In this document: positions 1 through 64,000 of the stretch, one piece after another
How positions within the stretch are numbered: position 1 is the stretch's first letter
How the letters are laid out: each line of letters begins with the position of its first letter
NCBI GenBank assembly: GCA_025786725.1
Contig: JAHLTZ010000015.1
Coordinates: forward strand, 434,001-498,000
Direction: 5' to 3'
DNA length: 64,000 bases
Source of the DNA: Syncephalis fuscata
Taxonomy: Eukaryota; Zoopagomycota; Zoopagomycetes; Zoopagales; Piptocephalidaceae
Made by a program: the position numbers and the translations under genes
The notes under the pieces: model-generated
What the model saw: only the letters and a program-made list of their open reading frames with translations
What the model was told of the DNA's origin: nothing
Database searches by the model: none

Positions 1-1596
1 CACTTTTGTGAAATAACAAAGCACAGCGTTTTGATGTAGAATAGAAGGATGTGTAAAGTGTTTAAAGAAGGGCAAACAATCCACACAGTAGTTTGATAAG
101 ACAGTGTAGACAATAATACTGCCACTGCTAGTAGAAAGCCTTCTTTTTTACGCAAGTAGATACGTGAGTGTATGAATATGGGTATGTGAGTGGGGTGTGG
201 GTGTGGGTGAGCGTGCGTATCTCGATACTACAATACAAGGAAATGAGAACGAGACAGATAGAGTAAGTGAAGTGACAAGAGAACAGTCCGGCAAATAGCT
301 TGTTGCTGCTGCTGTAGTAGTTAAGTAATAGGTTAAACCATAGTCGTGGCAAATGTATCAGGTTAGCCAAGACAGAATTGTATCACATATTGGTTACTTA
401 CCACGTAAGAAACAGTTCGGTAATATCAACTAAGTGCAATAAATGAAAGTAAGGAGCGCAGAAGGTAGCTATGCAAAAGACAACTACGCCGAAAGACTAA
501 GAGTTACAAAGAAGTGAAAGGCAGATTGGTTTACAGCGTATGAGCGTAGAATACGACTAAAAGTAATCGTTTAGAAGAAGAAGAAACTAGATAAGCTGGG
601 GAAGTAGACAAGTCAATAAGTGGAGAGTACTTGGTTAAAGCAACGTAGTAGCAATAAAGTGCGTATTTGCACTAATAACAGTAGAATAAATGGTAATTGG
701 GTTGGGTTGTTAGTGAACGTAGTAGCAATAGTGGTAGAAGAAGAAGAAATAAAAAGCCCCGAACCAGAGTCAGGCAGTAGGAAACAAAAGCGAAACTCAA
801 ACTTTATCGGCAACTTGGTTAAGTATTTATACAAGATAACGATAATAGATAATGAGAAGTGCCGAGGGCGGTGATAATTTATTGATATTGATGATGATGA
901 TGCTGATGATGGTGGTGGTGATGATGATGATGATTTCTGATAACATCTCTGTGATGTGTGTTTGCTGGGAACGGCACTGATTGCCGAATCTAGTAGCAGT
1001 CCATTTAATGTTTGCCAATGGAGGCAATGGTCGAATAAAAAACGCGTCAGTCCTTCGGTCACACGCAACTATACATATACACACATGCTCTTTTAGTCTA
1101 ACTGATTGGTTCATCGGCAGATAAGCATGTGATATACGTTGGAAAACAAAAATGCTCATCACTATTCTCCGTCTCTTTACTTTGCCGACATATTCACCGA
1201 ATAATACTCGCTCTCTTTCTCGCTTCCTCCATTCTAGAGCTCTAGGCCTATGGCTTATCGCTTTAATTATGGGGAAATAAAGCGTGGTAATAAACTACTG
1301 GGTTTATCAGCTATTGGATCAGTAAATCTAGAACCATCGGAAGATCTCGGAACACTGGTTTGAAATAAAGTCGTGGTGGGTAAGGTGCTCGAACAATGGC
1401 CAGCCCCGATTTTACCCGAGTTGGACAGTCGGTAAAACGACTTTTCCTGCCAATACGCTAATCAACTCCGCCTGTTTTAGTTGGAATCTTGCTCATATGA
1501 CCATGAGAATAAAATATGACGATCTTTGTATAATAAAATAATGCCTATTGATAAGCAATCTATGTAACAACGTATATAGAAAATGTCTTTATTAAA
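1..1596. other. Intergenic, no gene recognised
   Basis: No reading frame here resembles a protein family. Overlapping small frames at about 613-1162 come from low-complexity sequence, including a (GAT/GGT)n tract near 878-935. The first 700 bases are purine-rich on the plus strand, similar in texture to the spacer at 26.9-27.6 kb. It may hold promoter or untranslated sequence of a gene outside the window. Confidence 0.5.
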
Positions 1597-2190
1597 CTAA
1601 AGAACATGTTGATTGGGTGCAAGACAAGCTTGCTCCCATCCTTGTAATACGCGAACAATACGATTATTAACACGCAATTGCTCGACGCCATCAACAGCCT
1701 GCACAAACGTTGATGGTTCATAGACACCAACAACAATTCGACGAATCCACGGTGTTGCGAGTAAGCGCTGTGTGCAGCTTGGCTTACCAGAAAGACGATG
1801 CACACATGGCTCCATAGTTGTATACATGGTAATAAAACTTGAACCATCAGTTGTAACGGATGCTAATGCTATTTTGTCGACTATATCGGATGATAGCTTT
1901 AATAAACAGCATTCCTCAGCGTGCGTATTACCAGGCAATTCACGTGAATAGCCTGTGGATACTATTGTCATAGAGTATTTATCTTTTTCCAACTGGCACG
2001 AATCGACTGATAAAGACTGTGCCAGCCAATTGGGCATAACTAATATAGCGCCTACACAATACGCAGTATCTACAGCAACGCTCTTATTTGCTTCATCAAT
2101 AGCCAGTCGCATAAAATAGGCATCTTGCTCTTCCATAGCCTCCGTCACTTTGTTGTCAGAGTGTGATAGTGCTGTAGTATCCGTCATCAC
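1597..2190 (-). CDS. Cytidine/DRAP-deaminase-fold zinc deaminase
   Basis: A single-exon frame of 197 residues. It carries the zinc site of the deaminase superfamily: HAE at residues 90-92 (zinc ligand plus catalytic Glu) and a cysteine pair at C129 and C139 in 'EPCVHRLSGKPSC'. The wide spacing between the two cysteines, with RLSG between them, is typical of fungal riboflavin-pathway deaminases (RIB2 C-terminal domain/DRAP deaminase), in contrast to the PCxxC of cytidine deaminases. The family removes the amino group of a pyrimidine ring; in the riboflavin route this follows GTP cyclohydrolase II. No pseudouridine synthase domain is fused, unlike yeast RIB2. The start is the first of two Met codons (MMTD). 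Substrate is inferred; another pyrimidine deaminase is possible. Confidence 0.75.
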   Translation of the reverse strand: MMTDTTALSHSDNKVTEAMEEQDAYFMRLAIDEANKSVAVDTAYCVGAILVMPNWLAQSLSVDSCQLEKDKYSMTIVSTGYSRELPGNTHAEECCLLKLSSDIVDKIALASVTTDGSSFITMYTTMEPCVHRLSGKPSCTQRLLATPWIRRIVVGVYEPSTFVQAVDGVEQLRVNNRIVRVLQGWEQACLAPNQHVL

Positions 2191-2674
2191 TTAATGAATA
2201 AAAGGCAAGGAAATAAAGTGGGCGTAAGATACATTTAATCAAATCATTACTATTATTAGTATTTTTGTAATTATAACTAACTAGTATAAAATAATAAATA
2301 GTTTATCATAGTGTTACCATCTTAATATTATGGTCCTATTGCTATGATAACGTGACTAAGAAATGCATCATGTCATTAGGTAGTTTTTGTTAAAACTAAT
2401 AATACATATGTCGGACAGTAACACTAATTACTAGCAATAAACAACTAGTACAAAATATGCTTAGTAAGTCATTGTTAGCCATAAAAACATGAACTGCTAT
2501 ATGAACTGATGATTTGTGTTAATAATGACATACTACTACAAAGCATTCAAATTCTATTACCAACTATTTCTACTATAAAATAACGGCTATATTACATATT
2601 AATAAATTTTTTAGTTTTTAGTTTCATTTCATTTATTTTTATCTTCATACAAGCTATTCAGTTTATTATAGTCT
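2191..2674. other. Intergenic, no gene seen
   Basis: AT-rich spacer between the deaminase start and the palindrome. No coding frame, RNA signature or clear promoter element was recognised. Confidence 0.5.
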
Positions 2675-4117
2675 AACTTCACGTATAACAAAGCAAATTG
2701 TATGGCATTTTGCACAAGTGTGTAAATAACATATAGGTAGCTACTGGTAAAATATGGTGTTATTGTATTGAGTGATGGAGCAATAGTTAAGGTAATACGG
2801 TAATAATTGTGTAAAATAGTAGTTTTTTTGCCAGCCATGACTTATATAACTAAAATACAGCAAAATCATTGCCAAATTCGAGTTCTCCATGCTTAGTTAT
2901 ACAGATTGGCATGATTTATAAAACATTGATTTTTGCAAAAAACGGACCAAAAATGCGATTTACGTACTATTAATTTACTTAGTAAGGCATTACAATGATC
3001 GTGTATACCTTTACGTATAATGAAGCAAACTGCATGACATTTTGTACAAGTATACTTATAATACATAGGTAGCTATTGACAAAGTATACTGTAATTGTAT
3101 TGAGCGATGGAGCAATGGCTGTGATGATATGCTAATAATTGTGTAAAATAGCAGTTTTTTACTATTCATGACCTATATAACCAAGATGCAGCAAAATGAT
3201 TGCTGGATTCGAGTTCTCCATGCTTAGCTGTATCGTTTAATATAATTTATAAAACAATGATTTTGTAACAAAAGTTAGTCAAAAGTGCGATTTGCGTGTA
3301 AATAATTAACGGAAAGTAATTACATTACATAATTCTAGAGATCTTAACATCAAATGTGAAATCTAATTTAAGTAAATTCAAGGCACTCTACAATACTAAA
3401 CAAACATAATAGTAAGTTGATATGCAGAAATATCATGCATATTAGCAAGTTACACCATCTATATACATATGTGTAAGTTTTCATTAACTATTTACACGCA
3501 AATCGCACTTTTGACTAACTTTTGTTACAAAAATCATTGTTTATAAATTATATTAAACGATACAGCTAAGCATGGAGAACTCGAATCCAGCAATCATTTT
3601 GCTGCATTTATTATATAGGCCATGAATAGTAAAAAACTGCTATTTTTACACAATTATTAGCATATCATCACAGCCATTGCTCCATCACTCAATACAATTA
3701 CAGTATACTTTGTCAATAGCTACCTATGTATTATAAGTATACTTGTACAAAATGTCATGCAGTTTGCTTCATTATACGTAAAGGTATACACAATCATTGT
3801 AATGCCTTACTAAGTAAATTAATAGCACGTAAATCGCATTTTTGGTCCGTTTTTTTTGCAAAAATCAATGTTTTATAAATCATGCCAATCTGTATAACTA
3901 AGCATGGAGAACTCGAATTCAACAATCATTTTGGTGCATCTTAGTTATATAAGTCATGGCTGGCAAAAACTACTATTTTACACAATTATTACCGTATTAC
4001 CTTAACTATTGCTTCATCACTCAATACAATAACACCATATTTTACCAGTAGCTACCTATATGTTATTTACACACTTGTGCAAAATGCCATACAATTTGCT
4101 TTGTTATACGTGAAGTT
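2675..4117. repeat. Large palindrome (inverted repeat), copy 1
   Basis: Two arms of about 0.63 kb face each other around a non-palindromic loop at about 3311-3487. For example, the sequence near 2880-3050 reappears as its reverse complement near 3730-3905. Each arm is built from about three degenerate tandem units of roughly 330 bp, recognisable by the recurring block 'gagttctccatgcttag'. The inner two units and the loop match copy 2 at 56404-60255 closely and in the same orientation. The outermost units match between the two arms of this copy but are clearly diverged from copy 2. No transposase frame lies inside, so a fold-back or non-autonomous element is the likeliest reading. No convincing target-site duplication was found. 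Confidence 0.85.
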
Positions 4118-4689
4118 ATATATAGTTTCAGTAGCGCCTTATTGCTTAAATTATTACTATTAGTTTTGATATTGCTTTTTACCACTTAATTACACCAAAC
4201 TTACTTTTTAATATTGATGCATAATGTCATAGAATTGGCACAATAATTTGATTAGTAAGGTTTTAGTAATAGTCACAAAAATAGCTTATTCGTTAAAATA
4301 AAAATAATATTAAACAATACATATAAATAACGAAATAGCGCTTTATTTTGTTTCTACTACAACACTTTCACGAGTTTTAATATTAATCACAACGCCTGTT
4401 AACAAATCATTTATTGCGACAAAATTGGTTGTTCAATACATTAAGATCTCACATAGTTATTATTGGCAATGCCCATGTTTTACATGCCTTCAAGCTATAT
4501 TTAACTGCAAATAAAACAATAACATTATTCTTTGCATTGTAATAGACATACGTAATTGCGTAACAGTATTAATGTAAAGAGCGTAAAGCAACACATGACC
4601 ATGCAACACCCTTGTATTTATATGAGCATCTGCTAATATTTATCATGTTTATCCCGTATCAATTCTAGCGCAATTATTTCTATTTAACT
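4118..4689. other. Intergenic, no gene seen
   Basis: AT-rich spacer between the palindrome and the F-box-like remnant. Nothing recognisable. Confidence 0.45.
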
Positions 4690-6641
4690 ATGTCTTTGGG
4701 TACTAGCAGCAAAAGCTTATGGCAAAACCATGACACTTTGGTGTATTTGCGCCGCTTTATAAATGGGCAAGAACTAGTGCTGTTTGCCACTAGCTGTCGG
4801 TTTATCTATGAAATAATAGTTAAGCAACCTGATCATTGGGAACGCCAGTATAGACAAACATTTTGTCTGGGTGACAGGCGTGAACAGGAATGGCTTGCAT
4901 GGTATAACTTGTGCATCAATATTACAGCGAAATTGAAAGAATCAACACTCAATGCAAATAAGAAAAAGTAAAAATGTTCATTATCACCCACTGATACAGC
5001 TGTTGATAATGACTATGATAAATATCTATTATCTGTCGCGCATTTACCACCCACCTATGGTTTTAATTCCACTCGGTGATTATGTGCTTATCAGCGACGT
5101 CAACAAACTAATCACAACTTTATTACAGGTCAATTCAAAAACGGACGTGCCAAATTCCAGTTATTGAACCTAATTATTTGAGTTTAATCAATGTAAATCC
5201 ATGATATGCATTGGCACAAGACAAATTGATATCAAGGATTTGCACAATTCAACATAATAGCTTTAGCAGGGAAAACAAACAAAGCAACAATAAATTAACT
5301 TGGAAATAGTTGGCTTTTTATCAATCGTTATATCTATTTAATGGCAGAATTAGAATCAACTCTGTCCATAATGCAAATCAATTTGTTGTGGCATACGTTT
5401 TTATATGTACATATGATGATGTGGGTACTGTCATTCCTGGAGATCTGATAGGTAACTAATAATTGTTAACACAGCTTAATACATCAGCTATTTATTAATT
5501 ATATTAAAATAATAAATATCGCTGAAATGGAAGTACAATACATCAGAGAAAACAAAGCTAAAGTCCGTGCTTCTACATCCGCAGAGAGGCCACAAAGCCA
5601 TATGAGAAATGGCATAGTAGTATGGAATTATATCGACAATTCATCTCCCAATATTATTTATTTTCAGCGCACAAATAATCACTGGACAGGCCAGATCAAC
5701 CTAATTTAATCGAGATTTATCACAATTGGATGCTATTAAAGACTAATAACCGACATGATTCATAACAACAATCTGCCTTATTTAATTTAAGTAGAAACCG
5801 ATGGATAAAAGGTCCAAGAATACACAACTGTAATTCAGGTGCATCTATCATATCCGCTTCTCAACCCCAATGTCAATTCTTAGTACAAAAAATAATGACC
5901 GGGTTTGTAAAAACTGGCAATATCCCTACATTCATTCCTACTCAGAATTCTCAAGATATTGAGAGTGATAATCGAACAATGCGTACCAAATGGAAGATAT
6001 TTGATGCGCAAAGGGATCGGAATCAATGTGAGAGGATATTGTCTGGTGAAATCATTATTCCATACTGTTCGGCTGCTATAATTAATGTTGAGTTGTATAC
6101 AGGAAACATATGCTTGTTTACTGTATACCGTGTAACAAATAATCCATGCCTTATTCACCACAGAATATATGAAGCTTCATTATAATTGCTTGCATTTGGC
6201 AAGTTTGCACCAAACGATTTGCTACAATCAATATTTGACGCCAGAGATTACGGCCATTTACTTCCCATTGATAGTTCTGATAAAGGACATTTATTCTGGA
6301 CTCAGCCTATACGTAACATTGATATTACAAAACTATATAGTGAAAAGCTTATCGCTGTTTAGAAGCTTGGTACATTGGATGTGTTGAGTGCTTTAAATGA
6401 AGATTTATTGCGGTCAATCGCTTGTTCGCCTCATTACGTAAAGCTTACTCCATTCCTCGGATTTTTATGCAAAATTGTTGGCAAAAAATACAGAAAATAT
6501 TGGTTTATTGACATGCACACTGGTCGTGTATATAATCCATCGAACTGTTTTACTAGAGAACAAAATGGAAATGACAAAGAAGCCAAGCCTTTAGGTCTTG
6601 TTGAAACAACGCTACAAGATATAAAAAACATGGAAGAATAA
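4690..6641 (+). pseudogene. Decayed F-box-like protein gene
   Basis: The first 93-residue frame (4690-4971) looks like an F-box and its tail: a Leu-rich helix (LVYLRRFINGQELVLFATSCR), then an aromatic-rich stretch with 'REQEWLAWY'. Downstream, protein-like pieces continue in changing frames: 5131-5290, 5895-6185, about 6187-6361 (contains 'FAPNDLLQSIFDARDYGHLL') and 6375-6641. Stops and frame changes separate the pieces, and introns alone do not obviously join them. F-box proteins bring substrates to SCF ubiquitin ligases, and such genes often expand and decay in fungi. Read here as a pseudogene. A multi-intron functional gene is less likely because in-frame stops occur within otherwise protein-like stretches. 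The F-box assignment rests on pattern only. Confidence 0.5.
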
Positions 6642-7077
6642 GCGCTAACTATTTATTATCAAACGTCGTTATTGGCCAAATCAATTCAAACAAAAACGGT
6701 TTATATGAAGTATACATGTTATAAATAAAAGACTAATTGAAAATACTTGATAAAAATAACTCAAATATCATTTATATTAAATATTTACAACATTTAATTT
6801 AGCTGAAGTAATTTAATGGATAAATACGCATATTTTTACATTAACCTATAATTAGACGGCTGACAACATCATTATTCAAATCTAATGCTTTATTATTAAT
6901 AGCGCTATCACACAACAAGCAATAATTAATGACAGAGATTGATTGATAGCGATGGTGCTTGTATCAATAGTTGATACTACAGCGTTAGAAATAAATCACA
7001 CATTCCTGTGGCTAAATTGCAATATCAATTAAAATAAACACGCAAATCAATTAGTATATTTATGATATAGAAAGTGC
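6642..7077. other. Intergenic with degenerate splice-unit remnants
   Basis: AT-rich. Several acceptor-like blocks (for example at about 6887-6900 and 6958-6985) resemble the repeat unit of the 40.8-41.7 kb microexon array, but the following donor sites are lost. See the copy at 7078-7560. Confidence 0.35.
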
Positions 7078-7610
7078 GGTATTGTACATTAATTATCTAT
7101 ATATTAAAAATATTATGTAAATTCATGATTTAATACTTTGTATTAGCAGTTGGTAAATGCCATTGTATATCAATTGGCCATATAATAAACATATACTATA
7201 CATTGTGCATGTGTTCAATAACATTTAATAATAGACGCAAGTAAAGTTATAAAATGCTAACTTATACGCTAATTACATGGTAGTTTACATATGCATTTAT
7301 AAACATAGAATAGCTCGTTCATTCAAGACATTGGAATTACCAGCATGGTTAGATTACTACTCCAATATACTTTAAGTATATACTCAACAAAAACCAAAAC
7401 TATTTGACAAGTAAATCATTTAGTCTATTTATCTATCAAGCTCCAGTCAATGCTCCGGTTTGTTCAACTATTAATCGCTGGTCTCATTATATTAGCAGCA
7501 GGTCTGCACTTGTTTGTACATGCTCGGTTATGCAGACGTTTAGTAACAAACATTTAATCTGCTATATTTATATCTATATTTATTTATGTACAATGTTTTA
7601 CAGACATTAA
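7078..7610 (+). pseudogene. Degenerate second copy of the microexon gene (3' part)
   Basis: About 7328-7500 encodes a segment homologous to the last exon of the minus-strand gene at 40534-42092. Shared blocks are 'FIYQxPxNAPVxST(L/I)NRW' and '(G/N)KNQ(D/N)(H/Y)LT'. Many nucleotide differences fall at third codon positions, which indicates past or present coding constraint. Upstream, the 16-base intron block 'taacttatacgctaat' is shared exactly with the other locus. Two units keep an acceptor-microexon-donor layout: 'tattagcag' TTG 'gtaaat' near 7142-7158, and 'ttaataatag' followed by a donor-like 'gtaaag' near 7225-7245. No signal-peptide exon was found and further units have lost their donors, so it is called a pseudogene or highly diverged member. 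Confidence 0.55.
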
Positions 7611-8306
7611 ACAAAAATAAGCATGTTAATATTAGACTTTTACAGGAATGCTGCTTTGATTACTAGCATAAATTGACATAATTCTAATCATATTTATTTG
7701 CAAGTAGCAATTTTATATGTAAGTATTGTAGCAATATGTGTTGGCAATATAATCAACTGTATTTGTTTATGCACTGGTATAAGTCATGATGCTACTAAAA
7801 GGATATGGTAACAACAATAAACATATATATTCGTTTAAGATAATCCTAAAGTGGGCTAAATAGGTTAGCTTTTGTTACTAGTGACAGAAATGGACAATTG
7901 TATATTGGCAGTATCTATATTCAAATAAAGCACTAGAAATAATAAAGTACTGTTTTTATATCATGATGTAGAAATGGTGATATATTAAGTATCATTAAAT
8001 ATTATGATAACAGTTTGTAATATTATACTAGAGCTAAATAATCCTCAAATAAAATGACTGTTTTGTAGTATGTGGGAGATAACTCTAGTATGCCTTTACG
8101 TGCTGCATTCTATTAGCTGTTGACTACTTATGTTTATTAGAAATTTACATAGATTTTGGCAATAGGTTTATGTTTAAATATTTTTAGCAAATTATATTTA
8201 GCAAAACATTATGATGCCGTTGATGAAGTTTTGCTGCTCTCTTTAACACCGCAATGATAAACTAAAACAGTTGATGGAATACACCTAATATACGATTAGT
8301 AGTATG
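7611..8306. other. Intergenic, no gene seen
   Basis: AT-rich sequence without a recognisable frame or RNA gene. Confidence 0.45.
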
Positions 8307-8368
8307 TCAATCAATTTGTCTAGTTACATACCAATCTATAACAAAAAACATTTGTGAATATGAATCGC

Positions 8369-9136
8369 CTACTTTGAATAAAATGCATATGCACAAATGA
8401 TATTGCAAAACACTACTAAGCACATGATTTGAATACCGTTACGTGTCAGTCGTCTCCATGCTTCTGAGCCAAATGTCTTATACTGTTGATATGCAATATA
8501 GCTAAATATTCCTGAGAACAGTATATTGACAGGTATAGTAACACCAAACCAGTATAAAGGCATTGAGATAGGGTAGTTGGCAACACAACCACCATGCTTT
8601 TTGAATGTAATATAAGATACGGTTATAACAAACGGTGTAAATCCTAACTGTGGTAATATAAGAATGATACCAACAACCAAAACCCAGCGTTGTTTTAAAA
8701 GCACAATATACGCTTTCTGCAGTATGACTATACTGTTGCCTATGCTTACAACTGAAAATGCAGTAAGAATATACCAAATTGTTTCACGACAATTTAGAAT
8801 TTCGAAAAAATACGGAACTACAATAACAAACCAGCCGGCGCCAAACAAACTAGATATTAAGAAGCACCACCCAGAAAGAAATTGTGGCCGATTTAAAACC
8901 ATGCGGATTGAGATCGCAAGGTTCGATATAAATATTAGTGATGCGAGAAGATTAATAATTGTTTGAGTATAAATGGCAAACAATCGAGCTTGAGCGTCAT
9001 GTCTATCATTTGGCACTGCTGCTATAAAACTGTATAAAGGCGCTTCGCCAGACGGATGAAGCGGAATACCCCACAGCCGTGTAGCATTGTGTCTCCAGTC
9101 CATGTCATTGTTTACAAGGTTTTGAGTAGTGCCCAT
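8369..9136 (-). CDS. Seven-helix membrane protein, unknown function
   Basis: A 255-residue frame with an extracellular-type N-terminus (residues 1-55) followed by about seven hydrophobic helices, at roughly 56-80, 90-112, 120-142, 152-176, 190-215 and 232-252, with one weakly separated. A basic loop (AWRRLTRNG) precedes the last helix. No signal peptide is evident. It resembles lineage-specific fungal heptahelical proteins of unknown ligand rather than a named GPCR class. The frame ends at 8369; a small terminal exon reaching about 8307 (ending WYVTRQID) is possible but the splice phase did not fit cleanly. Remnants of paralogues lie immediately upstream on the same strand (9798-10235). Confidence 0.6.
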   Translation of the reverse strand: MGTTQNLVNNDMDWRHNATRLWGIPLHPSGEAPLYSFIAAVPNDRHDAQARLFAIYTQTIINLLASLIFISNLAISIRMVLNRPQFLSGWCFLISSLFGAGWFVIVVPYFFEILNCRETIWYILTAFSVVSIGNSIVILQKAYIVLLKQRWVLVVGIILILPQLGFTPFVITVSYITFKKHGGCVANYPISMPLYWFGVTIPVNILFSGIFSYIAYQQYKTFGSEAWRRLTRNGIQIMCLVVFCNIICAYAFYSK

Positions 9137-9797
9137 GTCTATGACTGCTTAGATATACAAATGTAATTTAAAATGTAAAGGTTGGCTGATGAACGATAAA
9201 GAAATAGGGGATATTGAAAATAAGTAGGCGTGAATGATAAATCTACCGGCTGTCGGTTCCGCATTGCGCGTATGTACATACTATGCTAATAAACCTGTTT
9301 ACTTGCATATCAATATCATGCTGTTACACACAAACTCACCTTTGCATGCTAATCGCTCTTTAAAATAATTTACACGTAACACCATGTTAAATTTACAGCT
9401 TTGGACAATTGGCATTTGCTAGCTATATTGAATTAGCATGTTTTTGCTTGATGCTGAATCTCATTATACTATGTTTTACATTTCTGTTTAAAACATACTA
9501 CTTTAGTAAACAACTGGTATTAAATGCGCTAAACTGTTTAATGTATTTGGTCTTGTCAAATATTTAATTTATAAAGTACGTCTAAAACTGGTCTATTATG
9601 CATTTATATAAATTGCAGCTTATATTTATGTTTTACATCCGACTAAATTTTGAATCAAATAAACACCTTTTTAGTATGTTAGACTCAAGTTATTATGTAT
9701 TTACACGTTGCAATTTACTCATTGATGACTATTATAATTATAATAGCGCAACACCAAGTAGTATGTTTGCAATTTATTTTGTTAAAACGGTATAGAT

Positions 9798-10235
9798 ATA
9801 AAGTTACAAGATTCTGTATACATAAAGTTTCCAAAACTAATACAAATGGCTAATACCAAATAAGCGCTAAATAGCCGAGTTCGAATGGCTTTCATGTCAT
9901 CTGATATCTCTGTTACAAAGTCATACATATACAATTCACCGGATGGATGGAATGAAATACTCTATTCTTGTACAGCACTTTGTTTTTAATCCAAACTGGT
10001 ATATTCAAAACAACTTTAGGATAGCAAACATTGATTAGAAGTTTAATAGATGTATTAAATAAAACTACAGGCTTAGTCAAAGCTAAGCATAGCAAATAGA
10101 ATAAGATAAGAGTGCCTATATACATATGATTGCCTATTGTTTAATAAAGTATATTTGGTTGATTTTGCTTCGACTCCCACATTTGGAGTCCCCATAGTAA
10201 ATTCGTTCCAATTGAAGTCAATTGTAACAAAGTGG
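9798..10235 (-). pseudogene. Broken paralogue(s) of the 7-helix membrane protein
   Basis: On the minus strand, 9970 to 9820 reads 'FHPSGELYMYDFVTEI..' then 'RTRLFSAYLVLAI', matching the N-terminus of the intact neighbour ('LHPSGEAPLYSF..', 'QARLFAIYTQTI'). It runs into a stop shortly after. A second piece, 10222 to 10079 (beginning DFNWNEFTMGT), has a similar N-terminal layout, and 10125-9913 is rich in hydrophobic residues. The pieces lie in different frames, so this is a relic of one or two tandem duplicates. Confidence 0.45.
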
Positions 10236-10548
10236 CTGCAGGATGGTCACTTTATTACATTGATGCTGTTATGCATAACAAAATGCATTTATAATGTTTT
10301 CATTTGATTACTTTAAAATTCACAAGGCCAATTATTATTGCTGTTGACTATGCGTAGAAAGTTTGGTTGAATATTAATAAAAACCATTGATGCGATTCCA
10401 TATCGTTCCACAGTCGTTGTTGTTATTACTACGTACAGTGTGGTTTCTTGCGTCTAAATGGTTCTTCTATTCTCTAATTTCTACTGTTGTATTTTAGGCA
10501 TATTTGCAATGTAAGATACTCGTTTATGGTGACAAGAAGATAGAATGA

Positions 10549-10812
10549 CTAGCGTTTCTGATGTTCGCCATTGTCTTGAGCATTCTTGGTATCAACTTGT
10601 AGGCGCAGATTATTTGCCGACCATTGATGAAGCAAATCTACCTCCATCATACGCAATAATGATAGGTTGAGTGTATTCACCAGGAAGATCGTGGCGACAG
10701 TTGTAACCAAAATATACGGCATGCCGTTGAGGTTGCTTGAACAGGTGTTGATGTAAATAAGAGAAATAAAGGCTAAGAATTGAATAGTGTTTTTATTGAT
10801 GTTAAAACACAC
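10549..10812 (-). pseudogene. Possible membrane-protein 3' fragment
   Basis: An 87-residue frame with two hydrophobic helices followed by a polar C-terminus. By position and composition it could be the C-terminal end of another decayed seven-helix paralogue. Direct similarity is weak, and it may be chance coding in AT-rich DNA. Confidence 0.25.
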
Positions 10813-11240
10813 ATGTTATTTATATTGTTATATTCAACATTATCGTATAATATATTATTGAATAGAATATTCAAAAAGAAGATAAGACGATAAGATAGCG
10901 ATATGAAAAAGACAGTGAAATGGATAAATAAAAATATGGGAGTCAAAGTACAATAGCTCCTACATACTAATATCGCAACTAAATATATTGTAATCCACTA
11001 TTCTATGGATGCAACCATCATTTTAACTAATAATGTAGTATAATTTAGTAAATAGATAATTATTTGATTTAGTTTAATCCACTGCTCTATATTTATAAAC
11101 TAGCACATTTACAATAAAGTGCTGCTAAAATAGTAAAGTTTCACAACCATTTTAAATGAGTGACTAAATGTGACCACGTCATTCTGTAAAGCATTTACTT
11201 TCATCGTTTGATTCCCTTTCTTATTCAAGTAATCAGTTAC
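10813..11240. other. Intergenic, upstream of UFD1
   Basis: AT-rich spacer, likely containing the UFD1 promoter. No distinct element recognised. Confidence 0.4.
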
Positions 11241-12808
11241 TATGGCAGGTATTCCTTAGTATTTTATATCGCTTGTTTATTAAACTATTTTCATCTCTGT
11301 TAGTCTGACCGAGAGCACCCTATGATAATTGACAGCGATGAAGAGCATGAGGTGGTTACGCCCACACAGATGGCTTCTCGCTCAATGGCATCTGCGTCAT
11401 TAGCACCATTATTCCAGGGTATTGGCTTGGATGCACGTAATAATCTAAGTACGGGCAGTAGAAGGGGTGGTCGCTTTGAAGAAATGTTCCAGTGCAATTC
11501 CATGGCTATGTTTGGCCAATTAGACGTCTCGGATGTGGATCGACTTAACTGCGGCGGTCTAGGCAAGTAATATTAACCAGCAACAGTATTTATGAAAACT
11601 GTCTAACCACCGTTGCTTGATAGTTGTTTTGCCGGAATCGGTTATTCGGCGTACTGCAGGTGAGTAGCACTGCGAGCCATAAGTTAAAGCAATAGACACG
11701 ATTTGACTCATCACGACACGGTGTAGGCGAAGCGGAAGACGGTTCAGTGCTACTATTCCGTATAACAGATGAAAGCGGCGAGCAAAGAACACATGCTGGC
11801 TTGGCCGACCGGAATTGCCAAGAGGGTCATGCTTATCTACCTTACTGGGTAATGTTGTAGTTATATTAATATCCAACTATCTAAATTAATGTCTTTATTA
11901 CTGTTGTTACTATAGATGATGGAAAGATTAAAATTGGAAGAGGGTGCATTAATTAATGTACGGCTTGTTAGTTTGCCAAAATGTAAATTAGTCGAATTTG
12001 AATGGCAAGATGAGGCATTTATGGATATTACGGATCCACGAGCTGTTCTTGAGCGTGCTCTAAAAAGCTATTTTACTTTGACACCAGGCGATAAAATTCG
12101 CATTTCCTATAATAACCGAATCTATGACTTACTTGTTGTGCGTATTCGACCTGAGGCCACTGGTGGTGTTTTAATGTTGAATACTAATGCCGTAGTTGAG
12201 TTTCGTGCACCACCCGGCTACGAGGAACCTTCATGGCCATCATCAGTAAGTAGGCATGCTTATTGACTGTATTGATCATTAATTGCATCAATGACACTAT
12301 AGACATCAACATCGGCGACTGCTTCAGGTACGGGAAGAATACCTGAATTACAGCCACCACCGTCAGTTCAAGAGGAGCGTACGGGCTTTCAACGATTTGC
12401 CGGTGCTGGTGCACAGTTAGGCCGTCAACATGGCACTCCAACACGGTATGTATCATTGAAATTACAGATAAACAGCGTATTTACATTTTTCATATTAGTC
12501 CAAGTGTACCTGTTGTATCAAGCACATCGAATACCAAAACAAATACAGATACAACAAATGAAGTGCCTCCTGTACTTGACGTGCCATTTGGCAGAATATT
12601 TCTTGGCTATCCTATTGTTCCTTATGAAGATCCATTTGCACCCGCATCTACCGCTGATGAACCAAAGGTTAAGGTAGTTGATTTTTAGTTTATTGTTTAA
12701 TAGATATAGTTTATAATAATACGAATCATTATATAATAGGAATTTATTGGTACAGGCCAGTCAGTAAAGCCAGCGCGAAAATCAGCACCCAAGCCTGGTC
12801 CTTCGTAG
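11241..12808 (+). CDS. UFD1: UFD1, ubiquitin-binding cofactor of Cdc48/p97
   Basis: UFD1 pairs with NPL4 as substrate adaptor of the Cdc48/p97 unfoldase in ERAD and other ubiquitin-dependent extraction. The spliced product shows the UFD1 order: 'FEEMFQCNSMAMFG', 'LNCGGLVVLPESVIRRTA', 'LLFRITDESGEQRTHAG', 'EGHAYLPYWMMERLKLEEG', then the second half of the fold ending 'PPGYEEPS', and a low-complexity tail with 'FLGYPIVPYEDP'. About six introns are needed. The intron at 11563-11623 has a GC donor (GCAAGT); no GT alternative keeps frame. The first exon is proposed as a tiny ATG GCA G at 11241-11247 joined near 11316; an alternative start is the ATG at 11322. The N-terminal extension of about 50 residues is longer than in yeast. 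The stop is TAG at 12806. Confidence 0.9.
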
Positions 12809-13597
12809 TAATAACAAATCGTTTAGTCTAAAATGTTTACAAGTATAATGTGCTAGTGACAGTTGTCGCTTTATCGTAATTAAATAAATTGGCTTGTAGC
12901 ATTTTATTAGTACAGATACCAATAAATATACCAATAAATAATATTTATCGTGAAACACGTTTGATTATCAAGAAAAAAGTGGCAGTAAACGTATAGTCGA
13001 TTATGTAATCATCAATTTCATTTGAAGCTACTTTGTAGTCATTGCTAATAGATGGCTTACACTGTTTTAATTATACAAATTGGCCTTCAATAAGGCTCCA
13101 AAAATTGGGCTCGATGCTTTCTTTCGAAAGTCAATCGATCCACACACACCATAGTAACACGGTGATTCATGTGTTTAAAGGTGTCGGCGTTGCCCGTCTC
13201 AGTTGGTACTTCACGGACGTGCAAGGAACAACCCCTCCTGGTGCAAGGACGTAATCCGTCTAATGGCGGGCCAATAAACGACTAGTTCGAGTTGACCACC
13301 CATACTAATAATAAGTTATGGGAGAACACCACACTAATAGATGGATCACCATTTACCCCCTTTTATTTAACCGAATAACAACAACACGAATAGACATCCC
13401 GTTTTGATTATCCATCATAATTGATGTGGGCCAATGTCACATTATCGTGGGAAGTTATCCGGTATTTACACGTAGTTATTGTTGCTTATGGCCAACCTGT
13501 GTCCCACTTGTTTCTTTCCTTTAGTCTCGCGCATTCTCTTCGCTTCTTTGTGTTAGGTACTTTAAATACCGTTGCAACCGCTGCTGTTATTATTACT
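12809..13597. other. Intergenic, BCAT upstream region
   Basis: Contains the UFD1 3' end and a less AT-rich block at about 13090-13320. No protein family or known RNA was recognised; it probably holds the aminotransferase promoter. Confidence 0.4.
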
Positions 13598-15291
13598 ATG
13601 CACTCGCTATTTCCTTTGTTGCGCCAACACCAACAGCGTTTACCGCGTCTTGCCGCGGAGAGCATTCGTCGACGCTGTTTACAAACGGCCGCTCATCAGC
13701 GTCCCCTGTTGGCAAGTACATAATAAAATATGTTTAATGCCTATAGTTCAAATAATAACAGTAGTAACATAAGTACTAATACCAATACTTGTAATAGGCT
13801 GCCAACTTGGAGCGTCACTTAACCGACAAGCCACGTCCGCTTAAGCCCAATGATCAATTGGTCTTTGGCCATACCTTCTCGGACCATATGTTTATGGCCG
13901 AATGGTCGGCCAATAAAGGATGGGATAATCCGTTGATTAAACCATATGGCAAGATTGCTCTTGAACCAAGTGCTGTTGTATTCCACTATGCTTTTGAGGT
14001 AGATGTGATTGATTTTATTTAGATGTTTGATCTAATCAGTTAATAGTGTTTTGAAGGACTTAAAGCCTACAAAGATGCCAGTGGCCATATACGTCTATTC
14101 AGACCCGATATGAATATGGATCGGCTATTGCGATCCACCTTGCGACTTACCTTACCAGTAAGCAGCATCTATTAGCTGATAACCGTATTGATGATTAATA
14201 ACAACGCTATCATGATTATAGGCATTTGATACTAAGGAAGTGTTAGAATGTCTTAAAGAACTACTAAAAGTTGAAAAGCGATGGATTCCCACCGGAAAAG
14301 GCTACTCTTTGTATATTCGTCCAACGATGATTGGTACTCAGGAGTCATTGGGCGTGGGTCCAAGTAATCGAGCTATGCTGTTCATCATCTGTTCACCTGT
14401 CGGTCCTTATTATCGTACTGGTTTCAATGCCGTCAGCCTAAGTGCTAGAACCGATGCAGTGCGTGCTTGGCCAGGTGGCACAGGCAATCATAAGCTTGGT
14501 CTGTACGTCAATTGATAATCAATAATATGTCATTATTATTATTAACTAATATACATTACTAGTAATTACTCGCCATGTATTAAGCCTCAATTGGAAGCGG
14601 CCAAGGAAGGATACCAGCAGAATCTATGGTTATTCGGCCCAGATCATCATATTACCGAGGTTGGCACCATGAATTGCTTTACGTTTTTGAAAAACGACGA
14701 TGGAGGTAAATACCGTTAATACCAATAATACCAATACAAACACTGTTTAATGATACCTTTATTAGAAATCGAGCTAGTAACGCCTCCACTGGATGGCACC
14801 ATTCTACCCGGTGTCACCCGTGATAGTATTCTGTCACTGGCCCGTGAATGGAATGAGTTTAAAGTGTCGGAGCGTCCAATTACCATGAAAGAAGTGTTGC
14901 GTGCATCAAAGGAAGGACGGGTGAGTATTCATCGGGATTTATAGCTGTATTCTAATGAACTGACAACAATTTCTATAGTTAATTGAAATGTTTGGTGCAG
15001 GTACTGCCTGTATTGTATCGCCCATTAAGCTTATTAACTATCTTAATCACGTAAGTTATACAGTTACAAATGTTGAATTATTTGCTAATAGCGAATGGTT
15101 GATAATAGGATATTAATGTGCCATTAAACCCAAAGGACCCTAGCAGTCAAGCTGGTCCATTGACTAAACGTTTTAACGACACTTTATTGGGAATTCAGGT
15201 AAATTATTTGTAATATTTATTATTAAGTAATAATTAACGATATGGATAGTATGGTGAAATTGAACATCCTTGGTCGGTGGTGGTCGATTAA
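13598..15291 (+). CDS. BAT1: Branched-chain amino acid aminotransferase, mitochondrial
   Basis: A class IV PLP aminotransferase that interconverts Leu/Ile/Val and their 2-oxo acids with glutamate. The first exon encodes an Arg-rich, acid-poor leader ('[17 protein letters not shown]'), expected for mitochondrial import. The order then is '[14 protein letters not shown]', '[15 protein letters not shown]', '[13 protein letters not shown]', '[18 protein letters not shown]', the PLP-lysine region 'GNHKLG', '[15 protein letters not shown]', '[11 protein letters not shown]', '[16 protein letters not shown]' and '[12 protein letters not shown]', ending '[13 protein letters not shown]'. About eight introns. 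Intron 1 (13712-13797) is GC-AG; only the GC donor keeps frame. At the lysine exon junction the usual KxGGNY appears to read KLGLNY, if the GTACGT donor is right. The gene ends 50 bases from the convergent dolichol kinase. Confidence 0.92.
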
Positions 15292-15340
15292 TCATTTTAA
15301 TAAATCTAATGAATCTCCTTTACTACTACACATCAAATGT

Positions 15341-17595
15341 TTAATTGACAAGTAGTTTTATGGCACTGAATGCCACAGGAGGCAAGAGTAAATTGTCATT
15401 TTGTTCAGATACACATTCTAGTATGCCTATAATAATTGAATAAACATATAGTCACTTGACATTGTGTCCACTTACCGGAAAGAATGGCTACAGCCAGCAT
15501 TGACCACCACTATTAACGTGTCAATTAGTGCAATAGATATACATATATCCTCCTAGCTTACTTGATCATTTGTTAATGATAGCTGTAATAGCCATGGGCT
15601 GATCCACACGCCAATAATACACGCCAGCGTGCCTTCAATTGTTTTATTTGTACCGGGCCAACGATAACGGCCAAATCGAATACCAACTGTTGAAGCCTAA
15701 ATAGTTATAGGGCCACAGTTAGTAGAAAGATAGGTATATTAATAAATAAACAAATCTTGCCAATGCATCCCCAATGCCTAGTGTGCTTAGGCCAGCCATA
15801 AGTGCCAATGGACTGCCACTAATTGATTATAAACTTATTAGATCAGTTATTATGAACAACAAACTGCTATAACTTACAGATGGAACCAAACGGGAATGGC
15901 ACAGCCAAGTAACAGATAAACGTGAGCCAGTATGACAGGCCCTTTGTCGCGATGATCGAGAAATCGAATTAAAAAGTCGTTCATAGCTGTTCCAATTGGA
16001 GGAATGTGTAGACAACGTATATATTCGGTAAGAAAGAATACACATATAGCCACCGAGAAGGCTAGATGCATAAATTCCGGCTATTATCACGTCAGTTATG
16101 TAGTTTGTCGACTCTAGATACTGTTATACAATAAAGCACTTACCTGATACTGTATACCTGGTGCAAACATAAGAATGGCCAGTAAATGAAAGAATTTACG
16201 TCTTAAATAAAGTTCTGATTTTGTACGTGTCACAGCCGTGTTAGAAGACTTTGCATCAAGATAGCTAAATAATAATATGGCTAATACAATACAGATCGAC
16301 CAAAAAACACATAGCGCAAGTCGCTGCCAATCAGATAGTAGAAACTGTATGACCCTAAATTATAGTAGAAATAGATAGTAAATATGCAATAATCATATTA
16401 TCTAATAGTCTGAGCACTTACCAGATTACAGGGTGTTGGCCAATTTGTCGCTCTATCCATGGCATAATCATTTGCCAGGCAAATAATATCGATCCTATGT
16501 AGTAGAGAGCGAGTCGTGTTGTAGACCAGCTACGTGCAGTTATAGGCTGTGTACGCGATGGAATGATCGGTAAAAGTAGAACACCATACAACACCATGCC
16601 GACTATTGCTGCCTCGAGGAATATTAGAATGGCCGGCCGATTAATATAAATTTCATTACTAGTCTATAACAAAGCATGCTATTAAAACTATGTATCCGTA
16701 TTACTGATTAAATATAGCCTACACTAGCCAATACAACATCCATCATTAAAAGCACAACTGACTGTGCCATAGTGCTTAATTCTCCTGGAGTAAAGCTGCT
16801 TGATACAAATTTACTGGAAATAAATAAGCCTACTGGATAAACTACCAACGTGCTAAATATCCACCAATTAGGCATCACTAGTCATGTTTAACATTGGCAT
16901 TAATAACAGTTTAAATACTTACAATAAGTATAAGGTAACAATTGCTGTGTTGGTATTAATATGAATAGTGATATGGCTGGTAATGCTATATAGGCTAGAG
17001 CGTATTGTATTGAGAACATGGCCATCATGTAAAAAAGAAAAATAATACTATAAGTACTACTTATTTCAATAAGAGCCATTAGATAATCTAGCCATTTTAA
17101 TTAATATTATAATTCAATATATACATATATATTAATTAATAAATCTAATTAATTTAATTTACCTTGTAATTGGTCTTTTCTAGTTGTAGAAAAAACTACT
17201 GTACTTCCAGCGAGTACTGACAAGGATAATGGCACCACTAGAGCCCCTAATGCTAGACCAGCATCCCGTGCTTTACGATAACTATAAATTAATCGGTTAT
17301 TATTAGTGTTATTATCAATATACTATACTCTATATCTACTTTGATTGCCATATTTTGTTTCTAGTAGCCAATAAACTTGATATTACAACAGTTAAACCAG
17401 TAAGCACTTTAGGAACTAGGTGCAATATTATGAATCAATATAATTGCTGTAAACTACTAGTAAGACTCGGTTACCGTAAAACCAATTAGCTACACTAGCC
17501 AGTCCTAAATTATCCAGTCTAACCAATGAAGCCCATAATATGCTTGATATAAGTAGCGTCTCGGTTAGAACAAGATATAGTATATAGTGTTGCAT
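15341..17595 (-). CDS. SEC59: Dolichol kinase (CTP-dependent), ER membrane
   Basis: Phosphorylates dolichol with CTP, supplying the lipid carrier for N-glycosylation and GPI anchors. The product is assembled from about ten exons and is almost entirely transmembrane helices. Diagnostic parts are 'LRRKFFHLLAILMFAPGIQYQ', 'GLSTLGIGDALASTVG', 'FGRYRWPGTNKTIEGT' (the kinase signature near the CTP site) and the C-terminal 'SEQNDNLLLPP', all in the order expected of DOLK/SEC59. The start is MQHYILY at 17595. The last two small exons were joined by a 52-nt intron and a GTAAGT intron, ending at TAA 15341. It lies tail-to-tail with BCAT and head-to-head with the Swi3 gene (134 bp between start codons), so a shared bidirectional promoter is likely. 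Confidence 0.85.
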
Positions 17596-17667
17596 TATAG
17601 AGTCGATATGAATGAATTTGTAAATAAAAAGGAATAAGCTTTTATTTATCTTTTCACTCTTTATTTC

Positions 17668-17702
17668 TCTAGTTAGTTAGTTAGTTAGTTAGTTAGCTAG
17701 TC
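17668..17702. repeat. (GTTA)n microsatellite
   Basis: Seven or so tandem copies of a TTAG/GTTA tetranucleotide lie in the short divergent promoter between dolichol kinase and the Swi3 gene. Confidence 0.9.
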
Positions 17703-17728
17703 TATACGCTTTACATTCTATTTCAGCT

Positions 17729-18713
17729 ATGGAGGAAGGCTATGAACCATTGGACGCTTATGATGTGCCAATATTAAGCACTGAAAATGAAGAGAATTTA
17801 GCCCAATCTACAACGCAAATTACAGAAGAACCAGATAAACCGCGTGTTATACGACGACCTATGGCCAAATTGGACGCAGATCGGTAAGTTCGCGTTTTAT
17901 TTATCTATAACCGATTATATAAATGTAGTTTTATTAAATAATGGTCTATAGATTACTAAGCGACAAAGGATTACCATGGATTAAAGTGAATTCACGACGC
18001 GTCAAACTTGCCGGTAAAGGACATCATGTAAGTAATAAATGACGTGTATTAAATCCATCTATTTATTCATCAGTCTATTTATTAATACATTTGATAGACT
18101 GAAGATCTTAAAAAGATTTTACGCTTTTATGAAATGTGGGCCCATAAACTTTATCCAAGATATGGATTCCGTGAATTTGTTATGAGAGCAGAGAAAGTAT
18201 GCCATCATAAAAGAATGCAGGTATGTAATATAGACTATTAGCAATAATTGTACTAATTCATTTATAATAGATGCATTTAAGAACTTGGCAAGCAGAAATG
18301 CGCAGTGTTTCTGTTGATCAATCTACTGAACAGTTAGAAGAAGAGATATGTGATATGGAACCTATAAATGATGAAATAGAAGAAACATCAACAGATACAC
18401 TACCAACAACAACAACAACAGAAATAGTTAATACTAGTAACAATATAAATGATAACCACCTTGTAACGAATGACGTATCTGATAATGATGAAGAATTACC
18501 AATGGTTAAGAAACGCGTCAACAACAAAAATGGATATTATTTGATGATGAAGAAGATCAAGAAGATCAATCAATTAATTTAAATAGTCATTCTCTACCAG
18601 AACAGATTACTATTGAATCTAATCATAACAATAATATTAACAATATTGATAACGATGACAATGATGATGATGACAATGATGATGTGATGTCAGATGCATC
18701 AATTGAACTTTAA
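17729..18713 (+). CDS. CSM3: Swi3/TIPIN/Csm3 replication fork protection protein
   Basis: Partner of Tof1/Swi1 (Timeless) in the fork protection complex, which stabilises stalled forks and helps checkpoint signalling. After an acidic N-terminus, four exons encode the Swi3 domain: 'LLSDKGLPWIKVNSRRVK', 'GKGHHTEDLKKILRFYEMWAHKL' and 'YGFREFVMRAEKV', followed by a long acidic Asn/Thr-rich tail. A frame change is needed in the tail. From about 18531 the protein-like frame (FDDEEDQEDQ... to TAA at 18711) is one base out of the preceding frame. Adding one A to the A5 run at 18526-18530 would join them as 'KKWILFDDEE', a typical TIPIN-family acidic end. This may be an assembly error. Without it the protein stops at 18582. 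Confidence 0.82.
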
Positions 18714-18817
18714 TTACTATTCATTTGTATTTGTTTCTTTAATTTATAAACGTTTTATTACAGCTAAAAATACGAGTTGATTTGTTGTTAATTTTCTTTA
18801 TAGTTATTGTAGATCTT

Positions 18818-18821
18818 ATAC

Positions 18822-18853
<32 letters not shown>

Positions 18854-18873
18854 GTCATTCATTCATCTATCTA
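18818..18873. repeat. (ATCT)n microsatellite
   Basis: A run of CTAT/ATCT tetranucleotides degenerating into CATT/ATCT lies between the convergent Swi3 and HSF genes. Confidence 0.9.
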
Positions 18874-18887
18874 TTCATGTTCTTTTC

Positions 18888-21375
18888 TCATGTTGAATTT
18901 CCATCTGTTATATCAGTACCGGTATTTGAATTGGTCATTAAAGAACTATCTTCAACTGGTTTGTTGTTCAATAGACTAAATAATTGATCTTGATCAGCTG
19001 TTCCCAATTCTTGTAAGAATTGACTCAAATCAACATCATCATCATAGTTGAGTGTTGTATTAAGATCAGTATTGTCGTTCATATGATTATGATCGTTATT
19101 ACTATGATTTGAAGTATTGGCCGCGTTAATAATAGTATTTAGTAGTGGTGATGAATCTGTTGAGTATCATTCGTATTGATATTGTTATTATTCGTGGCAA
19201 TAGGTCTTCCAGTCATTGGATCTAGTCCTAATTGCTCTACTAGTGCTAGAATACTATCATCTAAACGATTCAAGTCGACATTAATATTTTGGGTACGGTG
19301 TGTATTCTCTACCAATTGTGGTGAAAAGTCTTCTTTAGTATAACGATTCATATTAGGCGTGAGTGCATTAGCTGCTGTCGTTAGTGCTTGATTCATAGCA
19401 GTTGGATCAACACCTGTGCTAGCGGTATTTGGTATACCTGACAATAGCTCAAGTAAAGGTGAATTATCCGTAGAATGTGGTAGAATATTGGCCGTACTAT
19501 GATTAGCAGCCAATGAGGCCAGTAATGGACTTGTATCTCCTAACATAGATGCTTGATCGGGACTTGTTTGCGTACTATTTATACTGTTGTCCATAATAGT
19601 AGATGTAGGTGTAGGTATAGTAGAGATCTTTGTTGCTTCTGCGCTTGTTACTGGTGTAGACTGTAGCAGTGTTTGATTTAACGTATCTTGTGCTGTTGGT
19701 AATGTTGTAGCCATATTGGCTAATAGCCATTGATTTAGCAACTTTAATTGACTATCTGTAAGTTGAGAAGAAAATAGACCATTATTAGTAATGGCATTAT
19801 TAGGATTTGAATAGTCTGAAAGACATATTCATCGTCAGTTACTAATATCTTCTACTACAAATATTAGATAAATTAATGGTTACTTACCATTTGTTGTAAG
19901 TGGCAATGCAGGATCGTCCAAAGTAGTAGTGGCTGGTTGATTCATGGGTAGTGAATTCTGGCCTAGAAATAAATCGGTATTGTTGATGTTATCAATGCCA
20001 TTCATTATAGATTCAGATGGTTGTACCGATGACATTCGACGTAAAGAAGCACCTCGATTCATAGCAGGTCGATTACGTCGTTGTCGAGTGAATTCATCAA
20101 GAATGGCCGATGCTTCAGCACCAGGCTCTTGAAGTCCATCAAATGTATCAAAATCGGTCTCATCATCAGAATATTGTGTATTACGATCACCTAATAGTAG
20201 CTGTCGACGACTGCCACCTCTAGGATAAATACCACGACGACGCTTTTCTGATGTAAATACTGATGCCAAGAATCGTAGAATGTTATCAATGGTGTCTTGT
20301 TGACGTTCGTGACGATCACGGGCTGCAATAGCTTCACTCCAAAGCTGGCGGTTCTCATACTGAATCTCTCGTAGATCTTCGCTAATGGCTATTTGGTGCT
20401 TTTTAACCGCGGTTAATTCTTGCAATAGCTGGTGTATATCAATACCACGATTACTAATCGTGTTACTTGATGTATTAACACTTCCTCCTCCTTCAACTTC
20501 TATCCCGGCATCGCCATTAGAAGCGGCTTGCATTTCTGATAATGTTCGACCACGCTTTCTTTGTACAAGATATAATAAATCTGGCTGATCTCGACGGAAA
20601 TTTGAATTAGTAAATTCCCATTGCTCTGCATCTTCTGAATCGGCGGCCAGAACACCCTGCTGTATATGTGGCACCTTATGGAAGCCATACATATTAAGTT
20701 GTCGAACAAACGACGAAAAGTTGCCATGTTTAAAAAATCGCGGTAAAACTTCACGGGCAAAGTCTTCATGTCGCGTAACAATAAACGATGCGCCAGTATC
20801 GGACCAATGTATCAAATGGTTTGAAGATACGTCGTTGACCATGCTAATAGTTATAAATATATAATTAGTCGTTAGTATTGTTTAATGCACATTTTAGGCA
20901 TAACATGGTGGTTATAAATATGATTCATGATGATGATATGTAATAATAATTCCACTTACCCATAAAGCTTATTAAGGAAATTGGGAACGTTTTTTACTGT
21001 GGGCGGTGGTGGCCGTACACTCGCACTAGGTGCAATAGCCGGTATTGTACGTCGACGTAGTGCCGCCAGTGGCTCTAGTAGAGAAGCCGGTAATGTAGCA
21101 GCAGTAACTGACGATCCCGCTACACCACCTAATGAATTGGCGTTTGTAGTGGATGGTGACACTAGGTGCTGATCAATACGGCCAGTGCTATTGCTGCCGC
21201 CAGTGATAGCTGTGTTATGGTCACTGGCTGCACCACTAGTACGTAGTCCTGCTACTGATGTATTGGGAGCAATGTTCTTTGGCAAAACATTACGCCGCTT
21301 TGTACTTATACCGGCCGACGATATAGTCGACGGAGCGGGACGCTTTGTACCAGGAGAAATATCTCGGCGACTCAT
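18888..21375 (-). CDS. HSF1: Heat shock transcription factor (HSF1 type)
   Basis: A trimeric activator of chaperone genes. The first exon (139 residues) is basic then low-complexity and ends 'VPNFLNKLYG', the beginning of the DNA-binding domain. The next exon supplies 'HLIHWSDTGASFIV', 'VLPRFFKHGNFSSFVRQLN' and 'MYGFHKVPH', the classic HSF winged-helix with its recognition helix. A heptad region (LLQELTAVKKHQIAISEDL..) follows, matching the HR-A/B trimerisation coiled coil. The C-terminal half is Asn/Thr-rich and contains 'DTSPLLASL', 'DNSPLLELL' and 'DSSPLLNTI', a repeated acidic-hydrophobic motif that could act in activation. Between 19145 and 19170 the reading frame shifts by one base with no intron signals; the downstream frame ends in an acidic stretch (DDDVDLSQFLQEL) at 18888. 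Confidence 0.92.
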
Positions 21376-21962
21376 GATCAGCCAAGATGTTTAATATCAA
21401 CTATAGATATACACACGCCAAATACCAAGTGTAAATAGTCACTGCTACAGCTTTGTAATATTCGACAAGACTCCTTCACAGTAGCGAGAAAGTAACTATA
21501 ATAGAAAACACTAGTAAAGTCAATGAAAAGTGTGTTAACAAGTATTGAGCTGAACGAACGATAATAAAGAATAAAATTCAAATTCTGTTCTATTATCGTC
21601 ACAATAATTTAACTAACTCTTATTACCATAACTATTATTACTAATGTGAAAATTGTAACACAGTATTTTACATTCAATTAGTAGATTAGCATAACTAGTA
21701 TATATATGTATATATACCATACACAATTACATAGACACAATCACAGACACAATCACATAGACACAATACACCACACATGATATACATAACCAACCATCTA
21801 TACACTTATACTAGTTTTAACTGGCAATTGTTATTGATTAAAATTATGTTATTGGTTACAAATAGCGTATATAAAATTGTAAGTGGTAAATTGTTGTTAA
21901 GAAAAGAAATAGTGCCAAGTATGCCAAATAGTATATAGTTTTGGTGCATGTCCTCTAGCCAC
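21376..21962. other. Intergenic, HSF upstream region
   Basis: Upstream of HSF and downstream of the AT-hook gene. AT-rich with CA/GT-type short repeats near 21715-21790. No canonical 10-bp spaced HSE trio was seen here. Confidence 0.4.
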
Positions 21963-24900
21963 TCATAAGCTAGCGGCCATTTCTTCATCAGATTGCTGTG
22001 ACGATTCCGTATCGGTCGTATCTTCCATTTGGCTTGTCTCCAATGGCTGCTCTAACGCTAAACTGATTGGTGTATCAATAGCAGCAATAGATCGTAATGT
22101 TTCACCATTGCCATCATTAGTATTGTTGTGATGACCACTGGATAGTCCATTTGTTGGTTTTCTGCCTCGAGGTGCTCCAACCTTTGTATAGCCTGGTTTA
22201 CGACCTCGTTTGGCCACATTAATAGTGGGTATTGACACAACTGGTTGTAGGCCTGCTCGTTCCGTGGTTGCTACCGAATAATTAGGACCTGATTGACTTG
22301 GTAACAGTGTATTTGATGGCGTGAATGGTGTCTGTGGTGCTACTAGCCATGTACCGCCACGGCATTTGGTACAAAACTTTTTGGCTAACTCAGTTGAACT
22401 TGGTATATACGCACAGGCTGTACACCGAGAATGATGTTCATTATATCGTTCACAGCACCCATCGCATAAAAGCATATTATCAACAACACGTCCAGTGTTA
22501 AGTAGATCAGTTGAACAGCTTTCACAGGAACGTTGACGATTACGTCGTACACCACTTTGTGTATCTATTAAATAAATAATTAACGATTTATATTATATTA
22601 TATTAGTAAATACTTACCTTTTCCATCGTTTAATAAGGCCGAATCAATATTGGTATGCGTCTTTGCTTCACTTGTTGCATTTTCCAAATTATCTTGAGAG
22701 TTATCACGCGATAACTGAGGATCAATTTTAATATCAGTAGTAGCTGTAGAGGGCACCTTTTCATTAGAAGGTAAATCTATTGATGCTTTAGTAGACTCCA
22801 ATGCTTGTTGTACTGTTGAAGATTGTGCTTCATCTGCTGTTGATTCAGCATCAGAATCAGATAAATTTTCTTCACTGCTATCTGATTGTGTATCTGTCGT
22901 TTTATCAGCTGAACTATCTTCATTATCATCATTTGATTTATGATCATCTGACTGTTCTTCATCCGATGTAACTACTACCGGATTGAATAGTACAGGCTTA
23001 TGTTGCAGTTCTAAAGATGGTACAGGTCGATCGGTTGCTTTTGATACCGGACTTGCTTGCGGTGAATTTTGCGAGTGCTGTAAGTGCTGTACTACATTAT
23101 CTGATACACTGGACCCTTCCTCAATTGTTGACAGTGCTGTACTGGGCACTATCGACGTATCAGTACTCATCTTAGCATCGTAATCAGCCGGCGGTGCAAC
23201 TTTAGCCACTAAATCAGTAGAGCCACGTAAACTCTTACTTCGCTGCTTCATACTCGTTACAGCTTTGGGATCCGATAATGCACCGCCCACATCTAACAAC
23301 CAGGTACCACCAACACATCGAGTACAGCGATCATTCTTGAGCTCCATCATAGTGGGTACATATTGACAGGCTGTGCATCTGAAATGATGGTGTTCATATC
23401 GACCGACGCAAGCTTTGCACATTTGAGCCTCGTTATTTTCTAATTCATCCGCGGCCAGTGTTTCCATACAAGATTTGCACGAAGGACGTCCACGTCGAGC
23501 TGATAATCGAGCTGGTCGTTCTATTTTGGCAATAGCCACATCATAAACCTGTGCTTTTCTTCTTCCTCTACCTTGTGATCTACCCCCATTCTTGGCCCGT
23601 GGACGGCCTCGTTTGCGTCTTGATGTGCCTCTTGATTCTAATTGTAATAGTGGATGATTGGAAGTATTTTCAGTATCAGATTTGCCATCAATAGTTGATA
23701 ATTGTGCTTTTTTAGCTGTAGCGTCACTATTTCTTCGATAAGTGGATTTATAATTTGCATTCATGTCCATATCATCTGATTGATTGCTATTTCTACGATA
23801 ACTGATTAATCCAGTATTTAATTCGCCCTCAACAGCTGAATTACGTGCTCTTTTACTATCTGATTCCGGTTGTGCTGAAAGTCGCTTATTTGAGCCATGT
23901 TCTGGTTCCGTAGACTGGTTAGATGATAGACTAGAGCGTCTAACTGGAGATACACTGCTTTTTAACAAAGTGGAATCTTTTACTAAACTGAGTCGTCGTT
24001 TTCGTCGTTTTCTTATCTGTGCGCCTAAAGTCATATCTTCATCCTCCTCTTCTTCATTCATCATTACTTCATGGTCATCGTCGTCATCAACATCTTCACT
24101 ATCTTCTATTATTACTGATTCATCGCTATTATCGTCAATATCTTCGCTCTCCTCCTCCTCCTCCTCTTCTTCTTCTTCGTCGCCATCGTCTTCTTCTTCT
24201 TCTTCTTCTTCTTCTTCTTCTTCTTCTTCTTTTTCACCTTCATCATCTTCATCATCTTCATCTACTGCTAATTTCTTCTTTTCTACTTTAGCTATTCCAT
24301 TATTGTCTAATGCCATTTTTGTTTTGTCTTCAGTATTATTACGTCTTGATCTATCTGAAGTGGCACTCCTTACTCGCTTCATACTGTAAGTAACGGATCC
24401 TTTTAAATCAGTGTTTAAATTGGCTTCTTCCTCTGAATTGATTACTGAAGTTGATGATCTATTTAATTTACGACTACCACGCTTACGAGCATCTAATACA
24501 TTGGTACCTGGATCATTGGGCGCTTGTTCAGATGCTTGTGGCAAAGATGAACTGCGCTTATGTCTAATTACGCGTTGTGGTACAGCTGTCGTAGCAGCTC
24601 TTTCATTGCGAGCAGCCAATGCAGCTGCTGATTGTGTAGCTGAATTACGACGACGTACACGACTTGCACCACGAGCAGTTTGTGGACGACGTCTAGCATC
24701 CAATTCACCTTTAGTATTAACGTGATTCTTTGTTTTAACTTCCTCATCTTCATCTTCCACATTATCCATTTTACTAGACTGTAAATCATCTGCCCAATTG
24801 CCCATAGTACAACGAGGACAACTGACTCGATGATGACGCAATTCTGCCTCAGATGGCACATAACAACATCGTGAACAATGGCGGAAATGACGGCGCCAAC

Positions 24901-26490
24901 GTGAACGACATCGCTCACATAACACGGCATTATCTCCCCACATTTGACCGTCAATACCATTGCCTTTGGTTAGTGATTCAATCTCTAAATATTCACCACA
25001 GGAAAAGCAAACAAGTTTTGGTGTAGACGGCACCGTTTCCATTCGACCAGAATACGATAATCTACCAGGTGATGTCATAAAATCTGTAGGTGGTGGCAGT
25101 GGTGGCGGATAACGTGAAATAACCGGTGATGTCATTACACTTTTAGATGAATATGGATAATTAGAACGAGGTCGAGTAGCAAATCGCTGTGACCTCTCTG
25201 CGCTAGCTGCTGGATCTAATGACCAGCCTGGTGAACGACATCGCGGACAATATGCTAATCGCTCAATATCTTCACGTGATGGAATCCATGAACATGTCGT
25301 ACAACGAACACCGACATCTAGCCATAAATCTTGACAGTTCTGACATAATAATGATGGTTCAAATAGCTCTTGGCTGCTTATCTGTGTACCTAGCATACCG
25401 CAGCAAATGCAGTGTTCAGGCAATGAACAAGTGGCTTTAGATGGTCGTGTAGGCAGCCATGTACTGCTATCTGCTTCAGGTGGTACAGGTGAATTGGAAT
25501 AGTAGCCTTGTTGTCTTTCTTGTACATAACTGCCACTTAATCGTAAATCATTTCTAGTAGGTTCACTTCTTGTTGATGATGGTGGATAATAGTTGGAACT
25601 GTGACGTGAAGAGCTGCCGTTGTTATATGAATAGTGTGCTTGTGAATAAGATCGTGTATATCGTGATGACCAAGATGGATCATGGCTGTGGCTGCCTTCA
25701 CCATTAGGTATTCGTTCAGCTACGTCATTATTCAGTCGTGATACGTCATGGCTTTGCAGTTTAACTGGCACTGGTGGATAATAAGATTGATTATATGTAC
25801 TTTCTGGCGATCGATCATGTATTGCTGTTGTTTCAGCTCTTGGTGTTGCAGAATATGGCGAATAAATGTTTCGTTGTTCTCGCGATAGATTTGGACTCAA
25901 TATAGATTTATTTGGCGTATTTTTGCGCCCACCATCTAAATAGCTGGGATACGATTGTGCTGGAGATGGTTCGACTAATGCTGTCGTTACTGTTTCATTT
26001 TCTCTAACTGGTATGGCAGAAGAGCCTGTATACCGATCAGGTCTATTAGAATTACGTGGAGAAATATTAACATGTTGGTTTTCAAGGCGATTGCCATGAT
26101 CAGCTAGTGGCGCTAAAGTATCATTGAGCGCTGAAGACAATGAGGCTAGTGGCATACTACCATATGACGCCGACGCTATTTCCCTATACTGCTGCTGCTG
26201 AGAAGAAGTAGAAGGAGTATATTGATTATGGTTCATTGAAACATCTGAAGCATTATATGCGCGTTGATCAATATCCATTCGTTGATCAATATTTGGCGAT
26301 CTTATATTGGCTAACATTTGTATTGTCAGTCACAATTCAACATGTTAACACAATACTTACAGTTATCCATAGGTTGTTGTTTTGAAATGTTAGTTGAATA
26401 CTGAGGCTTATAGAGCTCTTTTTTCTTTGGGCTGCCGTTGATAGATAGCTGCGGAAATACATTGGGTGTGTTATGCATTGAAGACTCCAT
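21963..26490 (-). CDS. AT-hook protein with four 8-Cys zinc modules
   Basis: Three exons (26490-about 26362, about 26311-22610, about 22566-21963) give roughly 1480 residues. Exon 1 begins MESSMHNTPN; the joins MDN-SNIRSP and GK-DTQSG keep frame. Four modules at about 25412-25220, 25014-24793, 23480-23296 and 22533-22345 share C-x2-C-x16-26-C-x2-C-x10-C-x2-C-x13-15-C-x2-C-x4-W, with (Y/W)(I/V)P after the third pair. The first half of each recalls a GATA finger (C-x2-C-x16-18-C-x2-C in most copies). AT-hook-like 'KRGRPRAKNGG', 'RRGRPS', 'KRGRKPG' and 'PRGRKP' suggest DNA binding. A Glu/Asp run (coded by 24040-24260) and Ser/Tyr/Pro-rich N-terminus are disordered. Nuclear chromatin role is inferred; no named orthologue recognised. 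Confidence 0.75.
24154..24262. repeat. (TTC/TCC)n coding microsatellite
   Basis: Triplet repeats encode a run of about thirty Glu/Asp residues in the AT-hook protein on the minus strand. The long Ser- and Leu-rich frames on the plus strand are only its shadow. Confidence 0.9.
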
Positions 26491-28860
26491 TATAGCTTGT
26501 CAATGTCAAATAAAAGGACCTCAGCAAAGCTGAACTGGCTGCACTATGTGCACCTAATGCTGATTGCTTTCCAGACCAATAATAAAGGATTTGCTAATAA
26601 TTGATGCAGTGTCTCTAATGGATAAATAAAAATAGTTAGTAGTGATTAAATAAAATAAGCCATTATAATATAGGGTATAAGTAAATGCTTAGTATAGCAT
26701 CTTTTTTGTATCGTAATTGCTAGATTGACAATTTACATACTGAAAATAATCAGTCTGGCATTAATGCCACCAGCAATTAAATAACATCAGCAATAGATAT
26801 TGGATATAAAGCAAACGCGCACAAATATCATAATGGCATGGCATTTCAACAAAGGTAAGGTAAAGCAAACGTGTTCTATATTACCTTTGGAAATAAAGTA
26901 TGAATGCACAAAGAGCGTTGCGTTTAAAGAATGTTAGCCGTGGCGTAGAATCCGTTAGACGATCAGTGAAAAGATGTTCTAAAGAGTTACAGTTGTAGTA
27001 AAGCTTATTAGTATGAAGCAAGTAAACCGGTAGTTTGCAGACTACTGGAAATTGCGTAACAAACAAGAGTACAAGCTGCCTAGCTAATCAAAGAAAATAG
27101 CCATAAAGCATGCGCAAGTTCAAGTAAATGGAATTAACGACTATTATCGTTCGGCTTTTATAAAAGCAATATTCTAGTAGGAATAGTAGGCAATGCAGTC
27201 GTTACATCGGCCAAAAAGAAATTGGCACAGAGAAACAAATGGCTATTTAACCACCCATGCAGCTAGAAAAGGGCACTCTATGCTTTGTTTGATACAAGTA
27301 CAAAACAAGCCGAAAAGTTATGGTAAAGTACGAACAAACGACTGTTCACCGCAATAGTATGAGCCGCACCTACCAAATACAAAGCATAACGCTTTATCCA
27401 CGCAGAAAAAAGACAAACAAACGGTCACCAATTGGCCGGAGGTATTGGTACTGCAAAAGAAAAAGGCTTAAGCCAAGAAGATAAAATGAAGTGGAGAAGA
27501 CTAAGTAGTAAAAGTTCAAAAGGGATAAAACGATGAGAGGTGTGGTGTTAAGATGGGAAAAGGGGAGCAAGTTGCAACAGTACAAATATTTGTATACCCC
27601 AAGACTTGTCAATGGTCAAGGATAAGCACAATAAGCGATACAAAGCTATCAATAAGGTCTCGAGACTAATATCTGTAAATACTAATAGCAAATAGCTTCT
27701 GTAAATTGTATCAAATAAGCTATTTCTAGAATATATCAAACTTTATGGCAATAAAACTTGCACGAGATTACATCTGCCAAGGATTGAATGGTGATTTCCA
27801 ATGGAAGCCACGCGGGTATCCAAAGCGCCAATACATTGTAATGGCAAAGTCATATCTCATTGTTTAATTTATGGACAGTAATAACAATGCAATTGCGTAA
27901 ATATTTCATCATTTAAACTTGTACTTTTTTACTTTTTAAATATGCTAAAAATACATTAAATGAAGCTATACTAACAATGCAATACTAAGAATTTAATAGC
28001 TTATAAACAATTAAATTAACTAATTAATTGTTCTAGTTTATTAATAAAATAAACAAGTTGCCATTTTAATTTGTTTGATCGAATAATTACATATGTTAGA
28101 ATGTGTTCATTAATCAATTATAAAATTACGTATTTTTACGATACATAATATATTAAATTTTATTTATAATAATGAGTATTTATAATCTAATTATTGTAAT
28201 TTTATTAATAAAGTTAAGCAAACTAATAATTGCGTAAACGTGTTTTTAATATAAAAGTACAATATTTATTTGTTTATTATTTATTATGTTAGCTTTTTAG
28301 CTGTGTTAGACTATATTTAAAACGGTTTATAATGCATTATTTTACTCATTATTTAATAGATTGCTTAATAGCTGATAGATAAAAGTACAGCTCATTAACA
28401 GCTGCTAATATTGACATAAAAATAAAATAAAATAAAAGTTAATTTGCGTAATTTAGATTGTTAATAGAATAAACGTAAAAAAAACAGTTTATATTGTACA
28501 TATTAATTAAACGGATAGTTAATATCCTTTACAGCTATTGTAATTAAAAACTATATTAACTTATTATTTAGATTTCAATAAAAATATTTTTAGTTGATAT
28601 ACATCGTGTATTGACAAGTAAATTTAAATAGATAAATAAAATAAAAGTTAATAGCAATTTATTAAATAATTATGGTTTTGTGCTACAATTATGCTGTATA
28701 TATCCAAATATGTATATTTATTATTGTACTAATAAAATGTATCGCCCAACCATTCAGTACGTTTTCTAAACTCCATCGAGTATACGACAAAGCTGGTGTT
28801 AACCAGCCATCGTCTCGACAAGAAATAGCACTGGATAAGCTACACTATTGCACTGAAACC
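26491..28860. other. Long intergenic region, no gene seen
   Basis: The first 1.2 kb is mixed-composition and may contain an extended promoter or 5' leader of the AT-hook gene. 27.9-28.67 kb is extremely AT-rich. No protein family recognised in six frames. Confidence 0.5.
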
Positions 28861-29160
28861 AGCACAAAAATGCATTCCGACGGATAGCAGAAAAGCGGGT
28901 AGTAGACACCAACATGCCGATAAGCAAAACGCTTGGCCAGCACGGCGTCCACAGCCCTGGCTGCTCTACTCTAGCACACCATTGACTCAAGCCTGAGCAA
29001 TATCCGGCGCGATTGCCGGAGGAAAAAGGCGCGCCAAACATTAGATGCTTGACGTATTATCACCATTGTTCCGGTCTCACAACTGCATACAATACAGACA
29101 TGATCTCAAACAACAATAAAGGTGCGCTTCTTTCCGCGCAAAGGGATCTAAGGTGAAGTG
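28861..29160. other. GC-rich island, possible structured RNA
   Basis: Sits in otherwise very AT-rich spacer. Contains a perfect 6-bp hairpin (TCCGGC at 29003-29008 with GCCGGA at 29015-29020, loop GCGATT), the palindrome GGCGCGCC near 29028, and GCCAG..CTGGC pairing around 28936-28961. No match to tRNA, spliceosomal, SRP or RNase P landmarks could be asserted. It could equally be a promoter/CpG-like island or a gene relic. Confidence 0.25.
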
Positions 29161-30553
29161 TGCATAGAGAAGAAGAAAAGAAAAAGAAAAAAGAGATTTT
29201 TTTCTTTTCAATAAGATGCCATAATGACAGCGCAGAATGTGTGCTACACAGGGGCAGCAGTTTTTTGGGGGTTTGTCTATAGTTACTTAGCTGCATCACG
29301 TGTGTCATGTTGCGTTATGAGCAGTGAAGAGAATTTGCTCCAATGTAATTACACGCTCAACTTGATACTATTTTATTTATTTTTCCTTTACACTAAAAAT
29401 ATAACTGTAATTTATAAATATGCCGAATCGTTGTATCCAGGCTATAGCATAGTAGTAAAATAGGTCAATCTAAAAATAAAGAACCCATTTATTCATGTGA
29501 ATAATCTATTTTTTACATATCTTATTAGCATTGTAATACTTTTCCTGCCATATACAACGACTTTGAACACAATTTAGTACATGGTAAAGTCTAGGAAAAT
29601 ACGCTTTAACTTATATGTAACTATATGGACATGTTTTAATATAGTAAAAAGCAATAAAATTCTCATCAACAGCTTATATTTTCCTCTATGTATTTAATAT
29701 TAATTATAGTTAATATTAAATTTTATCATCTAAGTCGGTGATGTCTAGACAATAAAATTTGTGCCTTTAGCTACTTTAAATTCATTTCAAAATAATGTAA
29801 ATTAATGCACCAGCCTTTAATTTATAAAATAAAATAATTTAATTAATGTTATAACTTTAATATTATTTATTATTCTCAAATTGATTACTATATATTTTAA
29901 CATTTATATTAATAATGCTACTATTTCTATACCATCTATATATTCACCAAAGCAAAGCAATAATAATAAACATAAAATAAGTCATTGTAAAATTCCGATA
30001 GAGCTATATTTTTAAATAATATTCTAGTAATAGCTCACTACAATTGCTATAATGAATAAATAAACATTTATAAATAGTAATTAGTATAAAACATTACTAA
30101 TTATCTGCTAGATAGTCTATTTTAAAACAAAACGTTTTTATGATGTATTATTTAATCATTTGGCTATTAATTTATTATAATAAATATGCAAATTTTACCT
30201 TACAAATTCATGATAAAGCGCTTGTCTTAATTGTTTACAATTAATAATAAATAACTAGCACCATCAATGCTATTGATATATTACAGTCATTTTTCTAATT
30301 TGTTTGCTTTCGGATTTAAGCTAAATACCATTAACTAGACGTCAGCTACTAAGAATCAAAAGTCAAATAAGTTCTTATGTTACTTGGTGCCTATTTACTG
30401 TTGCATCACGTGATGAGTGCTGACAGGGGTAGCTATCGTGTATCATTTGGACCAGCAACAGAAATGGGGTAGTTGTACGCTGCCCCACACCTGGATTATC
30501 TTAAACACACGTTCACGCTTGCGTTGAATAACTAATATTGCTCTTTATTTACA
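29161..30553. other. Intergenic, no gene seen
   Basis: Begins with a purine-rich A/G tract (29164-29200) and continues as AT-rich spacer up to the KH gene. No coding signal. Confidence 0.5.
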
Positions 30554-30598
30554 TTGTTGTTTCATAGGGCCGCTGCTATCCTTACTACTGCTACTATC

Positions 30599-33014
30599 AT
30601 GTCTGCTCCTACTGAACACGAACAACAGCCACCGGTCTCACCGGAAAACAACGCTACAACATCCCAAGAGGGAGACGAGAAACTTGACATGAAAACCGCT
30701 GTCTCACCAGTTGATTCTACGGCACAATCCAATGCCGATAAAACTATCGATAAGACCACCGAAAATAAAGAACAGGATCTCGCTAGCGATAGCGTAGATA
30801 ACGAGAATAGACAAGCAAATGGTGCTAGCCAAACAGCGGACGACACTATACAGCCAAAAGCTGACTTTAGCGGCGCTCTTGCGCGCGCAAAAGCTGTTGC
30901 CGCTTTAATGACCACACACACTACTGAGGATTCGTGTAGGTACCAGAATGGACGAACAACTAGAACCCAATAGCATATGCACTAACCTGAACTGCTATAT
31001 AGCTCAAGAAGGCGAATCGGCACAAGGCATCAAACGTGGATATGACGATATTGAAAACGGAAGCCACACAGTGTCTGGAAACAAGCGTGAAAACAATAAT
31101 AGAGAACGTGAAACAAAACGTGGCGCTTTTGACGATCGTAATGGTAACCTAATTAGTAATACCAGTTACGCTGTAATATATTTACTAAGTATACTATTTG
31201 TGTAGAAACAGCATCAAAGAAATCAACACAATCAACTGCAAAAGGTGGTAAAAATAATGAAACACCACAAAAGAATAATAATGGGCAATGCCAACAAATC
31301 AATAGTCCTGCTACTACAAATACAGTTCCCACTACTACTACTACTACTACTTTGCAAAGTACAGACACATTAAATCAGACAACGACAAAAGAATTTCTTG
31401 TGCCGCATTCAATGGCTGGTCTAGTTATCGGTCGAGGCGGTGAGAATCTAAAGCGCATAGAACAACAAACACAAACACGAGTTCAGTTTACCCAAGGTAA
31501 GAATATATATATATATGAAATGGCGAGTTATATTGGCAGAATAGCTATAAATACTAATGGCTATAATAGATCCGCCCGATGCTCAAGGCATGCGACGTGT
31601 TACGGCAGCTGGCTCGTTGGAGGGCGTCGATCGAGCCTATCAATTGATTTTAGCATTATTAGAAGAGCCACATTCGGGACAACCGGCCGGCAGTACATTT
31701 GTCCAGACAGGTCAAAATTCAGAGATAATTCTGGTGCCTAATGAACGCGTGGGTCTATTGATTGGACGTGGTGGTGAAACTATACGAGAAATTCAGCGAC
31801 GCGGCAATGTCCGTGTTAATGTTACGCCCGATTCTCAAACGGCCAATGGACAGGCCGAACGACCTGTACAAATTATCGGTGATGCACAAGGTGTGCAAAC
31901 AGCACGCTCGCTTATTCAGGAAATTATTGAGGGCACTAGCTCATTGGTAGGTTTAATTGATTTTAATTAAAATTGCCACTAAATTATTGTTATAATAATA
32001 TTTAGATTGCTGGCAATACAGCAGCTCCCTTCGCTGTTCAGCCTACACCCAGTGTAATTGTTCAAGGTCCGGGCGGAACGGTAACAGAAACAATTGAAGT
32101 AACACACGACTCTATCGGCGGAATTATTGGACGAGGTAGGCATTTTGCACACTAGTAATACCAGTATACTTAATACAGTACACTATAGGTGGAGAAACGG
32201 TAAAGTATCTACAGCAGCTATCAGGAGCACGCATTCAAGTGGAACCAAACGCCAATGGTAGTAATCCTATGCGAAAAGTCCACATTTCAGGTAGATCTAA
32301 ATATCAGCATTACATTACAACTAGGTTGCTAATCCATTGGGATAGGGACACAGGATGCTGTTGCGCGTGCGCGTGGGATGATTGACGAACAGGTGTCAGC
32401 ACGTAATGTCGGTAACTATTGCGATTAATGCGCGGTGTGATGTTGATGTTTTGTTTGCTATATTTATGTGCGCCCGGATTATACTGTTATACGCGGCTGC
32501 TATTGTTTTTGTGTTGACTATGCATGTGTTGTACCATTACATGATAATATGTTGTTTGTGCGTCTATAACTGCTCAATATGGATTATTACATTATAACAG
32601 CGAGGCGTGCCGGGCCGTTACGATCCACGTGCACAGTAAGTGGTTTATTATACAGTGTACTAAATGGTATGCTAAACAACTTGATTAGGGATCTTAGCGG
32701 ATATAATCGTAATTACTTTAATGCTTATGCCCAGGCTTATGGTAATTATTACGCTGGTTTTGTTGCAATTTACTAATTATGTTTACGCGTAAAGCCTATG
32801 GGCAACAAGGCCAGATAGATTATAGTGCGTATTACGCACAATACGGCCAACAGTACGCCGATTATTATGCACAGTACTATAGCCAGCAAGCACAACAGGC
32901 GCAACAGGCGCAACAACAAAGTAAGACGACAATAAATACTCATCGTAGGCTGAATGTTTAATCTATTATCTAGGTGCTGACCATCAAACGTCTGGCACTT
33001 CGCCTAATCAGTAG
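30599..33014 (+). CDS. Three-KH RNA/ssDNA-binding protein, FUBP/KSRP-like
   Basis: Exons encode an acidic, Asn/Gln-rich N-terminus (MSAPTEHEQQ...), a basic segment ('KRENNNRERETKRGAF'), and three KH domains. Each has the GxxG loop: 'MAGLVIGRGGENLKRI' (about 31410-31470), 'RVGLLIGRGGETIREI' (about 31745-31795) and 'IGGIIGRGGETVKYL' (split by an intron near 32140-32190). The C-terminus is Tyr/Gln-rich ('YSAYYAQYGQQYADYY'), as in far-upstream-element binding proteins, ending SGTSPNQ at TAG 33012. The family binds U-rich RNA or single-stranded DNA to control transcription, mRNA stability or splicing. The start at 30599 was preferred to the in-frame ATG at 30554 because the latter's leader looks untranslated. 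Small exons in 32400-33000 are only approximately placed. Confidence 0.82.
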
Positions 33015-33290
33015 AAGCGTCTAAATGATGTCCAATTCTATTCTATTATTTCATTATTTGGACAATGACAATTCAAACTGATAGGCAGTGGTTGCAATCT
33101 TTGCATTTTCTCAATCGCACATTTTGTTACTAATCCATACTACTTTATGCTCTATGGTAATAGCAAGAATGCAGCTTACTAACATGAATCATTGGCTATA
33201 GCTGAGACTGCATTTTATTGTGAATGAGGGTGGGCGTAAATAAACAAAATAAACACTTTTATTTATCTTTTTCTGTTACATTCTTTGGCC

Positions 33291-34365
33291 ATGACAACCA
33301 CACTGCCCTTGGCAGAATCATTGGTTAAAATAGCGAATGAGGTAGAATTAAGTAGTAGATTGCAATTGTAAAGTATAACATTTGTATTTATTAATAGTCG
33401 GCGCAACCGGCACCATGGTTATGTCCAGCGAGAATAGTCAAAACTCGTAAAAAGCAAGTAAATGATTATATATATATATTTGATTTAACATATATTAGTC
33501 AAATAGCCGTTTATTCAATCAAAGCAGATCAATTGAGAGATGTAGAAAAGAAATGGATTTACCAATTAGTAGAGAAAAATATGCGTGCTATGTAAAATAA
33601 ATATAATAAAGTGTAATAAACCAAGCACTTGCTAATTGTTGTTTAGATATACAACAGCAAGCTGGGACTGGGACAAGGAGGAGAAACGTGCCGAGCTATT
33701 TCATAAAGATTCACGCTTTATTATTGCTCAATCGAATTCATCGGATGATTCATTAAAGCCAGTAGATAATGAGCAATTTAACAAAGTGATCCGACAATGG
33801 CTTGCTTTTGCAATGTTTCGATTTGACACCGAGGAACAAATGGCCTCGGATGATATGATTCCGGTACTTTACTGGTCAGTAGCTATTCGTATCTAGAGAG
33901 AGAGAAAGAGAGAGAGAGGGGGGGGGAGGAAAAGAGAGTAGCCGAGACAAATAGATACGCCAAGACATACTTAATGATAATAGCTATGAGTTACAGGTAG
34001 ATTGTTCGGCTCAGGGACAAGGCATTGGCCGTATTCTAATGCAAGAAATGGACAAAATAGCCGCCCATTGGCATATGACTAAGATCATGCTTACTTTAAT
34101 AAAAAGTAAGTAAATTCATTATAAAATGTAATTTACTAATAATGATTAGTTAATACACCAGCAAAACTGTTTTATCAACAATTGGGGTAAGCCATATGAA
34201 ATGATCCAATTGCCTGGATACTCAATCAAGCGATCGTATAGATTCACTATAGATGAAATATCGCCAGAGAATATACTGCCTATGTATCGTGTAAAGCGTA
34301 TTTCATATCAAATACTTAGCAAATGCCCAGACACTAATACCGACCGTACTTTGATAGCTGAATAA
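33291..34365 (+). CDS. NAA40: N-alpha-acetyltransferase 40 (NatD), histone H4/H2A
   Basis: Transfers acetyl to the N-terminal Ser of histones H4 and H2A. About seven exons give a GNAT protein with the NAA40-specific helix 'LRDVEKKWIYQLVEKNMRAM', then 'WDWDKEEKRAEL', 'RFIIAQ', 'AFAMFRFDTEE', 'PVLYCYELQVD', the acetyl-CoA loop 'QGQGIGRILMQEM', 'HWHMTKIMLTLIKTKLFYQQLGF' and 'ISYQILSKC', all in family order. The intron at 33454-33498 needs a GC donor (GCAAGT) to keep the helix in frame. The next-to-last intron begins at GTAAGC after 'QQLG'. The start is MTTTLPLAESL. Exon 1 is short and its donor (GTAGAA) is less certain. Confidence 0.88.
33897..33938. repeat. (GA)n/(G)n microsatellite in NAA40 intron
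   Basis: A run of GA dinucleotides interrupted by an eight-G stretch lies in the intron after the 'IPVLY' exon. Length variation here would not alter the protein. Confidence 0.9.
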
Positions 34366-34604
34366 ACTTGTATTGCTTCACAACCATTGCACTATGACAT
34401 CCAAGACCATAAATCTAATAAAAACCATGCAATAATACGCAGTTATACCTGAAATAACCACTTGATCATTTGCTCAATAGCATAGTACCTTTTCTTTCTT
34501 GCAAACATTCTTATTGCTTCTTTTGTGTCAAGGCTGGTCCTGGCAATTTTAACTTTTAAATCAAAAACAATAATAGCAATAGCAACAACATAGCAACAAC
34601 TATA

Positions 34605-35643
34605 ATGCAGTCGATACTCTTTTGTGTTTTAAGTCTTATTTACCTTACTAACGCCCAAACATTACCCATTAATAGTAATGGTGGTGATGATAAAGTGCTA
34701 CACGTGCCGCGCCATCTAATCCATCAAACCTACAACCACAAAATCCCCTATGGGCAGTACAGCCAGCAAATAAGCCACCAGCTTTACCGGAACCAGTACC
34801 TGTGAACAATTACAATTCTGAACAACCAGTTGCTGGTACATCACCCGATAAGGCATCGCTAATACCGCCCAATGTACCTAGTTCTAATGTTCCATTAGTA
34901 CCAAATTATAAAGATCCAACGTTCGGCTTAGTGCCATCCAATCCTAATCATTTAGATAATGGCAAAACCGGCCATTCATGTAATATATCGAATGCACCTC
35001 ACTTTAGTAATCTATTCCTACAACCAACGCCCAATGCTCAATTCCAAAGCCAACCAGTACTAGTTGATGGACAATTACAGCTTACTAATTGTCAATTAAT
35101 TGTACGTGGTTTATCGATTCATCCACCCATTGATGGACTGTAAGTGCAATATTAATATTTCTATTAACCATTTAATTTTGATATTCTATATTATTTAGTT
35201 ATTGGTATGTGGCAAAAGCTGATCCTTTCAGCTATGATGCAAGTTCTTTAGGTTATGTGCCAGGCCAAGCACCAAATACAAATACTGGATTTCAACGCTT
35301 GTCTGAACGTCCGATACTACCAACTACATTTGCTCAAAAGCCTCCCAGTGCTGAACCTTTGCCTTCCTCGTCAGGAATGATATCTGATTTAAGCGATGGC
35401 CACCTAGCTGATGATAGTCTTAATAGCTATCCAATAGGCGATGGTATTAATATGTCTGAAGTTAATTATATTGTTCTTTATTCGGAAACACAGCGTATGG
35501 TGCTGGGTGCTGCTCACATTATGAAAGATATGGGACAAGCAGCTATTTCAGCGAGCAGTCATTTAATGGCATTCTCAACAAGCAATTCAAACATTATTAC
35601 TAGTGGATTTATTGCATCGGTTCTCTACCACTATATTGTATAA
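34605..35643 (+). CDS. Secreted, probably cell-surface protein; DM13-like?
   Basis: Begins with a clear signal peptide (MQSILFCVLSLIYLTNA, cleavage near residue 17-18). A Pro/Asn-rich linker follows, then a predicted beta-rich segment ('GQLQLTNCQLIVRGLSI', 'YWYVAKADPF', 'GYVPGQAP', 'VNYIVLYSETQRMVLGAAHI') whose pattern recalls the DM13/DOMON-like fold of extracellular proteins. The C-terminus is Ser-rich then hydrophobic (ITSGFIASVLYHYIV), compatible with a GPI-anchor signal. One intron lies near 35142-35200. A frame change is needed near 34694-34766: a 73-nt intron with donor GTGCTA and acceptor ACAG joins GDDK to PANKPPALPEP in frame, but its donor is weak; a one-base deletion is the alternative. 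Confidence 0.6.
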
Positions 35644-35836
35644 ACTAGTTTGATCTTTTTATTGTGTACCGTATAGTAGAAAGACTACCATGAACAAGTT
35701 ATAAAGTGATAAATAACATGAGATTTAATATTATTGTAACTACAATAGTAATAACAATATAACACTTTCACTTAATTACAGTTATCTATTCTATCTTTCT
35801 TTTCTTTTTCACCTGTTGCGCTCTGGCTGTGAGACG

Positions 35837-37334
35837 ATGTTTGCTCGCGGTTATAAGGTTGCGTCGACAGCGGCCCACACGACCCGTCGCGGTCTTTTTG
35901 GCTCAAATGGCACCTGGACAAGCCAGAGCCGTGCCTATACCAGTGAATCCAGTAGTGCGACGCGCCGAGTACTGCGTCCAGTCTATGTGGCCGGTCTAAC
36001 CGCATTTGCCGTTGGATTCACGCTATATAGTTTTGATTCGCGTGCCCGTGTCCATCGCTATGTAATCACACCGCTTATGCGTTATTTCCTCGATGGAGAA
36101 CAGGCGCATCAATGGGCAGTTGAAGCGGCAAAACGAGGTATAGTCCCGCGCGACTGGACACACGACGACGACGTACTTCGAGTAACGGTAAGTTGCAAAT
36201 AGTTCAGCAGTGACTGCAATATCTAATAAGCCAACTGTTACTTATGTCATTACGTATTATAGATCTGGGGTAAAGAACTGTCGAATCCAGTTGGTTTGGC
36301 TGCAGGCTTTGACAAAAACGCCGAGTGTATCGATAGCATGTTTAATCTCGGTTTCGGCACAGTGGAAATAGGTTCAGTGACGCCAAAGCCACAGCCCGGC
36401 AATCCAAAGCCACGCGTATTTCGTCTAACTGAAGATGACGCAATCATTAATCGATACGGCTTCAACTCGCAAGGTCATGAAGCAGTACTGGAGCATTTAC
36501 GGCAGCGAAAGCGTAAACATCGTGCTTATGGCAACATTGATATCGATAAATCATTTTACAATGGTCGTTTATTAGGTATTAATCTTGGTAAAAATAAATC
36601 ATCACTGGAAAGTTCCGGCGATGATTTTGTTCTTGGCGTGCAACAACTCGGCCATATGGCTGATTATTTAGTCGTTAATGTATCATCACCAAATACACCA
36701 GGATTACGTGGTATGCAGCGTAAAAATATTCTCTTTAATTTACTTCAAGAGGTAAACACCAATCACATAGATAATTACACGTTTAATTAGCTAATTCTAT
36801 TGTAGGTTAAACAAGCTCGCGATGCTTTGCCAGAACCACGTCCACCACTACTAGTTAAAATTGCACCTGATCTTTCAGATGGTGAACTACAAGATGTGGC
36901 GGCAGTAGTACATGATTGTAAGCTTGATGGTATTATCGTGGCTAATACAACTATTCAACGACCAGCTACACTTAAAAGCGGCAAGTGCCACACTAGTCTA
37001 TTTTATAGCAACTAATAAATTATTTGTAGATCCAGTAGTAGTACGTGAAACAGGTGGTCTAAGTGGTCCTCCCGTACGTCCTATGACACTTCACTGCTTA
37101 AAACAAATGTACCGTCTTACTGGCGGTACTGTGCCAATTATTGCCTGTGGCGGTGTTCAAAGCGGTAAAGATGCTTTAGAATATGCACGGGCTGGCGCTA
37201 CAACCATTCAATTATACACTGGCATGATCTACGAAGGACCAGGCATTGTAAGACGCATTAAAGATGAAATTGTTCAAGAACTTAATGGACGACGCTGGGT
37301 CGATGTGATTGGAGAGGATGTGAAGCAAATTTAA
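35837..37334 (+). CDS. URA9: Dihydroorotate dehydrogenase, mitochondrial class 2
   Basis: Oxidises dihydroorotate to orotate with ubiquinone, step four of pyrimidine synthesis, in the inner mitochondrial membrane. The N-terminus is a presequence plus one transmembrane helix ('[18 protein letters not shown]'), the mark of class 2 enzymes. Then follow '[14 protein letters not shown]', '[21 protein letters not shown]', '[10 protein letters not shown]', 'GINLGKNK', '[15 protein letters not shown]' (catalytic Ser loop), '[11 protein letters not shown]', 'IVANTT', 'ETGGLSGPP', '[21 protein letters not shown]' and '[12 protein letters not shown]', covering FMN and substrate sites. There are four exons. 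The last intron (36981-37029, 49 nt) has a GC donor; the GT alternative breaks frame. Fungi of the yeast type may use a cytosolic class 1 enzyme instead; this is not one. Confidence 0.95.
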
Positions 37335-37383
37335 TATCATATAAAGAATGTTCTCGCTTGCTTTCTTGTTAGCAGTAGCAATA

Positions 37384-38712
37384 TTAATTAGAACGTGTTC
37401 GTTTTCCTTTGCCTTTTGGCTTTCTAGCATTTTTGTCCACCGACATGCTATCCGGTGTCATGGTAGCCATAGACATAGCCGGAATGCTTTCCGTGTTGTC
37501 ATTGCCTTCGTTTTCTTCGTCGGATGAGGAGTCGTCTTCATTGGCACGTCGTTTCAGTCCCTTCATCTTACGTGTCTGTAATTGACCAAAGTCCTGTCGT
37601 TCCATATGAATTCGACCAAATTGATCGCCCAATTCGTCGTGTTCTACATTCTTCACCTTCTTCTTCTGTATTCGTTATTAGTAAATGAATATAGCTATTT
37701 TAATTAGACTTGAAATTACCTTAATCTCAGCCGGTACGCGAAGTGCTTGTTTCATTAGTTCGTCAGGTGCAAATTGTGTGCGGCGAATGGTGAAATCCAT
37801 TGAAGGCCCCATTTCTTCAAGCTCAACGCGTGGCAATTTAGTGCCAGACTTCCTTAATTGCACGGTATAGACACGCAAAAAGATTCGACCCATCGTTGTT
37901 GGCGAAGGCATTGGCCCTGCTGTGACTACAATAACATGCTCCAGCCCTTCCAAATTGACAGCATCTGCTTTCTCGCCCTGGAAGAAATGTAATCATAGTT
38001 AAGAATTAAACAACTATTAATAACTATTAAAGCTATTCAGTATTATTAAAAGGATATCTAGTAGCAAGTTCTTTAGTTTCATATACTCTTCTTGCTGTTC
38101 AAATAGGTCACCGTTGAATATAAGACATGGCTTCATACCAGAAGCACACTTTTTTGTCTATTGAACAAATTATTATTATTATTAAATATTACATATGTAA
38201 TATTTATTTATACATTACCTTGAAATCGCTCATTGATACAAACCTATCGAGTCCAATTTCAATCATATCCAGTAAATGATGATCAAACATACGGCCAAGT
38301 ACAAGATTGTGCGGTCGCTTCTTTGAATGCGAACCAACGGCAAATAGCGAAGTATCGTTCTTTTGCGATAAAAATTCGAGTGGCGTTTCATCTTCAAATG
38401 GACGAATGTCGTTCTTCTTAGTGAAATGAATAGCTTGCGGCTTCTTTAGCAAATACTAGTATATACGAGTTAATTAAGCAACTATTCATTCGCTTAACTT
38501 ACCAAATCAGATAGTGCCGTATTGACAATCTGGCTTGTAGTTGCCGATCGAATAAATAGTGCTGTTTTGGCATTCTCTATTACTTTTGGCTCTCGCTTCA
38601 CTAATGCACGCTTGGAACGAGCATTCTTTGGTTTACTATTACGAATGTATTAGTCGTGTTTATTCTAATAAAACCATTGCGGCTATTACTAGACTTACAC
38701 TGCACGTAACAT
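37384..38712 (-). CDS. RPF2: Ribosome production factor 2 (Brix domain)
   Basis: With Rrs1 it brings the 5S RNP (5S rRNA, Rpl5, Rpl11) into pre-60S particles in the nucleolus. The tiny first exon (MLRAV) is followed by a basic segment 'KPKNARSKRALVKREPK', 'ALFIRSATTSQIVNTALSDL', and the Brix signature 'NDIRPFEDETPLEFLSQKND', 'LFAVGSHSKKRPHNLVLGR' and 'RMFDHHLLDMIEIG'. Later come 'GPMPSPTTMGRIFLRVYTVQL' and 'LEEMGPSMDFTIRRTQFAPDE', and a basic acidic-patched tail ending KGKRTRSN. Six or so exons. The gene converges on DHODH with 49 bp between stops. Confidence 0.92.
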
Positions 38713-40533
38713 TGTGTTGAATTCGGATTGCAAAGTGGAAAGTAAAAGAAATGATTTTTTTCTTTTTTTTCGTACTTTTTTATTATAGTGTGTTATACTT
38801 TACTAAAATTGTCACCAAAAACTTGTTCAATGTATATTATGCATCCAACTTAATATTATCTCTTTCGATTTTTAATGGTATTGATGTGTATTTCTAAATC
38901 AGTAGAATAATATATAGTTAAGCGAATAATTAAAGAAAGTATAGCTATAAATAGTAAAGTATAGTATATTTAAGTGGACCATGTTGAATTCTACAAAGAA
39001 TATGACTAATGACAAAGAAACAGCCTTTATTAATAATTAATAGTTGGTGAGGCATAGGATAGCATAGAACGGAATGAATGAATAAAAGAAGCTATAATTT
39101 ATATGGCTCAATGAGCGACATGAGTCAAAGTTTATAGCAAATAAGGCTAGAATTATACAAACGTAGTTTTAAATAGAGTGTGGTCAGTACAGGATAGAAC
39201 GATATATAATAGAATGAATATGCAAGGGAGGGAAATGAATAAAGAATTAGAGAAATAAAAGTATTGTATGAATAGACTAGTCATTATCAGGATCCATGAG
39301 TTGTTATATGGTAGTAGTGCTTTTATGTCAACATATAACTGATACTGCTAGTATTTTGTTAATGATATCAACAAAGATATACAATACTATCATAGTGGCT
39401 GGGATAGATCGGATTAATATGATAATTGTATCTATTCATAAAGTACGTGCAAAGTAATAGAATAAGCATGTATAAGATAGATTCATCTATAGCAATTCAA
39501 TATCATTATGAAGTAAATCGAGTATGTATAAAAATATCTGTTTATTACGTACTGGATAATTGTAGAATTATATATGGTTGTCTAGGTCCGATGTTGTAAA
39601 TTGTTGATAAAGCCATGTTGTTTTAATTCTGCTGGTAAATAAATAATTAGCTTATTGAGGTATAAAGCATAATAAAACCTATTGAATTCAAAAATGAACA
39701 AACAACTAGTCATGTGCAACTAAAATGGCTATTTGCATTTCATTGTAACAGTTTTCTATGTTCTTACACAATATATCATGAGTTTTATAGTAGCAATACA
39801 AGCCTACAAGTCATTTGTCTACTTTTTATTTGAGCTGATAAATAATATAAAATTGTTTTAATTATTAACATTTGCATTTCAGTAGAATTTATTTACAAAA
39901 GTAAAAGTGGTTGATTAAAGTTACAATGTAGTGTTTTCGTTTTCTTATACTTAATTACAGCATATTGATTAGTGATATTCGACTACTTGCGTTGTTCATT
40001 CATTCCAATGACATTCACTGTTCATTTTCATCCATCTTGCTTCCTTTTCCACTTAATATCCTTTGTCTCTAGCAGTATCATTGACTAGTACGCACACTCA
40101 GTCCATTTAATATACAATTGTTTAACTAGCTAAATTGAATAACATTATAGCCAATAGCATAAAAGTGCCAATTATACAATGTTCAATGATACAGTATCTA
40201 TTTCACAACATTGCATACATTCAAGTCAAATGATATAGTAACGCTGTTATATACAATCTATATCGTTCGTGAATAAGCAGTAATTTAGTAGTGGTTTTGT
40301 GTTAATCAAATGACGACTTTATTAAGTAATAATGACTACATACTAATTGCTATTTGAATAATAATGCTATTACAATTACTTTAGTTTACATTGTTCACTA
40401 ACATAGCGCATTTGTACAAGTTTATTGTCAATATATTTAATCAATTAATGTTAGTCTTTGTAAGCAAATAGAATATAAACACAGCTATAATAGCTTAATC
40501 AAACATAATTAAAATGAAACCATATGTTTATTA
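38713..40533. other. Intergenic, no gene seen
   Basis: 1.8 kb of AT-rich sequence between the RPF2 start and the 3' end of the microexon gene. Six-frame reading shows no family. It may hold the RPF2 promoter and a 3' untranslated region. Confidence 0.5.
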
Positions 40534-42092
40534 CTAAGTCTGCATAGCTGAGCATGTACAGAAAAATAGAAACATGTTGGCAATATAAGGAGTCCATCGA
40601 TTAAGGGTTGAATAAACCGGGGCATTGGATGGAACTTGATATATGAATGGACTGAATGGCGTAGTTGTCAAATGATCTTGATTCTTGCCGAATATATACC
40701 TAAAATATATATAACTTGCAGTCCAATTATACTATCAGTGCCGATACATATATAAAATATTATGCGATTAGCGTATAAGTTAACATTATATAACTCTACT
40801 TACTGGCTATTAATACAAGTCATCAAACACACAAAGTGCACGGTATATATTTAGCGCATAGACAATTAATATATAATAGCACTTACTAGCTGTTAATACA
40901 AGTTATTAAATACAAAATGTGCGGTATATGTTTAGTGCATAGTCAATTAATATACAATACCACCTACCAGCTATTAATACAAGTCATTAAACACATAAAG
41001 TGCATGGTATATATTTAGTGTATAGTCAACCAATATACAATACTACTTACGGCCTATCAATACAAGGGATCAAATACAAAATGTACGGTATATAATTAGC
41101 CTATAGTTAATTAATATAGTACCACTTACGAGCTATCAATACAAAGGATCAAATACAAAAGGCACGGTATATATTTAGTGTATAATCAATTAGTATACAA
41201 TACTACTTACGGCCTATTAATACAAGGGATCAAATACAAAATGTACGGTATATATTTAGTGCATAGTCAATTAATATACAATACTACTTACCACCTATTA
41301 ATACAAGTCATTAAACACATAAAGTGCACGGTATATATTTAGTGTATAGTCAATTAGTATACAATACTACTTACGGCCTATTGATACAATTCATCAAATA
41401 CAAAATGTATGGTATATGTTTAATGTATAGTCAATTAATATACAATACCACTTACGATCTATTAATACAGTCACCAACCATACACGATTAATGATATATG
41501 TTTAGTGCGTAGTTAATTGGTATACAATACCACTTACCAACTATTAATACGAGTTATCAAACACCAAAGTGCACAGTATATATTTAGTGTATAATTAATA
41601 AATGTACAATGTCACTTACGAGCTATTAATACAAGTTATTAAATACAAAATGTGCGATATATATTTAGTGCATAATTAATTAGTTATTCTTATTGCTATT
41701 TACCTCCTATTAGTATAGATAGGCAATATTAGTATCAGCAATATAATTTTGTTTTATATTAAACCTACTTTTAGCCAATGGTGCTATTTTATTTATTTTA
41801 CATTAAAAACAACAATTAATTATTGTGCCAATAACTATGTGCAATCAACACTTACCAACTATTTGCCATGTCCATTATTTGTATAACATACGGTAAGCAC
41901 TGGAACAATGATCCCTAATCACAACTTACCGGCTAATACCATCGTTGGTTGAACATAGTGTTAGTAAACATATCAAATTTATTATGACTACAACATACCA
42001 CGACGAACCAAAGTTGGCTTAGCATCCACCATGGCTGTACTGGCTACAAGGGCCACGAGGACGGTGCAGACGACGGCAATAAAAAGCTTCAT
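40534..42092 (-). CDS. Secreted-type microexon gene (about 15 tiny exons)
   Basis: Exon 1 (42092-41999) has a strong ACCATG start and a signal peptide (MKLFIAVVCTVLVALVASTA, then MVDAKPTLVRR) before donor GTATGT. Candidate tiny exons, each between AG and a donor, follow at 41930 (CCG), 41892-41899 (8 nt), 41856 (TTG), 41769-41783 (15 nt), 41704 (GAG), then eleven 3-nt exons at 41620, 41538, 41456, 41375, 41292, 41211, 41130, 41051, 40968, 40887 and 40804. The last exon (40731-40534) opens with TAT AAT TGG; its frame is supported by synonymous differences against the copy at 7.3-7.5 kb (FIYQVPSNAPVYST). Phase works if the 8-nt exon is used; its flanking introns are only about 30 nt, so that step is uncertain. 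The array then reads ELLIAVALALLP. Function unknown. Confidence 0.55.
40804..41706. repeat. Tandem array of ~81-bp intron/3-nt-exon units
   Basis: Eleven units with spacings of 79-83 bp, plus a diverged twelfth at 41704. On the minus strand each unit is a donor (GTAAGT/GTAGGT), an AT-rich body containing 'TTAATTGACTATGCACTAAATATATACCGTGCAC'-like sequence in degenerate form, and an acceptor 'TATTAATAG', followed by a variable triplet. The triplet is the freest part of the unit while both splice sites stay intact. Confidence 0.9.
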
Positions 42093-42228
42093 GGTGAGAT
42101 TGATTTGTTAAGACAAACAAGTAGAGTGAACGACAGAGTATGTCAAGTGCAAAGTAGGCAGAGTGAGTATTTGGCAGAAAGCAGAATGTGATGATGATAC
42201 TGCTGGTTAGTTGTGTGTATTTTGTGGG

Positions 42229-42237
42229 CTATTTATA
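42229..42237 (-). promoter_or_regulatory. TATA box of the microexon gene
   Basis: On the minus strand this reads TATAAATAG, 137 bases before the exon 1 ATG, with GC-poor flanks. It suggests a regulated, potentially strongly expressed gene. Confidence 0.6.
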
Positions 42238-42516
42238 TTAATATTTATTTTGAAGCACCAGCAATGTATCCTATAGAATATACCATTGAATACAGTGTAA
42301 ACCAATAAAATGTATTGATATGACGATTTAGCAGGCATGGATGAATAACTGTAGTGTGCATTCTATACGTGCAATGGTAGTCTTCAAAGGTATTCACATG
42401 ATGATTTGAAGTATGCGTATAGCAATGTACTAATGACATGCTAATGTGCAACCATGCCCTTGATTCAACCTGTTTGGCTTTTGCTCAGATGACGCGGCGA
42501 ACCTAACCACCTGGTA

Positions 42517-43160
42517 CATCTATGGTAGAAATTCGTGTACTATTCTTTACAATATCGTACATGGTTTGACATGTAATGCAAACCAATCCATTGATTCTAT
42601 AGAAGCATAATGATACGCCTTGTGTTCTTGCTATTGCTTTTACCGAAAAATTAATCCCCAGCTTGACCGTAAGACGCAAACTGAAACAACTGGTTTACAG
42701 AAATAATGATGCTCCGTTGTTGTTTCTTTACTTTAACCTGCTTACCATTTGCACAAAGGACCCGACAATCTCAATCATTCAGTACACCTATGGTAGAAAT
42801 CGTGTACTATTCTTTACAATACGTACATGGTTTGAACATGTAATGCAAACCAATCCATTGATTCTATAGAAGCAATAATGATACGCATTTGTGTTCTTGC
42901 TATTGCTTTTACCGAAAAATTAATCCCCAACTTGACCGTAAGACGCAAACTGAAACAATGGTTTTACAGAAATAATGATGCTCCGTTGTTGTTTCTTTAC
43001 TTTAACCTGCTTACCATTTGCACAAAGGACCCGACAATCTCAATCATTCAGTACATCTATGGTAGAAATCCATGTACTAATATTTACTGTACTGTGCATG
43101 ATTTGACCATACAATACAAACTGAGTCTATTGGTTCTATAGAAGCAGTAGTAACACAACA
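42517..43160. repeat. Tandem 268-bp repeat, about 2.4 copies
   Basis: The block 'tatggtagaaat' recurs at 42521, 42789 and 43058, and the whole 268-269 bp unit between is nearly identical in the first two copies. Each unit contains a short frame ('KLKQxxYRNNDAPLLFLYFNLLTIC') on the plus strand, which changes frame between copies, so coding is doubtful. The array lies upstream of the microexon gene promoter. Confidence 0.85.
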
Positions 43161-43880
43161 ATGTGTTTTGCTGTTGCTTTTACCGAAACATTTTAATCCC
43201 CAATATTTGCATCCTTTCAAACTGCGCATAACTCGTAAGATAGTGCATTGCCTTTGAACAAACCCCGATATAATCTTTTTGTGGAATTAGGTCTGTTTTG
43301 ACACCAAACTGCATTCTCTTCATTTTATAGATGACTACAAGGTTTATTAATAGCGGTAAATAAAAGCTATTTATTATTCTTTCAAACTGCACAACACATA
43401 TACAAAAGCAACATTAATAAATTGAGTTTCTTTACATACCTATAATGTTGTGCATAAGCCAGTTACAATGATTAAATCATGCAATATATTGGTTGGTTCA
43501 TGTGACCATTCTACTTGCCATTGCAGCTTAGCTACAAGAATTACCAATTTATTTTTAGCGTTGTATTATTAATCATTAATACAGGCCTTATCGCTATCAG
43601 TCAATTCCTGTTATTAATTATCGGCTGCTGCGTAATGGTATTCCCGATAATGAAGCATTGGGCTCGAGTATTGATGTTGTTAATTAATTGATTATAAAGT
43701 AATGTAAAGACACTAAAATTTATTTATCAGACATTTTAGTTGAATATATGTCTATTATTGCTAAAATGGATAGTTTAATTGTGTTTGTATTTAATGATTA
43801 ACCATAACGTATCAATGGCTACAAAAAAACTTTTTTAATTAAAATAAAATTAAATTATAATAGCGATAGCATTAAATAAA
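43161..43880. other. Intergenic with a short hydrophobic frame
   Basis: From about 43499 to 43689 the plus strand has an open, very hydrophobic frame (SVVLLIINTGLIAISQFLLL) without an upstream ATG. It may be a membrane-protein fragment. Nothing else recognised. Confidence 0.25.
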
Positions 43881-45326
43881 CTAAACATGTGTACTGTAGA
43901 ATATTACTACGGAATACGTATGAGCAATTACGTGGTCATTTGTCGGCATCTCTTTTTGTAGATTTATGTAAACTAGTTGATACTGCCTAGCTCTTGATAT
44001 TTTGATTGTATCACACCGGAAAGCATTAAGCCATCGTTGAGGATGTTGATTAAGATCCATGGGCACCGGTATCGCTGGATCAAACAATAACAGATATTGA
44101 GTTCCATTTGCCAGTTGCTCCAGACCTACAATACAACGGCTATGTCCTGTAAACAGCTGTATTAATGCCCATTGCTTCAATAACCAATAATACAATACCT
44201 TGATGTTGCAAGTAAAGAGGTGGCTTTTGTGTATAGTAGATCCTGTTGATGGTTGAGCGCTGTGATAAAGGATGATTGTCTACATCAAAATATTTCTGGA
44301 CTACACAAAATGGTTCATCATGTTGTCCTCGAGGACCATTTGGACAATGAAAGTCAATAATATGGCATCTAGTGACAATATTAATATTAGTAATCTTTTC
44401 GATTGAACACTGCTTACTTGACACCAATATATGAAAAAAACGTGTACATCTCCGTGGCTCCAATCCATTTGCTTGTTCCTTGTAAATAATAGCCAAGTTG
44501 TTGCGCGCCTGCCATATCCCAACCTATTATTGAGCTGTTTAATGCTGAGCGTAGATTGATTGTCTTTGTGTACCTACCCTGTTGCCATGCTTCCTCGATA
44601 TGCCGTTGGATTCCTAATATTTCCATTACATGGGATATTCGCTCGGGGCATAGTGATACCAGTACAGACATAAGCATTTGTATATCACAATAGCCACAGC
44701 CCCAACACTGATCTTGACGGCCACTAGGAATGTGCACTATACCAGTATGACATAGATTTGCTGAGTCTATCAATCATTGTTGCATTACTGGCAGCACACC
44801 TAGTAGCATATAAATATAAACATTAAAGTCTAGCAATTAACATTTTGTTGCCGCTCTGCCTACCTAACTGTCCACAACATTCACAGAGATGAACAGTGGA
44901 TTTTGATGAAGATACTTGTTCTGAATCTTGTTTAGTTTTATTATCTTGTGCTGTAAATGCATCTCAACATGGAGTTCACGTTCATGCAATGATTCTGTTA
45001 GTGCAAGCTAACATACTGGACATTCAGATATTAAAGCATTGCAAGCATCTTCTGTGGTTATTATGTCACCCATCATTGATTCTATAATGTTAAATTAATC
45101 ATTAAACCAAGTGCAATACAATTATATACTATTCCATTAGTAGTTTTAGAATTCTACTGACCAGAAATTATGGTATCATTATAGTCTGGGTCGTTGGAAT
45201 GCTCGTTAGCATGGTGGAGAAAAGCCGGTTTATTTCTTAAAAATCAAACTGACATACAGGACATTGCCGCCTATCGCTAGCCTCATCGGTATTATTGAAA
45301 TAAAAATGCTTATGCCAATCATCCAT
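43881..45326 (-). CDS. ZUP1/UFSP-type C78 peptidase, N-terminus damaged
   Basis: The C-terminal two thirds form a peptidase-family-C78 domain, as in ZUP1 (K63-specific deubiquitinase) and UFM1 proteases: catalytic Cys in 'CWGCGYCDIQMLMSVL', 'GTSKWIGATEMYTFFSY', 'VKCHIIDFHCPNGPRGQHD', 'PLYLQHQGHSRCIVGLE' (His) and 'YLLLFDPAIPV' (Asp). A TGA at 44774 falls inside an intron if the acceptor at GATTGATAG is used. The N-terminal part has C2H2 fingers (MDDWHKHFYF... CPVCQFDF..HHANEH; CPVC..LHERELHVEMH; CECCGQL), typical of ZUP1. This part carries a one-base frame break at the T5 run 45239-45243, an in-frame TAG at 45008-45010 and another frame break near 44940. Either assembly errors or early decay; the catalytic part is intact. 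Confidence 0.75.
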
Positions 45327-45995
45327 GGTTACTCTTCTTGATATTATCGCAATTATATACAAACTAAAAAATTAAGTTAATGTAATACTTCATTTTGAAC
45401 GCTGCAATAGTTGTACTAGTATGTTGAATTGTAGTCGAAGGGAATAAGAGTGTGATATAGGTCATAGAATATGGCCAAAATATCCCATTCTAAATCAATA
45501 AATATATAGACTTCAATAAAAATAAAAGGTTTGAAATATTGGTTTACAACCAATATCCAGTATAAATAATACTGTGTTACTATTGCAATTACTGCGCGTC
45601 TTTTTGTCTTACTTTTTTCTTTTTTATATTAAAACTAATCAACTATATTATTGTAAATAATATAACTAATTATCTATAGTAATTTTCAAAAGTTTCGTGT
45701 TTTTATCTTTATTTTCAGATCATGACAATATAAACAATGAGATTATAGATTGTTAATGTTAGCTTGATCAATGTATTAATAATATTATCATTATTATCAA
45801 ATTAAAAAACAATTAATTATTTACCAAATAATTAATTTCATATATAATTTATTATAGCAAATTATAGTTATATACAAATCTATACTCATTTAACGCGTAG
45901 TAAATCTTGAAATATTTATTTATTGAAAAATTATAACTATTTTCGTGTAGGTTACTAATGAGTTACATCGTCGCCGAATACTCTTTAGCTAAAGA
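45327..45995. other. Intergenic, no gene seen
   Basis: AT-rich spacer between the ZUP1-like start and the 3' end of EDE1/EPS15. No distinct elements. Confidence 0.45.
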
Positions 45996-48900
45996 TTACG
46001 ACTTAATATCGCCAAATGCATCTTCAAATCCAAGCGGTGTATCGTCTTTAGCTCCTGGCAAATCAAATGCCTTATCAACATCCTCTTTTGAATGAGGTTG
46101 TATCGCGGATCCATGAGACGGCGATTCAAGTAGTACAGATGAATCGACCGGTAGTGTGGAGGGTAGACCACCGGGCAGGGCAGGGAATCGTGATTCAAAA
46201 TCATTATCAGTGTCTTCAATAGTAACACTACCGGATCGTTTTGGTACTGGCTCATCCGAGGCTGACTTGTTTGCTGGTGGTACTATTGCCCACTCACTTC
46301 CCTTTTCGCTACCATCGACTATATCCGATCCAGGCAGTGAGGCCGATGCAATTGATCGACGCGAACCAGGAGGACTTGGTGCTGGACGTCTTCCAGTTAT
46401 TTTAGTCGATGTAGGTGTACTGGTGGGTGGTGTAGAGAATGTGTCAAATCCAAAATCAGCATTTTTAAATGCTGTATCAAAGTCGAATGGCTTTCTAACT
46501 GTGTTCCGGCTTGAGGTGGTCGATGCACTTGCTGGCTGGTCCATATCACCAAATAAAGCATCAAATTCGTTGGGTAAGGTCTCAGTACGTAGCATAGAAG
46601 GAACAGGCTTGCTAGATGACGCTGAGAAAAGATTAGCAGAAGCGCTTGGGCCAGTACCGGCATTAGAGCCAGTGCCCGGCGAGCTTTTATGACTAAGAGG
46701 CAATGGTACAGCAGCGGCAATTTCTACTGGATCACCAAAGGCTGCAGCTAGATCAAATGCATTGATGCCAGTATTGTCAGGCTCTTTGGCACTATCTGAT
46801 AATGCCCGTGGTGATGTTCCTTTAAACGAGTCTTCAAATCCAGCAAATGGATCATCAAAGTTTGGTGCGGATACAGCAGATTGTGCTGGTGAACTAATAC
46901 CTAAACCAATGCCATCTCGCAGTTGCTCCTTCTCCTTTTCTGCCTTATCAATGGACTGCCGATTGGCATCAAGTAAAGCAGATGCTAAACGAGCATCTTT
47001 CCGTATACCTACTAAATCCGTGCGCAATCGCTCAAGCTCTTCGTTAGCATCGCGAAGACGCTTTCGAATATCTGCACTCTCTTCTCTATCACGCAATAGC
47101 TGAGCTTCTAAATCCGACTTTTCTTTGCGTGCCAATAATAGCTCGTGTTCTGCGTCCATAACTTCAGTACGCTCTTGTTCAAGCTGCTTTGTATCGGCAG
47201 CAAATGAAGTACGAATTTCATTAAGCGTTTTTGATTCAGCTGCGTACAGTGATTTCAATTGAGCCAGTTGAACACTTAGATCACGACGTTCAATAGCAAT
47301 CTTTTGCGCGTCAGCTTCTTCCACAGCTCGTTGCTGTTTAATCACTTCATTTTCTCGCTGTTGTTCAGCAATTTCTCGCTGTAATCGACGAATATCAGCA
47401 AACTTTGAATCTGCTTCGTTAGCAGTGGCACCTGTATTGTCATTCATGTTAAGTGAAGGAGAAGTAGAAACAGTGGTAGCGGGTTGTTTGCCTTTTTCAT
47501 CAACAATTATATCCTCGGCATGGATATCAAACAAATCACCCATTGGCTCTGGAGCTAATAATCATTTTGTCAATAGTTAATTACTTTTTGTCATTTAATC
47601 TTACATTTAGTCTGTGTTGCACTCATAGGTTCAATAGGAGTAGAGAAAAGATCCATTAATGCTTCAGGATAATTTGGTTTGGCTGGGGCAGGAATGCTGC
47701 CACGACGAATAGCATTCGATGCAAATGCCATATCATTCGTATTAAACGGATCTGATATTGGCATAGGTACATTGGAGCCACCTAATCAGTTCATGTTAGT
47801 TATTGCCATCTTTAAATATATTTAAAATTTACGTCGCACTGGCATGGTAGCACTTCCACTGTTACCCTGGAATAAATTGGGATCAAATGGCCCTGTAATT
47901 CATGTTAATAAACACTATTTACACTCTCTTTACTTACCAAGTACTGGTGTAGATGATGTGGTACGCATAGAAGGTGGAATTAAACTATTTGGCAAAGTGG
48001 GCGGCAAAGCTTGACCACGTAGCTGACGGTGAATTAAATGCATAGCCACAGCAAATTCATCTTGTGTTAATCGACCCGATTTTTTTACATCAGCCAAATC
48101 CCTAAATAATCAATTAGTAAATGTGTCGTATTTATCTTTAAACTACTCACCAAATATGTGCAAGTACATTTTCGGGTAATTTTGAATTTAAAAAGAATCT
48201 TACAGCCTCATCACCTATTATTATTTTATAAGATATTATCCACTAATTGTTAGTTAATTACTTACCACCAATAAATCCCCGCTTTCCCGGATCTAAACCA
48301 TCAAAATAACGACCGAATGTTGATTGTTGTTCTGGAGTCACATCCCATGCCATATTATTTGTATTAGCACTAGTATCAGGTGGAAATATACCGGGTCGTG
48401 TCTCGTTATTTTGATTTGATACTGCGCGTGACATAGTCATAGAGCCACTAGCTATCGAACGTTCAGAAGGAGTGTGGTAGCGTGATAGAGTACCAACTGA
48501 TACTGGATGTACAGCCGGTGATCCACTCATTGAATTTGGCACTGGTGTCGATGCACTTGTTGGCGTCGTTAATGGCGTACCTGGATAAAAGCCATTGGGC
48601 AATTTACCTGGTAGTTGTTTCAAACTACCGTCCATTGTATGTTGAATAAGATACATGGCAATTGTAAACTCGTGTACATCAAGTCGACCACGATTATGTG
48701 TATCTGCCAATGTCCTATGTTTAAATTTAGTAATTAAGTCACTTAATAGACGCTGATACATACCAGATTTGACCCAATTTTTCCATTGGTAATTTTGATT
48801 TCATAAAAATAGCTTTGGCTCGTTCACCTATTATTATTATTATTATTATTATTATGTAATTATGTAATTAATTACCATCTAATTCACCAGTAACTGGTTG

Positions 48901-49704
48901 ACAACTGGCAAACATTCGAGCAAATTTACTACGAGCCTCGGGTCCAATTGGGTCATTAATCGATGGCAAAGGAGACGCCATTGCTGGTCGTAGAGAAGGT
49001 GATTGCATAGCAGAACCTGAAGGAGTACTAATCATTACACCAACGCTGCTTGGACCAGCTGGTAAACTTGATGGCGGCAATGGTGTAGGTACATTTAATA
49101 GATTTCTTTTTTGATCAGAAGTATCGTATGGCTCAAGGTATAAATCGCCAAATATTGGTAATGATGCCTCTATTATACATATCGTTAGATAAATAACTAC
49201 TGCAACAGTATCTAGTATGTGTATTACCAGCATTGAGATTCCCTATGGTGGCAGAACGACCATCTTGTGCTAAAGCAATTAGCTTCAGTGCAATGTTGAA
49301 TTGTGCTTGTGACAATACGCCACGATCTTCATAGTCGGCAAGTTGCCAAATCTATTTGTATATAGTCGTAATAATGGTGGTAGGTGCGTTTTAGTGCGGA
49401 GTTCTTAATAATATACACAAAACTCGACTGGCTTCTTACCTCGCCAAGTACACTAGCCGGCAATTTAGATTTCTGAAGAAATTGCACTGCTTTCTGTCCA
49501 TGAAGAGCCCCTTGGCGATCGCTATCGGCATAACTAAATAGCTGTGCGTAGATATGCTCCTCCTCAGGTGTTAACTGAAGCATGCCACCACCTGCCAGTA
49601 TATACATTATATTAAGTATTAGTTATCCATAGGCAGGCAGGGCATTATTTACCTAAGGACGCTGACGGCATACCACGTACCGTACCGGCACGGTTAAGCG
49701 ACAT
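45996..49704 (-). CDS. EDE1: EDE1/EPS15-type endocytic scaffold, three EH domains
   Basis: An early clathrin-endocytosis organiser. EH1 starts '[19 protein letters not shown]' and ends '[17 protein letters not shown]'. EH2 contains '[17 protein letters not shown]' and '[20 protein letters not shown]'. EH3 has '[18 protein letters not shown]' and the final '[18 protein letters not shown]'. EH domains bind NPF peptides. Then follow low-complexity linkers, a long coiled coil (about 47400-46930, [16 protein letters not shown]...), and a C-terminus with DPF/FEDSF-type motifs ('[14 protein letters not shown]', '[12 protein letters not shown]') that bind adaptor appendages. About a dozen exons, with introns of 50-70 nt. 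The start is [14 protein letters not shown] at 49704. No C-terminal UBA domain is seen, which makes it closer to EPS15 than to yeast Ede1. Confidence 0.88.
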
Positions 49705-50704
49705 GGTCGATAGAAGTGTACACTACACACGATATGCAGTAGTGACTACCGAGAGATGACAGACCAATCCGTCGTAGAGTATAAGTCGATAATAAACGAG
49801 TAAACGTAGATGAATAAAGGGATGAGCAGCTAATAAGTAGTAGGAATAGTAGGAGAAACCGTAGTGACAGTGATAAGCGGGTGTGATAAGTATGGCTGTG
49901 ACGCGTAGATACGAAGAAGAAAGGAATTATAGACGAGTTGTCGCCAGGTCAGGTTCAAGAGACAATAAATTTGAATAATAAGAATGGGAACTATAGATTT
50001 GCCACAACAACATACTGCTTATATCCATCTATTCATCGTACACATGTAAACAGTCCTTTAGTTGTTAGCTTGCACTTGTTGCCAGTTGAAAACCATGCGG
50101 CACTTTTACCCACGCGCTACCTTGCGCAAGACTATTCATGCTTATATGGCAGACATGCTAGCGATTATCGATATTTGTCTGCCAGCAAGCAGTATGGCTA
50201 TCTAACCAGTCTGAACTAAAACATCGTGCAATATAGAACAATCTATGGTTCTTTGGACAGTTTTACTGCAAAGGCATTGCTGTTGGCAAGTTTGCCTTGA
50301 TCAAATGTGTTATTTAAACAATGGTTGTTTAGGTTGAACGTAATAATAAGCGTGGTACTAGATCAAACTAAAATAAATATAGACAAGCTACGTAAAATTA
50401 CTAATATCTTGATAAAAAAAATTAACAATAAAGAACATTAACATTATAAAAGTAATTTATGATTGCTGAAATAGCATGGTTCAGTTTATTTATAATATTG
50501 TAAATAGTATATCGATATACTTGGCAACAAACAGCGTATTATATCTATTTATAAAACTATATCTGTAAATAAGTTGTTTTTATATAAATAAAAAGGCTAA
50601 AACTATTTACAATCAATGATGTGATTCTATCAAAGTGACACTAATTGTTTTAATAATTTTTTAATTATTATGAATTCATAACTTTTTACAAAAATTCTTA
50701 CACA
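49705..50704. other. Divergent promoter region
   Basis: 1 kb between the EDE1/EPS15 start (minus) and the AFG2-like start (plus). No gene recognised; the second half is very AT-rich. Confidence 0.45.
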
Positions 50705-53249
50705 ATGACTATGTCTATTGACGAGATTGCAGCACAAGCTGCTCTAGTTGGCATGGAAGCGGAGGTTAGAGAGCTTGCTCGATGGCTTGTAGGCTTTCAG
50801 CAACGTGTAGCCTTTTTTCGTCGTCAGCACCACAGCCGTTTATCGCAGCCATCAACATCTTTAACCATACCGTCGCTGCACCCAAGTGGTGGTCTTGTCA
50901 TGGGACAACCAGGCACGGGTAAAACGGCACTGGTACAAAGTGTAGCTGGTAAGTTAATAAATGACTGTGTAAAGCCTACTGATAATTCAATATTAATAGA
51001 GGCATCCAATCTACCGTTTATGACTATTGAGGCTCCCAATTTATTTCAAGCCAGTATGTTATTACTAGTACATCGTTGGCTATTGCTAATCATACTTATT
51101 AATGTTTTTATAATAGCCGAAGGAGAGAGTGAGCGACGATTAATACAGCAATTTATTCAACTGGCGACACAAAGTGATACGCTTGTTGCGCTGCTTATCA
51201 TTGAAGAGATTGATATTTTATCACCACCAGCAGATCGATATAAATCTGGTAATAGACAGAAATTGTATTAGTTGGTTGATTTACAAGTGAATTATATTTT
51301 GTAGATATTGAAACACGACTACTTCAAACCTTATTACGTTTAATTGATGAAGGTCTACCTGCAATAGATAGCAATGAATCATCATTTTCACCTGCTGCTT
51401 CCATTTTTATTATTGGTATTTAATTAAACATTCTGTATATTTAATAGCTAATTTATTCCAAAAGGTGTTACTAATCGACCAGAGGCAGTCAGTGCAGAGT
51501 TGACGCGTTCAGGCCGTCTTGATAGAAAGCTAGTGATGGGTCCACGACATCCTGAACAACGACAGTCTATTCTCTTTCAATTGACAAAACGTAAATAATA
51601 GCAGAAATAGTTGCCAAATAGTTTAAACAATCTAACTTAATTAAACTATTAGAATTACCATTTACAAACGATGAAAACCGAAGAATATTATGTCAAGAAA
51701 TGGCAAAACAGGCACATGGATTTGTAGCAGCCGATCTGGAACGACTATGCAACGAAGTAGCAAACGAATTAATACGCGATATTTCTGATACACCATCAGC
51801 TACGACAATGGTAATAATTATAACTAGCATAGTAGCTAATAGTTATGTTAATTACACTTATTCTTATATAGTCGATAGAAGATTTATCCTTATGGATTCG
51901 TGCTCTGAATAACGTTCAACCAGCCAATTTAAGTGGATTACAAACTAAAGTAAAAATATACATGTATTTTATTATAATCTATACTTATAATTGATTAGAT
52001 ACCCAATGTTACATTAACAGATCTATTTGGGCTTGATAACATTATTAAAGAGTTACAAGTAAGCTAATTATTAGAATTAATAATATTAATATTAATAAAG
52101 ATTACTAGAAAACTGTACTACGACCATTTAAACATCCAGAACATTACGCACAGTTCCAGGTTGATCCACCACGCGGTCTACTTATTCATGGACCTCCTGG
52201 TGTCGGTAAAACACTGCTTTGTTGTGCATTGGCTCGTGAGATTGGTATCAATTTTGTATGGGTTCAAGTAAGTTATTATTGCCTATTATTATTACTTATT
52301 AAAAACTTGATAATTACTATTACTATTACTATTAGGGAACACAAATACGCTCTATGATTGTCGGTGAATCGGAACGAGCATTAGCCAATTTATTTGCTCG
52401 TGCTCGGGCCAACGCACCTTGTATCCTATTTATTGACCAGGTAATTAAATAGCTACGTTTGTTTTACTTGCTATTATTATTAATATGTACGTATGTATGG
52501 CACGGTATACGTTAGATCGATGCACTTGTGCCCCGACGCGGCACATCATCGTCATCCGAAGGTACAGGAGATCGAATCGTTACTGGATTTCTAACGGGTA
52601 ATGACCGAGACATGTTGCATAATATTTAACTGACTACAATGTCGCTTATCGTAGAAATGGACGGGTTTTATACGAAACATCGCACATCAAATAGTGCAAT
52701 TCATCAAACTGTGCTCGTTTTAGCTGGTGAGTAATCAAACAATGATCAAAGATTAATATAAAGTATTTATTTATGACTATAACGAATGAATGAACAATGG
52801 TAGCTACAAGTCGACTAGAAACTATTGATCCAGCTATTCTACGACCTGGCCGACTTGATCAAACATTGCTATTCCAATGCCAAATGCCAAGGTAAATGAT
52901 AAGATTAATATGCAATTTAAGCAGATATTAACTTAATACAACTGTGCTATAGCAACGTCAGCAGATTCTACAAGGCAAACTTGCACGTATTCCTAACTGC
53001 GTTGATCCGGCCACAATTGACCGACTAGCTAATAACGATACAAATGGCTGTACAGGTAATAGATTGGTTAATATAAGCACTATAGCACTAGTTTATTAAT
53101 CTTTATTCATAGGTGCCGATCTTGATAATATCTGTCGTGAAGCAGCCATGCAATGTATACGCGAACACGCCGATGCAGCAGCATTAGTTAATGATGCGCA
53201 CCTACAACATGCTATCTCTATTTGTCGTCGTTCGCTAACAGCTAAATAA
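50705..53249 (+). CDS. Double AAA+ ATPase, AFG2/SPATA5L1-like
   Basis: A type II AAA protein of the Cdc48 clan, spread over about 13 exons. D1: Walker A 'GQPGTGKTA', Walker B region 'LLIIEEIDIL' and 'TNRPEAVSAELTRSGRLDR'. D2: Walker A 'GPPGVGKTLL', 'GESERALANLFARARANAPC', Walker B region 'ILFIDQIDALVPRR' and 'ATSRLETIDPAILRPGRLDQ', then the AAA lid 'GADLDNICREAAM'. No Cdc48 N-domain precedes D1, which fits SPATA5L1/AFG2B or AFG2/Drg1-like factors acting in 60S maturation. Unusual residues: the D1 Walker B Asp is Glu (IIEEID) and the D2 Walker B catalytic Glu is Gln (FIDQID, codon CAG immediately before a GTAATT donor). The start is MTMSIDEIAAQAALVGME; the second Met at 50711 is equally possible. 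Confidence 0.8.
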
Positions 53250-53511
53250 TATGGTTGATTGGCTAATGATTTATTAATTGCTATTTAATTCTTTTCAGTA
53301 TATTTACACACAGCAAATAAACACATATCAATTTGCTGCTTTCTTATTAAACAATCTATAAATACATATCTGTATTATTACAACCGACTTGGTATCGATG
53401 AATTATTTGATAAGAAGTCACTACCGTGTTTCTTCTCGTTCTATCTCCTATATTCTAAAAATGGGTGAGTGGTTTTACTTTTCTTTTTTCTTTTTTTATC
53501 ACTCAATCTGG

Positions 53512-53536
53512 CTTCCATGAGGTTCCACATGATTCG
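53512..53536. promoter_or_regulatory. Step-type heat shock element (TTC x3)
   Basis: TTC occurs at 53513, 53523 and 53533, exactly 10 bp apart: nTTCn-5-nTTCn-5-nTTCn. This is the known step-type HSE bound by HSF trimers. It lies 250-275 bp before the HSP70 ATG. Confidence 0.65.
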
Positions 53537-53556
53537 TGTTTTGTTGACAATCATGA

Positions 53557-53581
53557 CGAAAATGACAGAAGATGCTAGAAC
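53557..53581. promoter_or_regulatory. Step-type heat shock element (GAA x3)
   Basis: GAA occurs at 53558, 53568 and 53578, again exactly 10 bp apart and in the opposite orientation to the TTC set 25 bp upstream. Further TTC units follow at 53585 and 53592 with imperfect spacing. Confidence 0.7.
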
Positions 53582-53654
53582 ATTTTCGACCTTCCTGCTT
53601 GGTGATTGCATGCAAAACTGCAAAACCGACTCGCAGTTTTTTTTTATGTTTTCC

Positions 53655-53661
53655 TATAAAA
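53655..53661 (+). promoter_or_regulatory. TATA box of HSP70
   Basis: TATAAAA sits 75 bp downstream of the GAA heat-shock element and 126 bp before the ATG, with a CCAAT sequence just after it. Position and sequence fit a heat-inducible core promoter. Confidence 0.65.
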
Positions 53662-53786
53662 CGACCAATAGCCAGTACGCATAGCGTTGTTTTCTGTGGT
53701 TTTTTTTGTTTTTAGCCTCCATTGCTAGTTACTTACTATCTCCCGTGTACGCGAACACTTACGTTTGTACGTTATATCTCTAAATC

Positions 53787-55841
53787 ATGTCTGAAGGAAA
53801 AGCCGTCGGTATCGATCTCGGTACCACCTACTCTTGCGTCGGTGTCTGGCAAAATGACCGTGTTGGTAAGTGATCACTAGCATATGTTGTGCTGATCTCG
53901 GTGTATGCACCTAATTACTGAATATATGCTAACTCATTCGCCTATTTTTGCTTTTACTTTATAGAAATCATTGCCAACGACCAAGGTAACCGCACTACCC
54001 CATCCTACGTCGGTTTCACCGACACTGAACGTCTCATTGGTGATGCCGCCAAGAATCAGGTCGCCATGAACCCACACAACACCGTATTCGACGCTAAGCG
54101 TTTGATCGGTCGTCGTTTTGATGACGCTGAAGTACAGTCCGATATGAAGCACTGGTCATTCAAGGTCGTCGACAGCGCAACCAAGCCAGTCATCCAAGTT
54201 GAATACAAGGGTGAGACCAAGACCTTTACGCCAGAGGAAATCTCCTCCATGGTTCTTCTTAAGATGCGTGAAACCGCTGAGGCTTTCCTCGGTACTGACG
54301 TCAAGAACGCCGTTGTCACCGTTCCAGCCTACTTCAACGACTCTCAACGTCAGGCTACCAAGGATGCCGGTACCATTGCTGGTTTGAATGTACTCCGTAT
54401 CATTAACGAGCCAACCGCCGCTGCTATCGCCTACGGTCTTGACAAGAAGACTGCTGGTGAAAAGAACGTCCTTATTTTCGATCTTGGTGGTGGTACTTTC
54501 GATGTGTCCCTTTTGACCATTGAAGAAGGTATCTTTGAAGTCAAGGCCACCGCTGGTGACACTCACTTGGGTGGTGAAGATTTCGATAACCGTCTTGTCA
54601 GCCATTTCACCCAAGAATTCAAGCGCAAGTTCAAGAAGGATTTGTCCTCCAATGCACGTGCTCTACGTCGTCTCCGCACTGCTTGTGAACGTGCTAAGCG
54701 CTCGCTTTCATCTGCTGCCCAGACCAACATTGAAATCGACTCGTTGTTCGAAGGTATTGACTTCTACACCTCCATTACTCGTGCCCGTTTCGAAGAACTC
54801 AACCAGGATCTTTTCCGCTCCACCATGGAGCCAGTTGAGAAGGTTCTACGTGACTCTAAGATCGATAAGGCTGCTGTCCACGAAATCGTCCTTGTCGGTG
54901 GCTCTACTCGTATTCCAAAGATCCAAAAGATGGTCAGCGAATACTTCAACAACAAGGAGCCAAACAAGTCCATCAATCCAGATGAGGCTGTTGCCTATGG
55001 TGCTGCTGTCCAAGCTGCCATTCTTTCCGGTGACACATCCGAAAAGACCCAAGACTTGCTTTTGCTCGATGTCTCCCCACTTTCCTTGGGTATTGAAACT
55101 GCTGGCGGTGTCATGACTCCTTTGATCAAGCGTAACACCACTGTACCTACCAAGAAGTCTGAAATCTTCTCTACCTACTCTGATAACCAACCTGGTGTGC
55201 TTATCCAAGTCTACGAAGGTGAGCGTGCCCGTACCAAGGACAACAACATGTTGGGCAAGTTCGAGCTTTCTGGCATTCCACCTGCTCCACGTGGTGTACC
55301 ACAAATCGAAGTTGTATTCGATATTGATGCCAACGGTATCTTGAACGTATCTGCCAGCGATAAGACTACTGGCCGTACCAACCAAATTACCATCACCAAC
55401 GACAAGGGCCGTCTTTCCAAGGAAGACATCGAACGCATGGTGTCCGATGCCGAGAAATACAAGGCTGAAGATGAAGCCGCTGCTGCTCGTATCTCTGCCA
55501 AGAACTCCTACGAATCGTATGCCTACAACCTCCGCAACTCGATGCAAGACGAGAAGGTCGGTGGCAAGCTCGATGCTGCTGATAAGCAGAAGTTGACCAA
55601 GGTCATCGATGAGGCCATCAACTGGTTGGATGACAACCAAGAGGCCGACAAGGAGGAATACGAGTCCCGTCAAAAGGAGCTCGAGGAGGCTGCCAACCCA
55701 ATCATGATGAAGTTGTACCAACAGGCTGGTGGTGCTCCAGGCGGTGCCCCAGGTGGCTTCCCAGGCGGCTTCCCAGGTGCCGGCGGTGCTGCTCCTGATG
55801 CCGGTGGCGACAGCGGTCCAACGATCGAGGAGGTCGACTAA
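53787..55841 (+). CDS. SSA1: Cytosolic Hsp70 (SSA/HSC70 type)
   Basis: An ATP-driven chaperone. Exon 1 (53787-about 53863) encodes [20 protein letters not shown] and ends at a GTAAGT donor. Exon 2 opens '[18 protein letters not shown]' and runs uninterrupted to 55841. Hsp70 signatures are present: IDLGTTYS, '[14 protein letters not shown]' and '[13 protein letters not shown]'. The substrate-binding domain has '[17 protein letters not shown]' and 'KKSEIFSTY', and the C-terminus is a GGAPGG-rich tail ending GPTIEEVD, the EEVD of cytosolic members that dock TPR co-chaperones. Full length is about 645 residues. Codon use is strongly biased to C-ending codons, unlike all neighbours, as expected for a highly expressed gene. 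The promoter carries two HSEs and a TATA box. Confidence 0.98.
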
Positions 55842-56403
55842 GTCGTATGACTTTCTATTCTACTAATGCACATTGTTTATGTTGCTGCGACTGATATTTT
55901 GCGTACAATTATACTTTTTATTGAGCTAAATTGTGTAAATAATCATCAGCACGCGCGACAATAGCAATGTGCAATGCAGTTTCTTCTTTCGCTTTCATTT
56001 TCTCATTGTCCCCTATACCAAAAATACCATATACTCTGAGATTCGGTGTCTTTCCTATTGCTGTATTCCTCAAAATAGTATATTTGTCTATCGTCGCTTG
56101 TTTACACGTATAAAATTGACACACTTTAAACAATGCAAATATACAACAATGCACGTGTACCATGTAAAACTAATGTGTCTAATGCTAATGGTTATTTTAA
56201 TATAACTATCACACATCTGATTTATATTATTAATACTACTACATTTAACATTTATGACATTATAATCATGTTTTAGTAGCTATGAAATTAATTTATATAT
56301 TGCAAATTAGGATTTCAAACTTTATCCTCTTAATTAGCTAAACATAAATGATACAAACAAATGAATAAACAAAAATGTATAATATTAACAATAAAAAATG
56401 GTG
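55842..56403. other. HSP70 3' flank, no gene seen
   Basis: AT-rich; contains the likely HSP70 3' untranslated region. No other gene recognised. Confidence 0.5.
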
Positions 56404-59400
56404 TATTTATATAAGTAAATACAGTCAAGCATACAATAATTAACTGGTAATAAAGATAGTTTTATTAATAAAGATTGGTTAACATAATGAACAAATTAAA
56501 GAAGCTACCTAAATAATAATGGTAAAGCTATAGTGTATATAATAGAGCGACTGAAGGAACAAGAATATTTAGTGCTTATAATAAATACTGTCGATAAAGA
56601 ATGAATACGCAATAAGGAAAGTATGAATAACGGCATTAAAGCTACAAAGTAAAATAAACAAAAAGTTAAAGTGTATAACGAGGCTGGCACTAACGGATAC
56701 TAGTGTTGAATAAAGCAAGATCAAGTAAACATAAAGCAGTATATAATAAATTAAACACACAATGAAAAGGATATGGATATTGGTGGTAAAGCTGAAGTGT
56801 ATATGAGTGCGCAAGTGATAATACAAGCTGAAATTAGTATTAATAGATCTTGATTTAAAAAATAATAATCTGAATAGAGAAAGATCAGGCGAGAATAAAA
56901 ATAGTATATATTAGAACGAATACACAATGGAAAGTTTACGAATAACTGTGTTGAAGCTTAATATACAGTCTTAACAAGTAGAATAAATGGTGTTGTATGT
57001 TTCTGATTTAAAGATGCTAAGATGGTCAAGCAATGCTTTATTATACAGCTATCCTATAGCTTTAGTATTTGATGCTTGTTAATACTTATATTAATGCTTA
57101 AAATACTGTAATTTGGTTGTATAATAGTAAATAAATAAGCAAACTACACAGCTGCCGTTAATTACCACAACTAAAATATAATAAACTAAATAGCTGCACG
57201 GCACTAAAGAAAAATAAAATGGAACTACAGCTAATGGCTTTTATTAATAATAAATAAGCTAATGCTTTATAAAAGATACAAACAATAATAGATTTTCAAT
57301 GATTTGTACTATTTCATTATTAGTGTAAAGCTATTAGTGAACTACAATGATATATCAATAATTAACAAGTACTTACTGGCTATATTTTGTGCTAATTGTT
57401 TACTGCCATTAATATTATATATAATACACTTACCACTCTTGCAACTACTTACATGCGTTCTTATGATGCATTTCATAGTCCAGCTATTATAAAAAACGAC
57501 TATAATATTAGACAGTAACAATATGACCAATGCAAAAGGGTAATTTTTATTTCTAATAGAGATAATCACAGCAAAAACATATTAAATTTATTTCAAATAT
57601 TTTAAAATAAAGATAAAACGTTAGTTTGTAAATTTTACGGTATTTTAGACTGTACATACATAGCATAGAGGCAACTATTAGTAAAACATACTGTAGGTAT
57701 ATTGCATAACCATGTATTGGTTGTGATAGTAAGTTAATAAATGTACAAAATAGCAGTTTTTTATGAATTATGACTTGTATAACTAAGATGCAGCAAAATG
57801 ATTGTCTGATTTGAGTTTTCCATGCTTAGTTATACAGATTGGCATGATTTATAAAACATTGATTTTGCAAAAAAACGGACCAAAAATGCGATTTACGTGC
57901 TATTAATTTACTTAGTAAGACATTACAATGATCATGTGTACCTTTACGTATAATAAAGCAAACTGCATGACATTTTGTACAAGTATACTTATAATACATA
58001 GGTAGCTATTGACAAAGTATACTGTAATTGTATTGAGTGATGGAGCAATGGCTGTGATGACATGCTAATAATTGTGTAAAAATAGCAGTTTTTTACTATT
58101 CATGGCCTATATAACTAAGATGCAGCAAAATGATTGTCGAATTCGAGTTCTTCATGCTTAGCTGTATCGTTTGATATAATTTATAAAAATGATTTTGTAA
58201 CAAAAGTTAGTCAAAAGTGCGATTTGCGTGTAAATAGTTAACGGAAAGTAATCATATTACATAATTCTAGAGATCTTAACATAAATGTGAAGTTTAATCT
58301 TAAGTAAATTCAAGGCACTCTACAATACTAAACAAACATAATAGTAAGTTAATATGCAGAAATATCATTGCATATTAGCAAGTTACACCATCTATATACA
58401 TATGCGTAAGTTTTCATTAACTATTTACACGCAAATCGCACTTTTGACTAACTTTTGTTACAAAATCATTTTCTACAAATTATACCAAACGATACAGCTA
58501 AGCATGAAGAACTCGAATTCGACAATCATTTTGCTGCATCTTAGTTATATAGGCCATGAATAGTAAAAAACTGCTATTTTTACACAATTATTAGCATATC
58601 ATCACAGCCATTGCTCCATCGCTCAATACAATTACAGTATACTTTGTCAATAGCTACCTATGTATTATAAGTATACTTGTACAAAATGTCATGCAGTTTG
58701 CTTTATTATACGTAAAGGTACACATGATCATTGTAATGTCTTACTAAGTAAATTAATAGCACGTAAATCGCATTTTTGGTCCGTTTTTTTGCAAAATCAA
58801 TGTTTTATAAATCATGCCAATCTGTATAACTAAGCATGGAAAACTCAAATCAGACAATCATTTTGCTGCATCTTAGTTATACAAGTCATAATTCATAAAA
58901 AACTGCTATTTTGTACATTTATTAACTTACTATCACAACCAATACATGGTTATGCAATATACCTACAGTATGTTTTACTAATAGTTGCCTCTATGCTATG
59001 TATGTACAGTCTAAAAACCGTAAAATTTACAAACTAACGTTTTATTTTATTTTAAAATATTTGAAATAAATTTAATATGTTTTTGCTGTGATTATCTCTA
59101 TTAGAAATAAAAATTACCCTTTTGCATTGGTCATATTGTTACTGTCTAATATTATAGTCGTTTTTTATAATAGCTGGACTATGAAATGCATCATAAGAAC
59201 GCATGTAAGTAGTTGCAAGAGTGGTAAGTGTATTATATATAATATTAATGGCAGTAAACAATTAGCACAAAATATAGCCAGTAAGTACTTGTTAATTATT
59301 GATATATCATTGTAGTTCAACTAATAGCTTTACACTAATAATGAAATAGTACAAATCATTGAAAATCTATTATTGTTTGTATCTTTTATAAAGCATTAGC

Positions 59401-60255
59401 TTATTTATTATTAATAAAAGCCATTAGCTGTAGTTCCATTTTATTTTTCTTTAGTGCCGTGCAGCTATTTAGTTTATTATATTTTAGTTGTGGTAATTAA
59501 CGGCAGCTGTGTAGTTTGCTTATTTATTTACTATTATACAACCAAATTACAGTATTTTAAGCATTAATATAAGTATTAACAAGCATCAAATACTAAAGCT
59601 ATAGGATAGCTGTATAATAAAGCATTGCTTGACCATCTTAGCATCTTTAAATCAGAAACATACAACACCATTTATTCTACTTGTTAAGACTGTATATTAA
59701 GCTTCAACACAGTTATTCGTAAACTTTCCATTGTGTATTCGTTCTAATATATACTATTTTTATTCTCGCCTGATCTTTCTCTATTCAGATTATTATTTTT
59801 TAAATCAAGATCTATTAATACTAATTTCAGCTTGTATTATTCACTTGCGCACTCATATACACTTCAGCTTTACCACCAATATCCATATCCTTTTCATTGT
59901 GTGTTTAATTTATTATATACTGCTTTATGTTTACTTGATCTTGCTTTATTCAACACTAGTATCCGTTAGTGCCAGCCTCGTTATACACTTTAACTTTTTG
60001 TTTATTTTACTTTGTAGCTTTAATGCCGTTATTCATACTTTCCTTATTGCGTATTCATTCTTTATCGACTGTATTTATTATAAGCACTAAATATTCTTGT
60101 TCCTTCAGTCGCTCTATTATATACACTATAGCTTTACCATTATTATTTAGGTAGCTTCTTTAATTTGTTCATTATGTTAACCAATCTTTATTAATAAAAC
60201 TATCTTTATTACCAGTTAATTATTGTATGCTTGACTGTATTTACTTATATAAATA
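56404..60255. repeat. Large palindrome (inverted repeat), copy 2
   Basis: Near-perfect arms of about 1.84 kb (56404-58240 and 58418-60255) around a 177-bp loop (58241-58417). Mirror points sum to about 116658 throughout: 56505-56690 equals 59969-60154 and 57342-57569 equals 59088-59315, each in reverse. The loop and the inner two ~330-bp units of each arm match copy 1 at 2675-4117 in the same orientation, while the outer about 1.2 kb of each arm is absent from copy 1. Short hydrophobic frames inside the arms are AT-rich chance frames. No transposase, helicase or polymerase motif is present. Confidence 0.92.
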
Positions 60256-60365
60256 AATGTGCTGTAGTTATAATAGAACTTATTAATATGAAATAATAAA
60301 TATAGTAAAAATAGATGGTGTTTACCATACATTTATTTAAAATGCGATGAAGTAATATCACCTAA

Positions 60366-63300
60366 TTAAAAGGTAAAGCGATGACTTTTCAAATGATACT
60401 GAAAACTGGATACAATCAAAGACGATAAATTAGAATGCTCGTTTGTATTATTAGCAGTAGCAAACAATTGTGACAGACGTTGTAAAGCAAGTGTATCCGA
60501 AATACATACGCGTGTATAAGCGTTTAATTCGGCTAATCGACTATCATACCACCATGAAGGCATACTTGTCGTATCTGTCGCCACCTTCTTTCTATTTATC
60601 AGCCAACTACGAGCCTCAGCAATCGTATTACGAGCTGTATTTAACGCAGATCGGCCAGTATTAACCATACCATCAATCTAATTACATTTAATAAATATGT
60701 TAACAATGATTAGGTAATGTGTGTTACTCCTATAACTTACCGAAATATCCAAAAGCTCAGCGATATTCTCCCGAAACTCGTTAGCATCGACAGCTGGCGG
60801 CGAGGTAACATGGCCAAACACACGGAAACGATAAGCAAATCTTACATGCTCTTGATCATAAGAGCCACACGTTGTTTTTAATAAACCAAGCTTATACGAA
60901 CCAGCTAATAGCTATATAATGTAGTTAGTTAAATAGTTTATTAATCATTGTAACAGCCTAATTACCAATAAAAATCCTAAATTCATATTCTCATGTATAT
61001 TTGAAATCGCATAAATATGTCGGACTAGACCAGAATCAATGGTGGTATGCCCTTTACCTAATAGTATACAATTTAGTTATCATATTACACAACAACGATT
61101 AATTACCATTAGATCGTTCAAGTAAATCAATCATGGCCGAAAGATTTCTATTACGTTTGAATATCAATTGATAAATATACCTAATAGATTGCAGTTATTA
61201 ATATGTGTGCTACTATTATAAACCATTAACCAACCAATTAATCATTAAATATTCATGCTGTCCATAAACATCAAGCTTAAAACCAGCCATTAACATTTCG
61301 CACATCAGCGTTAATTTCTCATGATAAGTCCATGCTGTAAGAAAACCGATATCCTACACTAGATGGTAAACAACGCTAAACAATTATTTTAATCGCTATA
61401 TACCTGATGCTGCTTTTTAGCATTCTGACTATTCTGCCATTCTGTATCTAATTTTTCGGCCTTATTGCCATTCAGTAAATAACACTATTTAGCAAATAGT
61501 AATAGTAATTACCTCAGTTTGTAGCATATCCCACTCAATAATAAGTTTGCTAAATGTGCGAGGTTGTCTTGATTGATTTTGGCATCGTGCTTTTAATGTT
61601 TCCTTAACTATCTAATAATGAAATAATAATAGATATAAATAAATATGATACTCTAAACAAACTGTCTTACTGTAGTAGCTTGTTCCAAAAACTTGCCACA
61701 TTGTATAGTCTGCCGATTAGTGTGCACGGCCATTGATTTAATAAAAGTAAAAACATAATCCTTTGGCAAAGATACAAATGCGCTAACAAGATCTCGAACA
61801 AATGGCTTATCAACGGGTAGCGTGTTATATAATCGAAAACTATCAGTAATAAGAGTCTACCAATAGCAATAGTAATAATAAATAAATAAACAAGTATTTA
61901 ACGCTATAATTCTACATTATTAACTTACTAATAGCTTTGAACGAACAAATGGCGAAGGTGTTAATGCACTAAATGCAGGTAAAGTAGTCTATAGATTTAT
62001 TAATATATATATATATATAATTCACATATTGTATTACTGACCCAAAGTGCTGATGCTGATTCGAGTGAGGCCATACTACACGCATAATCAAGCTGAAGTA
62101 AGCTTTTACACAAAAACTCTTTGGCCTAAATCAATTATTTAGTTAGCCTATTTCTATCAAACTACCATTACGCACCTCAGCTGGACTGGGTAAAGTAATT
62201 GGACGTGGTGGTGCTTGACAATTCAATTGTCGATGAATATGCGAGTCAAAGGCTAGATTATTTACAACCATTAGTATCATTCTCGGTGTACTTATTGTAG
62301 TTGCTGTATTTACCAAATGAAACATCTTCATCAGTGGATAATGGCTGTACTCGTTCCAATGCTTGGTGGGCTAGTTGTAACTCACGCTGAATAGATTCAT
62401 ATCTAATACCAGCTCGGGATATCATATCCAATTGAGCTAGACTTGCTAGAAAGTGCTAGAAAATATAGTTAATTACATAATCCATATTAATACATTTAAT
62501 TATTTACTTGTCTAAACTGTAATCTATTCAATACTCCATTAATTAAATCCAGTTCTGCATTTGAGGTCGTTTCTGTTTCCTCGTATTTACTAATAATCAA
62601 TTTCCAATTATGTCCTGCCTTTTCCAATAATTGAATTCCTTTGAATGGTGCTGCGTCATGTTGAAATGACACACCAAAACTGCTACAACTAAAATCTTCC
62701 TCCTATTCTACATTAACACCATACTTTTTATAATCCGTACTATTATACTTACTTCATATATATTGCCTTGTGACATTTCTCGTAAAATCAATCGATAACA
62801 CTCAATAAGACCCATCACATAAGTAATTAGTGTTTGATGAGCATGCAATATTCTTTCCGATGTAGGTATCGATGGCCATGCACCATGAACATCATAGTTG
62901 GTCTCGCTAAAAGGTTCTTTTAGACTATTCGTATGCATTACATACAAGCTAGTAAATAGAGTTTGTGCTAGCGTATTACCCGATAACCAACTCGTCTATG
63001 ATAAACATATTATTAGTTTATACTTGTATCAATTAAATACACTTGTACTTACCTCCAGCACCATTAAATGATCCAACACTGCTATCAATTGAGATAAATC
63101 ACCTGATAACAATGGTGTATTGATATCAAATATAGGAGACGTATCTGTTGTTGTTGTCTCTATAGCTGTTGTATTCAACGCCATTCCCGTGTCCATCTTG
63201 GGATTCATAATCTTTTCATAATATTTGTATTATTAATCGCTTCTTATTTCATATTAATTACGATCTACTTACCACTACAGTACTCATAATATCCCATAGT

Positions 63301-63577
63301 GACAATCCCTTTTCAATGATCAATTCACCAATATCAAGTTCTATATACTCAGTTTAATAATGACGCGATATTAATTCATTTACTTTATTACCTTTTGTAG
63401 CTGTAGACAATAGGTCCGTAACATCTTATATGTATCGTTTGATAGAGCCACGGTGGCTGCTTCATTCTTTGATATTGAAGATGGTCCCGCGACTATCTCT
63501 TTATCTGTCCCTACTGAAAGTTGCTCTAAATTCAATTCTTCTACATTAAATGTTGGACGGTTCGGTGTTTCTGCCAT
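60366..63577 (-). CDS. NAA35: NatC auxiliary subunit NAA35/Mak10
   Basis: The large, non-catalytic subunit of the NatC N-terminal acetyltransferase, holding NAA30 at ribosomes; NatC acetylates Met followed by a hydrophobic residue. The first coding exon is MAETPNRPTFNVEEL. Downstream are 'LDIGELIIEKGLSLWDIMST', the family hallmark 'NPKMDTGMAL' (usually DPKMD.GM; here Asn for Asp), 'LSGDLSQLIAVLDHLMVLETSWLSGNTLAQTLFT', and then long helical segments to 'SWWYDSRLAELNAYTRV' near the end. About 18 short exons. The start at 63577 was preferred over the upstream in-frame Met at 63664, whose leader is not protein-like for this family. The gene is divergent from the partial gene at 63843. Confidence 0.85.
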
Positions 63578-63842
63578 TCTAGTTATACTATTCTTCACAG
63601 TCCACAGGTAACTGTATCGTAATTGTACAAGTGGTTGGAAATAAAGACGAGACAAGAAAAGCAAAATCTATTCTATGTCGAAAGGAGCGTATCATTTTCC
63701 TATCTCTCCCTCGCCTTCTTTCACTTTACCTCATTCGTTACTCTTAACTCTTGTGCCATTATTTGTCATTGTTTATACTGCTATTAATAGTAAGGGCAAT
63801 ACTGCGACAATAGTTTTATTAGAATATTGTAAATATTTAAGG

Positions 63843-64000
63843 GATGGCGCGTTCTATTGATCCCACTTCTACTACGACTACTACCACAATAGACCACAAG
63901 CTATTAGATGCCCATTTGGACTTCAGTGTACGAACAGCATCCCATACCGCTCGAGAATACGTAGTTACTTCAAAAGCACCATTTATAGGTATTGTTGATG
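63843..64000 (+). CDS. Unidentified protein, 5' part only
   Basis: An open frame begins MARSIDPTSTTTT and continues through 'LLDAHLDFSVRTASHTARE' and 'YVVTSKAPFIG' to the window edge, where GTATTG may be an intron donor. The Thr run followed by an amphipathic stretch is all that can be seen. I do not recognise the family. Confidence 0.5.

Follow-up and report, generated by a model that had tools for sequence, protein, structure and literature searches.

The analysed stretch of DNA (the window hereafter) comprises 64,000 nucleotides from a contig of Syncephalis fuscata; Syncephalis is a genus of the Zoopagales that is described as mycoparasitic (PMC10386755). The minus strand carries a gene at positions 42092-40522, in which fourteen 3-nt exons and one 15-nt exon lie between a first exon resembling a signal peptide and a last exon. 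A TATA-box-like sequence, TATAAATAG, is located upstream of the ATG at 42229..42237 (first base 42237). Exon 1 (41999..42092) starts with the ATG at 42092, has the content MKLFIAVVCTVLVALVASTAMVDAKPTLVRR+G, i.e. 94 nt, and ends in phase 1 at a donor GTATGT; its translation resembles, by eye, a signal peptide and ends with RR. Further downstream follow the 3-nt exons CCG (41930..41932) and TTG (41856..41858), the 15-nt exon CACCATTGGCTAAAA (41769..41783), which yields (x)PLAK when read in phase 1, and the 3-nt exon GAG (41704..41706) with donor GTAAAT. The subsequent array (40804..41622) holds eleven 3-nt exons, in order CTC TTG ATC GCC GTG GCC CTC GCC CTG CTA CCA, whose first bases are 41622, 41540, 41458, 41377, 41294, 41213, 41132, 41053, 40970, 40889 and 40806. 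Its introns measure 76-80 nt and its units are ~81 nt apart, while introns of the whole gene span 62-81 nt; Tandem Repeats Finder reports a period of 81 with 10.9 copies at 40798-41682. Each triplet is flanked by AG and GTAAGT, GTAGGT or GTAAAT. The last exon as modelled (40522..40731, 3' end nominal) has an in-frame stop in its first codons, followed by the 3'UTR with an AATAAA at 40532.

The first-pass annotation had placed an array of eleven or more 3-nt exons between a TATA box plus signal-peptide exon and a last exon that is also conserved at a second locus. The eleven exons from CTC to CCA are as described, CCG, TTG and GAG raise the count to fourteen, the TATA-box-like sequence and the signal-peptide-like exon are present at the locus, and the last exon is conserved, the 3' region aligning with that of the intronless paralogue L057. 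Very probably, we are dealing with a spliced coding array; the predicted spliced product of the window copy is MKLFIAVVCTVLVALVASTAMVDAKPTLVRRAVAPLAKRALDRRGPRPATI (51 aa). Just upstream of the gene, at 42514-43203, lies a 269-bp tandem repeat of 2.6 copies.

A search with a profile of the junction retrieved 897 unit matches in 40 loci (the window gene and 39 others), 85 of them in L041. The stored alignment contains 882 units, and omission of 8 that do not span the junction leaves 874 junctions. The exon measures 3 nt in 871 and 2 nt in 3 of these junctions, unlike in recursive splicing via zero-length exons, where the acceptor directly abuts the donor. AG..GT is intact in 851/874 junctions and GTAAGT is present in 729/874. 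Among the 871 junctions with a 3-nt exon, AG..GT is not intact in 23 (7 of them with GC); 8 junctions lack GT at the donor, and 7 of these 8 carry GC, a substitution that is tolerated by real donors. Because the profile was derived from units bearing the motif, independent evidence for the 3-nt spacing has to come from pattern counts. Genome-wide, AATAGNNNGTAAGT (AATAG-N3-GTAAGT) has 1400+1783 = 3183 matches as compared to 28 for the reversed-pattern control, whereas N4 spacing yields 36+18 = 54 (control 50) and N2 spacing 34+25 = 59 (control 58). The first-pass observation of units separated by exactly three bases holds, and on a larger scale than described. When the 3183 strict matches are divided by a sensitivity of 480/874, as measured in one subfamily, the genome would contain ~5,800 such exons, duplicated loci included.

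To determine column information, 696 units were used, with the near-duplicate loci L009, L012, L016, L022, L024, L028, L032, L039, L040, L043 and L046 omitted. The acceptor AG reaches 1.98/1.91 bits, the donor 1.70-2.00 bits and an internal CTAA (profile columns 80-83) 1.14/1.93/1.80/1.94 bits, with the TAA at columns 81-83 being 97-99% conserved; the triplet is the least conserved element (0.05/0.45/0.02 bits). Indels per column amount to 0.0038 within the junction and 0.0102 elsewhere. The array introns thus display two properties of spliceosomal GT-AG introns, GT..AG ends with a donor consensus and a branch-site-like CTAA, and we infer that the latter acts as branch site. Introns of the actin, Ras and Hsp70 genes of the same genome have similar ends (by eye). 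These data bear on a first alternative, namely that the array is a duplicated intron or a satellite, whose triplets remain untranslated and across which exon 1 is spliced to the last exon. The units are indeed tandem and alike, as this explanation requires, but the triplets vary far more than their flanks while the spacing nonetheless stays at 3 nt. With the further evidence below, we regard this alternative as very improbable.

The 28.95 Mb assembly contains at least 140 matches to the DNA of the window gene. Two family proteins used as queries gave at least 150 scored genome matches each (315 and 326 candidates), nearly all of which cover the signal-peptide part; in the Syncephalis fuscata family to which the window gene belongs, exon 1 is present in about 150 or more copies. 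Out of these, 42 array loci were examined (window, L009-L047, L055, L056). The number of detected units per locus ranges from 2 to 85, as expected if every unit duplication brings in a further intron together with a further amino acid, a growth step proposed in the first-pass annotation; a block repeat, CCG AAT CTA CTC AAT, in L026 likewise supports growth by unit duplication. Since intronless, few-exon (L062) and array members coexist, the family ranges from genes with no introns to genes with more than 80 detected units. By eye, public gene models P0004 and P0008 were matched to array loci L010 and L030, respectively; both remove intron 1 and continue as an unspliced reading frame, so that the array goes unused, as it would if it were a mere duplicated intron.

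Several further properties of the array loci were noticed. L009 is almost identical to the window copy, and near-identical or same-order copies, partly inverted, occur on the same contigs (G000 C57:418105-419662 and the window; C1:475-478 kb and C1:531-534 kb; C2:225 kb and C2:245 kb), which may represent segmental duplication or an assembly effect. A dispersed element (ATTTGCGCTGCTT and close variants) resides inside array introns of L010, L012, L014, L019, L026 and L030, and L027 has a similar 446-base gap within its array; ARAGORN found no tRNA in L010, L014, L019, L026, L027 and L030. Exon 1 is broken or altered in L009, L033, L036, L042, L044 and L045, and also in L039, the changes being a frameshift, a stop codon, loss of the start or a different length. 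Despite the altered exon 1, the triplet chains of L033, L036, L042, L044 and L045 are devoid of phase-1 stops.

Frame-blind gene modelling was tried on 39 loci and gave a model for all except L042; L015, L019 and L056 were outside the set. From these models only the tallies of exon lengths and exon-1 phases were used, because they contain errors in places: L011 and L014 were given an 8-nt exon, inserted elements interrupt the chains of L010, L012, L014, L026 and L030, and there is a last acceptor placed too far downstream in several loci and an exon 2 that is too long in L055. In the 38 modelled loci, 751/782 internal exons are 3 nt long, and the last base of exon 1 is a first codon position in 33/38. 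The five exceptions are L009, L036, L044 and L045, all with a broken exon 1, and L039, in which a length difference near the exon-1 end would set the array in phase 0. As exon 1 ends after position 1, each triplet contributes the last two bases of one codon and the first base of the next. The idea of one codon per exon is thereby corrected, since in phase 1 the triplets straddle codons (33/38 models).

Stop codons provide evidence that this frame is under constraint. In 22 loci with a usable exon 1, phase-1 stops occur at 3/508 joins, as compared to a mean of 20.8 when the order of triplets is permuted within loci, and none of 2000 such shuffles gave a number as low; in 28 representative loci there are 3/636 as compared to 23.9 by shuffling. 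Two of the three stops are found near the array ends of L021 and L041, and the third, in L026, arises at a join spanning a unit whose acceptor is broken and is absent from the neighbour-join count. Phase 2 was rejected, as its 54/508 stops match the 54.4 obtained by shuffling. Tested singly, 18/18 loci are open, with a joint chance of 1.05e-7 under shuffling; this count is without L021, L025, L026 and L041, of which L021, L026 and L041 hold one phase-1 stop each, and it joins triplets over gaps and over units with broken sites. For the window copy alone the stop test has no power, its triplets being too few for a frame test. Base composition by codon position also places phase 1 nearest to the intronless paralogues (distance 0.74; others 1.50 and 1.54), although T at the wobble position reaches 61% in arrays versus 40% in intronless genes. 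By eye, the last exon begins with AG|xyTAA, i.e. a stop in phase 1, in 12/16 printed loci; the window copy, unlike these, has no acceptor before xyTAA. The avoidance of stops between neighbouring triplets in the frame of exon 1, and not in phase 2 or at joins that skip exons, again argues against an untranslated intron or satellite.

The same joins speak to the possibility, raised in the first-pass annotation, that random skipping of exons, with the frame preserved, lets one gene give rise to very many protein variants. In the window gene, the phase is preserved by each of the fourteen 3-nt exons and by the 15-nt exon, and a single skip seldom generates a stop (~4%), both of which would permit such a combinatorial output. 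However, stops are found at 2/500 joins (0.4%) between neighbours (i to i+1) versus 20/460 joins that skip one exon (i to i+2), and when more exons are skipped the proportion is 3.3-4.6%. In skip joins, stops are thus about as frequent as after shuffling of the triplets, giving no sign of selection for alternative joins. As stops are avoided at neighbour joins and not at skip joins, only the full in-order product appears to be kept open, and we consider random skipping unlikely. Preservation of phase upon skipping would render splicing errors cheap.

Phase 0, i.e. one codon per exon, was set aside for the array as a whole, given that exon 1 ends in phase 1 in 33/38 models and that the stop in the last exon, by eye, is in phase 1; in addition, the 15-nt exon would hold a TAG in L020, L025, L028, L029 and L031. 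L039 is the exception to this rejection on account of its exon-1 length difference. A related alternative invokes two frames: an alternative 8-nt exon would shift arrays to phase 0, providing leucine-rich hydrophobic tails. Candidate 8-nt exons (TGCTTACC, CGCTTATC, CACTTACC, TGCTTACT) were noticed by eye downstream of the first 3-nt exon in the window gene, L010, L011, L013, L014, L018 and L019. In its favour, stop triplets are absent in phase 0 (0/871), such an exon was chosen by the frame-blind model for L011 and L014, and the high T content at the second triplet base (the 61% versus 40% mentioned above) would fit as well. However, TA* triplets are depleted as a class (2 versus 21.4 expected), TAC and TAT being also nearly absent, and so are TG* triplets (4 versus 10.2), whereas TC* triplets are not (15 versus 14.4). 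Together with the acceptor G, TA* and TG* would create donor-like GTANGT and GTGNGT. Depletion of these triplets confounds the phase-0 stop test; avoidance of cryptic donors explains the zero count, although it is not thereby proven. The TAG in the 15-nt exon of the five loci and the phase-1 stop of the last exon also speak against it, and we regard the two-frame reading as very improbable.

Information on the joined triplets comes from a sample of seven intronless family members with contiguous reading frames. In three of them (L057, L059, L060), exactly 9 nt separate the last whole codon of exon 1 from a motif CCATTGG/CCATCGG, which is absent from the other four. This spacer corresponds to the length obtained by including both 3-nt exons in 10 array loci fitting the exon pattern, a pattern that itself required 3-nt exons. 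Moreover, intronless L059 contains contiguously GATGTTGTG-CCATTGGCTAAGA-GAG and reads GATGTTGTGCCATTGGCTAAGAGAG; its joined triplets ATG, TTG and GAG match the exons ATG, TTG, CACCATTGGCTAAAA and GAG of array locus L019. The presence of joined triplets in intronless paralogues speaks against an array that is spliced out as a whole. At the other end, the coding sequences of L057, L061 and L063 run into a TAA followed by sequence similar to the last-exon start of 12/16 printed array loci. The region upstream of L057 is common to 5/6 array genes compared over ~170-270 nt, and to L018 over 40 nt; the 5' region of the window gene aligns with it over ~215 nt. Because upstream sequence is in common with array genes, L057 is not a promoterless retrocopy. 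Between the mature parts of array and intronless members, no convincing homology was detected in the sampled loci, the two highest z-scores being in phase 2, and colinearity is therefore demonstrated at the two ends only. In a tree of exon 1 (40 rows) the intronless rows are scattered: the 7 rows require 7 changes, as compared to a mean of 6.5 upon shuffling. However, the starred branches force only one change, so that the tree does not establish repeated loss of introns. Few-exon member L062 has exon 1 followed by exons of 9 nt and 33 nt, which are used by public model P0007 (by eye). The public model P0011 of intronless L060 differs near its end from the contiguous frame. By eye, P0016, on a contig of 782257 bases, looks like an intronless member similar to P0006 that has been read in a shifted frame.

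Divergence of the triplets was assessed between related loci, using 19 pairs with 225 aligned units in total (one locus may be in several pairs). Per-site change is 0.089 at the first, 0.044 at the second and 0.084 at the third triplet base, as compared to 0.043 in introns, 0.017 in the acceptor and 0.007 in the donor. In eight close pairs with an intron divergence of 0.006-0.030 (L016/L017, L010/L012, L032/L034, L032/L040, L038/L039, L038/L043, L021/L024, L025/L028; 136 units), 5/408 triplet sites differ, and the window copy and L009 have no triplet differences. Although the overall rates resemble diversifying selection on the triplets, this is not claimed, as the excess stems from the more diverged pairs, in which the pairing of units is unsure.

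The predicted product of L041, read in phase 1 over 63 units (QKLQSFATQLQQEIDSFRPSCSEDIQKLYDQADKLHDELLVKLNKFLNEYIKQYGQLHQQDG), exhibits a strongly periodic amphipathic helix pattern. In phase 1, none of 2000 residue shuffles reaches its helical periodicity, as compared to P = 0.0175 in phase 0 and 0.47 in phase 2, which speaks against untranslated triplets. The L033 product (LEQLRAIAAKLADLTEQFDEFIEKID) has a helical P = 0.002 in phase 1; here, the signal is not specific to phase 1, phase 0 giving 0.0105 and phase 2 0.0225. L055, which was added after profile building, would yield ~CRRGRAACFKKCQSTWRDSASLEYRSCSMDCASYWRIC when read by hand, and other array products are proline-rich or have basic pairs. 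The compared genes diverge after the common RR. Pfam families were absent from the 7 proteins searched, and none of 7 candidates from a protein database search with the L041 product passed; an alignment of nine products retrieved 15 matches at E up to 1, all 15 from Syncephalis fuscata.

Taken together, we consider it highly likely, judging from the DNA, that these loci constitute a large gene family in which the mature secreted part is encoded by 3-nt exons interspersed with ~80-nt introns that are spliced constitutively and in order. Exon 1 would provide a signal peptide with a dibasic RR at its end, and its last base would be the first of a codon. The array would then be spliced by intron definition, and with constitutive in-order splicing each exon would complete one codon and start the next, until the last exon contributes a stop within one or two codons. 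The predicted products may be secreted, cleaved at RR/KR and directed against fungal hosts. Duplication or loss of intron-plus-triplet units would let arrays grow and shrink, thereby shifting protein length one residue at a time, as whole units are gained or lost. Going one step further, and with only slight preference over the contrary, we view the array as a protein-coding satellite, in which unequal crossing over, duplication and loss would build and edit new secreted proteins residue by residue and intron loss would fix finished products as intronless paralogues. If true, the family would represent an extreme of eukaryotic gene structure, with more than 60 consecutive 3-nt exons in one frame (L041) and 3-nt exons by the thousand in one genome, and would provide a test case for spliceosomal handling of exons below the size of the U1 footprint. 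It would also offer an observable route to new proteins, codon by codon, and disclose an effector-like secretome overlooked by gene finders. Array and intronless members of one family provide a natural contrast for studying the co-evolution of introns and coding sequence.

A literature search, limited in its terms and subscription coverage, found no description of consecutive 3-nt exon arrays or of microexons in Syncephalis. Schistosome micro-exon genes encode secreted proteins by many small symmetric exons of 6-36 nt; these exons are larger than those of the Syncephalis arrays and do not form a 3-nt array. Introner elements and stwintrons are cases in which near-identical introns multiply, whereas here the intron multiplies in tandem within one gene, carrying a codon's worth of exon with it. 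Plant microexons of 1-15 nt are often missed by annotation, and conserved GTRAGT donors occur at the 1-nt exon of VPS55; the cases described there are single exons plus one adjacent pair (5 and 12 nt) rather than arrays (PMC8831610). In fungi, Fusarium CYP621A has a single 1-nt exon with RNA reads in support and, similar to the situation described here, combines an ultra-small exon with an intronless relative as length marker; it is one exon in a conserved enzyme and not an array (PMC12940212). Nearest in logic are the bicycle genes of aphids, which are fast-evolving putative parasite effectors with ~17 exons on average, megacycle having more than 100 microexons (PMC9168663). The description given there includes no tandem intron-unit copies or 3-nt array, the organisms belong to a different kingdom and the likeness is one by description. 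Nonetheless, almost all internal exons of bicycle genes begin at codon position 2 (PMC9168663), and the Syncephalis arrays likewise consist of many very small internal exons (751/782 of 3 nt) in this same phase (phase 1 in 33/38 models).
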